From: Bacteroidota bacterium
GTDB lineage: Bacteria > Bacteroidota > Rhodothermia > JANXDC01
Reading direction: 5' to 3'
NCBI GenBank assembly: GCA_025059945.1
Contig: JANXDC010000016.1
Span: forward strand, 62,001 to 126,000
DNA length: 64,000 bases
Of the stretch, positions 1-64,000 are shown one piece after another. Within the stretch, counting starts at the first letter, position 1; each line of letters opens with the position of its first letter. A program made the position numbers and the translations under genes. The notes beneath the pieces are model-generated. The model searched no databases, was not told where the DNA came from, and was given only the letters and a program-made list of their open reading frames with translations.

Positions 1-651
1 TACCGGGCCAGTGCTGAACGCGGTTTGGATGTGCGTTGGTATGCAGCGCATCATAGGGGATGGCTTATGCGCCATGTCAAGGTCTCGGTTTCCCTATGGC
101 CTTGCGGAGAGCGTCTGCTGCGAGGGCAGACGTGGGTATGCCTGTTTGCGGGCGCCCGCTCGGCACGTGTCTACCAGCTCTGGGATGCCGAGCAGGAGCG
201 CTTGCTCTTGGAAGCCGAGGTGGAGTGGGTCTTTGTGGACCTAGAGCGCCGCCGTCCCGTGGAGATCCCTCATACGATATCGCGCGCCTTTGAACCATTG
301 GGCCCGTCTTTGCGGTTGCCGCTCCCACCAGAGCCTCCTGAAGGCGAAGTCATCAACCACAAGCCCTGGGTGGTGGGCTATACGGACTTGGACGCCTATG
401 GGCATGTCAACAACGTCCGCTGGGTGGCTTGGTGGACCGAGCACGCTCACCAATTGGGCCTAGAGGGCGTTCCCGATCGCTGGTGGTTGCAGTTTTATCG
501 GCCGGCTCAAGATGGGGAACAACTGCGCGCTTGCTCCGTATGTGTTGCGGCTCCCGGTCTGGGGCGCTTCTGGCGTTGGTTAGTGCGGGGTTCGGGTGAG
601 CAACCCTACGTGGAGCTTCGAGCGATGTGGCTCAAAAGCCAAGGAGGATGA
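1..651 (+). CDS. Acyl-ACP thioesterase (FatA/FatB-like), 5' end outside window
   Basis: Likely hydrolyses acyl-ACP to release free fatty acids in the cytoplasm. The frame is open from the first base with no stop, so the start lies upstream; a TTG at 25 is internal. The visible 216 codons hold the end of the first hotdog repeat (EWVFVDLERRRPVEIP is the usual end of its long beta sheet) and the second repeat with YTDLDAYGHVNN at about codons 127-138, which carries the Asn/His residues characteristic of plant and bacterial FatA/B-type enzymes. Bacterial members run about 240-260 residues, so only some 30-40 are missing. The stop overlaps the ribosome binding site of the following YtxH-like gene. 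A generic 4HBT thioesterase is the alternative, but the two-repeat arrangement favours FatA/B. Confidence 0.78.
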   Translation, partial: YRASAERGLDVRWYAAHHRGWLMRHVKVSVSLWPCGERLLRGQTWVCLFAGARSARVYQLWDAEQERLLLEAEVEWVFVDLERRRPVEIPHTISRAFEPLGPSLRLPLPPEPPEGEVINHKPWVVGYTDLDAYGHVNNVRWVAWWTEHAHQLGLEGVPDRWWLQFYRPAQDGEQLRACSVCVAAPGLGRFWRWLVRGSGEQPYVELRAMWLKSQGG

Positions 652-656
652 GGCAT

Positions 657-986
657 ATGGCGACCGACGGGCGCGCGCTGGGGCGGCTGCTTATCGCAGC
701 GGCCGCTTTTTTAGGCGGTTTAGCTGTGGGCCTGCTTTTCGCTCCGCGATCCGGAGCCGAGACCCGGCGCATCCTGGGAGCAAAGGCCCGCGAGGCAGGC
801 CAGTGGGCCGGAGAAAAGGTTGGACATCTGCGGCAGGAGGCCGTAGCCCGTATCCGAGAGGGGTTGGCTAGAGTCGAGGCGGAACTGGAGCATCTGCGGG
901 AGCGCGTGCTGCCGGATTTGGGTGAGTCTGTGGAGCGGGCATCCGATAGCGATCTGCTCAGCGACCTGTCGCAGATGCCCAAATAA
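657..986 (+). CDS. YtxH-like small membrane protein
   Basis: A 109-residue protein with one N-terminal membrane segment (LLIAAAAFLGGLAVGLLFAP) followed by a basic, amphipathic helical tail. The helix followed by LFAPRSGAETR and a charged coiled-coil tail is the pattern of the YtxH/gas-vesicle-like stress protein family, whose molecular role is poorly defined. The start at 657 is chosen because AAGGAGG at 641-647 sits nine bases upstream; the in-frame ATG at 648 would touch the Shine-Dalgarno. It follows the thioesterase by five bases and its 3' end overlaps the convergent pgpA by 29 bases. Function beyond family membership cannot be read from the sequence. Confidence 0.7.
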   Translation: MATDGRALGRLLIAAAAFLGGLAVGLLFAPRSGAETRRILGAKAREAGQWAGEKVGHLRQEAVARIREGLARVEAELEHLRERVLPDLGESVERASDSDLLSDLSQMPK

Positions 987-1437
987 GGGCGCCTAACTCC
1001 ACCCCCAGGGCGGCTCCCAGCCCCGCCGCCACATCATCCAGCAGCAGGCCCCATGCGCCGGGTAAGCGCTGCAGGCTTTGGATGGGGCCGGGTTTTAGTA
1101 TGTCCAGGGCTCGGAAAAGCCCAAAGGCCAAAGCGTAAAAGGGCCATTCTGCTCGTGCCGGTAGCAGGGCGAGCCACTGGCCTATCCATTCGTCTACGAC
1201 CACCCGCGGAGGGTCGGGCCCGTATCGCCGCTGCATGTGTTGGCTTGCCTGCAGCGCGAGCCCGAAGAGTCCGGCTATGCCGAGCAGCTGCCCCCAGAGC
1301 GGCAGCTGAGCAAGGCCGGAGACGGCATACAGCAGGGTCCAGGTCAGGCTAGCCAGGGTCCCGGGTCCATAAGGGAAAAGGCCTATACCGAAACCCGTCG
1401 ACAGGAGCCGAGCCCAAACGGGTGGTGTAGGGTTCAC
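958..1437 (-). CDS. pgpA: Phosphatidylglycerophosphatase A
   Basis: Dephosphorylates phosphatidylglycerol phosphate to phosphatidylglycerol in the inner membrane. The protein has the PgpA pattern: an N-terminal FGIGLFPYGPGTLASL segment, several hydrophobic helices, and the acidic VVVDEWIGQW motif expected to hold the metal/catalytic Asp and Glu. About 159 residues, normal for the family. I prefer the GTG at 1437 because it forms a GTGA overlap with the pgsA stop; a GTG at 1461 would add eight residues. It lies immediately downstream of pgsA, which makes its substrate, so the two form a phosphatidylglycerol biosynthesis unit. No lipid specificity can be seen beyond the family. Confidence 0.88.
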   Translation of the reverse strand: MNPTPPVWARLLSTGFGIGLFPYGPGTLASLTWTLLYAVSGLAQLPLWGQLLGIAGLFGLALQASQHMQRRYGPDPPRVVVDEWIGQWLALLPARAEWPFYALAFGLFRALDILKPGPIQSLQRLPGAWGLLLDDVAAGLGAALGVELGALIWASATGR

Positions 1438-2012
1438 CTCGCTGTGGCCTCTCGAAACCACGCCCAGCTATAGTCCAGAGCCGTCCAGAGGCTCAGGCCC
1501 ACCAGCGCCGCAAGCCCCCAACTGGTTAGCTCATGCTGTAACCAGAAGCGCGCTGTCTCCCGCCATGCGGGGTGTTCGTAAAGGGCTAGCCAGGTGAGCA
1601 CGTAGCCCAAAAAGAGCATCTGCAGGGCCGTTTTCCAGCGTGCCAGCTCCGAGGTGCGGATCGGTTGGCTGCGGTGTTCCCCCCACAGCCGCAGGGCCGT
1701 CATCCATAGGTCCCGTCCAACAAGCAGAGCGACTGCCCACCAGGGAAAGCGGCCCGGATACACGAAAGGCAGACACAGCAGGGCGCTGAGGGTGAGGATT
1801 TTGTCGGCCAGCGGATCCAAGAACTGACCTAGCCGAGAGCGGGCCCGGTAGGCGCGCGCGATCCGTCCGTCGATCCAATCCGTGAGCGCGGCCACCAGAA
1901 ACACCAGAAGCGCCAGCAACCGCGACGCAAACCCCGGAAGCAACAGCAGGCAGACGAAGACCGGGCTCATTACCAGGCGCGACAGGGAGAGTATGTTGGG
2001 TACGTTGCGCAC
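1434..2012 (-). CDS. pgsA: CDP-diacylglycerol-glycerol-3-phosphate 3-phosphatidyltransferase
   Basis: Condenses CDP-diacylglycerol with glycerol-3-phosphate to give phosphatidylglycerol phosphate at the cytoplasmic membrane. The CDP-alcohol phosphotransferase signature D-x2-D-G-x2-A-R-x8-G-x3-D-x3-D is complete: D45, D48, G49, A52, R53, G62, D66 and D70. Several hydrophobic helices follow, and the length of 192 residues is typical. The start is a GTG at 2012 giving MRNVPNILSLSR, the usual amino terminus of PgsA; no good Shine-Dalgarno is visible. The stop overlaps the pgpA start by four bases. A related enzyme using another alcohol, such as CDP-DAG-inositol, is possible but less likely given pgpA next door. 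Confidence 0.88.
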   Translation of the reverse strand: MRNVPNILSLSRLVMSPVFVCLLLLPGFASRLLALLVFLVAALTDWIDGRIARAYRARSRLGQFLDPLADKILTLSALLCLPFVYPGRFPWWAVALLVGRDLWMTALRLWGEHRSQPIRTSELARWKTALQMLFLGYVLTWLALYEHPAWRETARFWLQHELTSWGLAALVGLSLWTALDYSWAWFREATAR

Positions 2013-2087
2013 AGCGAAAAGGTGCAGGGGTTAAAAAAATACCCATCCGCGCATCTGGAGCGCAAAACGTCTCGAATGGCTGTCAGC

Positions 2088-2117
2088 TTGACAGAGCACA
2101 GGATTCTGTCCTGTCAA
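2088..2117. promoter_or_regulatory. Inverted repeat upstream of hsp20, candidate operator
   Basis: TTGACAG at 2088-2094 is mirrored by CTGTCAA at 2111-2117, with a smaller nested repeat ACAG (2098-2101) and CTGT (2106-2109) between. The site lies 76 bases upstream of the hsp20 start, in the only sizeable gap before the hsp20-dnaK segment. It is neither a CIRCE element (TTAGCACTC-N9-GAGTGCTAA) nor a match to the HAIR element (CTTGAGT-N7-ACTCAAG), although it shares the outer CTTGA/TCAA ends of the latter. The left arm could double as a -35 box, but no matching -10 is seen. A heat-shock regulator binding site is an inference. Confidence 0.4.
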
Positions 2118-2133
2118 ATCGCGGAAGATAACG

Positions 2134-2147
2134 GCTTGGCATCAAGC
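2134..2147. promoter_or_regulatory. Short palindrome upstream of hsp20
   Basis: GCTTG-GCAT-CAAGC is a perfect five-base-arm inverted repeat 46 bases before the hsp20 ATG. It could be part of the same control region as the larger repeat just upstream, or a small leader hairpin. A short repeat like this also arises by chance, so the call is weak. Confidence 0.2.
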
Positions 2148-2192
2148 TTGTTGTGGCCCCAGGTTGCGCCGTATTAAAGAAGAGGGCAAAAA

Positions 2193-2621
2193 ATGGTAAA
2201 GGGGCTTCCGGTACGCGATTGGGATCAGCTTCAGGAGCGCCTGCAGCGAACCCTGGAGGAATGGTTCCCGGCTTTTTGGGCATCTGCTCGGGGCACGCTC
2301 AGCCCCGCCTTGGATTTGGTGGAGCGCGAGGACGCGTACATAGTCCGGGTTGAGCTGCCCGGAGTGCGCAAGGAGGAGATCCGGGTCATGCTCAAGGACA
2401 ACGTGCTTACCATCCAGGGTGAAAAGCGCCAGCAGAGCGAGCAAAAGGGGGAGACGCACCACCGCATTGAGCGTCTGTATGGGTCCTTTTCTCGTTCCCT
2501 AACGCTGCCGGAAGAGGTGGATGCATCAGCCGTTACGGCTAAGTTAGAGCATGGTGTGTTGGAAATCATGCTGCCGAAGTTACGGCCTGGTGTTGCACCC
2601 AAGGAGGTGCCGATTCAATAA
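2193..2621 (+). CDS. Small heat shock protein, Hsp20/alpha-crystallin family
   Basis: ATP-independent holdase chaperone that captures unfolding proteins in the cytoplasm for refolding by DnaK. The 142-residue protein has a variable amino end (about 1-35), then the alpha-crystallin domain: AYIVRVELPGVRKEEI (beta strands 2-3), NVLTIQGEKR, a charged YGSFSRSLTLPEEVD strand, and the hallmark LEHGVLEIMLPK near residues 117-130. The tail ends VPIQ, an I/V-x-I/V-like anchor. GAAGAGGG at 2177-2184 is a good Shine-Dalgarno eight bases from the ATG. It precedes dnaK on the same strand by 132 bases, so co-induction on heat shock is plausible. Confidence 0.9.
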   Translation: MVKGLPVRDWDQLQERLQRTLEEWFPAFWASARGTLSPALDLVEREDAYIVRVELPGVRKEEIRVMLKDNVLTIQGEKRQQSEQKGETHHRIERLYGSFSRSLTLPEEVDASAVTAKLEHGVLEIMLPKLRPGVAPKEVPIQ

Positions 2622-2753
2622 GCGCTCGCTTCCAGCCTGCTCAGGTTTCAGTCCTGGGCGGCCTTGGGGGGTGTGCCGTCACGTGGGGAAGATAACGAAG
2701 CCCGGCCTTATGGAGTCCGGTTCGACTTTTTGAAAAAGCACAGAGGAGGATAT

Positions 2754-4655
2754 ATGGGCAAGATCGTGGGCATTGACCTGGGTACGACGAACTCCGTGAT
2801 CGCCGTCATGGAGGGAAACGAGCCCGTGGTGATTCCGAATGCGGAGGGGTCCCGCACCACGCCCTCTGTGGTGGCTTTCACCAAAACGGGCGAGCGCCTG
2901 GTGGGCGCCCCTGCCAAGCGTCAGGCCATCACGAACCCGAAGAATACGATCTTCTCTATTAAGCGCTTCATGGGTCGCCGCTTTGACGAGGTGGCCGAAG
3001 AGATCAAAATGGTCCCCTATGAGGTCGTGCCGGGGCCCAACAACATGGCCGTGGTACGGATTGGGGACCGTACGTATACGCCGCAAGAGATCTCGGCCAT
3101 GATTCTGCAGAAGCTTAAGCGGGACGCTGAGGAATACCTAGGCCAGCCCGTCACGGAAGCCGTGATCACGGTGCCGGCCTACTTTAACGACGCCCAGCGG
3201 CGCGCGACCAAGGAGGCTGGCGAAATCGCGGGCCTAGAGGTTAAGCGCATCATTAACGAGCCCACAGCCGCCGCTCTGGCCTATGGGCTGGACAAAAAGG
3301 GGCGCAACGAGAAGATCGCCGTCTACGATCTGGGTGGCGGTACCTATGACATCTCCATTTTGGAGATCGGCGAGGGCGTCTTTGAGGTCAAGGCCACTAA
3401 CGGCGACACCCACTTGGGCGGAGACAACTTCGATCAGCGCCTGATCGACTATGTAGCCGACGAGTTCCAGCGGCAGGAGGGGATCGACCTACGCAAAGAT
3501 CCCATGGCTCTGCAGCGCCTTAAGGAAGCCTGCGAGCGGGCCAAGATCGAGCTTTCCAGCACGACCACGACGACGATCAACCTGCCCTTCATTACGGCCA
3601 CGGCCGAAGGTCCCAAGCACCTGGTAATGGAGATCACGCGGGCGAAGCTGGAGCAGCTTATCGACGATCTGATCCAGCGCACGATTCCGCCCATGGAGCA
3701 GGCCCTGCGGGACGCCAAGCTGCGCCGAGAGGATATCGACGAGGTGATCCTCGTAGGGGGTTCGACGCGCATTCCGAAGATCCAGCAGGTTGTTGAGGAG
3801 TTCTTCGGCAAAAAGCCGCACAAGGGGATCAACCCCGATGAGGTCGTCGCCGTAGGAGCCGCCATCCAGGCGGGAGTGCTGGCCGGAGAGGTCTCCGATG
3901 TGCTGCTCTTGGACGTGACCCCGCTCAACTTGGGCATCGAGACCTTGGGCGGTGTGATGACCGTGCTCATTCCGGCCAATACGACCATCCCCACGCGCCG
4001 TGCGGAGATCTTCTCCACGGCCACGGATAATCAGACCTCCGTGGAGATTCATGTGCTGCAGGGCAATCGCCCCATGGCGGCCGACAACCGCACCCTGGGC
4101 CGCTTCTATCTGGATGGGATTCCGCCAGCTCCGCGCGGCGTGCCGCAAATCGAGGTCACCTTTGATATCGACGCCAACGGCATTCTGACCGTTTCGGCCC
4201 GCGACAAGGCCACGGGCCGCGAGCAGAAGATCCGGATCGAGGCCTCGACGGGCCTGAGCAAGGAGGAAGTGGAGCGCATGCGCCGCGAGGCCGAGGAGCG
4301 CGCAGCCGAGGACCGGCGCAAACTCGAAGAGGTCCAGAAGCTGAATGCGGCCGACAATCTTATCTATTCAACCGAGAAGCAACTTCGGGAATTGGGCGAA
4401 AAGCTCAGCGCCGTTCACCGGGGCAAGATCGAGGCCGCCCTGGAGCGTCTGCGCAAGGCTTATCAGGGCCGCAACATCTCGGAGCTTGAGCGCGCCATGG
4501 CGGAGCTCAACCAGGTCTGGGCGGAGGCCTCAACGGAGATGTACCGGGCCTCGAGCGCTTCTGGAGGTGCGGCCGACGGGGCGCGATCCGGCTCCTCGGG
4601 CGGTGAGGTGCGGGACGCCGATTACGAGGTTGTCGACGAGGGCGACAACAAGTAG
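2754..4655 (+). CDS. dnaK: Molecular chaperone DnaK (Hsp70)
   Basis: ATP-dependent chaperone that folds and refolds proteins in the cytoplasm with DnaJ and GrpE. Residues 1-385 form the actin-like ATPase with the phosphate loops IDLGTTNS at the amino end, [14 protein letters not shown] and [10 protein letters not shown]; residues 390-500 form the peptide-binding beta domain ([17 protein letters not shown]), and the helical lid follows. The tail ends [13 protein letters not shown], the usual bacterial acidic terminus. Length 633 residues is standard. I set the start at 2754, where AGAGGAGG lies just upstream and [14 protein letters not shown] begins; the frame stays open 90 bases further upstream. 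No dnaJ or grpE is nearby. It ends at a strong terminator. Confidence 0.97.
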
Positions 4656-4690
4656 TCTGCTTCTCTTAAAGAGCTTCAGAAGCGCTGCGA

Positions 4691-4724
4691 AACGGGCGCC
4701 TGGGTGATGCGGCGCCCGTTTTTG
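4691..4724 (+). terminator. Rho-independent terminator after dnaK
   Basis: A perfect ten-base-pair stem, AACGGGCGCC (4691-4700) and GGCGCCCGTT (4711-4720), with a ten-base loop and a run of Ts from 4719 to 4723. It sits 36 bases after the dnaK stop and should end the heat-shock transcript. Confidence 0.9.
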
Positions 4725-4835
4725 TTGGCGCGGATTTGCGTTTTTCGCGAAAATCCCTATACTACTGACGGAAAGGGTGAGGCTTGTTGCGGTCGTGTAG
4801 CAGGGGAGGTGTCCGCTGAGCAGCGAGGAGGTGGT

Positions 4836-5396
4836 ATGATGATGAGCGCGCTTGAAAACCCAGCCTCTCAGCCGACCTTTGGGTATCCCGCTTCACGGTC
4901 AGGCTCCTCAGAGATTCCGTCCGCTGATTCCCTATTGCCCACCGGTCCCCGTCCGGAATCGGGGGCTTCGCCTGCGCCGGCTCCGGAGCGCTACCGCGTA
5001 CAGCCTTTACTATCGGAGCCGACCCCGGAGGAGGCACGCACCGGGGTCTCGGTGCTTCCGGCAGCCGTGGGGGGGGCGGTTTCGGGGGCCGCGATCGGGA
5101 TTGTTGTGGGATACTCCGTCGGACAGGTGGGCATGATCCCCGTTTTTGGTGCCATAATGATCACGGCTTCCTTTTGCTCTATTGGCGGCATGCTCGGGGC
5201 CATGGTGGGCTCGCTATTGGCCCAGTCCGGCCCCGGCGGGGTCTCTCGCATAGGCGGCCTGTTCACCGGGGCCGTAGTCGGGGGGGTAGTTTCCGCTATT
5301 TTGGGGCTCCTGTTTCCGGATATCGGCCCCGCCCTTTGCGGCGCGGTCGGGGCCTTATCGGCCGGTTTAGGCAGCTGGATGGGTATGGGGCGCTGA
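4836..5396 (+). CDS. Proline-rich then glycine-rich membrane protein, unknown function
   Basis: Not recognised. About 186 residues: the first 75 are rich in Pro, Ser and Ala and probably disordered; the rest is a set of about four hydrophobic stretches dense in small residues ([66 protein letters not shown]). The repeated GxxxG spacing resembles glycine-zipper membrane proteins. GAGGAGGT at 4825-4832 supports starting at one of three consecutive ATGs (4836, 4839, 4842); the frame is open further upstream across the dnaK terminator, which argues against the longer form. It stands alone between a terminator and the next oxidoreductase. Function unknown. Confidence 0.6.
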
Positions 5397-5514
5397 GGTC
5401 GGGCCGGGTGGAGGAGGTTTTGCGCCGGCTACGGGCCCGAATGTATTTTCCTGCGCTGCATCCACGGCCTTTGTATGCAATCGGAACCCGTCAAACCGGC
5501 AGGGTGTGTGCACG

Positions 5515-7524
5515 ATGCGCCATCTGCTTTTTGCTCTCTTCACCCTAGGCGCTTTAGGCTTTTTTCTTTACAGCGTCCGCCGTCTGTGGCGCGCGCTGCG
5601 GCGCGCCAAGGCGGATCCCTTCTCCCGCTTTGATCGCCCCTTAGAGCGGCTGGGCCGGCTGCTTGTGATCGGAATCGGGCAGAGCAAACTCTTCCGGTTT
5701 CGGAGCGCCGGGTTGCTGCACGCGCTCGTCTTTTGGGGTTTTATTGTGATCACGATTGGCACCCTGGAGGTGATGATCGAGGGCCTTTTCGGGGGGCATT
5801 TTGCTTTCCTGGGGCCCCTTTACACCTTACTTACGGCCGCGCAAGAGCTTTTCGCCGCGGCTGTGATCCTATCCTGTCTGGGTTTCCTGTGGCGTCGCTA
5901 CGTGGTCAAGCCCCGTCGGTTCTCAGGGGCCGAAATGAAGCCCTCCAGCCGGTTAGATGCCACCTTGATCCTGCTTCTCATCCTGGTGCTCATGATCACG
6001 CTGCTGAGCACAAACGCGGCGCTGCTGGCCGCCGGCATGGACCGTCCGTGGGCCGCTCGACCGGTCTCGCATCTACTTGCCGCTTACCTAGCGGTCCTTT
6101 CTCCGGAGGGGCTGCGCTGGGCGTATGAGCTTTCCTGGTGGGGGCATATCCTGCTTGTGTACGCGTTCCTGAATTACCTGCCCTACTCCAAGCACCTGCA
6201 CGTGATCACCTCACTGCCCAACGTGTATCTGTCGCGCCTGGAGCCCATGGGGGTTTTGGGCAAGCTTGAGCTAGAAGATCCGAACGCGAGCAGCTTCGGC
6301 GTGCGCGACCTGGAGGACGTAAGCTGGAAGCAGATTCTGGACGCCCTGACGTGCACCGAGTGCGGCCGCTGCACGGCGGTCTGTCCCGCCAACACAACGG
6401 GCAAACGCCTATCGCCTCGAAAGCTGTACGTGGACTTGCGGGATCGGCTCGAACAGAGGCTGCTGAACGGGCAGGTCGAGGCGGACGGGAGGGCTTACTT
6501 GGGCGATTGGGTGAGCCCGGAGGAGGTCTGGGCCTGCACGACCTGTCAGGCGTGTATGCAGGAATGCCCTGTGATGATCGAGCACGTGCCGCTGATTGTG
6601 GATTTGCGACGGCATCTGGTGTTGATGCAGGGCGAGGCCCCGGCGCAGCTGCAGACCATGTTCGCCAATCTGGAGAGCAAGTATACTCCCTGGGCCTTTA
6701 GCCCGCAGGATCGCGCCTCTTGGGCTGAGGGGTTGGACATTCCCACGATGGCCGAGCTGGCCGCCCGCGGGGAGGTTCCGGAGGTGCTCTTTTGGGTCGG
6801 CTGCGCTGGCTCCTTTGATGATCGCTACAAGCGCGTCACGCGCGCCTTGGCCGCCCTGCTCAAGCAGGCCGGCGTGCGCTTCGCCATCTTGGGCCTAGAG
6901 GAACGCTGTACGGGCGATCCGGCCCGCCGATCGGGTAACGAATACCTGGCCCAGATGCTCATCCAGGAGAACGTAGCCACGCTCAACGGATACGGGGTGC
7001 GCAAGATCGTTACGGCCTGCCCGCACTGCTTCAACATCCTGCGCCATGAGTATCCCCAGTTTGGCGGCCACTACGAGGTGGTGCACCATAGCCAATTCCT
7101 GAAGGAGCTTCTGGCCTCAGGCCGGCTGCAGGTGCAGGCGGAGGCCTTCTCAGGCAAGCGCCTAACCTATCACGACTCCTGTTATCTGGGTCGGGCTAAC
7201 GGCCTGTACGAGGAGCCGCGGGCGATCTTGGAGGCCCTTCAGGCGGAGCTCGTGGAGATGGAGCGCTCTCGGTCGCGCGGCTTCTGCTGTGGGGCGGGAG
7301 GAGCGCAGATGTGGATGGAGGAGCAGCCGGGGCGCAAGCGCGTCAACGTAGAGCGCGCTGAAGAGGCCCTGCGCACAGGGGCTGAGGTCGTGGCCACCGC
7401 CTGCCCGTTCTGCATGACCATGCTGCGCGACGGAGTAGCGGCCCAGGGCGCTTCTCTACCGGTCCTGGACGTGGCGGAGCTCTTGGCCCAGGCGGCTCAA
7501 CCTGCTGCCCATTCAGCGTCGTGA
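5515..7524 (+). CDS. Membrane-bound FeS oxidoreductase, HdrD/EtfD-like
   Basis: Likely passes electrons between a soluble donor, such as electron transfer flavoprotein, and menaquinone. Residues 1-240 are a NarI-like cytochrome b type membrane region with about five helices and spaced histidines. A two-[4Fe-4S] ferredoxin domain follows: [12 protein letters not shown] at 280-291 and [12 protein letters not shown] at 341-352. Two CCG domains complete it: [14 protein letters not shown] in the first, and [11 protein letters not shown] with Cys591-Cys592 in the second. This order matches the ETF:menaquinone oxidoreductase/EtfD family and GlpC/HdrD relatives. ATG at 5515 is preferred over an in-frame GTG at 5506. 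No etfAB is in the window, so the partner is inferred. The downstream lipoprotein overlaps by four bases. Confidence 0.75.
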
Positions 7525-8018
7525 GGATTCTCCTCTCGCTTACGGCTCTGGGGATCTGTCTGGGGGCCTGCACGGGGCAATGGGAGGCGGCGCAGGACGC
7601 CTTCGTGCGGCAGGCCTGGGAGGCCCCTCGCGGCTTTACCCGCACCGATCCAACGGGGCGCGTGCTAGAGGAGGACCTGGACGATTGGCGTACGGCTCCG
7701 CTGTTTAGGGGGATCCTGCTTATCCATCCTCCCTATCCCAACCCTACGCGCGGAGAGGACCTGCGGCTACCTGTGGAGGTGCTCGCCTTTAGTGGCCTCT
7801 CTGGGGGGTTAGAGGGTTGGGCGGCAGACCTGCAGGGGCGTCCGGTGCGGCTGTTCCGGTACGGGCAGTTTGCGGGGCCCGGCCTGTATACAATCCGTTT
7901 CTCGCTTGCGGTGCTGGCCCCAAACCTGAACTGGGCCTCTTTGCGGGGGCTACATCGTGTGCGCATCTTCGACGAGCAGGGGCGGATGGTAACATACGGG
8001 GACGTAATGCTGGAATAG
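7521..8018 (+). CDS. Predicted lipoprotein with PNP motif, unknown function
   Basis: Not recognised as a known family. The 165-residue product begins with a lipoprotein signal (LGICLGAC, lipobox Cys17), so it should be lipid-anchored in the periplasm or outer membrane. Residues 68-77 read [10 protein letters not shown]; the PNP-x-x-G pattern followed by beta-rich sequence and LQGRPV resembles FlgD-like Ig or type IX C-terminal sorting domains, but the domain sits early and extends about 95 residues, so the match is loose. The GTG start forms a GTGA overlap with the upstream oxidoreductase, implying coupled translation and perhaps a shared role. A lone hairpin (8053-8068) without a T-run follows. 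Confidence 0.6.
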
Positions 8019-8224
8019 CGTCTCATCCAAAGGTTTTCCGGTGTGCTAGCTTGGGCCGGCCTCGGCCCGGAGCCGCCTCCTTGATGTGCGGCATCTCGGC
8101 CTGGCTGTGTGCCCTTGAGTTTGCGAGGTCGCCGGCGAGGCTTGGGGGGAATGCGTCCTCTGCTTGAACTTGGCGTCGGTCGTCTCAAGGGCCGGCGCAA
8201 GGCGATCACAAGGGCGATCCGCCT
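8019..8224. other. Intergenic region before ABC permeases
   Basis: About 200 bases with no convincing gene. It holds a short GC hairpin, GGGCCG (8053-8058) and CGGCCC (8063-8068), without a T-tract, which could weakly terminate the upstream transcript. No promoter could be assigned with confidence. Confidence 0.35.
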
Positions 8225-9364
8225 ATGGGGCGTTATCTGGTGCGCAGGCTGGCCGGGGGCGGCCTGTTGCTGATGCTCCTTTCCTGGCTGGCCTTTGCCC
8301 TGCGCTCTTGCATGCCGGGCGATCCGGCCTTGCAGCGGCTCGTGCAGGAGGGCCAACGCGCCCCGGCTGAGCTAGAGCGCGAGTTGGCGCTATACCGAGC
8401 CCGCATGGGGCTGGATCGGCCGCCGTTTTACGTGCATCTGGGCACATGGGCCGATCCCCCTTACTGGGAGCCGAATCCGGAGCGACGGGCGCTACTGGTG
8501 CGGCGGGCTCGCCGGGAAGGCGGATGGCGCGCCTGGATCCCGCGCCTTTTTTGGCATGGCGCAGACAATCAATATCACCGTTGGCTCTCCGGGCTTTGGC
8601 GCGGGGACTGGGGCGTTTCTTATCGAGACGGCCGGCCCGTGTGGGCGCTGCTGCGGGAGCGGTTGCCGGTGACGGTGGCGCTTTCAGGGCTGAGTCTGCT
8701 GTTTACGCTAGTGCTCGCCGTGGGGATCGGCGCGTACCTGGGGATGCGCCGGTTTTCCCGAGTTGACCGGCTGGGCACCGTCGCGCTGCTGGTTTTGTAC
8801 GCCCTGCCTTCGTTCTGGATCGCTACTTTGCTGTTGATGCTCTTCGCCTCGGGCGGCCCGCTGGGGGTTTTTCCGAGCGGAGGGGTCTTTTCGCCCGAAC
8901 ATCGGCCCGATTGGCCTTGGTATCGACGTCTGGCTGACGTCGCCTGGCATCTGGCCTTGCCTGTGGCCGTGTACGTGCTCAGCGCCCTTCCCTACGCGGT
9001 TCGTCAGGTGCAGAGCGCCGTGGCCGAGCTTATGGCCTCTGAGCTTGTGCTCGCCCTGCGCGCAAGGGGGCTTTCGGAGCGCCGTCTGCTTTGGGCTCAT
9101 GTCCTGCCCAACGCTCTGCTACCTGTGCTGACGTGGCTAGGGGGGATTTTTGCGGGTTTCCTGAGCGGAAGCGTAATCGTGGAGACGGTCTTCTCCATAC
9201 CCGGCATGGGGCAGGCCGCTTACGAGGCGATCCTGGCGCGCGACTACCCGGTGGTGCTCGCGGTCATGCTGCTGGGCGGTGTGATGACCGTGCTCAGCCT
9301 GCTTCTGACGGATCTGCTGTACGCGTGGGCCGATCCGCGCATCCGGCTGGAGGGGAGGCGCTGA
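8225..9364 (+). CDS. ABC transporter permease, DppB/OppB family
   Basis: Inner-membrane permease of a dipeptide/oligopeptide-type importer. The amino end (YLVRRLAGGGLLLMLLSW) and PGDPA motif are typical of DppB, followed by the periplasmic loop, RGDWGVSYRDGRPV, the ATPase-contacting loop ALRARGLSERRLLWAHVLPNA, and a final GSVIVETVFSIPGMG. Its 379 residues exceed the usual 310-340 because of an insert of about 45 residues (roughly 78-125) in the first periplasmic loop, rich in Trp and Arg. The partner permease starts four bases after its stop. No ATPase or substrate-binding protein gene is adjacent, so the substrate is open. Confidence 0.85.
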   Translation: MGRYLVRRLAGGGLLLMLLSWLAFALRSCMPGDPALQRLVQEGQRAPAELERELALYRARMGLDRPPFYVHLGTWADPPYWEPNPERRALLVRRARREGGWRAWIPRLFWHGADNQYHRWLSGLWRGDWGVSYRDGRPVWALLRERLPVTVALSGLSLLFTLVLAVGIGAYLGMRRFSRVDRLGTVALLVLYALPSFWIATLLLMLFASGGPLGVFPSGGVFSPEHRPDWPWYRRLADVAWHLALPVAVYVLSALPYAVRQVQSAVAELMASELVLALRARGLSERRLLWAHVLPNALLPVLTWLGGIFAGFLSGSVIVETVFSIPGMGQAAYEAILARDYPVVLAVMLLGGVMTVLSLLLTDLLYAWADPRIRLEGRR

Positions 9365-9368
9365 TCTG

Positions 9369-10589
9369 GTGCGCGCGCTCTGGGCGCATCCGCTAGGCCG
9401 AACGGGCCTGATCATCTTGGGCTTTTGGGCCCTGCTGGCCCTGCTGGCCGATCTGCTGGCGGGCTCTTGGCCCATCATAGCGCGCTACGAGGGGCGCTAC
9501 CGGTTGCCCGCTCTGGAGCAGCACCTGGTTCGCTGGGGGTGGATGCGCTGGCCAGAGTCCATGGCCGCCTTAAGCGGTGAACAGGTCCCCTGGGAGTGGG
9601 CGCTGTGGCCGCTTGTGCCCTACGGGCCGAGCTCTATGGACTTCGCGCACGCCTTCGCAAGCCCCCTGGACCCGCAGGTTGGTTTAGGGCTGCGGCGTCG
9701 GCACTGGCTGGGGACCGATCAGCTGGGGCGGGATGTGCTGGCGGCGATTCTGCATGGGGCCCGCCTTAGCCTCGCCATCGGGCTTTTGGCCACGGTGTTG
9801 GCCGCCGTGCTGGGCGGGCTTCTGGGCGCGTTAGCCGGATTTTGGGGAAACGAGGCCCGCCTGCGGCGCGCCCACTTGCTCGTAGGAGGGCTTTGGGGGG
9901 GCTGGCTGCTGTGGGCCGCGCTCCACATGGGGCCATACGCCTCCGGATGGACGTGGGCGGGTGTGCTGCTTCTGTGGGCGCTCTCGGGGGCGGGCGCGCT
10001 CTGGGCGCTGATGCGTCGCGTGCGTTGGGCAAGTCGGCGCGTCCGCTTGCCCCTGGATAGCTTGGTGCTGCGGTTGCTTGAGCTGGAGCTAAGCGTGCCG
10101 CGTCTGCTGCTGGCGCTGGCCCTGTTGGCGGTTCTTCCTTCCGGCGTGGGCACGGTTGTGCTTCTTGTGGGCTTGATCACCTGGACGTCCGTGGCCCGAT
10201 ATCTGAGGGCGGAGCTCCTGCGCGTGCGCGCCTTGGAATACATATTGGCCGCTCGCAGCGTGGGGATTTCCGAAGGACGTATCTTATGGCGCCATGCGTT
10301 GCCCAACGCCCTCGGGCCGGCGTTGGTGGCGCTCTCCTTCGGGGCCGCCAACGCCATCCTGATCGAGTCCGCTTTGAGCTTTCTGGGCCTGGGCGTGCCC
10401 GCGCACGTGCTCACCTGGGGGCGGCTGCTAGCGGAGGCGCGCGCGGCCTCGTTTGCCTGGTGGCTGGCCTTTTTCCCGGGCCTTTGTCTGTTCTCCGTGT
10501 TGTTCGCTTGCGTATTGCTGGGCGAAGCGTGGCGCGATCTGCTTGAGCCCCGATTGCGCGCTCGTTGGGAGGCCATGCAAACCGGATAG
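9369..10589 (+). CDS. ABC transporter permease, DppC/OppC family
   Basis: Second permease of the oligopeptide-type importer. DppC hallmarks are present: HWLGTDQLGRDVLAAILHGARLSL in pieces near residues 113-138, the coupling loop AARSVGISEGRILWRHALPNA, and SALSFLGLGV near the end. An unusual insert of about 70 residues lies between GFWGNEARLRR and the next conserved helix; it holds two extra hydrophobic stretches (GGLWGGWLLWAALHM and WAGVLLLWALSGAGALWALM), so the protein may have two more membrane helices than standard DppC. It starts with GTG four bases after the dppB-like stop and is followed after five bases by an acyl-CoA synthetase. Confidence 0.84.
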   Translation: MRALWAHPLGRTGLIILGFWALLALLADLLAGSWPIIARYEGRYRLPALEQHLVRWGWMRWPESMAALSGEQVPWEWALWPLVPYGPSSMDFAHAFASPLDPQVGLGLRRRHWLGTDQLGRDVLAAILHGARLSLAIGLLATVLAAVLGGLLGALAGFWGNEARLRRAHLLVGGLWGGWLLWAALHMGPYASGWTWAGVLLLWALSGAGALWALMRRVRWASRRVRLPLDSLVLRLLELELSVPRLLLALALLAVLPSGVGTVVLLVGLITWTSVARYLRAELLRVRALEYILAARSVGISEGRILWRHALPNALGPALVALSFGAANAILIESALSFLGLGVPAHVLTWGRLLAEARAASFAWWLAFFPGLCLFSVLFACVLLGEAWRDLLEPRLRARWEAMQTG

Positions 10590-10594
10590 GACCG

Positions 10595-12508
10595 ATGGAG
10601 CCCATTTGGTACCCCAGTGAAGCCTACTGGCATGGTTCCTGGCTAGAGCGGCTCTGCGCCCACATGGGCGAGGCCGACTATGAGGGGCTGTATCGGCGAA
10701 GCCTCGAGGAGCCGGACCGTTTCTGGGCGGCCTTTTTGGATTTGATCGGGCTGTGCTGGGAGCGACCCTATGAGCGCTTCTGGGACCTTTCCGCAGGTCC
10801 CGCATGGGCGCGTTTCTTCGTGGGAGGGCGCCTGAACGCGGCCCACAATGCCCTGCGTTGGGCCGAGGGGGGGGCAGCCGATCGACCGGCGCTCCTCTGG
10901 GAGCGCGAGGACGGCCTCGGGGGGCAGTGGACATACGACGAGCTGGCCGCGCGCGTAAAGCGCCTCATGAGCGGCTGGGCCCAGCGGGGTTTTGCGGCCG
11001 GCGACCGGGTGGGCCTGCTCATGCCTATGCGGCCTGAGGCCGTGGTGGCGCTGCTGGCCGTTGCGGGCCTAGGGGGGGTGGCCGTGCCCTTGTTTTCCGG
11101 CTTTGGTCCGGAGGCCGTGCGCGCTCGGCTTGCGGATGCCGAGGCGCGCTGGCTTGTGGTGGCCTGCCGCACAAGCCGAAGAGGGGTCAGCGTGGACTTG
11201 CTCGCCGTAGCCCGGGAGGCTGTTCGGGGCCTGCACCCCAAGCCGCAGGTGCTCGTTCTGGAGCCCGATCGACCCTTGGAGCCCCACGAAAGCCCTTGGG
11301 AGGCCCTCGAGGGGCCGTCCACGGCCGCCATCTGGGCCTCGGTGGAGGCGGAGACGCCCTGCATGCTGCTGTACACCTCCGGCACCACAGGTCGGCCCAA
11401 GGCCTGCGTGCACGTGCACGGAGGCTTTCCCCTCAAGGCCGCCCTGGACATGGCCTTGCTTTTTGATCTGCGTTCCGGGGAGCGCATGCTGTGGGTGACA
11501 GATCTGGGCTGGATGATGGGGCCGTGGCTCATCTGGGGGGCTTTGCTCCTAGGCGGCACGGCGGTGCTCTACGAAGGGGCTCCCGACTGGCCCGGAGCGG
11601 ATCGGCTCTGGAGGCTTGTGGAGCGACACCGGATTACGCATCTGGGGCTTTCCCCTACGCTAGTGCGCGCGCTCATGGCCCGCGGCGTTCTCCCTCCGCA
11701 ACTTGAGAGCCTGAGGCTGCTGGGGTCCACGGGTGAGCCGTGGAATCCGGATCCGTACCGGTGGCTTTTTGAGGCGGTGGGCCAGAGCAGGCGGCCCATT
11801 ATCAACTACTCCGGCGGCACGGAGGTATCGGGGGGGATTTTGGGCTGCGTCATCGCGCGGCCCATCAAGGCCACGGGCTTTAACACCGCGGTTCCGGGTA
11901 TGGATGCCGTGGTTCTGAACGCCTCCGGCCGTCCCGTTGTAGGCGAGGTAGGTGAGCTGGCCGTGCGCACCCCGTGGCCTGGCATGACCCGGGGCTTTTG
12001 GCGCGATCCGGAGCGGTACCTCAAGACCTACTGGCAGCGGTTTGGTGGCTTTTGGGTGCACGGCGATTGGGCCCTACAAGACACAGAGGGCCACTGGTTT
12101 ATCTTGGGCCGCTCCGATGATACGCTCAAAGTAGCGGGCAAGCGCATAGGTCCGGCTGAGCTTGAATCCGCGGCCGTCTCGCATCCGGCCGTGCGCGAGG
12201 CGGCGGCCATCGGGGTACCTCATCCCGTAAAGGGCGAAGCCGTACTGCTTTTTGCCGTCTTGCGTCCCGGTTGGGAGCCGAGCCAAGCCCTACAGGCGGC
12301 CGTAGCCGAGCGCGTAGCCGCCGCCTTGGGACGGGCCCTTAAGCCGGAGCGCGTGGTCTTTGTAGAAGACCTACCCCGAACGCGCAATGCCAAGATCCTG
12401 CGCCGTGTGATCCGGGCCGCCTGGCTGGGTCAGGATCCGGGTGACTTGAGCGCGCTCGAAAACCCTGCCGCCGTGGACTGTATTCGACGCGCAGCCCGTT
12501 CCGGTTAG
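10595..12508 (+). CDS. AMP-forming acyl-CoA synthetase (acetyl/propionyl-CoA synthetase clade)
   Basis: Activates a carboxylic acid with ATP and CoA via an acyl-adenylate. The 637-residue protein opens with a WYPSEAYWHGSWLERLCAHM-type region, then the AMP-binding domain with the P-loop YTSGTTGRPK at 260-269, a WVTDLGWMMGPW segment typical of the acetyl-CoA synthetase clade, NYSGGTEVSGG, the hinge/GKRIGPAELE motif, and the carboxy-terminal catalytic Lys600 in RNAKILRR, a likely acetylation site. ATG 10595 is used as it follows the permease stop closely with AGGA nearby. The substrate cannot be read; medium or branched short acids and acetoacetate are possible. Tight spacing puts it in one transcript with the permeases. 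Confidence 0.85.
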   Translation: MEPIWYPSEAYWHGSWLERLCAHMGEADYEGLYRRSLEEPDRFWAAFLDLIGLCWERPYERFWDLSAGPAWARFFVGGRLNAAHNALRWAEGGAADRPALLWEREDGLGGQWTYDELAARVKRLMSGWAQRGFAAGDRVGLLMPMRPEAVVALLAVAGLGGVAVPLFSGFGPEAVRARLADAEARWLVVACRTSRRGVSVDLLAVAREAVRGLHPKPQVLVLEPDRPLEPHESPWEALEGPSTAAIWASVEAETPCMLLYTSGTTGRPKACVHVHGGFPLKAALDMALLFDLRSGERMLWVTDLGWMMGPWLIWGALLLGGTAVLYEGAPDWPGADRLWRLVERHRITHLGLSPTLVRALMARGVLPPQLESLRLLGSTGEPWNPDPYRWLFEAVGQSRRPIINYSGGTEVSGGILGCVIARPIKATGFNTAVPGMDAVVLNASGRPVVGEVGELAVRTPWPGMTRGFWRDPERYLKTYWQRFGGFWVHGDWALQDTEGHWFILGRSDDTLKVAGKRIGPAELESAAVSHPAVREAAAIGVPHPVKGEAVLLFAVLRPGWEPSQALQAAVAERVAAALGRALKPERVVFVEDLPRTRNAKILRRVIRAAWLGQDPGDLSALENPAAVDCIRRAARSG

Positions 12509-12593
12509 GGTTCTATCCCAAAAGCCGGGGCGCTACGTGTTGAGCTTCTTGGACCGTTCTGCGATATTGCGTACCGGAAAGGAGGCATGAGCC

Positions 12594-13028
12594 ATGCCCC
12601 GAAGCTTAAATAAGGTGATGATCATCGGCAACTTGGGGGCCGATCCCGAGCTGCGCTATACCCCTCAGGGCACGGCGGTCTGTACGATCCGCGTGGCCAC
12701 CAACGAGGTCTTTAAAGACAGCAGCGGGCAGCTGCAGGAGCGCACCGAATGGCACTCGGTGGTCTTGTGGGGCCGGCAGGCTGAGATCGCAGCCGAGTAT
12801 CTGCGCAAGGGGCGTAAGGTATTTATCGAGGGCAGCCTACAGACCCGCTCCTGGGAGGATCAGGCCGGAAACCGGCGTTACGCAACCGAAATCCGCGCCC
12901 GCGAGTTGATCCTGCTCGATTCCCGTGAAAGCCCCTCCGAGGCAGGAGAAGTGGGCCGCACGGGCTCGTTTCCGTCTGAGCCGCCGACCGATTTTTCTGT
13001 GGAAGAGGACGACGGGCTGCCCTTTTAG
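12594..13028 (+). CDS. ssb: Single-stranded DNA-binding protein
   Basis: Coats single-stranded DNA in replication, recombination and repair and recruits partners through its tail. The 144 residues contain an OB fold ([59 protein letters not shown]) followed by a short linker and the canonical acidic tail [17 protein letters not shown] lies ten bases upstream of the ATG. It stands alone after the acyl-CoA synthetase and converges on the symporter pair. Standard in every respect. Confidence 0.96.
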
Positions 13029-13042
13029 AGCAAAGCGCCTCT

Positions 13043-13062
13043 GCCCGGGTTTTCCCACGGGC
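13043..13062. terminator. Hairpin between convergent ssb and symporter genes
   Basis: GCCCGGG-TTTTC-CCC(A)CGGGC forms a seven-pair stem with one bulged A. It lies 14 bases after the ssb stop and 15 before the end of the convergent symporter gene, a place where a bidirectional terminator is expected. It lacks a T-tract on the plus strand, so efficiency is uncertain. Confidence 0.4.
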
Positions 13063-13077
13063 GGTACGGGGGGAAAG

Positions 13078-14346
13078 CTAGTCGGCGGATCGACGTGGAA
13101 AGGCCACCAGTGTGGCCACGACGGCATCTCCGGTTACGTTGAGCACGGTTCGGCACATGTTGACGAGCCGGTCTATCCCCAGAATAAGGGCCACAGATTC
13201 GCTCGGCAGGTCCAGGTACTCCAAAACGAGCACAAGCATAACCACTCCAGCGCCGGGAACAGGGGCCGTGCCAACGGAGATGAGCAGCACCAGAAGCCCC
13301 AGGCGCAAATAGTCAGCCAGCCCAAGCTCTGCGCCTAGGACCTGCGCGATGAAGAGCGCCGCTACGGCCTGATACAGGGCCGTTCCGTCCATGTGCATCG
13401 TGGCCCCCAAGGGCAAAGCGAAGCGGCTAATGGGCTGCGGGATCATAAGCTCGCGCTCGCAGCGTTCCAGGGTCACGGGTAGGGTGGCGGCGCTAGAGCT
13501 CGTCGAGAACGCCACAAGCATCGCCGGACGAAAGGCGCGCCAGAAGCGCCGCCATCCGAGCGGAGAGCCTATGGTGAGCGCAAGCGCATACAGCACGAGC
13601 ATACCGGCAAAGCCAAACGCCAGCACCCCCGCATAGCCAGCGAGGGCCTTTAACAGCGCAAGCAGTCGGTTGAGGCTGGATCCCGCCACATCGACCACAA
13701 GCGCGGCCATAAGGGCGAGCACGCCCAGGGGAGCCACGTGCAGCAGAAGCTGCACAAGTTTCAACAGCAGGGCCTCTAGCCCCTCTAAGAAAGCCCGCAG
13801 GTTTTCGGTGTGCCTCCGGGGTACAGTCGAAAGGGCAAGTCCAAAGACTAGGACGGCCACCACAAGCTCCAGCATAGCCCGGTTGTCTGAGAGGGCAGCC
13901 GCGAAGTTATCGGGTACCATGTGGGCGATCGCCTCAACGAAGCTCTGTTCGCGGTCGGCCCGCCCCTGTTCGGCCCTTTGCTGGGCTTCCCCACCATACC
14001 GATCCAAAAGCGCCTGGCGGGCCGTGGGATCCAGATCCCGGCCCGGTCCCCAGAGGGCGCATAGGGTGAGCCCCAGGGTCACGGCGGTTGCGGTGCTCGC
14101 AAGAAATCCCAAAACAACCCTCACCCCGAAACGCGGCCAGCCTGCGCTGGAGGCGAAGCTACTGAGAACGGAGCAGACAATCAGAGGCGCGGCCACAAGC
14201 TTTAGGCCGTTTAGGAAGAGCGTCCCCCACGGTAACACCCACAACCGCACAAGCTCCGTCCACCCCCCCAAGCTCGCCAGGATTCCCAGCAGCAACCCCG
14301 AAAGGAGTCCGATGCCGATTCGGGCGCTAAGGGAAGGGGACCTCAT
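13078..14346 (-). CDS. Dicarboxylate/amino acid:cation symporter (second copy)
   Basis: Sodium- or proton-coupled uptake of acidic amino acids or C4-dicarboxylates. The 422-residue protein has the DAACS fold: eight helices with re-entrant loops, the serine-rich loop STSSSAATLPVT, GATMHMDGTALYQAVAALF and VPGAGVVMLVLVLE. The ATG at 14346 forms an ATGA overlap with the stop of the upstream paralogue, so I reject the longer reading from 14454. Asp at the position before GIDRLVNMCRT and the N-x-x-GD motif (NVTGDA) near the end are the substrate and cation residues of GltPh-like carriers. It is a diverged tandem duplicate of the gene upstream. Confidence 0.88.
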   Translation of the reverse strand: MRSPSLSARIGIGLLSGLLLGILASLGGWTELVRLWVLPWGTLFLNGLKLVAAPLIVCSVLSSFASSAGWPRFGVRVVLGFLASTATAVTLGLTLCALWGPGRDLDPTARQALLDRYGGEAQQRAEQGRADREQSFVEAIAHMVPDNFAAALSDNRAMLELVVAVLVFGLALSTVPRRHTENLRAFLEGLEALLLKLVQLLLHVAPLGVLALMAALVVDVAGSSLNRLLALLKALAGYAGVLAFGFAGMLVLYALALTIGSPLGWRRFWRAFRPAMLVAFSTSSSAATLPVTLERCERELMIPQPISRFALPLGATMHMDGTALYQAVAALFIAQVLGAELGLADYLRLGLLVLLISVGTAPVPGAGVVMLVLVLEYLDLPSESVALILGIDRLVNMCRTVLNVTGDAVVATLVAFPRRSAD

Positions 14347-15656
14347 GACGTAGAGACGGCCTCTTCGCGCACAACGGGTTGTAATTTGCCCTCCGAGTGT
14401 GCCACAACGCAGGTCACCGTCGCATCGCCTGTGACGTTGGTGACCGTTCGGCACATATCCAGGATCCGATCTATGCCCAGGATAAGCGCGATCCCCTCAA
14501 CGGGTACATGAATCGCCTGCAGGATGATCACGAGCATGATCACGCCCGCCCCGGGCACAGCGGCGGCGCCGATCGAGGCCAGCGTGGCCGTGAGCACGAT
14601 CATAAGCTGATCCTGCAGGCCCAGGTTCAGACCTAGAACCTGCGCGATAAAGACCGCCGCCACGGATTGGTACAAGGCCGTGCCGTCCATGTTGATCGTG
14701 GCCCCCAGGGGCAAGGTGAAGCTGGAGATCTCCTTGGAAACCCCCAGTCCGCGCTCGCAGCGCTCCATGGTCACGGGCAAAGTGGCCGCGCTGGAGCTCG
14801 TGGAGAAGGCCACGAGCTGCGCTGGTCGGAAGGCCTTGTAAAAGTAGCCCACCCGGATCGGCGTAAGAGCGCGCACAAGCAGGGCGTAGGTGCCAAAAGT
14901 GTGCAGAAGCAACCCCACCAGCACGGTCAGCCCATACCAGGCTAAGGCGCGCAGCAGCTCCAAGGCTCGGGAGGGGTTGTCTCCGGCCAGGTCCGCGATC
15001 ACCCCCGTGATCAGGGCGAAAACCCCCAGAGGCGCCATGCGCATGATGAGCTCCACGAGGCGGATGATCACCTCATTTAGGCCGGCGAAAAAGGCCCGGA
15101 CCGGCTCGGCCTTGCTCCGTTCGATGCCGATGAGGCCGATCCCGAGCAGCAGGGCCACGAAGACGATCTGGAGCATGTTTCGGTTGTCGGAGGCTGCGCG
15201 CAGCAGGTTTTCGGGCACGATGTCCACGATCGGCTGTAGGGGGCTGGTCTGTTGTACCTCTTGGGCGCGCTGCGCGGACTGTTCGACGTTGGCCGCGTAG
15301 CTCTTCATGAGCTCTTGCCGCATTTCCGCCGGCAAACCCTGTCCGGGCCGAAGCACGTTGACGAGCAGCAGGCCCAGTGTGATGGCCAAGACCGTGGTGC
15401 CGATGTAGAGTCCGATCGTCTTGCCCCCAATGCGCGAAAGCTTTGTCAGGTCCGATAGGCTGGCGACGCCCGTGATCAGGGAAGCCAGCACCAGGGGTAC
15501 GGCCACGAGTTTAAGTAGGTTGACGAAGATCGTACCCCAGGGCTTGATCCAGTCCTTGGCGAACCCCGCCCATCCGAAGGCGCTCGTAAGCAGCCCGAAG
15601 AGCACGCCCAAGGTGAGTCCGAGGATGATCTGCCAGTGCAGTTGGCGGTACCACAT
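14343..15656 (-). CDS. Dicarboxylate/amino acid:cation symporter (first copy)
   Basis: Member of the DAACS (GltP/DctA) family of secondary transporters in the inner membrane. Its 437 residues show STSSSAATLPVTMERCE, GATINMDGTALYQSVAAVF, VPGAGVIMLVIILQ and the NVTGDATVT motif at the carboxy end. Start at ATG 15656 (MWYRQLHWQIILGL) with AAGGGGG upstream; a TTG at 15686 would add ten residues. The second copy is about as long and clearly homologous, with the same signature loops and GIDRILDMCRT versus GIDRLVNMCRT. The pair may differ in substrate, or may assemble in mixed trimers; neither can be decided from sequence. Confidence 0.9.
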   Translation of the reverse strand: MWYRQLHWQIILGLTLGVLFGLLTSAFGWAGFAKDWIKPWGTIFVNLLKLVAVPLVLASLITGVASLSDLTKLSRIGGKTIGLYIGTTVLAITLGLLLVNVLRPGQGLPAEMRQELMKSYAANVEQSAQRAQEVQQTSPLQPIVDIVPENLLRAASDNRNMLQIVFVALLLGIGLIGIERSKAEPVRAFFAGLNEVIIRLVELIMRMAPLGVFALITGVIADLAGDNPSRALELLRALAWYGLTVLVGLLLHTFGTYALLVRALTPIRVGYFYKAFRPAQLVAFSTSSSAATLPVTMERCERGLGVSKEISSFTLPLGATINMDGTALYQSVAAVFIAQVLGLNLGLQDQLMIVLTATLASIGAAAVPGAGVIMLVIILQAIHVPVEGIALILGIDRILDMCRTVTNVTGDATVTCVVAHSEGKLQPVVREEAVSTS

Positions 15657-15721
15657 CCGAGAAGCCCCCTTCGCTAAACGATGCAAAATGAGCCCGCTCC
15701 GGCTCTAACGCAACGTCGTCT

Positions 15722-17269
15722 TCAGGATCCCGGGCCGGTGAGGGTCCACCAGGCCATGGCCATGAGCGCTCCTCCCGTTGCGGCCGCGCCGTTTACGAGG
15801 TCGTTGCGCACCCAGCGCAGACCGCTTACGCATACGGCGGGCTGCCCGCAGTGGAGGGCGCGCTCGGTGAGCACGCCGCAGACCGGGCAAGTGAAGCGCG
15901 CTTGTAGGAGCGCGCCCAGGAGGCTATCCAAAAAGCTTCCGGTAAGCCCGGCTACAAGAAGGCCCCCAAGCGCCTCTATAGCCCCCCAGGATTCCAGGAA
16001 GGCCGAGTCAGCTAGCCACGTAGAGGCCCAGATCGCGCCCGCCCCGGCTGCGGCCGCCAACGTGCCGGCTGCGGACACCCCCCCAGAGGTGCCCGGCGGA
16101 CAAGGGCGGCCATTTGTGATAAGCCACGTGGGGCCCAAGCGCACGATCGTACCCCACTCCGTCGCCCACGTATCGGCCGTCACGGCGGCCAAACTGCCCA
16201 GGTAAGCGGCGTACCAGAGGGGATCGGCGCTCCAGGCGCCCAGCAGGGTGCAAAGCCAGGCTACCCCGCCGTTGGCCAGCACTTGGCCGGCGTCCCGGCG
16301 GTGGTCTTTTTCGAAGATCAAGCTCAGGGACGCTTTTTCGGCCTGCCCCAATCGGCTCCAAAGGCTAGAGAGCACAAAGAACACGATCACGGGCACGCTC
16401 CAGGCCCAGCCCCCTAGACCGAAGAAGGTGACGGCCATAAGCAGGGTCAGCGCCGCACCTGAGCTCGACAGGGCTCCTGCGCGCCAGGAGATCCCGACAA
16501 ACGCCAGGCCAATGCCGAACCCCAGCGCCAAGCGCAGGCTGTAGAGCGGCTCCGAGAGGGCCATCCAACCCAGCACGGCGGTCACGGAGACCGGAACCGC
16601 GACGTTATCCCAGCCCCGACCGCAGAGCGCCTCGGCCGCTGTGGCCACCCCGGCCCCCACGAGGGCGGCCACGGCGAGCATCCAGTCGGGCCAATAGAGG
16701 CGATCCAGAGACCGAAGCCACGCAAGGCCGGCTCCGATCACAAACAGGCTGACCCCGAATACGGCGGCTGAGCCGGCTAGGGTTTTATCGCCGATCCACC
16801 TTCGGACTGGCTTTACGACGCCTCCTAGCACCGCCGCGGCTGGATCAGCCAGGGCCAGAACAAGCATGGAGATCGTAAACAGGTAGCGCAGCTCAGGCCA
16901 CAGCGCCCAGCAGAGCGCCAGCGTGATGCCATAGCCCAAAACGAAAAGCACCGTGCCCCAGCCGGATTCGGCCGCGTGCATGCCGGGCAGCCAGCCCCGC
17001 AATCGGCTGATCCCGTTGAGAAGGAGAAACACCGCCCCGAGTGCGAACAGCGCCTCCACGCCCTCAACCACAAAAGGCGTAAGGGCCGCGGCTACGCCTA
17101 CAAGCGCATGCACGAGTTTACGCGCCAGCCCAGGGCTGAGCCAGCGCAGGCGGTACGCTAGCTCGCCCAGCCCGACAAAGAGCAGATTCAGCCCCAGCAA
17201 GATTCCGAACCAGATCCAATCCTGCACAGAGGGGCACCCCCTTCTTGCCGCGGACGACAGGCCAAACAT
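15722..17269 (-). CDS. Fused polyprenol/phytol kinase-like and DUF92 (VTE6-like) membrane protein
   Basis: About 515 residues, almost entirely hydrophobic. The first 215 or so match CTP-dependent lipid kinases of the dolichol/phytol kinase (SEC59/VTE5) type: LARKLVHALVGVAAAL, LADPAAAVLGG and WIGDKTLAGSAAVFG. The remainder is a DUF92 domain as in plant VTE6, phytyl-phosphate kinase: GTSGGVSAAGT, the acidic ATVTADTWATEWG-like run (AVTADTWATEWG) and GSFLDSLLGA. A CPVCG-like Cys pair (TCPVCG) follows. By family knowledge the two halves could perform successive phosphorylations of an isoprenoid alcohol to a diphosphate; this is inference. ATG 17269 is used; a TTG at 17308 is an alternative. Confidence 0.75.
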   Translation of the reverse strand: MFGLSSAARRGCPSVQDWIWFGILLGLNLLFVGLGELAYRLRWLSPGLARKLVHALVGVAAALTPFVVEGVEALFALGAVFLLLNGISRLRGWLPGMHAAESGWGTVLFVLGYGITLALCWALWPELRYLFTISMLVLALADPAAAVLGGVVKPVRRWIGDKTLAGSAAVFGVSLFVIGAGLAWLRSLDRLYWPDWMLAVAALVGAGVATAAEALCGRGWDNVAVPVSVTAVLGWMALSEPLYSLRLALGFGIGLAFVGISWRAGALSSSGAALTLLMAVTFFGLGGWAWSVPVIVFFVLSSLWSRLGQAEKASLSLIFEKDHRRDAGQVLANGGVAWLCTLLGAWSADPLWYAAYLGSLAAVTADTWATEWGTIVRLGPTWLITNGRPCPPGTSGGVSAAGTLAAAAGAGAIWASTWLADSAFLESWGAIEALGGLLVAGLTGSFLDSLLGALLQARFTCPVCGVLTERALHCGQPAVCVSGLRWVRNDLVNGAAATGGALMAMAWWTLTGPGS

Positions 17270-17335
17270 ACGCGCCTTCGCGTCGCCTCGCAAAAGCGCG
17301 GATCCCAAGCCCCGGATGCGGACGTTTCAGAACCC

Positions 17336-17755
17336 GTGAAGGTATCTTGCAAAAACCTGATCTCGATCTTGGGGCTCTGGACCTGGGAGCTTCCGAATAC
17401 GCTCTGCTCGCTATTGTTGTTGTCCGTTGTGCGCTGCCTCTGGGGCCGGAGGGCGCTCTTGTATCGGTATCGCGCCGCTTGGGTGCTCGAGGTGCCCGCT
17501 GGCCGCTCCTGCTGGGGGCTTACGCCCGGCAGGCTCATTCTGCTGCGCGCCGGGTGCGCCAAGCGGCTGCTTGCGCACGAATACGGGCATCTGCGCCAAA
17601 GTCGCGCTCTGGGCCCCCTGTACCTGTGCGTGATCGGGTTGCCCAGCCTGCTGCATGCGGCCGTAAGCCGACTTCTGCGATGGCCCCGGCATCGGTATCT
17701 GCGCTTTTACACCGAAGCCTGGGCGGAGGCGTGGAAGCTGGATGAACGGACCTAA
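17336..17755 (+). CDS. Small membrane protein with HEYGH motif, putative metallopeptidase-like
   Basis: A 139-residue protein with two or three hydrophobic stretches. Residues 81-85 read HEYGH, an HExxH zinc-binding motif, inside LLAHEYGHLRQSRALGPLYL, followed by a membrane-like VIGLPSLLHAAVSRLL. A Tyr/Glu-bearing YTEAWAEAW near the end could supply a third ligand (Glu). I recall similar small hypothetical proteins in Bacteroidota, but no function is established to my knowledge. It starts with GTG 66 bases from the divergent kinase fusion and its stop overlaps the convergent EndoQ-helicase by four bases. Peptidase activity is an inference from the motif only. Confidence 0.55.
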   Translation: MKVSCKNLISILGLWTWELPNTLCSLLLLSVVRCLWGRRALLYRYRAAWVLEVPAGRSCWGLTPGRLILLRAGCAKRLLAHEYGHLRQSRALGPLYLCVIGLPSLLHAAVSRLLRWPRHRYLRFYTEAWAEAWKLDERT

Positions 17756-20700
17756 AACAGCTTGAGCTGTCGTCCCCCAAGCTCCCCCGGCCGCGTCTCG
17801 AAGCGCTCCCAGCGCGCATGTTCCGCCGGTAGTTCCCGCAGGAAGGAGGAGGGACCCGTGCGGATGCGTTGACCCCGATGGAGGCGGCTGTGCGCGTAGC
17901 TGATCAGCACCTGATCCCGAGCTCGCGTCAGGCCCACGAAAAAGAGCCTGCGCTCTTCGGCCTCCGCTGAGGCCGGTTCGTCGGAGCCGAAGCGCAGGGG
18001 CAGGAGCCCCTCTTCACAACCGATCAGGAACACGGTGCGAAATTCCAGGCCCTTGGCCGCATGCAGCGTAAGCAGCGAGACCCGGTCGGCCCGTCTATCC
18101 CAAAAGTCCACCTCCGTGCTCAGCGCAAGCGCGTTCCAGAAGTCCTCCTCTCCGCGCTCCCGGGCTAGCTGTTTGAGGCGCTCCAGCCACAACATGCGCT
18201 CCGGATCCACGGGGAGGGTTTGCTCCAAATCGCAAAGCCTTTGCAGTAGGGGGCCGCCTGCGGCGCCAAGCGCGTCCATGAGCGCCCTTACCACGGGATG
18301 CTCCGCTACGGGGCGGTGCGTACGCTTCTGATACGGAATGCCCGCCCGCGCCAAGGCCTCCTCAAGCGGTTCGGCTTGCGCTTCTGTGCGGTAAAGCACG
18401 GCGAAATCGCCAAAGCTTTCTTGGGCCGCGGGCATCTTTTCGGCCTGAGGCACGGCCTCAAGCCGCACACCGCCAACGCGGCGCTCGATCTCGCGCGCTA
18501 CCCAGGCCGCTTCGGCCGTCTCGTTTGGAAAGCCGCGTATCCAAACCGGCGGTCCGGAGCCGCGGACGGCTTGGAGGACTCTACGAGGCCGCAGCGAAAC
18601 GGGGGCCACCACCTGCAGGGCGCAGGCCAAAATAGGGGCGCTGTTGCGGTAGTTGCGCCCAAGCTCCGCGCTTAAAGCCCCCGGAAAGTCTTGTAAAAAC
18701 TGCGCAAAGAAGCGCACATCCCCACCGCGAAAGCCGTAGATGGCCTGATCCGGATCGCCGATGGCCAGCAGCCGCGTCTTAGGCCCCACGAGGGCGCGCA
18801 AAAATCGGTATTGCTCCGGATCCAGGTCCTGGTATTCGTCCACGGCCACCGCCCAGTAGGTGGCCTGCACGCAGGCCCGCACCGCCGAGTCGGTTTCCAG
18901 AAGCCGGATGGCGCGCTCCAGGAGCTCCTCGACATCTAGCAAACCCTGCTCCCAAAGCCGCGCCCGCCAGCGCAGGACGTCGGCCCTGGCGGCCTTCCGC
19001 AGCCGGATGCGAGCCCGGACCTGGTTTTCCCGAAACACCTCCACGGCGGCCTGAAGTCGTTCGGCCTCGGTCGCCACCCGAATGGGACGTTTGAGGCCGG
19101 CGTGCTCCGCAAACCGGTCGAGCACGATCAGGGCAAGTCCGTGAAAGGTGGTGGTCGTTACGCGGTGCCCGTCCTCAAGGATGGCCGACAGGCGCCGCCG
19201 CAGCTCTTCGGCAGCCCGGCGGGTGAAGGTGATCGCCACGCAGGCCTCCGCCGCGATGCCCTCGGTTTGTATGAGGCGCGCAATCCAGTGCGTTAGCAGG
19301 CGCGTCTTGCCCGTGCCCGGACCGGCCTCCACGAGCAGGGCGCGGCAAGAGGCCGATAGGATGCGTGCTTGCTCAGGATCCAGCTCCGAAACCTGGGCCT
19401 CGGGCTCCTGGGACTCGGGTTGGGCTTCCGAGGCGTCCTTCTGAGGCCGCGCCACAGGGCCAGGCAAGCGCTCCGTGGGCTTCGAAAAGGCGAACAGGAC
19501 ACCCCCTTGCAGTTGGGCTCGTTCCTCAGGCCGAAACAGCCGAATGACCCCGTATTGGCCGTCAAAGCCGGGCTCTCGCAGCACGCGGCCGTTTCGCATC
19601 CGATTAAGGGCCTCGTCGAGCAACGGGGGGCCAATGCGGCGTACGTCTTCCAAGGGGGCTTCGCGCAGGATCACGAGCTCCGGCCCCAGGGCTCGAAGCA
19701 GGCGCTCGTATGATCTTTGTACGGCCCTGCTGGCGGGCGCGCTGTCGAGCAGTTCGGCCAGCACCTCTTCCAGGGGCACTAGGCTCTCAAAGCGGGCCGC
19801 CCCCGGAGGCGGCTCCGGTCGGGTTCGGTCCGCCAGTTCCTCGACCCGATGCAGCACGCCGATCGTAAGGGGGCGGCCGCAGGCGGGGCAGCGCCCCTCT
19901 AAGGCGCGCGTTTGGGTCGGTTCCAGGCGCACCCCGCAGGCCCGGTGGCCGTCTAGGTGATACTTGCCCTCTTCGGGGAAGAACTCCACCGTACCCCCGT
20001 GCCCTTGGCCGGTCTGGAGGGCGCGTCGGATGGCGAAGTAGTCCAGTTCCGTCTCAAACCGACAGGCTTCGCGTCCCACTTTGCCAGGGGAGTGGGCGTC
20101 GGAGTTCGACACCAGCCGGTAGCCGTCTAGAGCCGACCAGCGCCAGTTCATCGGGGGATCGGAGGAGAGGCCGGTTTCCAGGGCGAAGATGTGCGCCGTC
20201 AGCTCTCCGTAGGCCTCCTCCAGCCGATCGAAGCCCGATTGCGAGCCGAAAACGGAGAACCAGGGGGTCCAGATGTGGGCGGGTATGAGGTAGGACCCCT
20301 CGCCAGAGGTCAGGACCAGCTCCAACAGATCGCGGCTGTCCAGCCCCAAAATAGGGCGGCCGTCTGCGGCCAGGTTGCCGATGCGGGCCAGCGCCGCGCA
20401 CAGCCGCTCGGCGCTCTCCCAATCCGGCACGTAAACCAGATGATGTACCTTACGCACCCGGCCGTCTTTTTTGTAGATGGTGGAAAGCTCCACCTGAAGC
20501 AAAAAGCGCACATCCGATACGCCGGGCGCTTGGGCTTCCAGAACGCGGCCTATGTCCGATCGCAACCGGAACAGGCCCGGCTCGGCGGGTTCTAGTTTCT
20601 GGCGTAGCTCTTGTCGCCAGGCCGGATGGGTAAAATCACCCGTGCCGAGCACGCGTACCCCTTTGCGGGCCGCCGCCATAGCCAGGTGCTCGAGATCCAA

Positions 20701-20760
20701 GTCCCGGCTTGTGGCCCGCGAGTACTTGGAGTGCACGTGCAAGTCCGCGTAAAACGTCAT
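17752..20760 (-). CDS. EndoQ-type PHP endonuclease fused to UvrD/Rep-family helicase
   Basis: A 1002-residue fusion. Residues 1 to about 400 match Endonuclease Q: PHP metal motifs DLHVHSKYS (6-14), GTGDFTHPAW, IPAHIWTPWFS and SNSDAHSP, then the EndoQ zinc module HRACG...CPACG (Cys291, Cys294) and TIGVLHRVEELADR. EndoQ nicks DNA 5' of uracil, hypoxanthine, xanthine or abasic sites. After a Glu/Pro-rich linker (about 420-460) a superfamily 1A helicase follows: Walker A GPGTGKT (Lys485), DEYQD (641-645), GDPDQAIYGFRGG, LGRNYRNS, LTLHAAKGLEF and VGLTRARDQVL. The helicase is compact for UvrD. Both halves look intact, so coupled incision and unwinding in deaminated-base repair is a reasonable inference. 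Confidence 0.88.
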   Translation of the reverse strand: MTFYADLHVHSKYSRATSRDLDLEHLAMAAARKGVRVLGTGDFTHPAWRQELRQKLEPAEPGLFRLRSDIGRVLEAQAPGVSDVRFLLQVELSTIYKKDGRVRKVHHLVYVPDWESAERLCAALARIGNLAADGRPILGLDSRDLLELVLTSGEGSYLIPAHIWTPWFSVFGSQSGFDRLEEAYGELTAHIFALETGLSSDPPMNWRWSALDGYRLVSNSDAHSPGKVGREACRFETELDYFAIRRALQTGQGHGGTVEFFPEEGKYHLDGHRACGVRLEPTQTRALEGRCPACGRPLTIGVLHRVEELADRTRPEPPPGAARFESLVPLEEVLAELLDSAPASRAVQRSYERLLRALGPELVILREAPLEDVRRIGPPLLDEALNRMRNGRVLREPGFDGQYGVIRLFRPEERAQLQGGVLFAFSKPTERLPGPVARPQKDASEAQPESQEPEAQVSELDPEQARILSASCRALLVEAGPGTGKTRLLTHWIARLIQTEGIAAEACVAITFTRRAAEELRRRLSAILEDGHRVTTTTFHGLALIVLDRFAEHAGLKRPIRVATEAERLQAAVEVFRENQVRARIRLRKAARADVLRWRARLWEQGLLDVEELLERAIRLLETDSAVRACVQATYWAVAVDEYQDLDPEQYRFLRALVGPKTRLLAIGDPDQAIYGFRGGDVRFFAQFLQDFPGALSAELGRNYRNSAPILACALQVVAPVSLRPRRVLQAVRGSGPPVWIRGFPNETAEAAWVAREIERRVGGVRLEAVPQAEKMPAAQESFGDFAVLYRTEAQAEPLEEALARAGIPYQKRTHRPVAEHPVVRALMDALGAAGGPLLQRLCDLEQTLPVDPERMLWLERLKQLARERGEEDFWNALALSTEVDFWDRRADRVSLLTLHAAKGLEFRTVFLIGCEEGLLPLRFGSDEPASAEAEERRLFFVGLTRARDQVLISYAHSRLHRGQRIRTGPSSFLRELPAEHARWERFETRPGELGGRQLKLF

Positions 20761-20862
20761 CGCTTTTTAAGCTACGGGAGTGGAGTCAGCGCGGGCAAGG
20801 CTTGACTTCCGGTTCGGGGGTGCGGTTATTTCTCCTTATCCTTGCATCAGACGAAAGCCGGC

Positions 20863-22488
20863 ATGCCGTACGTACACGGAGGCAAGCTCGCTGCACGAGC
20901 CCTCAGGCGGCTCGGGGTCAGCCACCTGTTTACCCTCTGTGGGGGGCATGTGCAGGCCATCTATGACGGATGCCTGGATGAAGAAATCCGGGTCGTGGAC
21001 GTGCGGCATGAGCAGACGGCGGCGCACGCAGCCGATGCCTGGGCGCGCCTGACGGGTATTCCGGGCGTGGCCGTGGTCACAGCCGGGCCGGGGGTTACGA
21101 ACGCCATCACCGCCGTGGCCACGGCCTATAGGGCGCAGGTGCCTATGCTGCTCATAGGCGGACAGGCTCCGTTGACGCACCTGGACATGGGGGCCCTCCA
21201 GGAGCTTGATCACCTCTCCTTGCTGCGTCCGATCACGAAGGCGGCCTGGCGGGTGCACGAAACGCGCCGGATCCCGGAGTACATCTGTCGGGCCTTTCAG
21301 GTGGCCACAAGTGGGGTTCCGGGTCCCGTGTATTTGGAGATGCCGCTGGATGTGCTGCTAAACCAAATCGACGACTCGCTGGCCGTCTGGAGCGCCTGGC
21401 GTCCTGTGCGGATAAGACCCGATCCGGAGGCCGTGCGCGCGGCGGCCCAGATTCTGCGCCAAGCGCACCGGCCCGTGCTCGTAGTGGGAGCCCAGTGGTG
21501 GTGGAGCTCAGCCCGAGAGGGGCTGCGCGAGCTCGTGGAGCGTACGAATCTGCCTGTATACACAAATGGCATGGCGCGCGGCGCTCTGGGGGCGGAGCAC
21601 GCGGCCCTGTTTCACCTGTCTCGCTCTCGGGCCCTTTCGGCGGCCGACGTGCTTCTGCTGGCGGGAGCGCCTCTGGATTTTCGCTTGCAATACGGCCAAA
21701 AGCTTGCCGACGGAGTGCGGATCATCCAAATCGACTTGGACGGGGCCGCGATCGGGCAGAACCGCGTCCCCGATGTGGGCATCGTGGGAGATGTGGGCTG
21801 GGCCCTATGGGATCTGGCGGACGCTCTGGATGGGTTTCGCGTTGCCGGCGCTTGGCTGGACGCGCTTCGGGAGGCCGAAGCGCGCGCCCGGGAGCACCTA
21901 GAGCCCGAGCTCACCTCGGAGGCTTCACCCGTCAACCCGTTGCGCGTGGCCGCCGAGCTGGACAGGCGCCTTACGGAGCGCACTATTCTTGTCATGGACG
22001 GGGGTGATTTCGTGGGGGCCGCCGCGCGGGTGCTCCGGCCTCGCGGGCCCGGCCTGTGGCTGGATCCCGGTCCGCTGGGCACCCTGGGGGCCGGCCCCGG
22101 ATATGCGATGGCCGCTCGGCTTGCGCGGCCGGACCATGAGGTGATCGTCCTTTACGGAGACGGCGCTTTTGGTCTGCATGCGATGGAGTTTGAGGCGCTG
22201 CTTCGGCAGCGCATCAAGGTGATCGGCCTCATCGGCAACGACGCGGCCTGGACCCAGATTTTGCGCGGCCAGGTGGCCATGTACGGACCGCAACGCGTCG
22301 TGGGCACGCGCCTTGGAGAGGTGCGCTACGAACGCCTTGTGGCGGCCCTGGGCGGCTGGGGGCTGTTCGTAGAACGGGCCGAGGACTTGGGCCCTGCTCT
22401 AGAGCGCGCTTTTGCTGAGGACCGAGCCGGCGTGATCAACGTGCGCATCGGGTCCAGCCAAGCGCGGGCCGAGTCGATCAGCTTCTAG
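20863..22488 (+). CDS. ThDP-dependent enzyme, acetolactate synthase/2-hydroxyacyl-CoA lyase-like
   Basis: A 541-residue thiamine-diphosphate enzyme with the three-domain layout of acetolactate synthase and HACL/ILVBL proteins: an amino Pyr domain with catalytic Glu50 in [15 protein letters not shown] and [10 protein letters not shown], a central domain, and a PP domain with the ThDP motif [17 protein letters not shown]...GN. Start at ATG 20863; the frame opens at a TTG at 20842. The sequence does not show the features that separate acetolactate synthase from 2-hydroxyacyl-CoA lyase or oxalyl-CoA decarboxylase. No small regulatory subunit (ilvN) or other branched-chain genes are adjacent, so a role outside isoleucine/valine synthesis is likely. 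Confidence 0.72.
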
Positions 22489-22543
22489 TTGCGCAAACCG
22501 GCCTTAAGCGCTACCTTCAGGCGGCATCATCGCGAAGCGCCCT

Positions 22544-23437
22544 ATGCGCCCCTTATGGATGGGGCTTTTGTGCGCCGCCTTGGGGGTGGGCCTTTTCCAT
22601 CCCCAGCCGGATCCTTTCGCCGCGCTAGAGGCCCGCTATGGGTTGACGCTAGGAGTGGCGGCACGCAACCTGAGCACGGATCAGACGCTGTACTACAAAG
22701 CCGATACGCTCTTTCCCACCGCCTCCGTAATCAAGCTCCCTGTTCTCGTGGAACTCTACCGCCAGTACGCGCGCGGCTATTTGCATCCCCGCGATACGGT
22801 GCTTTTGGATTCTAGCCGCCTTTACCCTGGAAGCGGGGTGCTGAGGTACCTTTCCGTGCCCCGAATGCTGTCGCTTGAGGATGCGGCTGTGTTGATGATC
22901 ATCCTGAGCGACAATACGGCCACAAACCTTGTTTTCGACAAGCTGGGCCCGCATCATGAGGCCCGACTGGATTCGGTAAACCGCACGCTGCGCGCGCTGG
23001 GGCTCGAAAAGACCACCATGCACAACAAGCCCTTCAGCGTGCGCACGCGCAAAAACACCCCCCAGGCGCTCCGCTACGGCATCGGCATGAGCACGCCGCG
23101 CGAGATGCTGCTGTTGTTGAGCAAGCTCGCCCGGGGAGAGGTGATCTCTCCGGAAGCCTCCCGGGCCATGATCGAGATCCTGCTGCGGCAGCAGTGGACC
23201 GAACTGGCGCCCCGGTATTTGCCTGTGGAGGCCGATTCCTTGAAGATTGCGCACAAGACCGGGGCCATCAGCACAGCCCGTTCGGATGTGGGCATCATCT
23301 TCACGCCTCGCGATACGATCGTCTACGCCGTGATGACAGACCGCGTCTCGGATCCGCGCTGGACGATCGACAACAAGGGGAATCTGGCCGTCTCGGAGGC
23401 CGCTCGGATCGTATACGAAAGACTGCGATCTCGCTAG
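22544..23437 (+). CDS. Class A beta-lactamase-like serine hydrolase
   Basis: Exported 297-residue serine hydrolase of the penicillin-binding fold. An amino hydrophobic stretch (WMGLLCAALGVGLF) looks like a signal peptide. Active-site motifs are S-x-x-K at Ser61/Lys64 (SVIK), SDN at 122-124 and KTG at 238-240. The region equivalent to the class A omega loop (HNKPFSVRTRKNTP) shows no obvious E-x-x-x-N, so the general base Glu166 of true beta-lactamases may be missing; a role in peptidoglycan or another ester/amide substrate is equally likely. The lipoprotein gene follows 12 bases later, probably in the same transcript. Confidence 0.75.
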   Translation: MRPLWMGLLCAALGVGLFHPQPDPFAALEARYGLTLGVAARNLSTDQTLYYKADTLFPTASVIKLPVLVELYRQYARGYLHPRDTVLLDSSRLYPGSGVLRYLSVPRMLSLEDAAVLMIILSDNTATNLVFDKLGPHHEARLDSVNRTLRALGLEKTTMHNKPFSVRTRKNTPQALRYGIGMSTPREMLLLLSKLARGEVISPEASRAMIEILLRQQWTELAPRYLPVEADSLKIAHKTGAISTARSDVGIIFTPRDTIVYAVMTDRVSDPRWTIDNKGNLAVSEAARIVYERLRSR

Positions 23438-23449
23438 GGAGAACCGGCG

Positions 23450-23848
23450 ATGCGTAGATACACCGGCGCCCTCCTGGGGCTGGCTCTATTGGCGGGCTGT
23501 GCGACGGTTGGGCCCCTGGAGCGCAGGCTTGAGGGCAGATGGCAGTGGGTCGAATCCACGGGCGGGCTTGCGGGGCTGCGGCGCACGCCCCAAAGCGAGG
23601 GCTACAACCAAGAGCTGGTCTTTTATTCCCACAAGCTAGAGGTTTGGCGTTCCGGAAAGCTGGTTACCGTGTTGCGGTATCGCATCGAGCGCAAACGCAC
23701 CCTGCTGCAGCCAGAGCCCGGCGATGTGCTCGTATACGAGGACTTATTTTTGCCGGAGCAGCTCATCCGCTGGGGCAGAGGCGATACGCTTTACCTGGCC
23801 GATGTGTGCGCCGACTGTTTTGTGCATACGTATGTGCGCAGGCGCTAA
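23450..23848 (+). CDS. Lipocalin-like lipoprotein, unknown function
   Basis: A 132-residue lipoprotein with signal and lipobox LLAGC (Cys17). The mature part begins RLEGRWQWVESTGG, an opening shared by many Bacteroidota lipocalin-like proteins that form a small beta barrel (family knowledge, from pattern only), and alternates hydrophobic and polar residues as beta strands would. A CADC pair lies near the end. It follows the serine hydrolase closely and is closed by a strong bidirectional terminator. Ligand and role unknown. Confidence 0.6.
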   Translation: MRRYTGALLGLALLAGCATVGPLERRLEGRWQWVESTGGLAGLRRTPQSEGYNQELVFYSHKLEVWRSGKLVTVLRYRIERKRTLLQPEPGDVLVYEDLFLPEQLIRWGRGDTLYLADVCADCFVHTYVRRR

Positions 23849-23898
23849 TCGCCTAACCCGGTTTGTCGAGATTGGGAAAGATCCTGGATCCGGAAAGC

Positions 23899-23929
23899 GA
23901 AGAAAGCCGGCCTCGAGCCGGCTTTCTTC
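23899..23929. terminator. Bidirectional terminator between lipoprotein and metalloprotease genes
   Basis: A perfect 13-base-pair stem, GAAGAAAGCCGGC (23899-23911) and GCCGGCTTTCTTC (23917-23929), with a five-base loop. Both strands read into T-rich arms, which fits convergent genes on both sides. Confidence 0.88.
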
Positions 23930-23942
23930 ACGGGCTTCCGGG

Positions 23943-26477
23943 CTATGAGGGGGGACGCAAGATGCGCTCAATGCGATCCAGAGCGTCTTCCAAATGCAAG
24001 CGCGTGCTCCGATCGCGCACCCGACCAAGCGCGGAGCGGACCTGACGCTGCAGCGCCTGCAGTTCCCCTCGCAGATACGGACGGATGTCGGACTGCGCCA
24101 CGTTTACGGCGGTCGTCTCGGCTGGAGCTCCTCCGGAGCTCGACGGGCTGGGGGGTTCCTGGGTCATGAGAGAGGCTATTCGGGCCAGGTACCCTCGCTG
24201 CAGGTTGCGGCGGAAGGGATCGATGGCGTCTCCGGTCGCTAGTTCGGCCCATAGCCCCAGGCGCAGCTCTTGAAGCATTTCCTCGAGTCTATACGGGGGG
24301 GAGGGGCCATCACGCAGCGCTTCGGCTTCGATTAATCGCGCCATGCGGGCGGGATCCAGAAGCCGGTCCAACACGCCCACCTGCAGGGCGCGCACGCGCT
24401 CTACGGCCCCAGCCGCCTCGATGCGGCGTAAGATATCGGGCTGCAACATCCAGTGAGGGCTTTGAAAGGCGTGGCGCTGGAGGAACGCCATGGCCGCGCG
24501 CTGTCGATCACGGGGCACCGGCTCGTAGACCACCCCCTCTTGGTCGTAGCTTTTGCGGGTTCGATAAACACCTCCGATGATCGTCACCACATGGCCCATG
24601 TAGCGGTTCCATTGCGCTAGGATTTGGCCATAGAGTTCGCGCAGATCGGCGTAATCCTTTCCAGGTGCGGCGGTCCAGGCGATCAAGTTAGGCATGATGC
24701 GCTTTAAGTTGGCGATCCCGTACTCGCCGGCTCGCACCCCGTCATCGCCCAGGTCTTCGGTCTGGGAGCTGGGGTCGACTGAGCTGGGATCCCCGAAGCG
24801 GTACATGGGGTCATGTTCGCGTTCTCGAATCCACTGGTCCAGAACAGGCTTTTCGTCATCTGGAGTGCGCGCGCCCGGAATAGGTCTGTATCCCCAGCGG
24901 ATGGCGTAGATGTCGTACGGTCCGATTTGCGGCATCAGACAAGCCCCATCGCCGGGTTGGGCTACGTAATTAAAGCGTGCATAGTCCATGATCGAGGGCG
25001 CTGTGCCCATCCGACAGGTGAACGTGGCCGAACGCAGGGAATCGACGGGATATGCGGCGCTGGCCTTCATGTTATGGGGCAGTCCCAGCGTATGCCCCAC
25101 CTCGTGGGCCGCCACGAACCGGATGAGCTGGCCCATGGTCTCCTCATCGAACTGCACCGCCCGCGCCAGGGGGTTAACCGCGGCCGTCTGCACGAAGTAC
25201 CAATTCCGAAGCAGGTTCATCACATTGTGGTACCAACCGATATCGGCCTCCAGAATCTCCCCTGAGCGAGGGTCGTGTACGTTGGGCCCGTATGCGTTCT
25301 GAATCTCGGAAGCGAAATATCGGATCACGGAGTAGCGCACGTCTTCGGGATTGAACTCCGGGTCTTCCTCCGGACTTGGGGGGTCCTTGGCCAGGATCGC
25401 CCCCTTGAAGCCCGCCGCCTCGAAGGCCTTGTTCCAGTCCTCGACGCCTTGTTTGAGGTATTTGCGCCACTTTGTCGGTGTGGCGGGATCTATGTAGTAG
25501 ACGATGGGTTTTTTGGGCTCCACCAGTTCGCCGCGCGCGAAGGCTACTGGGTCTTTCGGCTCCAGGCGCCAACGCACGATATAGCGCCGGGTAGCGGCGC
25601 GTTGCTCATCTCGCCCGTAGTCCACCTGCTCGATGCGGAAGAATCCCACTCGCTCGTCGTACAGGCGGGGCATCATGGGTTCTCGGGGTAGCAGGATCAT
25701 GGAATGATGGGTCTCTAGCGTGATCGTGCGCGTTGAGGCCTGCGAAGGGGGCTCCTGGGCCTCGTAGGTGAGCAAGTTGCGCGCCTCAATGTTGAGCGGG
25801 TAGCTATGGATGTAAACCAGCAGCGTCCGGGACTCATCCAGGCGCGTGACCCGAAAGCGCTCCCGACGGGCCCGATCCAGGCCCAAGACGGGCACGTCGC
25901 GCGTAAATAGCTCCGTGACCTCGATCACGACTGAGGCCGAATCCCGTCCGATAGCCTGGACGTCAAAGGCTCGTATGATGGGCTCGAAGTTTGAGTTGCG
26001 CACGGCTCGGTATATGGGCAGCGAGTCGGCCGCCACGTTCTGATAGGAGACCGTGCGCAGCAGTACTTTGTCGCCGAAGCGCTCCCAGCGCACAACCTGG
26101 CGGTTGAGTTCCTCGCCTCCATAGCCCACACCGGCGGCTGTGCGGGCGATACGCGTGACCCAGAGCATCTCACGGCCCAGCAGGCTATCGGGGATTTCGT
26201 AGTAGTAGCGTGAGCCGAGCTGATGCACGTCGAATAGCCCGCGGTCTGTACGCGCCTCGCGGGGAATCACTTGTCCATAGGGACGGGGGCCGGTCGGAGC
26301 CTGCGGGGAGCGGCCTGACGCCGAGGGCTGCGCTGAAGCGGACGGACTAGGGCTCGGCGCCGAAACAGGCCTAGCCCCAGCCGAGTTCCCCGGAGGGGTG
26401 GGCGGACGCGTGGGGGCACAGCTTATCGCAACGATGAGCAGGGGGACCATTATACCCCCTGAGAGACGATCGGGCAT
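23943..26477 (-). CDS. Zinc-dependent metalloprotease lipoprotein (DUF5117/DUF5118-like)
   Basis: Exported 844-residue metalloprotease typical of Bacteroidota. A short signal with lipobox VAISC (Cys20) is followed by a Pro/Ser-rich linker (about 21-65). The middle holds DUF5117-like sequence (LLVYIHSYPLNIEARNL, HHSMILLPREPM). The catalytic site is HEVGHTLGLPHN with HEVGH at 458-462 and a third His in the extended metzincin form HExxHxxGxxH; SIMDYARFNYVAQPGD downstream supplies the Met-turn. The remainder is a helical carboxy domain. The protease substrate is unknown; it probably acts at the cell envelope. It diverges from the ABC importer over a 203-base gap. Confidence 0.85.
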   Translation of the reverse strand: MPDRLSGGIMVPLLIVAISCAPTRPPTPPGNSAGARPVSAPSPSPSASAQPSASGRSPQAPTGPRPYGQVIPREARTDRGLFDVHQLGSRYYYEIPDSLLGREMLWVTRIARTAAGVGYGGEELNRQVVRWERFGDKVLLRTVSYQNVAADSLPIYRAVRNSNFEPIIRAFDVQAIGRDSASVVIEVTELFTRDVPVLGLDRARRERFRVTRLDESRTLLVYIHSYPLNIEARNLLTYEAQEPPSQASTRTITLETHHSMILLPREPMMPRLYDERVGFFRIEQVDYGRDEQRAATRRYIVRWRLEPKDPVAFARGELVEPKKPIVYYIDPATPTKWRKYLKQGVEDWNKAFEAAGFKGAILAKDPPSPEEDPEFNPEDVRYSVIRYFASEIQNAYGPNVHDPRSGEILEADIGWYHNVMNLLRNWYFVQTAAVNPLARAVQFDEETMGQLIRFVAAHEVGHTLGLPHNMKASAAYPVDSLRSATFTCRMGTAPSIMDYARFNYVAQPGDGACLMPQIGPYDIYAIRWGYRPIPGARTPDDEKPVLDQWIREREHDPMYRFGDPSSVDPSSQTEDLGDDGVRAGEYGIANLKRIMPNLIAWTAAPGKDYADLRELYGQILAQWNRYMGHVVTIIGGVYRTRKSYDQEGVVYEPVPRDRQRAAMAFLQRHAFQSPHWMLQPDILRRIEAAGAVERVRALQVGVLDRLLDPARMARLIEAEALRDGPSPPYRLEEMLQELRLGLWAELATGDAIDPFRRNLQRGYLARIASLMTQEPPSPSSSGGAPAETTAVNVAQSDIRPYLRGELQALQRQVRSALGRVRDRSTRLHLEDALDRIERILRPPS

Positions 26478-26680
26478 AACCGGTCTCCTGTGCTAGGAGG
26501 CACACACGCTCGCAAGATACGGCCACACGCTTGCGGCCGTTGGCTCCCGGGGAACGCCATTCGGTAACATTGTGGTGACATCTGGGATCTTGATGGGGCG
26601 AAACGACGTACAGCGAGCGCTTGCCTGGAAGGCGCCTGGGGCAGATTTTTACGCCATCCGCTGAATAGGGGTCATATGCG
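26478..26680. other. Divergent intergenic region, metalloprotease and ABC importer
   Basis: About 200 bases holding the start regions of two divergent genes. I see no gene, RNA or clear -35/-10 pair. An in-frame TAG at 26666-26668 stops the importer frame just upstream, which limits its start to the TTG at 26681. Confidence 0.4.
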
Positions 26681-28159
26681 TTGGCGCGACGAAGTCACGG
26701 TTTGCTCGCTGCGGCCCTTCTGGTAGGGGCGCTGCGCGCGACGGCGGTTTGCGCTCAGCCGGTACTCCGCTGGGGAGCGGACCCCAGTGGGGGAGCTCCG
26801 CACGTCTTCGTCGACCCTCAGAATCCCGATCGCTACGTTGGTTTCGAGAAAGAGTTCGTTGAAGCCCTGGCGGCCGTTCTGGGCCGCCGGCCCGTGATGG
26901 TGCCGACGGACTGGGAAACGATCGTCTCGGCGCTGGAGCGGGGTGAATTCGACATCATCGTCAACGGTCTGGAGCCCACCACAGACCGGGCCAAACATAT
27001 CCTGTTCAGCAAACCGTATTACCTGTTTCGGCAGCAGCTCGTGGTGCGCCGCCAAGAGAACCGGATTCGCACCCTGGCGGACTGCCGGGACAAACTCGTA
27101 GGCACGCTCGTCAACACCACCTCTAGTCGTCTGTTGGCCCGCGAAGGGATCCGCTACAAGGCCTACGCGGACCCCCCGGTGGCGTATCGCGATTTGGAGT
27201 TGGGCCGCGTGGATGCAGTGCTTATGGATCTGCCCATCGCGCAGTATTACGCTTTCCCTAATCCGAACCTGAAGCCCGCCGGTGAGCCCTTCTACGTGAG
27301 CGCCTACGTGGTGGGACTGCGTAAAGATGACAGGGAGCTAAAGGCGCAGATCGATGCGGCCATCGACACGTTGCTTCGAAACGGCACCATGGAGCGCATC
27401 CTGCGCAAATGGAATCTATGGGATGAGCTTCAGGCTCAGCTTGCCCAAGGGGAGGCACGCTACGACATGGCCGCCTCCGAGTTCAACTGGGGCGAGGCGC
27501 TTTGGCGGCTACTGCGCGCGGCCGCCGTAACGGTGGCGTTGGCCTTCGGCGCCATGGGCGTGGCCCTTCTATTGGGCATTCCGCTGGCCTTGGGTCAGGA
27601 GCGGGGCCCGCCAGGGGTGCGCGCCCTCTGCACGGGCTACATTGAGTTTTTCCGGGGCACGCCGGTTCTGGTGCAGCTGTTGTTCCTTTACTTCGGCCTG
27701 CCCAAGCTGGGTATTGTGTTACCTGGATGGCTGACGGCCCTCGTCGGGCTGGGGCTCAACTATGCGGCTTATGAATCGCAGGTCTATCGGGCCGCCTTTG
27801 CGGCTGTGCCACGCGGCCAATGGGAGGTAGCCTACGCCCTTGGCATGGGGCGCGCGCTGGCCTTCCGAAGGGTCATCCTGCCACAGGCTTTTCGGGTTGC
27901 GCTGCCGCCTATGACGAACGATTTTGTGGCCCTTTTTAAGGACACCTCCGTGGCCTTTGCGATTTCCGTTTGGGAGCTCGCCACGGCCTACAGGGAGCTA
28001 GCCAACGCCTCGCAGCAATTCTTGTTGCTGGGCGCCATCACTTCAGGCCTATATCTGGCCATGAGTTTGCCGCTGGCGCGCTTGGCACGTCGGCTTGAGG
28101 CGCGCCTGCAGCGGGAGCGGGCTCGGGAAATCCCACACGGGGAGGAAGTGCGGGCATGA
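26681..28159 (+). CDS. Amino acid ABC transporter: fused substrate-binding protein and permease
   Basis: A 492-residue fusion. Residues 1-26 are a signal peptide ending CAQP. Residues 27 to about 250 form a type 3 solute-binding domain of the polar amino acid class (YVGFEKEFVEALA, ALERGEFDIIVNGLEPTTDRA, LELGRVDAVLMD). From about 270 on lies a HisM/GlnP-type permease with FFRGTPVLVQLLFLYFGLP, LNYAAYESQVYRAA and the EAA-like coupling loop ALGMGRALAFRRVILPQA. The start is TTG 26681, because the only in-frame upstream codons before a TAG lack an ATG or GTG. The ATPase follows with an ATGA overlap, giving a complete importer from two genes. Likely substrates are Gln, Glu or Arg. Confidence 0.86.
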   Translation: MARRSHGLLAAALLVGALRATAVCAQPVLRWGADPSGGAPHVFVDPQNPDRYVGFEKEFVEALAAVLGRRPVMVPTDWETIVSALERGEFDIIVNGLEPTTDRAKHILFSKPYYLFRQQLVVRRQENRIRTLADCRDKLVGTLVNTTSSRLLAREGIRYKAYADPPVAYRDLELGRVDAVLMDLPIAQYYAFPNPNLKPAGEPFYVSAYVVGLRKDDRELKAQIDAAIDTLLRNGTMERILRKWNLWDELQAQLAQGEARYDMAASEFNWGEALWRLLRAAAVTVALAFGAMGVALLLGIPLALGQERGPPGVRALCTGYIEFFRGTPVLVQLLFLYFGLPKLGIVLPGWLTALVGLGLNYAAYESQVYRAAFAAVPRGQWEVAYALGMGRALAFRRVILPQAFRVALPPMTNDFVALFKDTSVAFAISVWELATAYRELANASQQFLLLGAITSGLYLAMSLPLARLARRLEARLQRERAREIPHGEEVRA

Positions 28160-28893
28160 TGCGGGTGCATGTTCTGGAGAAATGGATTGGCCCTCGCCCC
28201 ATTTTGCGCGGCGTAAGCTTTGAGGTGCCCGCGGGCACGGTGCTGGGGATCATAGGCACCTCCGGCAGCGGCAAAACGACCCTTCTGCGGTGTCTTGTGG
28301 GGTTGGAGCGTTTTCAATCGGGTTGGATCGCCTGGGAGGACCTGCGCCTAGAGGGCGGCCTTTCGGAACCGCTCTGGCGCCGTCGGCGGGAGCGGTGGCG
28401 GCGGCATGTGGGCATGATCTTTCAGCATCTTTACCTCTTCCCCCATCTCAACGTCCTGGGCAACCTCATTGAGGCCCCCGTGCACGTGCGCCGGATCCCT
28501 CGCAGGGAAGCCGAGGCTCAGGCTTTGGAGCTGCTGGACCGGATGGGGCTGCGCTGGGCCGCGCATCGCTATCCTCACTCCCTATCCGGGGGCGAGCAGC
28601 AACGCGTGGCGATCGCGCGCGCGCTTATGATGCGACCGGACGTGTTGCTGCTTGATGAGCCCACAAGCGCCTTAGATCCGCAGCGCTCAGCCGATGTGCG
28701 CGCCCTATTGCGCCAATACGTCCAGCAGGGCCATACCATGATCGTGGTTTCGCACGCGATCGGTTTTCTCCGCGGCCTAGCCGATCAACTGCTTTATCTG
28801 GAGCACGGCGAGGTGGTGGAATGCGGACCGGCTGAGGCGCTGCTTGTAGCTCCCCAGGACCCTCGCACGCAGGCTTTTCTGCGGCACGCCTGA
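28156..28893 (+). CDS. Amino acid ABC transporter ATP-binding protein
   Basis: ATPase of the importer encoded just upstream. In 245 residues: Walker A GTSGSGKT (34-41), Q-loop IFQHLYLFPHLNV, signature LSGGEQQ (143-149), Walker B VLLLDEPTSALDPQ and the H-loop VVSHA. It is closest in pattern to GlnQ/HisP (MIFQHLYLFPHLNVLGN). Its start overlaps the permease stop as ATGA, so translation is coupled. The next gene, an S41 protease, begins 62 bases later and is probably independent. Confidence 0.93.
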   Translation: MMRVHVLEKWIGPRPILRGVSFEVPAGTVLGIIGTSGSGKTTLLRCLVGLERFQSGWIAWEDLRLEGGLSEPLWRRRRERWRRHVGMIFQHLYLFPHLNVLGNLIEAPVHVRRIPRREAEAQALELLDRMGLRWAAHRYPHSLSGGEQQRVAIARALMMRPDVLLLDEPTSALDPQRSADVRALLRQYVQQGHTMIVVSHAIGFLRGLADQLLYLEHGEVVECGPAEALLVAPQDPRTQAFLRHA

Positions 28894-28955
28894 TGGCCTA
28901 GCCTTCCGGCGGCGCGTGCCGTAAATTGCGCGCCAAAATCAGCGGGAGCAACGCC

Positions 28956-30593
28956 ATGCGGCCGATGCGCTTCGTTTTGCCCCTGGGCCTTGCGGCGCTG
29001 CTGAGCTTGGGCTTCTTTCAGGGCTCGGATCGGTTCTTCGAGCTGCGCAAGCACTTCACGATCTTTAGCGAATTGTACACCGAGATCAGCACGCACTACG
29101 TCGATGAAGTGCCTCCCGCCAAGCTTATCCGAGGGGCCCTAGAGGGGATGCTGGAGCTGCTGGATCCTTACACGAACTTCATCGACGAAACCCAGCGCGA
29201 TGATGTCGAGCTCACCGTAAGCGGCCGTTACGGGGGAGTGGGCCTGTCCATAGCCGAACGCGACGGTCGCATCGTCGTGCTGCGTCCTCTGGAGGGTTAT
29301 TCGGCCTTTCGACAGGGCATCCGGGCCGGGGACGTCATCCTCCAGGTGAACGGGCAGTCCGTCTCCGGTTTGAGCACGGCCGAAGTGAGCGCGCTGCTGC
29401 GTGGGGAGCCCAACACGACCGTCTCCGTGACGATCGCACGCGAGGGCGAAGCTAGGCCGCTTGAATTCGTACTTGTGCGCGAGCGCGTCAGGCTCCAGGA
29501 TGTAACCTACGCCGGCTGGGTGCAGCCCGGAATCGGATACGTGCGCTTGGAGCGCTTCTCCGAAGGCGCACCTCGGGAGTTCGCGCAGGCTCTGGATCGG
29601 CTGCGCCGCGAAGGTCCGCTTGAGGGGTTGATTCTGGACCTGCGGGGTAATCCGGGCGGGCTGCTGGAGGCCGCCGTGGCCGTGGTCGGGCATTTTCTGC
29701 CCCGCGGCAGTCTAGTCGTCACCATGCGCGGTCGCAAGGGGGTGGTAGAGCGCGAGTTTCGCACCTCCGATTCCCCTACACTGCCCAATATGCCCTTAGT
29801 CGTGCTTGTGGACAGGGAGAGCGCCAGCGCCTCTGAAATCGTGGCTGGGGCCCTACAGGATCTAGACCGGGCCGTGGTGATGGGCGAACGCACCTTCGGT
29901 AAGGGTCTTGTTCAGGTCATTCGGCCCCTTTCGTACAACACGGCGGTCAAGATCACCACGGCCAAATACTATACCCCAAGCGGCCGCTGTATTCAGGCTG
30001 TCGATTACGCCGAGCACACCCGAAACGGGGGGCGCTTGATTCCGGATAGCCTGCGTCGGGCTTTTCGCACCAGCCGAGGCCGAATCGTTTACGACGGAGT
30101 TGGCATCGAACCCGACGTGCGCCTGGCTCCGCCTCCGCCGAGCGCCCTGGAGGAGGCGCTCAGGCGCCGGATGTGGGTCTTCGAATTTGCCAACCGCTTC
30201 GCCGCTCGGTATCGGCAGCTTCCGGATACGTTCACGGTCTCCGATGCCGTGTACGCGGAGTTTGGGAGCTTTCTACGCGAACGCGGCTTTGCCTACGAAA
30301 CCCAAACGGAGCGACGGCTGAGCGAGCTCGTGGAGGCCGCGCGCGCCGAGGGCTTCTACGAGGCGTTGCGGCCGGGCTTGGAGGCCCTGCAGAGGGCGCT
30401 GGATGCGGAAAAGGGTCGCGATCTGCTTCGGCATGCGGGGTCCTTGAAAGAGGAGCTGCGTCGGGAGATCTTGGCCCGGTATTATGGCAGTTCTCGCCTT
30501 ATCGCGCTCGATTTGGAACGAGACCCGCTTGTGGACCGCGCGATCGCCCTGCTGCGTGATCCTCAGGCGTACCGCAGGGTACTGGGCGGTTAA
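28956..30593 (+). CDS. S41 family C-terminal processing peptidase (Ctp/Tsp-like)
   Basis: Periplasmic serine protease that trims carboxy ends of envelope proteins. A signal anchor (FVLPLGLAALLSLGFFQG) opens the 545-residue protein. A PDZ domain follows (GRYGGVGLSIAERDG, GDVILQVNGQSVSGL), then the S41 catalytic core with Ser293 in SASASEIVAGAL and Lys316 in TFGKGLVQ, and a helical carboxy region. The lysine lies 23 residues after the serine, as in the CtpA dyad. ATG 28956 is used; an upstream ATG-less extension to 28926 is less likely. The stop overlaps the convergent RluA-like gene by four bases. Confidence 0.92.
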   Translation: MRPMRFVLPLGLAALLSLGFFQGSDRFFELRKHFTIFSELYTEISTHYVDEVPPAKLIRGALEGMLELLDPYTNFIDETQRDDVELTVSGRYGGVGLSIAERDGRIVVLRPLEGYSAFRQGIRAGDVILQVNGQSVSGLSTAEVSALLRGEPNTTVSVTIAREGEARPLEFVLVRERVRLQDVTYAGWVQPGIGYVRLERFSEGAPREFAQALDRLRREGPLEGLILDLRGNPGGLLEAAVAVVGHFLPRGSLVVTMRGRKGVVEREFRTSDSPTLPNMPLVVLVDRESASASEIVAGALQDLDRAVVMGERTFGKGLVQVIRPLSYNTAVKITTAKYYTPSGRCIQAVDYAEHTRNGGRLIPDSLRRAFRTSRGRIVYDGVGIEPDVRLAPPPPSALEEALRRRMWVFEFANRFAARYRQLPDTFTVSDAVYAEFGSFLRERGFAYETQTERRLSELVEAARAEGFYEALRPGLEALQRALDAEKGRDLLRHAGSLKEELRREILARYYGSSRLIALDLERDPLVDRAIALLRDPQAYRRVLGG

Positions 30594-31312
30594 CCACCCC
30601 AGCGCCGCAGCTGGCGTAGGGCGATCGCGAAGTCCTGGGGATAGGGGGCCTCCACGGTTATGCGCTCCCCGGTCCGCGGATGCGGGAAGCCGATCCGCAA
30701 GGCGTGCAGCGCCGTGCGCGCCATCAGGGGCTGAGCGGGTGTTCGGCCGGCCTTGTAGCCCGCCTTGAGCTCCTCAAGCAAGAGCGGCCGGCCTGAGCCG
30801 TACAGCGCATCCGCTACTAGGGGTAGACCGACGGCGGCCAGATGGGCCCGAACCTGATGCGTACGGCCTGTCCGGGGCTCGACCTCTAGAAGCGCATAAG
30901 CTCGCCAGCGCTCTAGAACGCGCACCAGCGTCCGAGCAGGCTTGCCCCGCTTGAAATCCACCACGGTCCGATGCCTGCGGTCTCCATCCGAAAGAAGCGG
31001 AAGCGTGATCTCGAGCTCCTCCCAAGAAGGGATGCCCACGACAAGGGCGTGGTAGGTCTTGTATACCGCTTGTCTGGCGAAGGCCTCGTTTAGAGCCCGA
31101 TGCGCCTGGGCTGTACGGGCCAAGATGAGCACTCCGGAGGTTTCGGCGTCAAGCCGATGCACCACCCAAAGCCGCCCGTACGTTGGCTCCAAGATCGTCC
31201 GAACCGTGGGCAGTTGGGTTCCGTCGGCCACTGAGCGCAGCCCAGGGGGTTTGGCCACCACCAGCAGTTGCTCATCGGCCCATAGAATCCTCAGGTTCGC
31301 CTCCGGAGGCAT
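30590..31312 (-). CDS. RluA-family pseudouridine synthase
   Basis: Converts uridine to pseudouridine in rRNA or tRNA. The 240-residue protein carries HRLDAETSG at 52-60, where Asp55 is the catalytic residue; the family usually reads HRLDKDTSG. Other motifs are KPPGL, ARQAVYKTYHALV and the carboxy TGRTHQVRAHLAA. The ATG at 31312 with AGGA six bases upstream is chosen over a longer frame that would lie inside dnaG; it still overlaps dnaG by 41 bases. It lacks an amino S4 domain. The target position cannot be read. Last gene of a minus-strand housekeeping operon. Confidence 0.88.
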   Translation of the reverse strand: MPPEANLRILWADEQLLVVAKPPGLRSVADGTQLPTVRTILEPTYGRLWVVHRLDAETSGVLILARTAQAHRALNEAFARQAVYKTYHALVVGIPSWEELEITLPLLSDGDRRHRTVVDFKRGKPARTLVRVLERWRAYALLEVEPRTGRTHQVRAHLAAVGLPLVADALYGSGRPLLLEELKAGYKAGRTPAQPLMARTALHALRIGFPHPRTGERITVEAPYPQDFAIALRQLRRWGG

Positions 31313-33191
31313 GACTATCCTGCGTTTCCGTCTCTGGAGGGGGAAAGCGAGCTGCTTCAAGCCAGGCCAGGTAACGGCTTAGCTCCAGCTGCGTGCGCAG
31401 TAGCTCCTCTACGTCCCCACCCAGAAGGCTTTGCTGCCGAATCATTCGGCTGTTTTGTTCTATGAGCCGTTCTAGATTCCAACGCTTTAAGCGTTTGATG
31501 GCGTCGGCGGCCGCCTCATGGGGGTCGGGTTCGGGTTGGCCGGCGACGAGGCGTCGCTCCCGCCATCCTGGGCTGAGCTCATGGGGATCGATCAGGACGT
31601 CGAGCATGAGCGCCCCCGGCGATGTGCCCTCCAGCTCGCGTATCCATCGGGGTATTTCGATGGGCTCCCCTCGCTGATAGGTTTCCAAAAGGCGGCGCGC
31701 TAGCTCCCGGGAGGGGCCCTCTTGGAACTCCTCTAGGCTCGTATGGCTGAAAACATGCCGTACCAGCGCGCCTCCGTGCTCCAGCATGAGCCGCAAAAGC
31801 AGCCGCTCCGGCGGGGGTATGTCCGGTTGGAGGGCGGACGGCTGAGGGCTCAATGCCTCCGCCGAAGGCTCTAGACGCACAGGACGGGCCGCCGACGGGC
31901 CGGGCGAGCCGGACCGCGCACGCTGTTCTAGGGCGGTCTGCAGCTCGGCCTCGGGCATGCGAAGCGCCTCGGCAAGGGCGCGCACGTAGGCGGTGCGCCG
32001 AAGGACGTCCGGGATGAGCGCGATAAGACGCAGGGCCTCGTGGGCGGCGCGCGCCTGGGCTTCCGGAGATGGCGTTGCGGGGAGCTCGCGCGCCAAAAGA
32101 AAACGCAGAAAATCGCATTCTTCGCGTTCCCGGTACGCCAGGAAGCCCTCCCGGCCCTCTCGGCGCAGGAAGCTATCCGGGTCGTCCCCCTCCGGAAGCC
32201 GGAGTACGCGCACCTCGAGGTTCTCCGCCAGCAACAGCTCCGTGGCCCGAAGCGTGGCCATGAGGCCGGCCGGATCGGCGTCGTAAAGGATTACGACGCG
32301 TTGGCTGTAGCGCGCAAGCAGCCGGGCCTGTGCGGCCGTAAGCGCCGTGCCGCCGGAGGCCACGGCCTGTTCGAAGCCGTACTCATGCAAAGCCAACACG
32401 TCCGCGTAACCTTCTACCAGCAACGCCTCGCCTCGGGCGCGTATGGCCTCCCGCGCCTGGTAGAGTCCGTAAAGCAGTCGACCTTTGCGGTACAGGGGGG
32501 TTTCGGCCGTGTTCACGTACTTGGGCTGATTGGGAACCTCCTTCAGCAAGCGACCGGCAAAGCCCACCACCCGACCCGAGGCCGACAAGATGGGGAACAT
32601 GAGCCGATCCCGGAAGCGGTCTCGATATGTACCGCCCGGCCCTGGAATCAGCAGATTGGCCTGCGCAAACGGCCTGGGATCCATCCCTAGGGCGCGCACA
32701 TGCCGATAGAGCGCATCGGCGCTGGCCGGGGCGTATCCAAGCCCAAAACGACGTGCGATCGCATCCGATATGCCTCGAGCTGCGAGATAGCGTTGGGCTT
32801 TCTGTCCGGTCGGATTGCGAAGGTGCCGGTAAAAGAAGCGCGCGGCCTGGCCTAGCGCCTCGTAGAGGGCCTGATCGCCCTTCGCGCGCGGTCCGCCTGG
32901 CTCCGGCAGGGGCACGCCGAAACGCTCGGCCAGAATCCGCACGGCCTCTGGAAAAGAGACCCGCTCGTATTCCATGACGAAGGTGAAAACGTCGCCCCCT
33001 TTGCCGCAGCCAAAGCACTTAAAAAGCCCCTTGTCGGGGGTTACGGTGAAGGAGGGCGTCTTTTCGGCGTGAAACGGACACAAGCCCACCCAGTATTTGC
33101 CGCGACGTTTGAGTGGCACGACCTCCTCGATCACGAGCAGGATGTCCGCCGCGGCGCGAACCGCCTCGATCGTATCGGGATGCCAACTCAT
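31272..33191 (-). CDS. dnaG: DNA primase
   Basis: Synthesises RNA primers for replication. The 639 residues contain an amino CHC2 zinc module (CPFHAEKTPSF, then CFGCGKGGD), an RNA polymerase core with YGLYQAREAIRARG and LLVEGYADVLALHEYG, the TOPRIM metal site ILYDADPAG, and a carboxy helicase-binding region. A low-complexity stretch (about 410-440) links the core to the tail. Length is normal. It lies 24 bases after cinA in the pyrE-cinA-dnaG-rluA-like operon rather than in the rpsU-dnaG-rpoD arrangement of many bacteria. Confidence 0.95.
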   Translation of the reverse strand: MSWHPDTIEAVRAAADILLVIEEVVPLKRRGKYWVGLCPFHAEKTPSFTVTPDKGLFKCFGCGKGGDVFTFVMEYERVSFPEAVRILAERFGVPLPEPGGPRAKGDQALYEALGQAARFFYRHLRNPTGQKAQRYLAARGISDAIARRFGLGYAPASADALYRHVRALGMDPRPFAQANLLIPGPGGTYRDRFRDRLMFPILSASGRVVGFAGRLLKEVPNQPKYVNTAETPLYRKGRLLYGLYQAREAIRARGEALLVEGYADVLALHEYGFEQAVASGGTALTAAQARLLARYSQRVVILYDADPAGLMATLRATELLLAENLEVRVLRLPEGDDPDSFLRREGREGFLAYREREECDFLRFLLARELPATPSPEAQARAAHEALRLIALIPDVLRRTAYVRALAEALRMPEAELQTALEQRARSGSPGPSAARPVRLEPSAEALSPQPSALQPDIPPPERLLLRLMLEHGGALVRHVFSHTSLEEFQEGPSRELARRLLETYQRGEPIEIPRWIRELEGTSPGALMLDVLIDPHELSPGWRERRLVAGQPEPDPHEAAADAIKRLKRWNLERLIEQNSRMIRQQSLLGGDVEELLRTQLELSRYLAWLEAARFPPPETETQDSHASGGEPEDSMGR

Positions 33192-33215
33192 ATCGGAACC
33201 GGCCTTTGGTGGCGC

Positions 33216-34463
33216 CTAGCGCCAAAGACCTGTCAGGTACTGCCAAAGCCAAAAGAGCGCCGCCTGAGCGGCGCGCTCCTTGTTGCGCCGCCGGTCTTGT
33301 TCAAATTGGTAACGCCGCGCCCAGGTGCCCGTTGGAGCGGAGAGCCCTATCCAGACCAGCCCTACGGGTTTTTCCGGGGTGCCTCCGGTGGGGCCGGCGA
33401 TGCCCGTGGTAGCGATGCCCACAGTCGCCTGAAAGCGCCGGCGCGCGCCCTCGGCCATTTGCAGGGCCACGGGTTCGCTTACGGCTCCGTGTTGGGCAAG
33501 CACCTCGGGATCGACATCCAGCAGAGCGGTTTTGGCCGCGTTCGCATAAGCCACCACGCCGCCTAGCAAGTAGCGGGAGCTGCCTGGTGCGTTGGTGAGG
33601 CGGTCTAGGATGAGTCCGCCTGTGCAGGATTCGGCCACCGCGATCGTCCAAGAGCGTTCGCTTAAAAGCCGCCCTACGACGATCTCAAGCGCCTCTTCAT
33701 CGGTTCCGTAGATGTATTGCCCGATGCGAGAGCGCAGATGCGCCTCCAGCTCCTCTAGAACGCGCTCCAGCTGCTGCGGATCTCGGCCCCGGGCCGTAAG
33801 GCGCAGCCGCACGCCCGTTGGGCTGCTCAGATAGGCCACCTCTAGTCCCCGCGCAAGCCAGGGGCTCAGGTCCCCGATCCGTTCGGCCAAGGCCGATTCC
33901 CCGATCCCGGCCGTAAGCAGCGTGCGCCGCCGGGTCCGCTCTCCATCGGAGCGCGCCCCCAGACGAGGCAGTACAAAGTCGCGCATCATGGCCTGCATCT
34001 CATAGGGCACCCCAGGGAGCACGACCAGCACCCGGTCTTCCCGCTCAAACCAAATACCCGGGGCTGTGCCGAGCGCGTTGGGGATGCGTTCGGCCTGTCG
34101 GGGCAGCCGGGCCTGTCGCAGGTTGTTGTCGGGCATTGGGTGACCCCGAGCGGCAAAAAAGGCGCGCATCCTTGCGACCCACTCGGAATCAAGCTCCAGA
34201 TGCCAACCGAAATAATCAGCCATGGCCTCTACCGTACGATCATCATGCGTCGGCCCAAGCCCACCTGTGCTCACCAGCACATCGATCCGGGGCCAGAGGA
34301 AGGCCAGCGCCTCCTGGATCGCCTCCGGTTGGTCGCCCACGCTCATCTGGTAAACGACCCGGAGGCCCAGCTCCGATAGGCGTTCGCCGATCCAGGCCGC
34401 GTTTGTGTTAACGACCTGTCCGATGAGCAGCTCATCGCCTATGGCCAATACAGCCGCCCTCAT
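33216..34463 (-). CDS. cinA: CinA: MoCF-like and nicotinamide-nucleotide amidase protein
   Basis: Competence/damage-inducible CinA family. Residues 1 to about 170 are a molybdopterin-binding-like domain (AIGDELLIGQVVNTNAAWIG, STGGLGPTHDD); residues 255-415 are a PncC-type nicotinamide mononucleotide deamidase domain (AVAESCTGGLILDRLTN, GGVVAYANAAKTALL, TTGIAGPTGGTPEKPVG). Together 415 residues, the usual two-domain length. The start is placed at ATG 34463, which forms an ATGA overlap with the pyrE stop; the longer frame from 34595 would sit inside pyrE. NAD salvage or ADP-ribose pyrophosphatase activity is known for relatives; coupling to pyrE suggests nucleotide metabolism. Confidence 0.93.
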   Translation of the reverse strand: MRAAVLAIGDELLIGQVVNTNAAWIGERLSELGLRVVYQMSVGDQPEAIQEALAFLWPRIDVLVSTGGLGPTHDDRTVEAMADYFGWHLELDSEWVARMRAFFAARGHPMPDNNLRQARLPRQAERIPNALGTAPGIWFEREDRVLVVLPGVPYEMQAMMRDFVLPRLGARSDGERTRRRTLLTAGIGESALAERIGDLSPWLARGLEVAYLSSPTGVRLRLTARGRDPQQLERVLEELEAHLRSRIGQYIYGTDEEALEIVVGRLLSERSWTIAVAESCTGGLILDRLTNAPGSSRYLLGGVVAYANAAKTALLDVDPEVLAQHGAVSEPVALQMAEGARRRFQATVGIATTGIAGPTGGTPEKPVGLVWIGLSAPTGTWARRYQFEQDRRRNKERAAQAALFWLWQYLTGLWR

Positions 34464-35128
34464 GCGGATCGTCCCTCTGCGTAGCGCCTGGACCACGCCT
34501 CGGGATCTTGATGCCAAGACCAGATCAGGGCCGCTTGTTCTGAGGAGAGCTCGCCCTCTCGCAGGGCGACCTCTACGAGCTCCCGCAGCGTGCACAGCAC
34601 CAGCACGGGCAGGTCAGCCTGGCGGAAGCGCTCCTCGGTTCCGGGTAGCCCGTAGGCGAAGATGGCCGCCACGGCCACCGGATGCGCCCCTTCACGCCGC
34701 AGCGCCTCTATGGCCCGCAGGCTCGATCGCCCCGTTGAGAGTAGGTCTTCGATGAGCACCGTGCGCGCGCCCGCGGGCAACAGCCCTTCTACCTGCTTGC
34801 CTTGTCCGTGGCCCTTGGGCTCAGTACGCACGTACACCATGGGCAGCTGAAGCCGTTCGGCCACCCAGGCGGCGTGAGGGACGGCCGCTGTGGCCGTGCC
34901 CGCTACAAGCGTCGCCTCCGGATATCGGGTGCGAATCGCCTCCGCTAGGGCGTCAGCTACGAAGGCGCGCAGCGGAGGGTCGGCCATAAGCAGGCGGTTG
35001 TCGCAGTAAATCGGAGCCCACAGGCCGGATGTCCACCGAAAAGGCGCTTCTGGGCGCAACGTAACCGCTCCCAGGCGCAAAAGCCCCTCGGCCACTTGGG
35101 CTGCGGTCTCTTGGCGCAAGAGAAACAT
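34460..35128 (-). CDS. pyrE: Orotate phosphoribosyltransferase
   Basis: Makes orotidine monophosphate from orotate and PRPP in pyrimidine synthesis. The 222 residues contain FRWTSGLWAPIYCDNR, the flexible loop RTEPKGHGQGKQVEG and the PRPP motif TVLIEDLLSTGRS at 123-135. The start ATG is at 35128. It heads the minus-strand operon with cinA, dnaG and an RluA-like gene. Two overlapping palindromes lie 15-31 bases upstream, a possible operator or leader hairpin. Length and motifs are standard. Confidence 0.93.
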   Translation of the reverse strand: MFLLRQETAAQVAEGLLRLGAVTLRPEAPFRWTSGLWAPIYCDNRLLMADPPLRAFVADALAEAIRTRYPEATLVAGTATAAVPHAAWVAERLQLPMVYVRTEPKGHGQGKQVEGLLPAGARTVLIEDLLSTGRSSLRAIEALRREGAHPVAVAAIFAYGLPGTEERFRQADLPVLVLCTLRELVEVALREGELSSEQAALIWSWHQDPEAWSRRYAEGRSA

Positions 35129-35142
35129 TGCGATGTGCCCTT

Positions 35143-35159
35143 AAGGTACCTTTAAAGGT
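35143..35159. promoter_or_regulatory. Overlapping palindromes upstream of pyrE
   Basis: AAGGTACCTT (35143-35152) and ACCTTTAAAGGT (35148-35159) are both perfect palindromes and share five bases. They lie 15-31 bases upstream of the pyrE start on the minus strand, where a repressor site or a leader hairpin would be expected. This AT-rich patch stands out from the GC-rich surroundings. Function is an inference. Confidence 0.35.
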
Positions 35160-35220
35160 AATACGCCCCGCCTGAGCAGGGCTAGCAGTTTGGGTTTCAT
35201 AGAAAATTCACCATCGCCCT

Positions 35221-35250
35221 TTGACACCTCCGGAAGCGGGGGCATCTATA
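35221..35250 (+). promoter_or_regulatory. Candidate sigma-70-type promoter for the tusA module
   Basis: TTGACA at 35221-35226 is a consensus -35 and TCTATA at 35245-35250 a fair -10, with an 18-base spacer. Initiation would fall near 35257, giving about 420 bases of leader before tusA that includes a possible small ORF. Many Bacteroidota use a different consensus (-33 TTG, -7 TAnnTTTG), so this is only a candidate. Confidence 0.4.
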
Positions 35251-35341
35251 GGAGACGAACGACGAGGAGTGCTTCTATATAGCTCATGCTGAGAAGCCTC
35301 TGGGGATTAGGCTCTTCGCCGGTACGACCGGCGGGCCTTGG

Positions 35342-35653
35342 TTGCCTCTGTGCCGCACGCCGGTTATGGGCGAGCCCGTGCGTGTGCCTGTGGCCGTTTG
35401 GGGCTTTATGGCCTTTCGAAGGGAAGGCCTGAGGCAGCCGGAACGGTTTCTGAAGGGGTTTGAGGAGATGGCCCCCCCACCTCCAGGCAGTTTCCTCGGG
35501 TTCATGGGCGCTCCTGGAAGGGTTACTTTTCGGCAGGCCGAGGAGTTAGGCGATGTGCGCATTATCGCCCGTAGTTTGATCTTGCGGATGCTTGGACTTT
35601 TGAGAGAAAATAAGGGCCTACGAGGAAGGGCGCATCTGGTGCCGCTTTTATAA
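35342..35653 (+). CDS. Possible small protein upstream of tusA, unknown
   Basis: The frame is open from 35252 to 35653 without a stop and encodes up to 134 codons; conventional starts are TTG 35342 or ATG 35366, neither with a convincing Shine-Dalgarno. The translated product has a plausible composition, with a Pro run (EMAPPPPGSF), an amphipathic RQAEELGDVRIIARSLIL segment and a Leu/Arg-rich end. It ends 24 bases before the tusA start, suggesting an operon if real. I do not recognise it. Alternatively the region is an untranslated leader or a decayed gene. Confidence 0.3.
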   Translation: MPLCRTPVMGEPVRVPVAVWGFMAFRREGLRQPERFLKGFEEMAPPPPGSFLGFMGAPGRVTFRQAEELGDVRIIARSLILRMLGLLRENKGLRGRAHLVPLL

Positions 35654-35677
35654 AGTTGCAGCCAAGGAGGCGGAAAT

Positions 35678-35929
35678 ATGGCGTATACAATCCGGCAAGA
35701 GGTCGATGCACGGGGCATGGCTTGTCCAGGGCCGCTTATGGAGCTCGTCCGGATGGCCAAGAAAGCTCAACCCGGGGATGTGATCGCTGTTATCTCCTCC
35801 GATCCTGGCTCGAGTAAGGACATTCCCGCCTGGGCTGAGAAAGTTGGGCACCGGCTTCTAGAGGTTATCGAGCTTGACGGGCGCGCCCGCAAGTTTGTGA
35901 TCGAGGTTCAGGGTAGGAGGACCTCATGA
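35678..35929 (+). CDS. TusA-family sulfurtransferase
   Basis: An 83-residue sulfur carrier of the TusA/SirA fold in the cytoplasm. The active-site motif is CPGPLMEL, with the persulfide-forming Cys near residue 16 in ARGMACPGP. AAGGAGG ten bases upstream of the ATG is an excellent ribosome site. The start of the next gene overlaps its stop as ATGA. TusA homologues paired with sulfide-oxidising flavoproteins usually act in sulfur oxidation or sulfane-sulfur trafficking rather than tRNA thiolation, which is the likely role here. Confidence 0.9.
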   Translation: MAYTIRQEVDARGMACPGPLMELVRMAKKAQPGDVIAVISSDPGSSKDIPAWAEKVGHRLLEVIELDGRARKFVIEVQGRRTS

Positions 35930-37062
35930 GCCCCTGTCGGATTCTGATCGTGGGCGGCGGCGTAGGGGGTACACTCGTAGCCAACCTACTGGCCCGCCGA
36001 CTAAAGCCTGAGGAAGCCCAGGTAACCCTGCTTAGCCAGGATGCAGAGCACCACTATCAGCCTGGCTGGTTGTATGTGGCGGTGGACGACATGGAGGAGA
36101 CCGATCTGCGGCGTCCCGAAAAAGCGCTTCTGGAGCAGGAGGTTTTTTTCATTCACGACGCGGCTGAGCGTTTTGACCTAGAGCGCCGGCGTGTGTGGAC
36201 GCGCTCAGGCGAGGTCCTTCCCTATGATTGGCTTGTGATCGCCACGGGCTCGCAGCTGGATCTTGAGCGCATCCCTGGGCTGCAAGAGGGCGCGCATCAT
36301 TTTTATTCCCTTGTGGGGGCTCGCAATCTACAGTACGCTCTGCGGGCCTTCCGTGGGGGACGCGTGGTCATTGGTATCGGTGGTATGCCCTTTAAATGCC
36401 CCGTAGCGCCGTTGGAATTTACTTTTCTGCTGGATGTCTACCTGCGCCGACGCGGGCTGCGTGGGCAAACGGAACTCGTCTACACTTTCCCCATTGGTCG
36501 CTGCTTTCCTATTGAATCTGTGGCTGAGCTGGCCCAACGGCACTTAGATGAGCGCGGGATTCGAACAGAGCTTTTCTTTGATATCGAGGGCATTGACCCA
36601 GAACGCCGCGTGATCTTCGGTATGAGCGGGGATTTGGCGTATGATCTTGCCGTGATCATCCCGCCCCATCGAGGGGCGGAGGCGGTGCTCCGAAGCGGCA
36701 TTGGAGACGACGAGGGCTGGATCCCCACAGACCGGTATACCCTTCAACTCGAGGGTGTCGAAGGAGTCTGGGTGATCGGCGACGCTACGAACATCCCGAT
36801 CTCCAAAGCCGGTTCTACGGCCCATTATCAGGCCCGTGTTGTAGCCGATCGGATTGTAGCGCAGATTCGGGGCCAGGAGCCGACGGCCCGCTATGACGGC
36901 CATGTGCAGTGTTTCCTAGAGCTCGGAGATGGCAAGGCGACGCTACTGGATTTCGACTATGAGCATCCGCCGGAGCCGCCTCGGCCCACCCGATTCTACC
37001 ATCTGGCCAAGAAGCTTTTTAACCGGGCCTACTGGTACTTGATTCCCACCGGGCGTGTATAG
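35926..37062 (+). CDS. Sulfide:quinone oxidoreductase-like FAD flavoprotein
   Basis: A 378-residue FAD protein with the amino Rossmann motif GGGVGGTLVANLLARRL, HHYQPGWLYVA and a late FAD-binding VWVIGDATNIPISKAGSTAH. Two cysteines sit where SQR enzymes keep their redox pair: Cys158 in MPFKCPVAPLEF and Cys329 in YDGHVQCFLELG, and the tail has the SQR-like FDYEHPPEP...YWYLIP pattern, which helps membrane attachment. The third cysteine of classical SQR, near residue 128, is not seen. It is coupled to tusA by an ATGA overlap. It probably oxidises sulfide or polysulfide and feeds electrons to quinone. Confidence 0.82.
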   Translation: MSPCRILIVGGGVGGTLVANLLARRLKPEEAQVTLLSQDAEHHYQPGWLYVAVDDMEETDLRRPEKALLEQEVFFIHDAAERFDLERRRVWTRSGEVLPYDWLVIATGSQLDLERIPGLQEGAHHFYSLVGARNLQYALRAFRGGRVVIGIGGMPFKCPVAPLEFTFLLDVYLRRRGLRGQTELVYTFPIGRCFPIESVAELAQRHLDERGIRTELFFDIEGIDPERRVIFGMSGDLAYDLAVIIPPHRGAEAVLRSGIGDDEGWIPTDRYTLQLEGVEGVWVIGDATNIPISKAGSTAHYQARVVADRIVAQIRGQEPTARYDGHVQCFLELGDGKATLLDFDYEHPPEPPRPTRFYHLAKKLFNRAYWYLIPTGRV

Positions 37063-37065
37063 GGC

Positions 37066-38310
37066 TTAGCTATCTGCTGGTTGGGCAAGAGGACCTGCGG
37101 AATCGTTTCCGAAGCGGGCGGCTACGTAGCGCTCTAGCAGGGCGATGAACTCCTCGGCGATGCGATCGCCTTTGAGCGTGGCGTAGTGTCGGCCTTCTAT
37201 GTAGACGGGGGCTCGGGGCGATTCCCCCGTTCCGGGCAGGCTGATGCCGATGTCGGCGTGCTTGGACTCGCCCGGGCCGTTGACGACGCAACCCATCACG
37301 GCCACCTTGAGGCGCTCCACGCCCGGGTAGCGCGTACGCCATTCGGGCATGCGGGCGGCCAGGTGCTCCGATACGCGCTGGGCCAGCTCCTGGAAAAACG
37401 TAGAACTGGTGCGTCCGCAGCCGGGGCAGGCCGAAACCGACGGGGCCAGCTGCCGCAGCCCAAGCGCCTGCAGGATCTCCCGGGCCACTTCGACCTCCCG
37501 CGTGCGGGGCTCTCCGGGGGCCGGCGTTAGCGAGATGCGGATCGTATCGCCGATGCCCTCAAGCAAAAGCGGCACCAGCGCGGCCACGGAGGCCACCACG
37601 CCCTTTATCCCCATGCCCGCCTCCGTTAGGCCCAGATGCAGCGGGGCCCGGGTGCGCCGGGCCAGCTCCCGATACACCCACCACAGGTCGGCTGGGGAGG
37701 AGACCTTGGCCGATAGGATAATCCGGTCCTCGCCCAGCCCATAGTCCAGGGCCTGCTCGTAGCTGCGTACGGCGGATTCCACGATGGCCTCTAGCAATAC
37801 CTCGTGGGCCGAGCGCGGCTCGGGCCGGCGCGCGTTGGCGTCCATGAGCTCGGTCAGCAGGTATTCATCAAGCGATCCCCAGTTGACCCCAATGCGTACG
37901 GGTTTGCCGAACTCTTGAGCCACCTCGAGCATCGTCCGAAAGTTCGCATCCTGTTGGGCCCCTTTGCCGACCGTTCCGGGGTTGATCCGGTACTTGTCCA
38001 GCGCCTGAGCCATGGCTGGGTAGCGGCGCAAAAGCAGGTGGCCGTTGAAGTGGAAATCCCCTACAAGCGGCACGGACACCCCCATCTCGTCGAGCCGCTT
38101 GCGGATTTCCGGAACGGCCTCCGCGGCGCGTTCGGTGTTGACCGTGATGCGTACGACTTCGCTTCCGGCCCGATAGAGCTCGGCCACCTGCCAGGCCGTG
38201 GCCTGCGCATCTTCTGTGGGCGTGTTGGTCATGGATTGGATAACCACGGGGTGGGAGCCTCCGATGGGGACCTGGCCCACCCACACGGTGGGAGTCTGTC
38301 GACGCGGCAT
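37066..38310 (-). CDS. ispG: 4-hydroxy-3-methylbut-2-enyl diphosphate synthase (IspG/GcpE)
   Basis: Penultimate step of the MEP isoprenoid pathway, reducing MEcPP to HMBPP with a [4Fe-4S] cluster. The 414 residues form a TIM-barrel domain ([38 protein letters not shown]) and a cluster domain with [10 protein letters not shown] and [11 protein letters not shown], giving three cysteines and a glutamate as ligands. This is the compact two-domain form seen in E. coli; many Bacteroidota have an enlarged version with an inserted domain. It ends three bases from the convergent flavoprotein gene, without a visible terminator between. Confidence 0.95.
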
Positions 38311-38374
38311 GCAACTTATCCTTTCCGATTGGGGCCGCCTTTAGAACGTACGACCTGGCCGTCGGGATTCCGGC

Positions 38375-39856
38375 TTACGCCGGTTGGGTTTGGCGCCAGG
38401 CGCGCAGCCGCCGGAAGGGCCACCAGTGCCCTACGTCGACGTGCACGACCTCAAAGGTGGCCCGATACGTGAGCCAAAGGCCCAGGGCGCCGAACAAGAT
38501 GTTGCCTCCCCACATCCCGAGCCAGGGCGCGATCTGGCCGCGGTCGGCCATTTTTTCGCCCTGAATGAGCAAAACCCAGTAAAGCAGAAAGCAAAGCGTG
38601 CTGATCGTGGCCGCCGTGCCGATGCCGCCCTTGCGCACGGTGGCCCCAAGCGGCGCCCCTAGCAGTACAAACAGCACGCAGGCTGTGGCCACGGCCAACT
38701 TCTTGTGTACCTCGACGGCGTACTGGGCGATCCGGTTCTGGCGCCAGGCGCGCAGACTGGCCGCGTTGTCGGCCTGATTGCGCAGCATGCGGGCCCGCGC
38801 GGCTGCCCGCTGGGTCCAGATCAGGGCCGAATCGGCCGGCGCCTCCGCAAGGGCCCGAAGGGGGGCGGGAGTGCCAGGCGAGCCGGCATGCAACCGGGCC
38901 AGCAGGCGACGATACAAGAGGCTGTCCCCGGGCGCAGGGGGGCTTGTCAGTTCATCCCAGGCGCGCAGCAGGCTGTCGCGTCGAAACAGGCGGCTTTCGG
39001 CCCGCAATCGGTCTTGATCGTGTGCGATCTCCTTGCGCAGCGTGTCGATGGCCGCTCGTAGCTCTCTGAGCCGCATCGTGCGATCCGTACCCCGCTGGGA
39101 ACGTGCATCGGAGCGCACAAACCGATACTCGGACAGATCGAAGTGGAGCACCAGACGCGCAAAGCGGATCCGTTCGTACTGGTGGTCCGTGCCCGAAGGT
39201 AGCCCGACTTGCCGATCGATCGCTCCGCGCTCTAGTTCCAGGCGCAGTGTGCGGCCGTCGGGGCGCATCCCCAGCCGCCCCTCCTGGGCCGTGATGATGG
39301 TCAGGCGGTTGAAGCCCTGCGAATAGTCGTAGATGAGAAGCCCGTAAAGGCGTCCATCTGCCCCCATGCGGTTTACATAGAGGCTATAGCCCTCCAGGCC
39401 CGTATAGAAGGTTCCGGGCCGCAAGGCGAAGGCGGGTTTGGTTTGACGGATGTCGATCCAGAGCGCCCGGGCGCGCGCGTTGGCCCGAGGCAGGATCTCG
39501 CTGGCGAAAAAAGCCAAAAAGGCCGCTAGCATGAGGCCCGCTATGAGCGCCGGCCGCATAAGCCGCAGCAGGGGGATGCCCGCTGCGCGGGCGGCGCTCA
39601 GTTCGTTGAACTCCGCTAGATCCCCATAGGCTACGAGCGTGGCCACGAGCACGGCCATCGGAACGGCCAGCACGACCATGTAGGCCAAGTTGTAAGCCAG
39701 CAGCTCCAGAATCGTCCCCAGCCCGAGGTCCTTGCCCACGAGCTCCGGCAGGTATCGGGCCAGAAACTGCAGCACGAGCAAAAACAGCAGCAGGCTGAAG
39801 GCGAACAGAAACGGCCCCAGGTGCGCGCGCAACAGCATCCGCTCTAGGTGCGTCAT
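38375..39856 (-). CDS. LptF/LptG-family lipopolysaccharide export permease
   Basis: Inner-membrane permease of the LptB2FG lipopolysaccharide exporter. The 493-residue protein has the YjgP/YjgQ layout: three amino helices (PFLFAFSLLLFLLVLQFLA; VVLAVPMAVLVATLVAYGDL), the SAARAAGIPLLRLMRP coupling segment, a long periplasmic jellyroll-plus-helix region (about 120-390), and three carboxy helices (LAVATACVLFVLLGAPLGAT). The large periplasmic portion has a helical Arg/Leu-rich insert around 255-360, longer than in E. coli LptF/G. ATG 39856 is chosen; the longer frame begins with a basic, unlikely extension. ispG lies downstream after 64 bases. Confidence 0.82.
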   Translation of the reverse strand: MTHLERMLLRAHLGPFLFAFSLLLFLLVLQFLARYLPELVGKDLGLGTILELLAYNLAYMVVLAVPMAVLVATLVAYGDLAEFNELSAARAAGIPLLRLMRPALIAGLMLAAFLAFFASEILPRANARARALWIDIRQTKPAFALRPGTFYTGLEGYSLYVNRMGADGRLYGLLIYDYSQGFNRLTIITAQEGRLGMRPDGRTLRLELERGAIDRQVGLPSGTDHQYERIRFARLVLHFDLSEYRFVRSDARSQRGTDRTMRLRELRAAIDTLRKEIAHDQDRLRAESRLFRRDSLLRAWDELTSPPAPGDSLLYRRLLARLHAGSPGTPAPLRALAEAPADSALIWTQRAAARARMLRNQADNAASLRAWRQNRIAQYAVEVHKKLAVATACVLFVLLGAPLGATVRKGGIGTAATISTLCFLLYWVLLIQGEKMADRGQIAPWLGMWGGNILFGALGLWLTYRATFEVVHVDVGHWWPFRRLRAWRQTQPA

Positions 39857-39994
39857 CCGGAGCACGGCTGGCGTCCTTGCGTGGGGTCGGAAAAGTCCTG
39901 TACCTTTTGGCCGCAAGATATCCCGCCTCCAAACGGTTGGGCAACAAAGTCGGGAAAGAGGCCATCTCCTCAGCGACCCTTGCTACCGCGGCCT

Positions 39995-40009
39995 AAGCCG
40001 GTTCGGCTT
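39995..40009 (+). promoter_or_regulatory. Short hairpin in the sprA leader
   Basis: AAGCCG-GTT-CGGCTT forms a six-pair stem and is followed by CTTTC, 30 bases upstream of the sprA start. It might attenuate or stabilise the sprA leader; it is short and lacks a true T-tract. Confidence 0.25.
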
Positions 40010-40039
40010 CTTTCATAACCAAACGACTTGCCCCGTGAC

Positions 40040-43000
40040 ATGCCGGAGCACAGCAGCAAGCGGGCGCCGATGGGCCGGCTCCTGGGGTTGGTCTTGATCG
40101 CGGGCTGTTCCCTTTGGGCGTTGGGCGCGCCTCGAATCCCGCTCAGGGCCCATTCGACCTCGGGAGAGGCGGATACGCTTTCGCCTGTCCGCAGCTTTGG
40201 AGCCGATACGGGCCGCGCCCAAGAGCCCCTGCTTCGGTATCGGATGCGCCCGTACTGGGTAAGCCCTCTTTTCCCCGTTCGCGTCGAACCCCTGGCCGCC
40301 CTGCCTGCGCCGCGTTCCGTGTGGCGCCATGAGCTGTCGCCGGATTCTCTGTACAGCCGTTTTACGGCGCGCGAGACTGTATCGGGCCTGACCGTGCGGG
40401 TACCCCTTACGGTGGACTACCTCACGTATTGGCGGGAGCGCAGGCGCTATGAGATCGCGCAAACCTGGCGCGAGCTGCTCCGGACGCAGACTCAGGAGCG
40501 GGCCTCGCAGCGGGGTCTGTTGGATCTGCGCATCGCGGTACCCGGGGGCCGCTCCGCGGCCTTTAGCACCCTCTTCGGGGCCCCCACCGTCTCACTGCGT
40601 GTCAACGGGCAGGCCGACGTGGATCTGGGCCTGTCGATTCAGAGCAACCGCGATCCGAACCTGCCCCCCCAGCAGCAGTATCGCATCGATCCCCTCTTTG
40701 GGCAGAACATCCGGCTCGGCATCTCGGGCGGGATCGGGGATAAGCTCACCGTCTCCACCGACTGGGACACGCAGCGTATCCTGGACTTTGAAAACCGGTT
40801 GAAGCTGCAGTATACGGGCTACGAGGACGAGATCATCCGGCGCATCGAGGCCGGCAACGTATCGCTGCAGACGCCCTCCCAGCTCATCGGCGGCGGGCAG
40901 GCGCTTTTCGGGATCCGCTCCGATTTTCAGTTGGGCCCCATGCGCCTATCCTCGGTCTTCAGCCAACAGGAGGGCGAGCGCACCCGCATCGTGCTCGACG
41001 GGGGGGCGGAGACGAACACCTTCGAACTAAAGGCCACGGATTACGAGGACGATACGCACTTCTTGCTGGGCTTTTACTTTCGTCAGCGCTGGGGTGTCGG
41101 ACCTGGACAGGCCTTCAGCCGACCCCCCTCGATCGTGGCCGAGGTGCAAATCACGGACCTCGAAGTTTGGATACTGCGCCAAACCCAACAACGGCTCCAG
41201 GAAAACGAGCGCGACGCCGTGGCCCTGCTTGAGCTCGGCGAAGCGGGTTCGGATCGCCCCCCCAATCCGGCCGCGGACCGGTTTTCGGACGTCGACTTGG
41301 ATCGGCTGCGCACGGCGGACAACGTAACGGACATCCTGGAGCGCCAACTTGGCCTCAATCCGCGCACCTACGTGCAGGGCACGTTTTTGCGCCTGGACCC
41401 CGGGCGTGACTACACTTTTGATCCCAACCTGGGCTATCTGACGTTGCGCACCAGCTTGTCCGGCTTTCAAGCCCTGGCTGTGGCTTACCGGTACGTGGAC
41501 GCCGCCGGCAGGGCCGTCGAGGTTGGAGACTTCGCCCGCGGCGGGGGGTCGAGCGGAACCCAGACGAACCGACTCGTGCTTAAGCTCATTCGGCCCACGA
41601 ACCCCGTGCCCAGCGATCCCTCCTGGGATCTGGTGCTGCGCAACATCTACCGGCTGCCCAGCCGCAACTTCCGACGCGAGGAGCTGCAACTGGATATCGT
41701 ATACCGAAAACCCGGCACCCCGGAGCAGCGCACGCTGCCCGGCGTGGCGATCCGCGGTCGGGACGGACGGTCTGTTTCCCTGTTGCAGCTGACGGCTCTA
41801 GACCGGCTCAACGACAACCTGGCCCCTCAGCCCGATGACCGCTTTGATTTTCTGCCCGGTTATACGATCGACGAGCGCGAAGGCCGGCTCCTGTTTCCGG
41901 TCCTGGAGCCCTTCGGGGAGGCGATCCGAAACGCCATCAGAAGCACGGCCGCGGATCGGGAGCTGGAGAACACGCTGGTCTTTGACGCCTTGTACCGGGA
42001 GACCAAGGTCGAGGCCCGACGCGATCCGCGCGACCTCTACGTGATTAAGGGCGAATCCCGGGGGTCGGTGCGCCAGCAGTACAACCTGGGTGCCGGCCTG
42101 GGCGGGGTTGTCGAGGGAAGCATCCGCGTCCTAAGCGGCGGCGTCGTCGTGCCTCCCTCCGCCTACACGGTCGACTACATAACGGGCACGATCACTTTTA
42201 CGGATCCCACTTACCTGCAACCCGGCCGTCAGATCATAGTAGAGTTTGAACAGCAGAGGGCCTTTCAGCTGCAGCGCAAAACCCTACTGGGCCTGCGGGC
42301 CGACTATGAGCCCGCAGAGCAATTTAGATTAGGCGGTACGCTAATCCGGCTGGGCGAGCAGCCCATCGCCGACAAAAACCGCATCGGCGAGGAGCCAGTC
42401 CGAAACCTCATCTGGGGGTTGGACGGCAGCTACACGGCCGAACCCTCCTGGCTCACGCGTCTGGTGGACGCGCTGCCCCTCGTGCAGACCCGCGCACCTT
42501 CGCGGATCCAGCTGCGCGGTGAGTTTGCCCAGCTCATACCGGGCTTTGCCAGCACCCCTTTAGTGCGCCAGACGCAGGATCGCCTGCGGCGCCAAGGCTA
42601 TGCGGTGCCTAGGGATGAGCGCCAAGGGATCTCCTACATTGACGACTTCGAGGGCGTTCGCAGCGCCGTATCCTTTCTCAACCCCGGCATGTGGCGTCTG
42701 GCCAGCGTTCCGGATTCGATCGGCCGCGTGCGGGGCAGCACAGCTCTGGATGATTCGCTTAAGAGCAACTGGCGCGCCTGGCTTTCTTGGTATGCGATCC
42801 CCCTTCAGCTTTACGGACAGGACAAGGCCGCGCTGGGGCCCGAGACCTGGCCCCTGCAGCAGCGTCAGCTTTTTCCGGAGCGGCAGGTTCAGCGCGGACA
42901 GGACTACTTGCAGCCCCTGGATCTCTGGTATCTGCCCCAGGAGCGCGGGCCTTACAACTACACGCGCGATCTGCTGGCCTTCAAGGCCAACCCCCGTTCC

Positions 43001-46000
43001 GCTTGGGCCGGGATCATGACGCGCATCCCGGATGGTTACAACAACTTCGAAATCAACAACATCGAGTTTCTGGAGTTCTGGTTCGCCCCCGTCCTGAGGC
43101 CCGGAGACAAGGGCCGGCTCTACATCGAGATCGGCTACATCAGCGAGGACGTGATCCCCAACGGACAGCTTAACACCGAAGATGGGCTGGACTCGACGGC
43201 AAGCTCTTTTGTGCGCGACCGCTGGGGCAAGATCTCGCGCGGTATCAAGGACCAGCTGCTGTCCAACGACCCCCGGTTGCGTGCCTACGAAGACGTGGGC
43301 CTAGATGGGCTGCGCGATGAGGAGGAGCGCGTTCAATTTCGGGACTTTCTGGAGGCCGTGCGTCGTCAGTTCGGCGAGGGCTCTCCGGAGTACGAGCGCG
43401 CCCGGCTTGATCCGTCCAACGACAACTACCGCTACTATCTCGATCCCGCTTTTCCGGCCGAGGCCGGTTGGCAGGAGCGCTTTCGACGCTACCACCCGGG
43501 ACTGGAGGGCAACGCCCCTCTGAACCGGGCCGGGATCCTGGGCTCGACGAAGTTTCCGGACACCGAGGACCTCAACGGCAACAACGCTCTGGATACGCGC
43601 AACGCGTACTTTCAATACGAACTGGAGCTAGACCCTCAGCGTCTGGTCCCGGGCTCGGGCTACGTGGTCGACCGCCGGGAGGTGGAGATCGGAGGGGTGC
43701 GCCAGAGCTGGTATCTGGTGCGCATTCCGCTTGCGCAGTACAGGCGTCGTGTGGGGGACATTCGGGATTTCAAGGTCGTCGAGGCCCTTCGGCTTTGGCT
43801 TACGGGCTTTGAGCAGCCCGTCACCTTGCGCTTTGCCACCCTGGAGCTTGTCGGCAGCCAGTGGACGCGCCTCAACGTGGGCACGCAAAACCCGGATACG
43901 CGCTTTGAGGTGGCCACGATCAACATCGAGGAAAACGCTGCGCGCACGCCCATCCCCTACAAGAGCCCTCCGGGGGCCATTCGGCCCGTCGACCGGACGA
44001 CGCTGGAGCAGATTCAGCGCAACGAACAGGCCCTGGTGCTGCGCGTGCAGAACCTGTATCGGGGCGATATGCGGGCAATCTTCAGGACCTTCGGCGGGCT
44101 CAACCTGCTGCGCTACTCCAACCTGCGCATGGACGTGCACGGAGAGGGCTATGAGCGACCGGAGGAGGCGGAGCTGTTCATCCGCATCGGATCCGATCTG
44201 CGGCGTGACTACTACGAATACCGCCAGCCCATCAAGCCCACCCCCGTGTTGCCCGGGGGGCCTGGTGCCTACACGCCGGAGCTGATTTGGCCGGCTGAAA
44301 ACCAGGTGAACATCCAAATCGAACGGCTTAATGCGCTCAAGCAGCTGCGGGATCGGCTGGGCATACCGGAGGATTCGCTCTTTGGCGGCTCCGCCCTGTT
44401 GGACTACGAGGGCGCTCCCCCGGGGGCCAGCCTGTACATCCGGGGCCGGCCCAGCCTGAGTCAGGTCACCAAGCTCGCCATCGGGATCCTCAACCCCCGA
44501 GACGGGCGGCCCGTGCTGAACGCGGAGTTCTGGGTGAACGAGCTGCGCGTGAGCGGCTTTGACGCCCAGTCCGGTTGGGCGGCTTTGGGCAGCGCCAGCC
44601 TGCAGCTAGCCGACCTGGCGCAGGTGGACTTCAGCCTAGACCGCCGCACCGAGGGCTTTGGCTCGGTCGAGAGCCGGCTTGAAGAACGGGGCCGTGAGGA
44701 TCGATTCAATTGGTCTTTGAGCTCGCGCTGGTCTCTGGAGCGGCTGCTGCCGGCCCGATATGGCTGGCAGATCCCGCTTTCGATCGCCTGGCAGCGGGCC
44801 CGTACGACGCCTACCTACGCGCCCGGAGCCGGCGCGGATGTGCGCTTGGCGACGATCCGCAGCCTCATCGAACGCGACACGGCGCTTACGCCCGCGCAGC
44901 GACGGGCCCGGATTGACTCCCTCTATGAAGCCGCCCGCACCCTGCGAGAGGCTCGATCGATCGCCCTGCCGGGGATCCGCAAAGCGGGCTCCGAACATCC
45001 CGCAGCGCGCCTCCTGCTTGATCCTCTGGGGCTGCAGTTCGCCTACGCCGAGGAGCTGGCCTCTAGCCCCTCGGTGCTCTTCGACCGCCGCTGGCAGTGG
45101 TCCGGTGGCGCCCAATACCAGCTCAGCTTCCCGCAAGCGGCCCCTGTGCGGCCGTTTGCGTTTCTGCGCCGCGTGCCCGTATTGGGCTGGTTGGCCCACC
45201 TGGAGTGGAACTACATGCCGAGCTCCCTGCTGCTGCAGGCGGGGTTGCAGCGCACCGTGATGCGCGCGCAGGATCGTCCGAGCGAGGCCGATCTGCGCCG
45301 ACAGCCCGGATGGCCCTCCTCTGCCCTTAAGCCGATTCGCGAGACGCATCAGTTTCAGTACCGCCAGGGGATGGGGCTGCAGTACAACCCGTTGCCCTTC
45401 CTAGGCCTAAGCTATGCTTACAACGGACAGACCAGCCTGGCCGCCCTGGGGGTGGATACGCTCCTCCTTCGGCTTCGGGATACGCTCACGGTCCGGCGCC
45501 TGCGCGCGCTTTCGGAGCGCGCCATCTGGGAGCGACTCTGGGACCGGCACCCGGGGATCCGGCCGGAATCCTACAGCCAAAACTTGTCGGCCACCTTCAA
45601 TCCGCGCCTGAACGCCTATCGGGCCCTGCGCTGGCTGGGGCTTTCGGCCGCCTATACGGCGGACTTCCTCTGGAACAACGGACCGACCGGCGACAGCACC
45701 GGAGCCCAGATCGCCAACCAGATGGACGTGCGCGTAAACGGCCAGCTGCGCATCGGCGAGCTGTGGAGCACAGCGCGCTGGTATCAGCAATTGCAGGCCT
45801 GGGACCGGGGCCCCAAACCGCCAGAGCCCATCTGGAAGCGCCTCTACAAGCGGCTCCTTGTGACGCTAACCAGCCTACGGCAATTGGATTTGACCTTTGT
45901 GCAGCGTCAACAGGCGCGCAACGCCGGCTTCCCTGGGCCGGCGGGGCTAGCCGATCTTTTCCAAGACCAACCCCAGCGTCGCTCTCCGTCCTTGGCCTAT

Positions 46001-47188
46001 CGGCTGGGCTGGACGCGCGCGCCCGATCCGGAACAGCGGGTGCGCGTAGCGGGCGTTCGGTTTCTGGACAGCTGGCAGCAGACGCGCCAGCTGGGAGCGC
46101 GCACCAGCCTATCGCCGTCGAACAACCTCCGGATCGATTTGAACTGGGACGCCCAGTGGCAGCAGAACCTGCAAAACGCCGTAAGCTTTGACCCCGGCCG
46201 GCGGGCCTTTCAGGAGGCCCTCACCCAGGAGGGACAGCTCACGCTCACCACCTGGGGCGTTGTGGGCTCTTATGCGAAACTGTTTCAAGCTCAATGGCGG
46301 CGCCTGCAGGAGGACGGCGTACAGGCCGGAGAGGTGACGGATCGCAACGGCGATGGCCTGGTGGTCGGTTCCGCCCCCTCGCTGCTGCGCGACTTTCAGC
46401 GCGTCTTCGGGGGGCCTATCGGCTCCTGGCTTGACTCACGGGGCCTGCCCGTTCTGCCGTGGCCCAACTGGCAGGTGATTTGGGTCGGCCTGGAGCAGCT
46501 GGGGCCGCTTCGTCGGCTGGCCAGCTCGATCGTGCTCCGGCATGGCTACACAGGCCAGTATCAGGGCGGCTGGCGTCGGAACATCAACGCCGGCGAGGGA
46601 CTTAGCTACCGCATCGGGGGCATCCGGGTGCGGGACGTGGTACCCCTGTATGAGGCGCGCGATCTTGCGATCGCGCAGCGCTTCGCCCCGCTCCTTGGGC
46701 TCAGCGCCACCTGGAAAGGCGATGTGCGCACAGAGCTCACCTACAACTGGGCGCGCGTCATCTCGATAAGCTTTTCGAACGCAAACGTCAACATCCGCCG
46801 CATCGCCGAGCTGAGCGTGCGCGCAAGCTACCGGCGCTCCCGATTTCGGCTTCCGTTTCCGATCCTCGGTATGCGCTCGCTGGAAAACGAGCTCAACGTG
46901 GGCTTAGGGCTCTCCTACAGCCAGGAGGTGCGCGACGTCTACTACCTCAGCCAGGACCTAGATGAGGCCCTGGCCGGCGCGCTGCGCCCGGAGGGGCTTC
47001 GGCCACGCACCAGCGACGGCTCGGCCCGTTGGGTGCTGGAGCCCACGTTGAGTTATGCGTTCTCGACGCGGGTGACGGCCGAGTTTCGGTGGCGCTTGGA
47101 GGACGTCTCGCCCCGGGGCTCTTCGCGCGTGACCCCGTCCACTACCCAGCAGATCGGCTTCAAGATCCGGGTTGGCATCACATCCTAA
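40040..47188 (+). CDS. sprA: SprA, type IX secretion system outer-membrane translocon
   Basis: Giant outer-membrane beta barrel through which the type IX secretion system exports proteins. About 2382 residues, matching the known 2300-2500 range of SprA/Sov. After a signal region (LLGLVLIAGCSLWALGA) come SprA landmarks: VDYLTYWRERRRYEIAQTWR, GNVSLQTPSQLIGGGQALFG, DWDTQRILDFENRLKL, ISYIDDFEGVR and PDTEDLNGNNALD; the second half is alternating beta-strand sequence ending IGFKIRVGITS. The ATG at 40040 or a second at 40070 could be the start. The frame is uninterrupted for over 7 kb. No other T9SS gene (gldKLMN, porV) lies in the window. Confidence 0.92.
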   Translation: MPEHSSKRAPMGRLLGLVLIAGCSLWALGAPRIPLRAHSTSGEADTLSPVRSFGADTGRAQEPLLRYRMRPYWVSPLFPVRVEPLAALPAPRSVWRHELSPDSLYSRFTARETVSGLTVRVPLTVDYLTYWRERRRYEIAQTWRELLRTQTQERASQRGLLDLRIAVPGGRSAAFSTLFGAPTVSLRVNGQADVDLGLSIQSNRDPNLPPQQQYRIDPLFGQNIRLGISGGIGDKLTVSTDWDTQRILDFENRLKLQYTGYEDEIIRRIEAGNVSLQTPSQLIGGGQALFGIRSDFQLGPMRLSSVFSQQEGERTRIVLDGGAETNTFELKATDYEDDTHFLLGFYFRQRWGVGPGQAFSRPPSIVAEVQITDLEVWILRQTQQRLQENERDAVALLELGEAGSDRPPNPAADRFSDVDLDRLRTADNVTDILERQLGLNPRTYVQGTFLRLDPGRDYTFDPNLGYLTLRTSLSGFQALAVAYRYVDAAGRAVEVGDFARGGGSSGTQTNRLVLKLIRPTNPVPSDPSWDLVLRNIYRLPSRNFRREELQLDIVYRKPGTPEQRTLPGVAIRGRDGRSVSLLQLTALDRLNDNLAPQPDDRFDFLPGYTIDEREGRLLFPVLEPFGEAIRNAIRSTAADRELENTLVFDALYRETKVEARRDPRDLYVIKGESRGSVRQQYNLGAGLGGVVEGSIRVLSGGVVVPPSAYTVDYITGTITFTDPTYLQPGRQIIVEFEQQRAFQLQRKTLLGLRADYEPAEQFRLGGTLIRLGEQPIADKNRIGEEPVRNLIWGLDGSYTAEPSWLTRLVDALPLVQTRAPSRIQLRGEFAQLIPGFASTPLVRQTQDRLRRQGYAVPRDERQGISYIDDFEGVRSAVSFLNPGMWRLASVPDSIGRVRGSTALDDSLKSNWRAWLSWYAIPLQLYGQDKAALGPETWPLQQRQLFPERQVQRGQDYLQPLDLWYLPQERGPYNYTRDLLAFKANPRSAWAGIMTRIPDGYNNFEINNIEFLEFWFAPVLRPGDKGRLYIEIGYISEDVIPNGQLNTEDGLDSTASSFVRDRWGKISRGIKDQLLSNDPRLRAYEDVGLDGLRDEEERVQFRDFLEAVRRQFGEGSPEYERARLDPSNDNYRYYLDPAFPAEAGWQERFRRYHPGLEGNAPLNRAGILGSTKFPDTEDLNGNNALDTRNAYFQYELELDPQRLVPGSGYVVDRREVEIGGVRQSWYLVRIPLAQYRRRVGDIRDFKVVEALRLWLTGFEQPVTLRFATLELVGSQWTRLNVGTQNPDTRFEVATINIEENAARTPIPYKSPPGAIRPVDRTTLEQIQRNEQALVLRVQNLYRGDMRAIFRTFGGLNLLRYSNLRMDVHGEGYERPEEAELFIRIGSDLRRDYYEYRQPIKPTPVLPGGPGAYTPELIWPAENQVNIQIERLNALKQLRDRLGIPEDSLFGGSALLDYEGAPPGASLYIRGRPSLSQVTKLAIGILNPRDGRPVLNAEFWVNELRVSGFDAQSGWAALGSASLQLADLAQVDFSLDRRTEGFGSVESRLEERGREDRFNWSLSSRWSLERLLPARYGWQIPLSIAWQRARTTPTYAPGAGADVRLATIRSLIERDTALTPAQRRARIDSLYEAARTLREARSIALPGIRKAGSEHPAARLLLDPLGLQFAYAEELASSPSVLFDRRWQWSGGAQYQLSFPQAAPVRPFAFLRRVPVLGWLAHLEWNYMPSSLLLQAGLQRTVMRAQDRPSEADLRRQPGWPSSALKPIRETHQFQYRQGMGLQYNPLPFLGLSYAYNGQTSLAALGVDTLLLRLRDTLTVRRLRALSERAIWERLWDRHPGIRPESYSQNLSATFNPRLNAYRALRWLGLSAAYTADFLWNNGPTGDSTGAQIANQMDVRVNGQLRIGELWSTARWYQQLQAWDRGPKPPEPIWKRLYKRLLVTLTSLRQLDLTFVQRQQARNAGFPGPAGLADLFQDQPQRRSPSLAYRLGWTRAPDPEQRVRVAGVRFLDSWQQTRQLGARTSLSPSNNLRIDLNWDAQWQQNLQNAVSFDPGRRAFQEALTQEGQLTLTTWGVVGSYAKLFQAQWRRLQEDGVQAGEVTDRNGDGLVVGSAPSLLRDFQRVFGGPIGSWLDSRGLPVLPWPNWQVIWVGLEQLGPLRRLASSIVLRHGYTGQYQGGWRRNINAGEGLSYRIGGIRVRDVVPLYEARDLAIAQRFAPLLGLSATWKGDVRTELTYNWARVISISFSNANVNIRRIAELSVRASYRRSRFRLPFPILGMRSLENELNVGLGLSYSQEVRDVYYLSQDLDEALAGALRPEGLRPRTSDGSARWVLEPTLSYAFSTRVTAEFRWRLEDVSPRGSSRVTPSTTQQIGFKIRVGITS

Positions 47189-47199
47189 GGACGCAGGCT

Positions 47200-47745
47200 A
47201 TGCGGATCTACACCAGAACCGGAGATGAGGGCTACACGTCCCTGTTCGGGGGGCGGCGCGTGCCCAAGGACGCGCTGCGCGTGGAGGCTTATGGGTGCGT
47301 CGACGAGCTCAACGCGGCCCTGGGAGTTGTCTTGGTCCAAGAGGGGCTGCCGGGGGAACTTTCCGAGGCGCTACAGGAGCTGCAGCGCGACCTTTTCGTG
47401 GTGGGCGGGGATCTGGCCTGCCCCGAGGCCAACGACTACGTGCCCCGCGTCAAGCCGGAAATGACCGGGCGTCTGGAACGCTGGATCGACGGATGGGAGG
47501 CGAAGCTAGAGCGCCAAAAGTACTTCATATTGCCCGGGGGATGTCCGGCGGCCGCTTGGTTGCATCTGGCCCGCACGATCTGCCGCCGGGCCGAGCGCGT
47601 CTGCGTGGCCTTGGCGCGTCAGGAGGCCGTAAACCCCGAACTGATCCGCTACCTCAACCGGCTTTCGGATGCGCTCTTCGTAATGGCCCGCAGGGCTAAC
47701 CAAGAGGCGGGGGTCTCGGACGTCCCCTGGCGTCCTCCGCGCTAA
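47200..47745 (+). CDS. Cob(I)alamin adenosyltransferase, PduO type
   Basis: Transfers the adenosyl group of ATP to cob(I)alamin to make coenzyme B12. The 181-residue protein opens with the PduO signature YTRTGDEGYTSLFGGRRVPKD and continues with the family's five-helix-bundle motifs: DELNAALGVV, FVVGGDLACPE, ILPGGCPAAAWLHLARTICRRAER and YLNRLSDALFVMAR. Start ATG 47200, 11 bases after the sprA stop. It may be transcribed with sprA, but there is no evident functional link. No B12-dependent enzyme is in view. Confidence 0.93.
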   Translation: MRIYTRTGDEGYTSLFGGRRVPKDALRVEAYGCVDELNAALGVVLVQEGLPGELSEALQELQRDLFVVGGDLACPEANDYVPRVKPEMTGRLERWIDGWEAKLERQKYFILPGGCPAAAWLHLARTICRRAERVCVALARQEAVNPELIRYLNRLSDALFVMARRANQEAGVSDVPWRPPR

Positions 47746-47804
47746 GGTTGCTTTTGGGGGCCTCAGGCTCTTTTTTTGGGCCGATCGAGGAGCAGGGAGC
47801 CGTT

Positions 47805-49334
47805 ATGCAGACCGTCCGAACCGCCACCCGGCCGGCCCTGGAGCAAGACCGGGCCTTCTTCGGGCATCCTAAGGGCCTTTCGACGCTCTTTTTTACGGAG
47901 CTCTGGGAGCGCTTTAGCTACTACGGCATGCGGGCCCTGCTGATCCTGTTCATGACCGCGCCCGCAGCCGCTGGCGGGCTTGGCTTCGACGTGGCCACGG
48001 CCGGGGCCATCTACGGGCTTTATACGGCTCTTGTGTACATGACCGGCCTGCCCGGCGGCTGGATCGCCGATCGGTTCCTGGGCGCCCGAAAGGCCGTTTT
48101 GCTTGGCGGCATCATCATCGCCTTGGGCCATTACAGCATGTTTTTGCCCGCCCTTACGGACGCCCTGGGCGATCTTATCCCCTTCTATACGGGGCTTGCG
48201 CTCATCATAATCGGCACCGGGCTTCTGAAGCCGAACATCAGCACCATGGTGGGCATGCTCTATAGCCCCGAGGACATACGTCGCGATGCCGGCTTTTCGA
48301 TCTTCTACATGGGCATCAACCTGGGCGCTTTCGTGGCGCCCTTTGTGTGCGGCTACTTGGGGCAGCGCATCGATTGGCACTACGGTTTCGGGGCCGCGGG
48401 GCTCGGCATGACCCTAGGCCTGATTCAGTATCTCGTGGGGGGCCGCTACCTGGGCGAAGCGGGGCTTAAGCCCGCCCGTGCGGTCGATCCAGCTCAGCAA
48501 GCCCGGGACCGGCGGCTGCTGGCAGGCGGTCTGGGAGGTGCGTTGGGTACCGTCGCGCTGGCGATTCTGCTGGATCGGCTAGGGGTCTGGCGGCTTACGA
48601 TCGGTGGGGTCACGCGCGCGATGGGCCTTGTGCTGCTCCTCGTGCCCTTGGTGTACTTCGGGTTGCTCTTCTTGCGGGGCCGGTGGACGGCTCCGGAACG
48701 GGGCCGTTTGGCGGCCGTGATGGTGCTGTTTGTCTTCTCGGCCCTCTTTTGGTCGGCTTTTGAACAGGCCGGCTCCACGCTAAACCTCTTCGCCGACCGC
48801 TACACGAACACGGTGCTATTCGGCTTTTCTTTCCCCTCCAGCTGGTTTCAGTCCGTAAACGCCTTCTTCATCATCATGCTCTCGGGCGCTTTTGCGGCCC
48901 TTTGGTTGGCCCTGGCCCGGCGGGGACGAGAGCCCTCCTCTCCCGTTAAGTTCGCTCTGGGGTTGTTTTTCGTGGGCTTGGGCTTTCTCGTCTTGGTTCC
49001 GGCGGCCCTGTTGGCCCAGGCCGGGGTGAAGGTCAGCCCCATGTGGCTTGTGTTCACATACCTGTGCCACACCATCGGAGAGCTATGCCTAAGCCCCGTG
49101 GGCCTGAGCACGGTTACGAAGTTGGCTCCGGAGCGGGTGGTGGGCCAGATGATGGGAGTCTGGTTTCTTTCGATTTCGCTTGGCAACTTCATCGGCGGCC
49201 AGATCGCCGGGCTTTTTGAGAGGCTCCCGCTACCGGTGCTCTTTTTGGCTGTCTTCGGCACGACAGCCGGTGCGGCGTTTCTGCTGCTGCTTTTGCTCAG
49301 GCCTATCAAGCGGCTGATGGGCGCTGTGCGCTGA
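47805..49334 (+). CDS. POT-family proton-dependent di/tripeptide transporter
   Basis: Proton-coupled peptide importer of the inner membrane. The 509-residue protein has 12-14 hydrophobic helices and the PTR2 motifs FFTELWERFSYYGMRALL, the second signature GFSIFYMGINLGAFVAPF, and FWSAFEQAGSTLNLF in helix VII. ATG 47805 with GGAG nearby is used in place of an upstream in-frame ATG at 47748 that adds 19 unlikely residues. It precedes alanine dehydrogenase by 66 bases; peptide uptake followed by alanine deamination would be a sensible catabolic pairing, but that is inference. Confidence 0.93.
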   Translation: MQTVRTATRPALEQDRAFFGHPKGLSTLFFTELWERFSYYGMRALLILFMTAPAAAGGLGFDVATAGAIYGLYTALVYMTGLPGGWIADRFLGARKAVLLGGIIIALGHYSMFLPALTDALGDLIPFYTGLALIIIGTGLLKPNISTMVGMLYSPEDIRRDAGFSIFYMGINLGAFVAPFVCGYLGQRIDWHYGFGAAGLGMTLGLIQYLVGGRYLGEAGLKPARAVDPAQQARDRRLLAGGLGGALGTVALAILLDRLGVWRLTIGGVTRAMGLVLLLVPLVYFGLLFLRGRWTAPERGRLAAVMVLFVFSALFWSAFEQAGSTLNLFADRYTNTVLFGFSFPSSWFQSVNAFFIIMLSGAFAALWLALARRGREPSSPVKFALGLFFVGLGFLVLVPAALLAQAGVKVSPMWLVFTYLCHTIGELCLSPVGLSTVTKLAPERVVGQMMGVWFLSISLGNFIGGQIAGLFERLPLPVLFLAVFGTTAGAAFLLLLLLRPIKRLMGAVR

Positions 49335-49400
49335 AGCCTTTCGTAGCAGCCCAACTCAAGGATAACTTTGAGCCGACACAAGCACGAGGAAAGGCGTTGC

Positions 49401-50531
49401 ATGACGGTCGGCGTTCCCAAGGAGGTTAAGCCCTACGAAAACCGCGTGGCCATCACCCCAGCCGGTGTGCATGAGTTTCGCAAGCGAGGCCATCAGGTGC
49501 TTCTTGAGGCCGGCGCCGGTTTAGGAAGCGGCTTTACGGATGCCCAATACCAAGAAGCTGGGGCGGAGATCCTCGAGAGCGCAGTTGAAATCTACGAGCG
49601 GGCCGAGATGATCTTAAAAGTCAAGGAGCCCGTTGCGTCCGAATACGCGCTTCTGCGCGAGGATCAGATCGTATTTACGTTCTTCCACTTCGCCGCAAGC
49701 CGCGAGCTCACCGAGGCCGTGCTGCGATCCGGTTGCGTGGCCATAGCGTACGAGACCGTGCAGCGGGCCGATGGCTCCCTGCCCCTGCTCATCCCCATGA
49801 GCGAGGTCGCGGGCCGAATGGCCATCCAAGAGGGGGCGAAGTACCTAGAGAAGACCCACGGGGGCAAGGGCGTGCTCCTGGGGGGTGTGCCCGGGGTGCG
49901 GCCGGCGCACGTGCTTATCCTCGGCGGAGGCGTGGTCGGTTCCAACGCCGCGCGCATCGCGGCCGGCATGGGGGCGCAGGTAACGATCCTGGACGTAAAC
50001 CTGTACCGGCTGCGTCAGCTGGCCGAGGTCATGCCCGCCAACGTCGTCACCCAAGTCTCCAACGAGCACACGATCCGCGAGCTGCTGCCGTCGGTCGATC
50101 TGGTGATCGGGGCCGTATTGATTCCGGGCGCACGGGCGCCGCATCTGATCACGCGCGACATGCTGCGGCTCATGCGTCCGGGGACGGTGGTGATCGATGT
50201 GGCGGTCGACCAAGGCGGCTGTATCGAGACCTGCAAGCCCACGACGCACGAAAACCCCACGTACGTGGTGGACAGCATCGTGCACTACTGCGTGGCGAAC
50301 ATGCCCGGTGCGGTGCCCATGACGTCGACGATCGCGTTGACCAACGCCACGCTGCCCTATGCCCTTGAGCTGGCGGCCAAGGGATGGGTGCGGGCCCTAA
50401 AAGAGAATCGGGAGCTTCTGGCGGGGGCCAACATCATACACGGCCGGATCGTCTACCCCGGTGTGGCGGAGGCCTTCGGCTTTCCGCTGTCCGATCTGAA
50501 CGAGGTGCTTGGACAGCACTCCATGGTTTAG
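49401..50531 (+). CDS. ald: Alanine dehydrogenase
   Basis: NAD-dependent oxidative deamination of L-alanine to pyruvate and ammonium. The 376 residues start VGVPKEVKPYENRVAITPAG, contain the active-site Lys and His (ILKVKEPV; FHFAASRELT) and the Rossmann motif VLILGGGVVGSNAARIAAG, then DQGGCIETCKPTTHENP and ANMPGAVP, all Ald signatures that separate it from pyridine nucleotide transhydrogenase. The ATG 49401 has AGGAAAGG upstream. A small hairpin, CTCAAGG-ATAA-CTTTGAG, lies at 49355-49372 in the leader. dUTPase follows six bases after the stop. Confidence 0.96.
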   Translation: MTVGVPKEVKPYENRVAITPAGVHEFRKRGHQVLLEAGAGLGSGFTDAQYQEAGAEILESAVEIYERAEMILKVKEPVASEYALLREDQIVFTFFHFAASRELTEAVLRSGCVAIAYETVQRADGSLPLLIPMSEVAGRMAIQEGAKYLEKTHGGKGVLLGGVPGVRPAHVLILGGGVVGSNAARIAAGMGAQVTILDVNLYRLRQLAEVMPANVVTQVSNEHTIRELLPSVDLVIGAVLIPGARAPHLITRDMLRLMRPGTVVIDVAVDQGGCIETCKPTTHENPTYVVDSIVHYCVANMPGAVPMTSTIALTNATLPYALELAAKGWVRALKENRELLAGANIIHGRIVYPGVAEAFGFPLSDLNEVLGQHSMV

Positions 50532-50537
50532 GCTGCT

Positions 50538-50984
50538 ATGGTGGAGATCCGCGTGCGTCGGCTCCCTCACGCTGGCCAATGGGCGCTCCCGGAATACGCC
50601 ACCGAAGGGGCGGCCGGGTTGGATCTGCGGGCGGCCATCGAGGAGCCTATTCGGCTCGAGCCGGGCCAACGAGCCCTTGTGCCCACGGGCATCGCTTTGG
50701 CGCTTCCTTCGGGCTTCGAGGCGCAGGTGCGGCCTCGAAGCGGCCTGGCGCTGCGGCATGGCGTGACCGTGCTCAACGCTCCGGGTACGATCGATAGCGA
50801 TTACCGAGGCGAAGTGCAGGTTATCTTGATCAACCTTGGACAAGAGCCCTTCACGATTCAGCCCGGGGAGCGGATCGCCCAACTGGTCATAGCCCGCTAC
50901 GCACGCGTGCGCTGGGCCGTGGTGTCGGAGCTCGAGGAGTCCGCCCGCGGCGCCGGCGGATTCGGACACACAGGACGCCTCTGA
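50538..50984 (+). CDS. dut: dUTP diphosphatase
   Basis: Hydrolyses dUTP to dUMP, limiting uracil in DNA. The 148 residues carry all five trimeric dUTPase motifs: [41 protein letters not shown] and [10 protein letters not shown]. It follows ald closely. In the same window an EndoQ-type uracil-recognising nuclease is encoded, so uracil control and uracil repair are both represented, though the genes are far apart. Confidence 0.96.
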
Positions 50985-51140
50985 GCTCTGATCACATCGG
51001 CCGATTTACCGATTCGTTACATCCTTGCTGAACTTTTCGCACCTGGGATGCGTCTATAAGGCCGAGTTCTCCGGGACTTCCCCGGCAGACCCCTGAAATC
51101 AAGACAAACCTCAACGAAAAAACATAAGGGCCTCACCAAT

Positions 51141-54068
51141 ATGGGGTACATGCGTTTACTTCTTCTAGGGTTTTGCCTGTTCGGGTTGGGTGCGCTCAAG
51201 CTTCAGGCTCAAGATCGGGGCATCGTGATAAGCGGCCGCATTGTCGACGCCAAGGAGCGCACGGGGCTTCCGGGTGCTAACGTGATCCTGCGCGCCCTGC
51301 CGGATACCACGCGTATGGTTGGTGTGGCCACGGATGCGCAGGGGAACTTCAGCCTGCGCCTGCCCGGCGCAGGACGCTACCGGTTGCAGGTCTCCTTCGT
51401 CGGCTATAGACCCTATCAGCGGGAGCTAACGTTAACTGCGAACGCGAATCTGGGTACAATCCCCCTGGATCCCGCCCCGCTTACGCCTGGTGAAGTGACC
51501 GTTGAGGCCGTGCAAGAGCGTGCGGTGGTAAAAGGCGATACGATCCAGTTTAACGCGGCGGCCTTCAGGGTAAGCCAGGACGCCACGGCCGAGGATTTGG
51601 TCAAAAAGCTGCCTGGAGTGACCGTGGAGGGGGGTCAGGTTCAGGCACAAGGCGAGACAGTGCGCCGCGTGCTCGTAGATGGACGTGAGTTCTTCGGGCA
51701 AGACCCCATGGCGGTGCTGCGCAACCTGCCGGCCGAGGTGGTGCAGAGTATTCAAGTCTTCGACCGCGCAAGCGACCAAGCCCAATTTACCGGCTTTCAA
51801 GACGGGAACACCGAGCGCACGATCAACATCATCACGCGTCCGGATCGGCGCTTTGGTCAGTTCGGACGTCTGTATGGGGGTTACGGCCCTGATGCCCGTT
51901 ACGCAAGCGGCGGCACGGTAAATGTGTTCTCGGGCAACCGCCGGGTCTCGCTCATAGGACTGGGCAACAACATCAATCAGCAGAACTTCGCCATCGAGGA
52001 CATCCTCGGCGTGCTGGGTTCTGGAAGTGGAGGGGGGTTCGCCCGGATGTTTGGCGCTTTCGGGGGGCCGGGCGGTGGATTTGGAGGCGGAGGCGGACGA
52101 GGCGGCCCTGGAGGAGGTGGAGGCGGTGGAGGTATGTTTGGCGGCGGGGGTGGTCCAGGTGGCGGAGGCCCATGGGGGGATATGTTCCGCAACGTCGGCA
52201 ACTTCCTGATAGGGGAGCAGCCAGGTGTCAACACCACGCACTCGGTGGGGATCAACTACTCCGATGTGCTGCAAAACGGCAAGGTGCAGCTTTCCGGTAG
52301 TTACTTCTTCAATCGCTTGGGCAACCAAGCCGAATCCCAGCTTAGCCGACAGTACTTTACGGCCGAGACTGTGAATTGGCTTTACGACGAGGCCACTCGA
52401 AACCAGAGCACCAACTACAACCATCGACTGAACCTCCGCCTGGAGTATACCCTCGATTCCCGCAACAGCTTCGTGCTCACCCCCCGGATAAGCTTTCAGG
52501 ATAATAGCACGCGCAACACTTTGCAGGGGTTATCCGTGTTGGCCTCGGGACAGAGGCTGAGCCAAACGAGCAGCGCTTACAACTCAGACGTCTTCGGCTA
52601 CAACGGCAGCATCGAGGCCCTGTATCGCCTCCGTTTCCCTGTTCAAGGCCGAACGTTTTCGGCGCGCATCAACGCGGGCTTTAGCGACCGCTCCACAGAG
52701 AGCGATCAGCGCTCCGCTAACGTGTTCTTCCGTCCCGGCCCCCTAGGCTGGATTGAAATCGATTCCACCTTCAGCCAGCGCATTCAGGATCAGCGACCGA
52801 GCTACAGTTTGGATCTGGACCTGAGCTATACCGAGCCCATCGGCTCTTATGGGCAGCTGCAGATCGAATACGAGCCCACCCTGGAGCGGCGTTGGGCCGA
52901 TAAACAGACGCGGCGGTTTGACCCCGCGGCAGGGGTCTTCGGCAATCCCATCCCGACGCTCTCCAGTCAGTTCGACAACACCATCCTCACGCATCAAGGT
53001 GTGCTGGCCTACCAATACCGCCGTCAGGCTACTCGGCTAACCCTGCGCCTGACATACCAAAATCGCCGGATGCTGGGAGATCAAACCTATCCATACCCGG
53101 TCCGAGTGGATCGAGCTTTCAATGTGCTCCTGCCTTTTGCGGAACTGGAGTATCGACTGGGCCCCACGCAGAACCTACGCTTCATGTATCGGGCTTGGTC
53201 TGGCCTGCCCTCGATCAATCAGCTGCAGCCCGTAGTGGACAACTCCAACCCGCTCTTTCTTTCGAGTGGCAATCCGGATTTGGAGCCCAGCTACACCCAC
53301 ATGGGCATGATCCGGTATCAGGCGACCGACCCGCTGGGTGGGCGCTTTCTGATGGTCGCGCTGAACGTAAACTATGGGCTCAATTACATCACCAACGCTA
53401 GCTTGATCGCCCAACGCGACACGCTTTTGCCCAACGGGGTGTATCTGCCGCGGGGCACTCAGTACAGTTTCCCTACGAACTTGGACGGCAATCGGAGCGC
53501 GCGTCTCTTTCTCGTACACAGCCGGCCCTTGGGTGTGCTGCGAACTAGCCTCAACATGCTGGGTGGGCTCAACTACAACCGCACGCCTAGCTTGATCTCC
53601 GGCAGGAAGACCTGGTCCGATCTGTACGGACTCAATACGGGTTTGGTCCTGACGAGCAACATCAGCGAACGGGTGGACTTCCTGGTGTTGTACAACTTCA
53701 ACTACAACCGCGTGCGCACCTCCACGGGCGCCAGCAACAACACCTATCAGCAGCATCGGGCCTCGGTGAACGTAAACCTGCAGCCCTGGAGCCGATTCGT
53801 GGTGAGCTCGCAGTTCTCTTACACCCAGTACGTGGGGTTGGGAGCCGAACTTGACGAACCCGTGTTGCTGTGGAACGCCGCTTTGGGCGTAAAATTCCTC
53901 AAGGACAATGCCGGTGAGCTGCGCATCGGGCTTTCGGACATCCTGAACCAGAACAAAGCCATCAGCCGCAGCGTAACCGAGCAGTACATTCAGGATACGC
54001 GCACGCAGGTGCTCGGCCGCTACGTGATGTTCAGCTTTTCGTATCGGCTGCGGAACTTCCGCATCTGA
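51141..54068 (+). CDS. TonB-receptor-like outer-membrane beta-barrel protein
   Basis: A 975-residue outer-membrane protein. After a signal peptide (LLLLGFCLFGLGALKLQAQ) a carboxypeptidase-regulatory-like domain (VISGRIVDAKERTGLPGANV...YRLQVSFVGYRPY) leads to a plug-like domain (VKKLPGVTVEGGQVQAQGE, VLVDGREFFGQDP, TINIITRP), then a beta barrel ending RLRNFRI. A Gly-rich run lies at about residues 296-346. The architecture is that of the Bacteroidota outer-membrane beta-barrel family related to TonB receptors; no TonB box is evident. The ligand is unknown. A -10-like TATAAG lies at 51055. A terminator follows. Confidence 0.83.
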   Translation: MGYMRLLLLGFCLFGLGALKLQAQDRGIVISGRIVDAKERTGLPGANVILRALPDTTRMVGVATDAQGNFSLRLPGAGRYRLQVSFVGYRPYQRELTLTANANLGTIPLDPAPLTPGEVTVEAVQERAVVKGDTIQFNAAAFRVSQDATAEDLVKKLPGVTVEGGQVQAQGETVRRVLVDGREFFGQDPMAVLRNLPAEVVQSIQVFDRASDQAQFTGFQDGNTERTINIITRPDRRFGQFGRLYGGYGPDARYASGGTVNVFSGNRRVSLIGLGNNINQQNFAIEDILGVLGSGSGGGFARMFGAFGGPGGGFGGGGGRGGPGGGGGGGGMFGGGGGPGGGGPWGDMFRNVGNFLIGEQPGVNTTHSVGINYSDVLQNGKVQLSGSYFFNRLGNQAESQLSRQYFTAETVNWLYDEATRNQSTNYNHRLNLRLEYTLDSRNSFVLTPRISFQDNSTRNTLQGLSVLASGQRLSQTSSAYNSDVFGYNGSIEALYRLRFPVQGRTFSARINAGFSDRSTESDQRSANVFFRPGPLGWIEIDSTFSQRIQDQRPSYSLDLDLSYTEPIGSYGQLQIEYEPTLERRWADKQTRRFDPAAGVFGNPIPTLSSQFDNTILTHQGVLAYQYRRQATRLTLRLTYQNRRMLGDQTYPYPVRVDRAFNVLLPFAELEYRLGPTQNLRFMYRAWSGLPSINQLQPVVDNSNPLFLSSGNPDLEPSYTHMGMIRYQATDPLGGRFLMVALNVNYGLNYITNASLIAQRDTLLPNGVYLPRGTQYSFPTNLDGNRSARLFLVHSRPLGVLRTSLNMLGGLNYNRTPSLISGRKTWSDLYGLNTGLVLTSNISERVDFLVLYNFNYNRVRTSTGASNNTYQQHRASVNVNLQPWSRFVVSSQFSYTQYVGLGAELDEPVLLWNAALGVKFLKDNAGELRIGLSDILNQNKAISRSVTEQYIQDTRTQVLGRYVMFSFSYRLRNFRI
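52027..52180 (+). repeat. Glycine-codon low-complexity tract inside the receptor gene
   Basis: A run of GGA/GGC/GGT codons with short direct repeats such as GGAGGCGGAGGCGG encodes a stretch that is mostly glycine with Phe, Met and Pro, in the plug-barrel junction of the receptor. Repeat slippage could vary its length. Confidence 0.8.
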
Positions 54069-54083
54069 CCTCCTCTTAGCCCT

Positions 54084-54115
54084 AAGCCGGACCCGGGAAC
54101 GGGCCCGGCTTTTTT
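54084..54115 (+). terminator. Rho-independent terminator after the receptor gene
   Basis: AAGCCGGACCCG (54084-54095) pairs with CGGGCCCGGCTT (54100-54111) across a GGAA loop with one mismatch, followed by a T run. It lies 15 bases after the receptor stop. Confidence 0.88.
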
Positions 54116-54203
54116 GTATAGGGACTACACCGCGACTTGCTCTAAAAAGTGGCGGCACGGTTTCTTTTGACCGTCTAAGCAGCCACGAGAAGGGGATAGC
54201 CTG

Positions 54204-54992
54204 ATGAAAAGCCGCGGGATCTGGGCGCTGTTGTTTTTGGGTAGCGCGCTAGAGCTGTGGGCGCAGCCTTGGCCCTATCGACAAGCAAGCTCCTCGGGGG
54301 CGAGCCAAATCCCGGGCCTGCAGCGGACCGCTGGTTGGGATGCCTCGCTACAGATCATCCTGTTGCGCGGCGGGCCCCGCACGGACGTGGAGCAGGCGCT
54401 GATCACACAAGGATACGGAGACGTAGACGACGAAGCGCCCTATGTGGGGGGACTGGAACATCCCCGCTCTGATGGGGGCGACTATCTGTCTGTGCAGGTG
54501 CGCTTACAGCGGCGGCTTACCGATATGCTTGAGGGAGGTCTGTTGGTGGGCTTAAGCACTCGGGGCTTGACCAATGGGTATAACCGTTCCACGCGCGTGA
54601 CGGCCGATGTGGGGTATCGCACCTACTGGCTCACCCCCGTTCTCGCCTACCGGATGCTGCCCTATGTGGACACCTTCATCGGTCCTTCTATAATGCTGGC
54701 CGAAATCGACCTTCGCCTAGGGCGCGCCACGTTTCTGGATTACGTGCGGACCATAGTATACCGTCCTGCCCCGGGCTTCACAATGGGGGTGCGGTTGTTT
54801 TCCTTTAGCGAAACAGGTCTGTTTCTGGAACTTACGGCCCAATATCGCTATGGGGTTTTCCTGCGCTCTCCCGAGCTGACGCTGTCTTTTGAGGACCCCG
54901 AGACGCGTCAGCTCGTCACGCGCAGGCTACGCCCCTTCAACTTGGCCTTTCGGTACCTAAGCGCGGGGATCGGCCTGGGCTATCGGTTCTGA
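54204..54992 (+). CDS. Predicted outer-membrane beta-barrel protein, unknown
   Basis: Not recognised. 262 residues with a signal peptide (GIWALLFLGSALELWAQ) and alternating polar/hydrophobic strands (LSVQVRLQRRLTDMLEGGLLVGL, GFTMGVRLFSFSETGLFLELTAQYRY in pieces), ending GIGLGYRF, where the terminal Phe is the usual outer-membrane insertion signal. This suggests an 8-10 strand barrel. AGAAGGGG upstream supports the ATG. Its 3' end overlaps the convergent ADP-ribosylglycohydrolase by 13 bases. Role unknown. Confidence 0.65.
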   Translation: MKSRGIWALLFLGSALELWAQPWPYRQASSSGASQIPGLQRTAGWDASLQIILLRGGPRTDVEQALITQGYGDVDDEAPYVGGLEHPRSDGGDYLSVQVRLQRRLTDMLEGGLLVGLSTRGLTNGYNRSTRVTADVGYRTYWLTPVLAYRMLPYVDTFIGPSIMLAEIDLRLGRATFLDYVRTIVYRPAPGFTMGVRLFSFSETGLFLELTAQYRYGVFLRSPELTLSFEDPETRQLVTRRLRPFNLAFRYLSAGIGLGYRF

Positions 54993-55957
54993 AGCGCAGC
55001 CTCGTATAGGCGATCTGCGGCGGCCTCCAGTTCGGATCGGGCTTCTAATCCTTCAAGCCAGGCCTGCGGAAAACAAGCGCATCCGTGCAGTGCTCCGCAC
55101 AAGGCGCCCAGCAGCGCGCCCAGCGTGTCCGTGTCTCCACCCGCGTTGATCCCGGACAGGATCACGGCTTCCGGATCGGCAAAGACGCGCCCAAAGAGCA
55201 CCAAGGCAAGCGGACCCAGATCGCGTGCCCTTGCCGGAACTTGGGTGAGCCCTTCGGTCAATTCCAGCGGAATCTCATGCCGGCGCGCCCACAGCGCCCG
55301 CACCCGTTCCCCAAAAAGGGCCGTCTCGGCGGACGGACCTACAGCCTCTAAAGTTTTGAGCAGCTCCTCAAGCCAAGTCTCAGGCTCAAAAGCCGCCGGA
55401 TCCGAAAGGGCAAGCCGGCATACCGCCCAGGCCTGTAGAAAAGCCCCCGTTATGGCTTCGGGATGGGCATGGCTGACGCCCGTTATGGCCTCCGTCTGCG
55501 CCCAGGCCTGTTCCGGGGATGTCCTGCGCGCCGCCCACCAAAGTCCGAGAGGGGCTGAGCGGGCAAGCGCACCCGCCGTATCGGCTGTGGGGTCTCCGCT
55601 TTGGCCAGGAGGGCATCCAGCCTCCAGACGCGATACAGCCTCCCGGCTGTATCGTCCCCATCGGCGGGGGCCAGACCGATAGGCGCGGACCAAGGCTCGT
55701 GCGAAGACCTCCGGATCGGGGCCACAGACCTCGCAGAGGGCTTCTAGAAGCGCCCACATCTGCTGGGTATCGTCCGTCCATTGCCCCGCCCGAAGCCCTT
55801 CGGGATCGAAGTGGTCGTCCTCATAGCCCCGGATGCCCCGATAGTAGGTCTGAATCGTCCAGTAGCTGCGCCCCTCGACGGGCATGCCCAAGGCGTCCCC
55901 TATGGCGGTCCCCAGTATGGCACCCCGGAAGCGCGCGCGTAGCGGGGAGAGGCTCAT
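54980..55957 (-). CDS. ADP-ribosylglycohydrolase family protein
   Basis: Removes ADP-ribose from proteins or small molecules (ARH/DraG fold). The 325 residues contain GDALG (20-24), TDDTQ (61-65) and GGDTDT (273-278), the acidic motifs that bind the two magnesium ions. No ADP-ribosyltransferase such as DraT is nearby and there is no nitrogenase context, so the target is unknown. It is the last gene of a minus-strand operon after an MBL hydrolase and a LON-domain protein, with a nine-base gap to the former. Confidence 0.9.
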   Translation of the reverse strand: MSLSPLRARFRGAILGTAIGDALGMPVEGRSYWTIQTYYRGIRGYEDDHFDPEGLRAGQWTDDTQQMWALLEALCEVCGPDPEVFARALVRAYRSGPRRWGRYSREAVSRLEAGCPPGQSGDPTADTAGALARSAPLGLWWAARRTSPEQAWAQTEAITGVSHAHPEAITGAFLQAWAVCRLALSDPAAFEPETWLEELLKTLEAVGPSAETALFGERVRALWARRHEIPLELTEGLTQVPARARDLGPLALVLFGRVFADPEAVILSGINAGGDTDTLGALLGALCGALHGCACFPQAWLEGLEARSELEAAADRLYEAALQNR

Positions 55958-55966
55958 GGCATGCCG

Positions 55967-56848
55967 TTACGCCGGTAGGCTGGCGGTGGGCCAATCTGCC
56001 GGGAGCTCGCGGTGTTCGTCGACCGGTTCGAAATCCCGCTCGGTTCTTCGAACCCGGCAGAGGGTGATCTCGGGATCATGCTCGAAAAACAGCCACCAGC
56101 CCTCTTGTGCGGCTTGCTCCAAGAGAAGCGCTTTCTCTGTCAGGGTAGTTTGCGCGCACATGTCGTAGGCCATAATCCAGGGCAGGCCTATGTGGTGCAC
56201 CGTCGGAAGCAGATCGGCCGCGTACAGGAGCGTGTGCTGGCCATCGGAGACCTTGACGAGCTGTTGGCCGCGGGTATGCCCGTTTACCACCCGTGTATGG
56301 ATCCCCGGCAGCACCTCCACGTTGCCGTCTAGGAATTCCAGCTGGTGCGCCTCCAGAAGGGGCAAGAAGTTTTCCCCTAGAAAGCTTGCCCGCTCTCGCG
56401 CGTTGGGCTTGAGGGCCGCCTCCCATTGGCTGCGCTGCACGTAGTACGTGGCGCGGGGGAACGTAGGGACCGCGCGTCCGGGCTCGGCCCATCGGGTCGC
56501 CCCCCCGACGTGATCGAAGTGCAAATGCGTAAGCAGCACGTCCGTTACGTCCTCCGGGCGTAATCCGTGCGCCCTCAGGCCGCTCTCCAGATCGTGTTCG
56601 CGCTGGTCGATTCCGTACAGATCGGCGAACTTCTCCGAGTACTTAGCGCCAATGCCCACGTCTACAAGCACCACGCGGCCGGCGCCGATCAGCAGCAGAC
56701 AGCGAGTGCCCAGCAGGATCCGATTCCGTTCATCAGCGGGCGTGCGGCGTTCCCAGAGCACTTTGGGCACGACTCCAAACATGGCGCCGCCATCGAGACG
56801 AAACCATCCCGCCTGCACGGCGCGCACTTCGTAGGGTCCGATGCGCAT
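55967..56848 (-). CDS. MBL-fold metallo-hydrolase
   Basis: Metallo-beta-lactamase superfamily hydrolase, 293 residues. The zinc motif HLHFDH is at 108-113, with later ligands in NGHTRGQ, the Asp in YAADLLPT and a final His. The AHL-lactonase-like layout (LLLIGAGRVVLVDVGIG, LTHLHFDHVGG) fits many family functions, including lactonase, phosphodiesterase and glyoxalase, so substrate is open. I place the start at ATG 56848, where AGGGAAG lies seven bases upstream and the LON-gene stop overlaps by one base; the longer ATG at 56872 lacks a ribosome site. Confidence 0.87.
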   Translation of the reverse strand: MRIGPYEVRAVQAGWFRLDGGAMFGVVPKVLWERRTPADERNRILLGTRCLLLIGAGRVVLVDVGIGAKYSEKFADLYGIDQREHDLESGLRAHGLRPEDVTDVLLTHLHFDHVGGATRWAEPGRAVPTFPRATYYVQRSQWEAALKPNARERASFLGENFLPLLEAHQLEFLDGNVEVLPGIHTRVVNGHTRGQQLVKVSDGQHTLLYAADLLPTVHHIGLPWIMAYDMCAQTTLTEKALLLEQAAQEGWWLFFEHDPEITLCRVRRTERDFEPVDEHRELPADWPTASLPA

Positions 56849-57477
56849 CACGGTCTTCCCTTGCTCAGCCATCCATTGCTCTGTACGCGGCGCTGCAGCA
56901 AAGCGGTGCCCACTTGCCGGTGCAGATGTTCCACCAAGGCCGATAAGCGAGCGTTCTCGGAGCGCAACTCCAGCAGGCTCTGGCCTTGCTCCAAGCTCAG
57001 GTCTCCGTTCGCGGCTAGAAAAAAGGAAACCCTCCGATAGCGGCCGTAGCCCGATAGATCCGGTTTTTTGCCGCTCGTCTCTACCAGCTTGATATGCAAC
57101 GCGATGGCTCGCTCTCGTAAGGGCTCATCTAGGGGCTCTATTTCGATATCGTCGAAAAAGCGCACTTCGGCTTCCAGATAAAGGGGTCGTTTGAAGGTTT
57201 CCAGGATCTCAAAGCGCCGCTCCCCCCGCAACAGGATGTCAAGCCGGCCGTCGGGATACTCGCGCAATAGGCGCATGATGCGCGCTGAGCAGCCCACAGC
57301 AGCCAACTCCGACTCGGAGCGTCGCCAGACCACCCCGAACGGACGCCCCTCCTCCAAACACCTTCGCGCCAACACCCGATGCGGGTACTCGGAGACGTGC
57401 ACAGACAACGTGGTTTCCGGATACAGGATCATCGGGAGCGGAAAAAGCGGCAAACGGATGCTTTCGGCCATACGCAT
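56848..57477 (-). CDS. LON peptidase substrate-binding domain protein
   Basis: A 209-residue stand-alone Lon amino domain. Motifs are LPLFPLPMILYPETTLSVHV, the usual opening, the ARIMRLLREYPDGRLDILLRGERRF sheet region (in pieces), and a carboxy helical segment ending EHLHRQVG. It lacks the ATPase and protease parts of Lon, so it cannot degrade proteins itself; such proteins are common and poorly understood. It heads the operon with the MBL hydrolase and ADP-ribosylglycohydrolase, and diverges from the flagellar operon over a 201-base gap. Confidence 0.85.
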   Translation of the reverse strand: MRMAESIRLPLFPLPMILYPETTLSVHVSEYPHRVLARRCLEEGRPFGVVWRRSESELAAVGCSARIMRLLREYPDGRLDILLRGERRFEILETFKRPLYLEAEVRFFDDIEIEPLDEPLRERAIALHIKLVETSGKKPDLSGYGRYRRVSFFLAANGDLSLEQGQSLLELRSENARLSALVEHLHRQVGTALLQRRVQSNGWLSKGRP

Positions 57478-57586
57478 GGGACATTATGGGATGCAATATA
57501 CATTCAGACCCTTTTGTTGGGCCACCCATTCCGGAAAAACTTGCCCGCGTGCATCTCCCGGAGAAGGGAAAAAATCGATCTCTAGC

Positions 57587-57604
57587 GGCCTCCGAAGGCC
57601 TTTT
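57587..57604 (+). terminator. Small terminator-like hairpin upstream of flgF
   Basis: GGCCT-CCGA-AGGCC followed by TTTT, 75 bases before the flgF start. The five-pair stem is short; it may be a weak attenuator or a chance hairpin. Confidence 0.25.
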
Positions 57605-57632
57605 CCGGCACTTGCGGGAGCTGGCAAAACCT

Positions 57633-57653
57633 TTGTGCGGAGCCTCCGCACAA
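57633..57653. promoter_or_regulatory. Perfect 21-base palindrome upstream of the flagellar operon
   Basis: TTGTGCGGAG-C-CTCCGCACAA is a perfect ten-base-arm inverted repeat with a single central base, 25 bases before the flgF ATG. A ten-base match in both arms is unlikely by chance, so an operator for flagellar control or a stable hairpin covering the leader is plausible. No sigma-28 or sigma-54 promoter is obvious in the same gap. Confidence 0.45.
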
Positions 57654-57678
57654 GACAGCGAGGATTGTTGCGAGGAGT

Positions 57679-58404
57679 ATGCTGGAACGTCTGCGCAGCG
57701 CCGCCAACGCGATGAGCATCTTGCTCCGCCGCCAGGAGCATCTGGCGCATCAGCTCGCGAACCTGGATACGGCCGGTTATAAGCGGGATCGGCTTTTTCT
57801 GGAGATGCTCCAGGAAGCACTGCGGGAAGATTCGACATATCAGACCCAGGTTCGTTTGCAGCAGTGGCTAGAGCCTGCTCAAGGGGAGCTGGAGCATACC
57901 GGTGGACAGCTCGATGTGGCCCTCCTCGGACCGGGTTGGCTGGCGGTGGAGCAGGCGGGGGAGGTGCTCTACACCCGAAACGGACGCCTGCACTGGGATG
58001 AGGCGGGCTTTCTGCGCACTAGCTCCGGGGCGTTCGTGTTGGGCCAAACAGGCCCGATCCGACTAGAGGAGGCACGTTGGGGAGCCCGCGTTCGCATTGA
58101 TGGAGAGGGCGTGCTCTGGCTTGAGGAGCGTCGCCTCGACCGGCTTCGGTTGGTGCACTTCGCCCGTCCAGAGCGGTTGGAGAAGCTAGGGGGGAGCCTA
58201 GTGCGCGCTCCGGCTGATATGAGGCCCCAGCCAGATACGCAAACGCGCCTACGTCAAGGGTACTTGGAACGTTCTACGGTCGACCCCCTGGCGGCCCTGG
58301 CGGAGCTGATTGCGCTGCATCGACTGTTTGAGTTTCAGCAGCGCTCTCTTCAGACCGCCGACGGTCTTCTGGGTCGCGTCACCTCGGAAATGGCCAAACT
58401 ATGA
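57679..58404 (+). CDS. flgF: Flagellar proximal rod protein FlgF
   Basis: Rod component of the flagellar basal body, 241 residues. The amino end LRSAANAMSILLRRQEHLAHQLANLDTAGYKR (in pieces) is the rod/hook family motif with the NLDTAGYKR core, and the carboxy end has the AELIALHRLFEFQQRSLQTADGLL coil. Within the rod family it is placed as FlgF because it precedes flgG and is shorter than FlgE. GCGAGGAG lies just upstream of the ATG. First gene of the cluster flgF-G-A-H-I-J-N-K-L. Confidence 0.85.
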   Translation: MLERLRSAANAMSILLRRQEHLAHQLANLDTAGYKRDRLFLEMLQEALREDSTYQTQVRLQQWLEPAQGELEHTGGQLDVALLGPGWLAVEQAGEVLYTRNGRLHWDEAGFLRTSSGAFVLGQTGPIRLEEARWGARVRIDGEGVLWLEERRLDRLRLVHFARPERLEKLGGSLVRAPADMRPQPDTQTRLRQGYLERSTVDPLAALAELIALHRLFEFQQRSLQTADGLLGRVTSEMAKL

Positions 58405-58419
58405 GGGAGCCAAGAGCGT

Positions 58420-59205
58420 ATGATACGGGCTTTGTACACAGCGGCCTTGGGCATGCGCGCCCAGCAAATGGGTGTCGACGTGATTGCCCACAACCTGGCC
58501 AACGCCAATACGACGGCCTTTAAGCGAACGCGCGTGGAGTTTCAGGACCTCTTCTACCAGCGCGTACCCGTAGTGCCGGAAGCTCGCAATGAGCGCACGC
58601 CTCCGGCTGAGCTAGAGCTTGGTCATGGCGTGCAGGCTGTGGCCACGGCGCGAAATTTTGTGCAGGGAAGCCTCATCGAGACGGGCAACGCACTGGATCT
58701 GGCCATTCAGGGTGAAGGCTTCTTCCAGATCGAGCGACCCGACGGCACGATCGTCTACACCCGGGACGGATCGTTCACCCTCAACGAACAGGGCGAGATC
58801 CTTACCTCAACGGGGCTGCCGCTTGTGGGCCGTTTCGTGATCCCGCCGGAGGCGGCCTCCGTGGTTATCGGCTCCGACGGGACGATTCTGGTCACCCTGC
58901 ACGGGCAGAGCCAGCCTGTTCAGGTCGGGCAGATTGAGCTAGCCCGCTTCATCAACCCCGAGGGCTTGCGCCCCATTGGGGGCAACTTGTATGAGGCCAC
59001 CCCCGCCTCGGGCGAGCCCATATTGGGCGTGCCGAACGCTGACGGCATGGGCGCGATTAAGCAGGGGTTCCTGGAGCAGTCCAACGTGGACGTGGTCCAG
59101 GAGATGGTGAACCTCATCGTCGCCCAGCGCGCCTACGAGATCAACACCAAGATGGTGCAGACCACAGACGAGCTGTGGTCGATGACGAACAACATGAAGC
59201 GATGA
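58420..59205 (+). CDS. flgG: Flagellar distal rod protein FlgG
   Basis: Distal rod of the basal body, 261 residues, the standard length. Signature sequences are MIRALYTAALGMRAQQMGVDVIAHNLANANTTAFKR (in pieces), ALDLAIQGEGFFQIERPDG, and the carboxy coil LIVAQRAYEINTKMVQTTDELW. Strongly conserved. GGAGCC is seen upstream of the ATG. The stop TGA overlaps the flgA start as ATGA. Confidence 0.95.
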   Translation: MIRALYTAALGMRAQQMGVDVIAHNLANANTTAFKRTRVEFQDLFYQRVPVVPEARNERTPPAELELGHGVQAVATARNFVQGSLIETGNALDLAIQGEGFFQIERPDGTIVYTRDGSFTLNEQGEILTSTGLPLVGRFVIPPEAASVVIGSDGTILVTLHGQSQPVQVGQIELARFINPEGLRPIGGNLYEATPASGEPILGVPNADGMGAIKQGFLEQSNVDVVQEMVNLIVAQRAYEINTKMVQTTDELWSMTNNMKR

Positions 59206-59867
59206 TGTGGGGAACCCTACTGTGGCTTGTCGGGGCCAGTCTGGGAAATCCAGGCGCAGAAGAGGTGCTCCGGTGCGTTCTGGAGGCGCTAAGTCGGCGT
59301 TTCCCGGACCGCACCGCGCACTGGCAAGTACAGCTGCGTCGGATCCCCTCGTGGCCCGAGGGCAAGCCGTTTCGGATCGAGTACGCGGAAGCCCAACCTC
59401 CACGGGGGCTTACGCTCTGCTGGATGCTTGAGCCGCAGGGCGCGCTCCGGCGGCCGGTGGTCGTTTACGTGGCCGAGTTCGATACGGTCTGGGTGGTGAG
59501 CCGGCCTATGGAAGCCGGGGAGCCGCTGCGCACCGACGCGCTTAGCCCGCGCTGGATGGAGGTGACCGCTTTGGAGGGGGCCTACGTGCGGCATCCGGAG
59601 CAGTGGCAAGACGCGCAGACCCGCAGGCGGCTTTCGGTCGGCACGATCCTGTTGTCTCATCATCTAGAGCGCCGGCCCGTTGTTCGGTCCGGACAACCCG
59701 TTACGCTGCTAATCCGCCAACGCGGTCTGGAGATTTCAATCCCGGCCGTTGCGCGCGGCACGGGTCCCCCAGGAACCGTGATTCGGGTCTACGCCCCGGA
59801 TACCCGACGGATGTACGAAGCGCAGATCGTAGCAGAAGGGATCGTTCTATGGAAGCGCACCTTGTAG
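59202..59867 (+). CDS. flgA: Flagellar P-ring assembly chaperone FlgA
   Basis: Periplasmic chaperone for P-ring assembly, about 221 residues. The amino part is a signal-like segment (MMWGTLLWLVGASLG) and the carboxy part an SAF-like domain with SRPMEAGEPLRTDALSPRWMEVT, SVGTILLSHHLERRPVVRSGQPVTLLI and AVARGTGPPGTVIRVYAPDT (in pieces). The start at 59202 forms an ATGA overlap with flgG. The 3' end overlaps flgH by 19 bases. Confidence 0.85.
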   Translation: MMWGTLLWLVGASLGNPGAEEVLRCVLEALSRRFPDRTAHWQVQLRRIPSWPEGKPFRIEYAEAQPPRGLTLCWMLEPQGALRRPVVVYVAEFDTVWVVSRPMEAGEPLRTDALSPRWMEVTALEGAYVRHPEQWQDAQTRRRLSVGTILLSHHLERRPVVRSGQPVTLLIRQRGLEISIPAVARGTGPPGTVIRVYAPDTRRMYEAQIVAEGIVLWKRTL

Positions 59868-60490
59868 CGCGTTTGGCCCTGGTGGCGCTTTTGCTATGTG
59901 CCGGGCCTACGGGGGCACAGATCCGCTCCCTCTATAGCGATGTGCGGGCCCGTCAGACGGGAGACCTGATCACCGTCATCCTGGTTGAGTCCGCCCAAGC
60001 GCAACGAGAGTCCCGGTGGGCGAACAGCTCCGAGGCCGTCCTAGAGGGCTCTGGGGCGCTTCAGGGGGGCGCGCTTCCCAGCTCTGCTGCGGGCCTTAAC
60101 GCGAGCGCCAAATCCTCCGCCCAAAACCAAAACCAATCCGCCCAGCGGGAGCTGCTCCGCGGTACGCTCAGCGCGCGCGTCATCGGCACGGACGCGCAGG
60201 GCAACCTTCTTATAGAGGGGCAGCGGATGATCGAGATCAACGGTGAGCGGCATTTGATGCGCCTGCGCGGCTTTGTGCGGCTCCTGGATGTGCGCGCCGA
60301 CAACACGGTGCTCTCAACCCAAATCGCCGACGCGCAGATTACCTATAAACGGGCGGGCTTGGTGCACCGCTTCGCCCAGCCGGGCCTCTGGACGCGCGTC
60401 CTGCTCGGAGTCCTGGTAGGGGTGGCCGCATATAAGGTGCTTCCTCAGCTTGTGCCCAAAAGCTCAGGTGGCGGTTCGGGAAATCCATAG
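59849..60490 (+). CDS. flgH: Flagellar L-ring protein FlgH, apparently not a lipoprotein
   Basis: L-ring subunit around the rod in the outer membrane. 213 residues, with SLYSDVRARQTGDLITVILVES, VIGTDAQGNLLIEGQRMIEING and NTVLSTQIADAQITYKR, all FlgH family motifs. FlgH is normally a lipoprotein with an L-x-G-C lipobox; here the only early Cys (LLLC, residue 17) lacks a small residue before it and the segment ends TGAQ, a plain signal-peptidase site. The carboxy end has an extra hydrophobic helix (RVLLGVLVGVAAYKVLPQLV). The start is ATG 59849, inside the end of flgA. Confidence 0.86.
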   Translation: MEAHLVARLALVALLLCAGPTGAQIRSLYSDVRARQTGDLITVILVESAQAQRESRWANSSEAVLEGSGALQGGALPSSAAGLNASAKSSAQNQNQSAQRELLRGTLSARVIGTDAQGNLLIEGQRMIEINGERHLMRLRGFVRLLDVRADNTVLSTQIADAQITYKRAGLVHRFAQPGLWTRVLLGVLVGVAAYKVLPQLVPKSSGGGSGNP

Positions 60491-60505
60491 AAGGCTGCCG
60501 TTACG

Positions 60506-61648
60506 ATGAAAGCTCTCGCCTTGCGGACTGCCCTGATGGCGGCGTTGCTGCTTCTGCTCGGTTCCGCTCCGCGGGCCACAGCACAGGGGCAGAGCCGCAT
60601 CAAGGATGTGGCCCTCTTACAAGGGGTCGCCCCCGTGGAGCTTATCGGCTACGGTCTGGTCACGGGGCTAGACCGCACAGGCGACCGCACCCTCTCGCGG
60701 CGAGGAGGGCAGTTTACGGTGCAGGCCGTGGCGAACATGCTCCGGCACTTCGGCATCGCGGTCGATCCCAACCTGCTCGTCACCCGCAACGTGGCGGCCG
60801 TGATGGTTACGGCCGAGCTAAGCCCCCTGCAGCCCAAAGGAAGCCGCATCGATGTGACGGTCTCTTCGCTCGGAGACGCCACGAGCCTCTTTGGAGGGGT
60901 GTTGCTTCTTACCCCCTTGATCAACCCCGCCGACGGGCAGGTGTACGCGACCGCCCAGGGGCCTCTGGTGGTGGGGGGCATTCAGGCCGAGGCCGCCGTG
61001 GGGGTGTTCTCCTCGCGCACCGGCCGCAATCACGTCCTTACGGGGCGCGTTATCGGCGGCGGGGTGGTGCAGCGGGACCTTCCCTTGGCGCTTAAGCCCG
61101 AGCAGCCGGTGAGGTTTCTTCTGAAGGAGCCGGATTTATCCACCGCGCATCGGATCGCGGAGGCCATAAACAAAGCGGCCCTGGGCGCGCAGGCCAAGGT
61201 TTTGCACGGAGGCGCCATAGAGGTGGCCATCGAAGCAGGACGAGATTGGTTCGGCACCTTAGCCGCCATAGAGGCCCTGCCCGTTGCGGTCGACGCGCCG
61301 GCGCGCGTTGTGATCAACGAGCGCACAGGTACGGTCGTGGCCGGAGGGGAGGTGCGCATCGGCCCGGCCATGGTGGCGCACGGCAATATCCGGATTCAGA
61401 CCCAGGTCACCCCTGCTGTTTCGCAGCCGGCGCCCTTCTCGCCTCAGGGGCAGACCGTCGTGGTGCCCGTCCCGGAAAGCCAGCTGCGCGAAGAGCCGGG
61501 TCGGGTCTTCGTGCTGCAGCCCAACACAACCGTCGCCGATTTGGCCGCTGCGCTCAACGCCGTGGGGGTATCGCCGCGGGATATCGTGGCGATTTTCCAA
61601 GCTTTGGCCCGCGCCGGTGCGCTGCGAGCGGAGATCGTGGTCCTATGA
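60506..61648 (+). CDS. flgI: Flagellar P-ring protein FlgI
   Basis: P-ring subunit in the periplasm. The 380 residues have a signal peptide (ALMAALLLLLGSAPRATAQ) and the FlgI body: RIKDVALLQGVAPVELIGYGLV, GLDRTGDRT, NVAAVMVTAELSP, DVTVSSLGDATSLFGGVLL and a carboxy NAVGVSPRDIVAIFQALARAGAL. Length is standard. Start ATG 60506 is 15 bases after flgH. Its stop overlaps flgJ as ATGA. Confidence 0.94.
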   Translation: MKALALRTALMAALLLLLGSAPRATAQGQSRIKDVALLQGVAPVELIGYGLVTGLDRTGDRTLSRRGGQFTVQAVANMLRHFGIAVDPNLLVTRNVAAVMVTAELSPLQPKGSRIDVTVSSLGDATSLFGGVLLLTPLINPADGQVYATAQGPLVVGGIQAEAAVGVFSSRTGRNHVLTGRVIGGGVVQRDLPLALKPEQPVRFLLKEPDLSTAHRIAEAINKAALGAQAKVLHGGAIEVAIEAGRDWFGTLAAIEALPVAVDAPARVVINERTGTVVAGGEVRIGPAMVAHGNIRIQTQVTPAVSQPAPFSPQGQTVVVPVPESQLREEPGRVFVLQPNTTVADLAAALNAVGVSPRDIVAIFQALARAGALRAEIVVL

Positions 61649-61968
61649 GCTTTATAACCCCCAACCCGGTGTCGATAATCCGTCAGGGGGGCGCACTCCG
61701 TGAGGGGCGCAAACAAGACCGACTTGAGGAGGTCGCGCGCTCCTTTGAGGCGCTCTTCGTGCGCGAGGTTGTGCGTGTGCTCACGCGTGAGCTCTTCCAA
61801 CACGGAGGACCAGAGGTGCGCATAATGCAAGATCGGCTCGTCGACGCCCTATCTGAGCCGCTTTTGCGCCAAACCTCCCTCGGTATCGCCGAGGCCGTGC
61901 TGCGCCGCTGGGGCGCTCGGGCTCGACCATACGCCGCCCCCAAGGATTCTGCAGAGGTGCATCCGTGA
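61645..61968 (+). CDS. flgJ: FlgJ-like rod-binding protein without muramidase domain
   Basis: A 107-residue protein with only the rod-binding domain: VARSFEALFVREVVRVLTREL, then DRLVDALSEPLLRQTSLGIAEAVLRR. The carboxy peptidoglycan hydrolase domain of enterobacterial FlgJ is absent, as in many other phyla, where a separate hydrolase digests peptidoglycan for the rod. The start ATG overlaps the flgI stop as ATGA, and its stop overlaps flgN as GTGA. Confidence 0.88.
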   Translation: MSFITPNPVSIIRQGGALREGRKQDRLEEVARSFEALFVREVVRVLTRELFQHGGPEVRIMQDRLVDALSEPLLRQTSLGIAEAVLRRWGARARPYAAPKDSAEVHP

Positions 61969-62477
61969 GCCTTATGTGCGTCGATGCTGCATCCTGGAGT
62001 GCGCTTTTCGCCCACCTGGAAGAGGAGCGCTCCCGTTTACGGGAGCTGGAGGAGGCGCTCATGCAGCAGCTTGAGGCGCTGCGGAGAGCCGACCTGAAAG
62101 CCCTGGATGCCTGCGTGGAGGCGGAAAGCGCGGTTGTATTCGGTCTGCACCGACTTGAGCGTCAGCAACGGAAGCTACTGGGCCGCATAGCAACCGCACT
62201 GGGAGTGCAGACCGAGGACGTATCCCTGAGCTGGCTAGCCGCACACGCTCCGGCCGAGTATCGGGAGCCGCTTCTGGAGCGTCTGATCGCCCGCGAGGCG
62301 CTTCTGGAGCGCGTGCTGCAGCGTCAGGCCTGTGTGCAGGCCGTGCTTGAGTATGCACAGCGCCTCTTTGAAGAGCTTCGCCGCACAGCGGTCTGCCTGG
62401 CCACCGCCTCGCCGATCGCTTATGATCGCTCTGGGCTAAAGGGTGCGACGTTAACCTGGATCGACCAAACCGCATAG
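61965..62477 (+). CDS. flgN: FlgN-like flagellar export chaperone
   Basis: Cytoplasmic chaperone for the hook-associated proteins FlgK and FlgL. About 170 residues, almost all helical and Glu/Leu/Arg-rich: FAHLEEERSRLRELEEALMQQLEALRR is a typical FlgN amino helix, with ECx-like LKALDACVEAE following. A GTG start at 61965 overlaps the flgJ stop; an ATG at 61974 is the alternative. Sitting directly before flgK supports the role, as low sequence identity alone would not. Confidence 0.78.
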   Translation: MSLMCVDAASWSALFAHLEEERSRLRELEEALMQQLEALRRADLKALDACVEAESAVVFGLHRLERQQRKLLGRIATALGVQTEDVSLSWLAAHAPAEYREPLLERLIAREALLERVLQRQACVQAVLEYAQRLFEELRRTAVCLATASPIAYDRSGLKGATLTWIDQTA

Positions 62478-62481
62478 CGCG

Positions 62482-63858
62482 ATGGCTGGGATCAACAACC
62501 TTTTGGAGCTGAGCAAGCGGGCTCTTTTGGCCTACCAAGGGGCCATGAACACCGTAGGCCACAACGTGGCCAACGCGCAGACCCCCGGATACTCCCGACA
62601 GCGCGTTGATCTGCGCGCCACCGGGGTACAAGAAGGGCGCTGGTATCTGGGGTTGGGCGTTCGGCTGGAGGCCGTTGAGCGCGTGCGCGACCGCTTCCTA
62701 GAGGCCCAGATCTTAGAGCAGACGGCCCGCTGGGGACGTTTTGAGGGACAGCGCGCCCTTCTGGATCGGATCGAGAGCCTTTTTGTGCTCCACAGCGAAG
62801 GGAGCCTGGAAGCGGCCTTGAGTCGGTTCTGGAGCGCATGGAGCGATTTAGCCCAGCAGCCTGAGGCCATGGCGGCCCGGCTGGCGGTTCGCGAAGCCGC
62901 GCTATCGCTTCAGCATAGCTTCCGCACCTACGCACGTCACCTAAACGGGGTGCGGGAACAGGCCGCAGAGCAGGTTCAGGAAGCGATTGCGCGCGTCAAC
63001 GAGCTCTTGCGCCAGATCGCCTCGCTTAACGCACGGGAATACGCAAGCCGCTTGCAGGGGGTAGTGGACAACACCACGCTGGATGAGCGCGACCGGCTCG
63101 TACGCGAACTGGCCCGTTATCTGGAAGTGTCGACCCAGTTGGATCCCGAAACGGGCATGTTGCGGCTCTTTACCGGAGGCCTGTGGCTGGTGGAGGCGGA
63201 CAAGGCCGAGAGCCTAGAGCTCTCCCTGGATTCGACAACGGGCACTTTTTCGTTGCGGCTCAGGCAACACCAACTGGAGCTACAGCCCAGGCAGGGGGAG
63301 CTGGCGGGGCTACGGGAGCTGCTAAACGCCTTTTTGCCTGAACTGCGAGCACGCCTGGACGCGCTGGCTCAGGGTCTGGTCTCGACCGTAAACGTGCTCC
63401 ACGCGTCCGGCTACACCCTGGACAACCAAACCGGTATCCTCTTTTTTGACCCCGCGGGCACCACCGCGGCTACGATCCAACTTAACTCCGCCGTCTTGGC
63501 CGATCCATCGCGTATTGCGGCCTCCGATCAGCCCAATGAGCCCGGAAACAACGCCGTCGCCCGCGCGATCGCCGGGCTCCGCACCCAGAAGTTGTTTCAG
63601 GCCGGCACCCAGACTCCAGGGGAGTTTGCCGTTTCCCTGCAGGCGCTTGTGGGCGCCCGCGCCCGAGAGACCCGTGCCCAGGCCGAACAGCAGCAGGCCA
63701 TCTTGGAGCACCTCAATACCGTGCAGGATTCGATCTCGGGGGTCTCTCTGGATGAGGAGATGACCCACCTCATTCGGTACCAGCAGGCTTACGCGGCTTC
63801 GGCCAAAGTGCTTCGGACCGTTCAAGAAATGCTTGAGACGTTGCTCAGCCTCAAGTAG
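62482..63858 (+). CDS. flgK: Flagellar hook-associated protein FlgK
   Basis: Joins hook and filament. The 458 residues begin NNLLELSKRALLAYQGAMNTVGHNVANAQTPGYSR (in pieces), the rod/hook-family amino motif, contain the long helical region (QVQEAIARVNELLRQIASLNA) and the FlgK DERDRLVRELARY segment, and end DEEMTHLIRYQQAYAASAKVLRTVQEMLETLL (in pieces). It is shorter than E. coli FlgK (547), with a reduced central region. Begins four bases after flgN. Confidence 0.94.
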   Translation: MAGINNLLELSKRALLAYQGAMNTVGHNVANAQTPGYSRQRVDLRATGVQEGRWYLGLGVRLEAVERVRDRFLEAQILEQTARWGRFEGQRALLDRIESLFVLHSEGSLEAALSRFWSAWSDLAQQPEAMAARLAVREAALSLQHSFRTYARHLNGVREQAAEQVQEAIARVNELLRQIASLNAREYASRLQGVVDNTTLDERDRLVRELARYLEVSTQLDPETGMLRLFTGGLWLVEADKAESLELSLDSTTGTFSLRLRQHQLELQPRQGELAGLRELLNAFLPELRARLDALAQGLVSTVNVLHASGYTLDNQTGILFFDPAGTTAATIQLNSAVLADPSRIAASDQPNEPGNNAVARAIAGLRTQKLFQAGTQTPGEFAVSLQALVGARARETRAQAEQQQAILEHLNTVQDSISGVSLDEEMTHLIRYQQAYAASAKVLRTVQEMLETLLSLK

Positions 63859-63871
63859 GGGGGCGTAAGCG

Positions 63872-64000
63872 ATGCGCATCACAAACGGCATGCTCCATCG
63901 TCAAGCGCTCCGGCATCTGGAGCGCCTGCAGGAGAGGCTTTATGAAGCGCAGGTGCAGATCGGAACAGGGTATCGCCTCAACCGGCCCTCCGATGACCCC
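63872..64000 (+). CDS. flgL: Flagellar hook-associated protein FlgL, 3' end outside window
   Basis: The first 43 codons of flgL: MRITNGMLHRQALRHLERLQ and the flagellin-like IGTGYRLNRPSDDP, where the S-G-x-R-L-N-x-P-S-D-D-P type motif is the hallmark of the FlgL/flagellin amino terminus. It starts 13 bases after the flgK stop with GGGGGCG upstream and runs off the right edge. Confidence 0.93.
   Translation, partial: MRITNGMLHRQALRHLERLQERLYEAQVQIGTGYRLNRPSDDP

What the first reader, a model, noticed from the sequence alone, without database searches (positions are those of the whole stretch)
17752..20760. EndoQ-type deaminated-base nuclease fused to a UvrD-like helicase
The amino half has the PHP metal motifs and the zinc module typical of Endonuclease Q, and the carboxy half has all helicase motifs of superfamily 1A. 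A single protein that nicks beside uracil, hypoxanthine, xanthine or abasic sites and then unwinds from the nick would be a self-contained repair machine. EndoQ is best known in archaea and a few Bacillales. The same window encodes dUTPase, the preventive arm against uracil in DNA. A hot or oxidising habitat would raise deamination load, but habitat is not shown by the sequence.
Basis: partly seen in the sequence, partly recalled or inferred. Interest (0 to 1): 0.75.

Follow-up and report, generated by a model that had tools for sequence, protein, structure and literature searches.

The report
EndoQ nuclease–UvrD helicase fusion protein
This gene joins an enzyme that cuts DNA next to chemically damaged (deaminated) bases to a DNA-unwinding motor, and it ends in a short tag that predicts docking to the replication clamp; the fusion is real, spread patchily over many bacterial phyla, and I found no paper describing it.

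Summary
The minus-strand ORF 17752-20760 (1002 aa) is an intact Endonuclease Q domain (1-413; every PHP ligand and base-discriminating residue of PfuEndoQ conserved) joined by a disordered linker to an SF1A UvrD-like helicase (458-987). Two things change the picture. (1) It is not a local oddity: loci from more than ten bacterial phyla carry the same fusion. Their EndoQ domains form one clade (support 100/100), apart from the archaeal/Bacillus stand-alone type, and their helicases form one clade apart from PcrA/UvrD/Rep. One old fusion with later splits fits best. (2) The fusion nearly always ends in a beta-clamp-binding motif (here QLKLF at the last five residues; 60 of 67 complete fusions, 0 of 20 unfused PcrA/UvrD relatives, 0.1 expected by shuffling). 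Archaeal EndoQ ends in a PCNA-binding box, so clamp tethering appears kept while the tag now follows a motor. Most have a shortened autoinhibitory 2B subdomain. Best reading: a clamp-tethered enzyme nicks 5' of deaminated bases or AP sites and peels off the damaged strand. All catalysis is inferred. 'Self-contained' overstates it: polymerase, flap nuclease and ligase are still needed, and the genome also encodes UDGs, EndoV and dUTPase.

The parts
17752..20760 (-). EndoQ-UvrD fusion gene, 1002 aa plus stop
   Evidence: ORF and translation; homologous fusions in 7 class relatives and 67 complete fusions overall
19522..20760 (-). EndoQ domain, residues 1-413: PHP phosphoesterase core, zinc module and C-terminal helical part
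   Evidence: PDB 5zb8 E=2.4e-49; ligands D6 H8 H10 D42 E91 H106 H162 E195 D221 H223 and pocket residues H162 G197 S199 identical in 67/67 fusions
19876..19959 (-). Zinc module, residues 268-295 (H272, C275, C291, C294)
   Evidence: Aligned to the PfuEndoQ zinc cysteines; first ligand is His here and in 65/67 fusions (Cys in 2); stand-alone EndoQs that could be read have four Cys
19492..19509 (-). Degenerate internal clamp-motif position just after EndoQ (QGGVLF, residues 418-423)
   Evidence: 18 of 67 fusions have a QxxLF-like motif here, e.g. QSSLF in the same-genus genome (L096) and GQKSLF in Desulfobacterota-type fusions; weak in the window itself
19387..19503 (-). Disordered linker, residues 420-458
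   Evidence: pLDDT below 50; variable in length and sequence
17800..19386 (-). SF1A UvrD/PcrA-type helicase, residues 459-987
   Evidence: Pfam PF00580 and PF13361; PDB UvrD/PcrA E=2e-60; fold match
19303..19323 (-). Walker A motif GPGTGKT, residues 480-486
   Evidence: Near-invariant columns in the fusion alignment
18826..18840 (-). Walker B / motif II DEYQD, residues 641-645
   Evidence: D641 E642 Q644 D645 invariant
18109..18327 (-). Shortened 2B subdomain region, residues about 812-884
   Evidence: 113 aa between the two flanking motifs versus 205-210 in PcrA of relatives; pcrA model positions about 373-525 unmatched
17755..17769 (-). C-terminal QLKLF, predicted beta-clamp-binding motif, residues 998-1002
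   Evidence: Motif in 60/67 fusions at or near the end, shuffled mean 0.11, 0 of 20 unfused paralogues; disordered tail 988-1002

Best explanation
A bacterial Endonuclease Q of a distinct, fusion-bearing clade. Step 1 (inferred from homology and conserved residues): the EndoQ half flips out uracil, hypoxanthine, xanthine or an abasic site and cuts the backbone immediately 5' of it, leaving a 3'-OH and a 5'-phosphate. Step 2 (inferred from motif conservation): the protein is held at the beta sliding clamp by its C-terminal QLxLF tail, as archaeal EndoQ is held by PCNA. Step 3 (inferred): the 3'-to-5' SF1A motor, delivered in cis and largely freed from 2B autoinhibition, loads on the unbroken strand at the nick and peels off the 5' lesion-bearing strand while a clamp-bound polymerase extends the 3'-OH; a flap nuclease and ligase finish. 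The architecture, ligands, clades and tail motif are shown; activity, polarity on a nick, clamp binding and the order of steps are not.
For: EndoQ homology over the full length. All catalytic and base-discriminating residues named for PfuEndoQ in PMC4357722 and PMC8307549 are invariant in 67/67 fusions. Helicase motifs conserved. One EndoQ clade (100/100) and one helicase clade (97) indicate joint inheritance. C-terminal clamp motif 60/67, none in 20 unfused paralogues, matching the consensus QL[S/D]LF or QxxLF (PMC12309361). Precedents: the C-terminal PIP box of TkoEndoQ binds PCNA and is needed for its stimulation, and clamp motifs were already noted in bacterial EndoQ C-terminal regions (PMC4858679); a helicase was proposed to act after EndoQ incision (PMC4357722); deleting 2B activates a Rep monomer (PMC13238157); an SF1A helicase-nuclease (RecB) binds the beta clamp (PMC13254535).
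Against: No biochemical data exist for any fusion that I could find. EndoQ identity to Pfu is only about 35%, and one zinc ligand is His instead of Cys. The score is below the curated TIGR00375 cut-off (157.9 versus 326.6 bits). The genome also encodes two UDG-family proteins and EndoV, so the function is at best one of several. Scattered members have lost the helicase, so the motor is dispensable for some. The relative orientation of the two halves is not predicted with confidence (pTM 0.55).
Confidence: 0.6

Rival explanations
1. Dual-incision excision. EndoQ nicks 5' of the deaminated base, EndoV nicks 3' of it, and the fused helicase expels the short lesion-bearing oligonucleotide, as UvrD does after UvrABC. 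Mainly for hypoxanthine.
For: This is the right-hand pathway drawn in PMC4357722 Fig. 10, with removal by a helicase. The window's genome and 6 further of the 9 fusion-bearing genomes tested encode EndoV.
Against: EndoV is absent from two carriers (G032, G156) and present in 4 of 10 non-carriers, so the association is weak. Clamp docking is not needed for this route.
Confidence: 0.15
2. Motor first. The helicase/translocase tracks single-stranded or newly made DNA at forks, delivering EndoQ to uracil in ssDNA or to misincorporated dUMP in the nascent strand, so the motor searches and does not excise.
For: EndoQ enzymes cut ssDNA as well as dsDNA (PMC6202378). The clamp-binding tail suggests fork association. 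SF1A monomers are translocases (PMC13238157).
Against: A shortened 2B predicts unwinding, not only translocation. No fork-coupled data are available.
Confidence: 0.15
3. Defence against foreign DNA that carries uracil or other modified bases, as suggested for Bacillus EndoQ, with a Gabija-like nuclease-helicase logic.
For: The best PADLOC matches of the helicase are GajB profiles. An antiviral role has been suggested for bacterial EndoQ (PMC8307549). The distribution is patchy.
Against: The GajB matches cover only the shared helicase core, and no EndoQ model is hit. No plasmid, phage or viral-contig match was found. No defence genes were seen among the few neighbours searched. Clades that follow phyla exist.
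Confidence: 0.07

Closest known systems
Endonuclease Q (PfuEndoQ PF1551, TkoEndoQ, MacEndoQ, B. pumilus EndoQ; COG1379/TIGR00375)
   Same: Full-length fold, all PHP ligands, base-discriminating pocket residues, zinc module position; a clamp-binding tail exists in archaeal forms
   Different: About 35% identity to Pfu; separate clade (100/100); zinc ligands HCCC instead of CCCC; extra loop (STIYKKDGRVRK); fused to a helicase; clamp motif sits after the helicase
PcrA/UvrD/Rep SF1A helicases
   Same: All core motifs, same fold
   Different: Separate clade (97 SH-aLRT); no C-terminal region matching pcrA positions after about 650, where PcrA/UvrD carry an RNA-polymerase-binding Tudor domain; 2B about 90 aa shorter in most members; C-terminal clamp motif; the genome has its own PcrA-type helicase on contig C4
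EndoQ-PCNA repair complex of Thermococcales (PMC4858679)
   Same: Lesion endonuclease tethered to a sliding clamp by its extreme C-terminus
   Different: Bacterial clamp motif instead of a PIP box, and a motor in between; clamp binding is only predicted here
Gabija GajA/GajB
   Same: Nuclease plus UvrD-like helicase logic
   Different: Nuclease unrelated; single polypeptide; no GajA

Membership tests
Endonuclease Q | PHP metal ligands (Pfu D6 H8 H10 E76 H84 H139 D192 H194) | tested here: met
   Window D6 H8 H10 E91 H106 H162 D221 H223; 67/67 fusions
Endonuclease Q | Base-discriminating pocket His139, Gly169, Ser171 | tested here: met
   H162, G197, S199; 67/67 fusions (residues from PMC8307549)
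Endonuclease Q | Zinc module with four ligands | tested here: met
   H272 C275 C291 C294; one Cys-to-His change shared by 65/67 fusions; zinc binding itself not tested
Endonuclease Q | EndoQ fold over about 400 aa | tested here: met
   5zb8 TM(target) 0.88-0.89, 7k30 0.87
Endonuclease Q | Curated TIGR00375 cut-off (326.6 bits) | tested here: not met
   157.9 bits; 14 of 14 Bacillota genomes carrying stand-alone homologues also miss it, so the cut-off marks a narrow equivalog rather than the fold or function
Endonuclease Q | 5' incision at dU, dI, dX and AP sites | not testable with these tools
   Needs a nicking assay
SF1A UvrD/Rep helicase superfamily | Walker A, Walker B and motifs III-VI | tested here: met
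   Conserved columns; Pfam
PcrA/UvrD orthologue | Curated pcrA cut-off, full 2B, C-terminal region, clade | tested here: not met
   284.8 of 911.2 bits; short 2B; no match beyond pcrA position about 650; own clade
Beta-clamp-binding proteins | Exposed QL[S/D]LF or QxxLF motif | tested here: met
   QLKLF, last five residues, disordered tail; consensus from PMC12309361
Beta-clamp-binding proteins | Physical binding to DnaN | not testable with these tools
   Only single chains from the window and fetched loci could be folded
Gabija | GajA partner | tested here: not met
   The nuclease half is EndoQ; PADLOC hits cover the helicase core only

The most novel reading that the evidence does not exclude
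A second, previously undescribed branch of EndoQ biology: a clamp-tethered nuclease-helicase present patchily in many bacterial phyla that runs incision and strand removal of deaminated bases from one polypeptide, a bacterial route parallel to UDG-initiated base excision repair. Bacterial EndoQ would then be mostly known from only one of its two branches.
Probability: 0.45. Interest if true: 0.75.

Novelty: new variant of a known kind. Interest (0 to 1): 0.57.

Why it matters
The EndoQ literature describes bacterial EndoQ as confined to a few genera and leaves open what happens after the nick. Here an apparently old, widely distributed bacterial EndoQ clade carries a motor in cis and ends in a predicted clamp-docking tag. 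That makes the missing step testable with one protein, and it suggests that clamp tethering of EndoQ is kept or re-evolved across two different clamp-binding motifs. A lesion-triggered nicking helicase would also be a useful reagent.

Tried and rejected
Rejected: an assembly or frameshift artefact (the fusion recurs in many independent genomes). Rejected: a generic PHP phosphatase (full EndoQ fold and pocket). Rejected: a plain PcrA with an insertion (separate clade). Rejected: a Gabija component. The 80 best database hits are ranked by similarity to the query, so they do not estimate frequency; the phylum surveys do. The literature search covers only the open library, so 'no description found' is not proof of absence; two key EndoQ papers were not held.

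Full report
OBSERVATION. The ORF at 17752-20760 (minus strand, ATG start, 1002 aa) is as described. phmmer against the PDB matches residues 4-413 to PfuEndoQ (5zb8, E=2.4e-49; 7k30-7k33 close behind). NCBIfam gives TIGR00375 over 5-406 (E=4.5e-46) and Pfam gives UvrD-helicase and UvrD_C over 460-957. An AlphaFold2 model built from 33 fusions has mean pLDDT 86.4 and pTM 0.55; residues 420-458 and 988-1002 are disordered. Foldseek returns UvrD/PcrA (best TM by target 0.70) and PfuEndoQ (TM by target 0.88-0.89) in the one model.

CATALYTIC RESIDUES. Aligned with Pfu and relatives, every residue reported as essential or pocket-forming in PfuEndoQ (PMC4357722; PMC8307549) is present: D6, H8, H10, E91 (Pfu E76), H106 (H84), H162 (H139), E195 (E167), G197 (G169), S199 (S171), D221 (D192), H223 (H194). 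All are identical in 67 of 67 complete fusions. The zinc module is H272-x2-C275...C291-x2-C294. The first ligand is His in 65 of 67 fusions and Cys in two, whereas the stand-alone Bacillota proteins whose module could be read have Cys.

THE HELICASE. Walker A (GPGTGKT 480-486), DEYQD (641-645) and the later motifs are conserved across fusions. The pcrA model matches up to position 372 and again from about 526 to 646. The gap is the 2B subdomain: 113 aa separate the flanking motifs here, about 107-165 in most fusions, up to 196 in some Desulfobacterota and Clostridia forms, and 205-210 in PcrA of relatives. The pcrA match also stops near position 650, so the C-terminal region where PcrA/UvrD carry an RNA-polymerase-binding Tudor domain is missing (role of that domain from paper titles listed). 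2B is autoinhibitory: its deletion activates the Rep monomer (PMC13238157). The genome has its own PcrA-type helicase (C4, 744-aa frame, E=8e-248), so the fused one is additional.

THE TAIL. The last five residues are QLKLF. The strict pattern Q[LMI]x[LMF][FLIM] occurs within the last 15 residues in 60 of 67 complete fusions, 53 of them at the very end. Several of the rest are near-misses such as QLRLV, QQRLF or QPRLL. Counted within three residues of the end it is 59 of 67, against a mean of 0.11 and a maximum of 3 in 1000 shuffles of the last 60 residues. None of 20 unfused PcrA/UvrD/UvrD2 proteins has it; the three apparent positives in that list are helicase fragments of fusions. QL[S/D]LF or QxxLF is the beta-clamp-binding consensus (PMC12309361). 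In Thermococcales, EndoQ binds PCNA through a C-terminal PIP box and is stimulated by it, and the same paper already noted clamp motifs in bacterial EndoQ C-terminal regions (PMC4858679). What is added here is that in the fusions the motif sits after the motor and is close to universal. A second QxxLF-like motif lies directly after the EndoQ core in 18 of 67 fusions, including the same-genus genome (QSSLF); in the window it is degenerate (QGGVLF).

DISTRIBUTION AND DESCENT. Most of the best 80 are fusions, from Planctomycetota, Pseudomonadota, Myxococcota, Desulfobacterota, Actinomycetota, Elusimicrobiota, Gemmatimonadota, Verrucomicrobiota, Binatota, Chloroflexota, Melainabacteria and Bacillota. 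That list is ranked by similarity to the query and so is biased. Even samples of genomes give: own phylum 9 of 198, all with frames of at least 1004 aa; Bacillota 125 of 250, of which about 39 are of the fused type (about 28 with frames of 847 aa or more, 7 short, 4 cut by contig ends) and the rest are mostly 27-36% identical stand-alones; Actinomycetota 4 of 150 plus one weak match; Planctomycetota 21 of 149, about half with long frames. The EndoQ tree separates the fusion-bearing clade from PfuEndoQ and the Bacillota stand-alones with 100/100 support. Within it, seven unfused and four split members are scattered, needing six changes between fused and unfused in the careful tree. The helicases of the fusions form one clade (SH-aLRT 97) apart from 26 other SF1A helicases. 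One old fusion followed by splits and losses is the simplest reading; repeated fusion of the same two clades is not formally excluded.

MECHANISM. EndoQ leaves a 3'-OH and a 5'-phosphate at a nick 5' of the lesion (PMC4357722). To be useful, a 3'-to-5' motor has to run on the unbroken strand, peeling off the downstream strand that carries the lesion at its 5' end; running on the nicked strand would displace the sound primer instead. Clamp binding offers a way to set that geometry and to hand the 3'-OH to a polymerase. Shown here: architecture, conserved residues, clades, tail motif. Inferred: incision, clamp binding, strand choice, order of events. The genome also encodes dUTPase, two UDG-family proteins and EndoV, so the protein is one of several lines of defence. 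The dual-incision route with EndoV is a live rival.

NOVELTY. Both halves are known families. No NCBIfam model covers the fusion, and no paper in the open library links EndoQ to a UvrD-type fusion. I rate it a new variant of a known kind: a distinct, widespread EndoQ branch with a motor and a predicted clamp tag, awaiting biochemistry.

Noticed in passing
L069 5997-7266 and next ORF; L073 49-1501 and next ORF: EndoQ and the UvrD-like helicase as two overlapping ORFs (overlaps of 26 and 61 nt between stop-to-stop frames) with the clamp motif kept at the end of the second (QLTLF, QLKLF). Either natural split genes or single frameshifts in MAG contigs.
   Followed up: partly
L082 5484-6909; L188 around 2853 of its reverse strand: A single in-frame stop codon between the EndoQ and helicase halves in two Clostridia-type genomes. 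Sequencing error, read-through or recoding not distinguished.
   Followed up: no
L201, L202, L203: Unfused EndoQs of about 52% identity to the window in Bacillota, without a helicase downstream: a lineage that appears to have lost the motor, suited to testing what the motor adds.
   Followed up: partly
window 17336-17755 (+): Convergent 139-aa ORF overlapping the fusion stop by 4 nt, with a metalloprotease-like HEYGH motif but no Pfam match.
   Followed up: no
window 40028-47188 (+): Very large ORF of 2386 aa, not examined.
   Followed up: no
window 12594-13028 (+) and 50538-50984 (+): SSB and dUTPase genes in the same window, on the other strand and about 5 and 30 kb from the fusion; no sign of an operon.
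   Followed up: yes
EndoQ domain across fusions, window residues 92-104: A conserved loop (STIYKKDGRVRK) next to the metal site is present in the fusion clade but absent from PfuEndoQ; it may affect DNA binding or substrate range.
   Followed up: no
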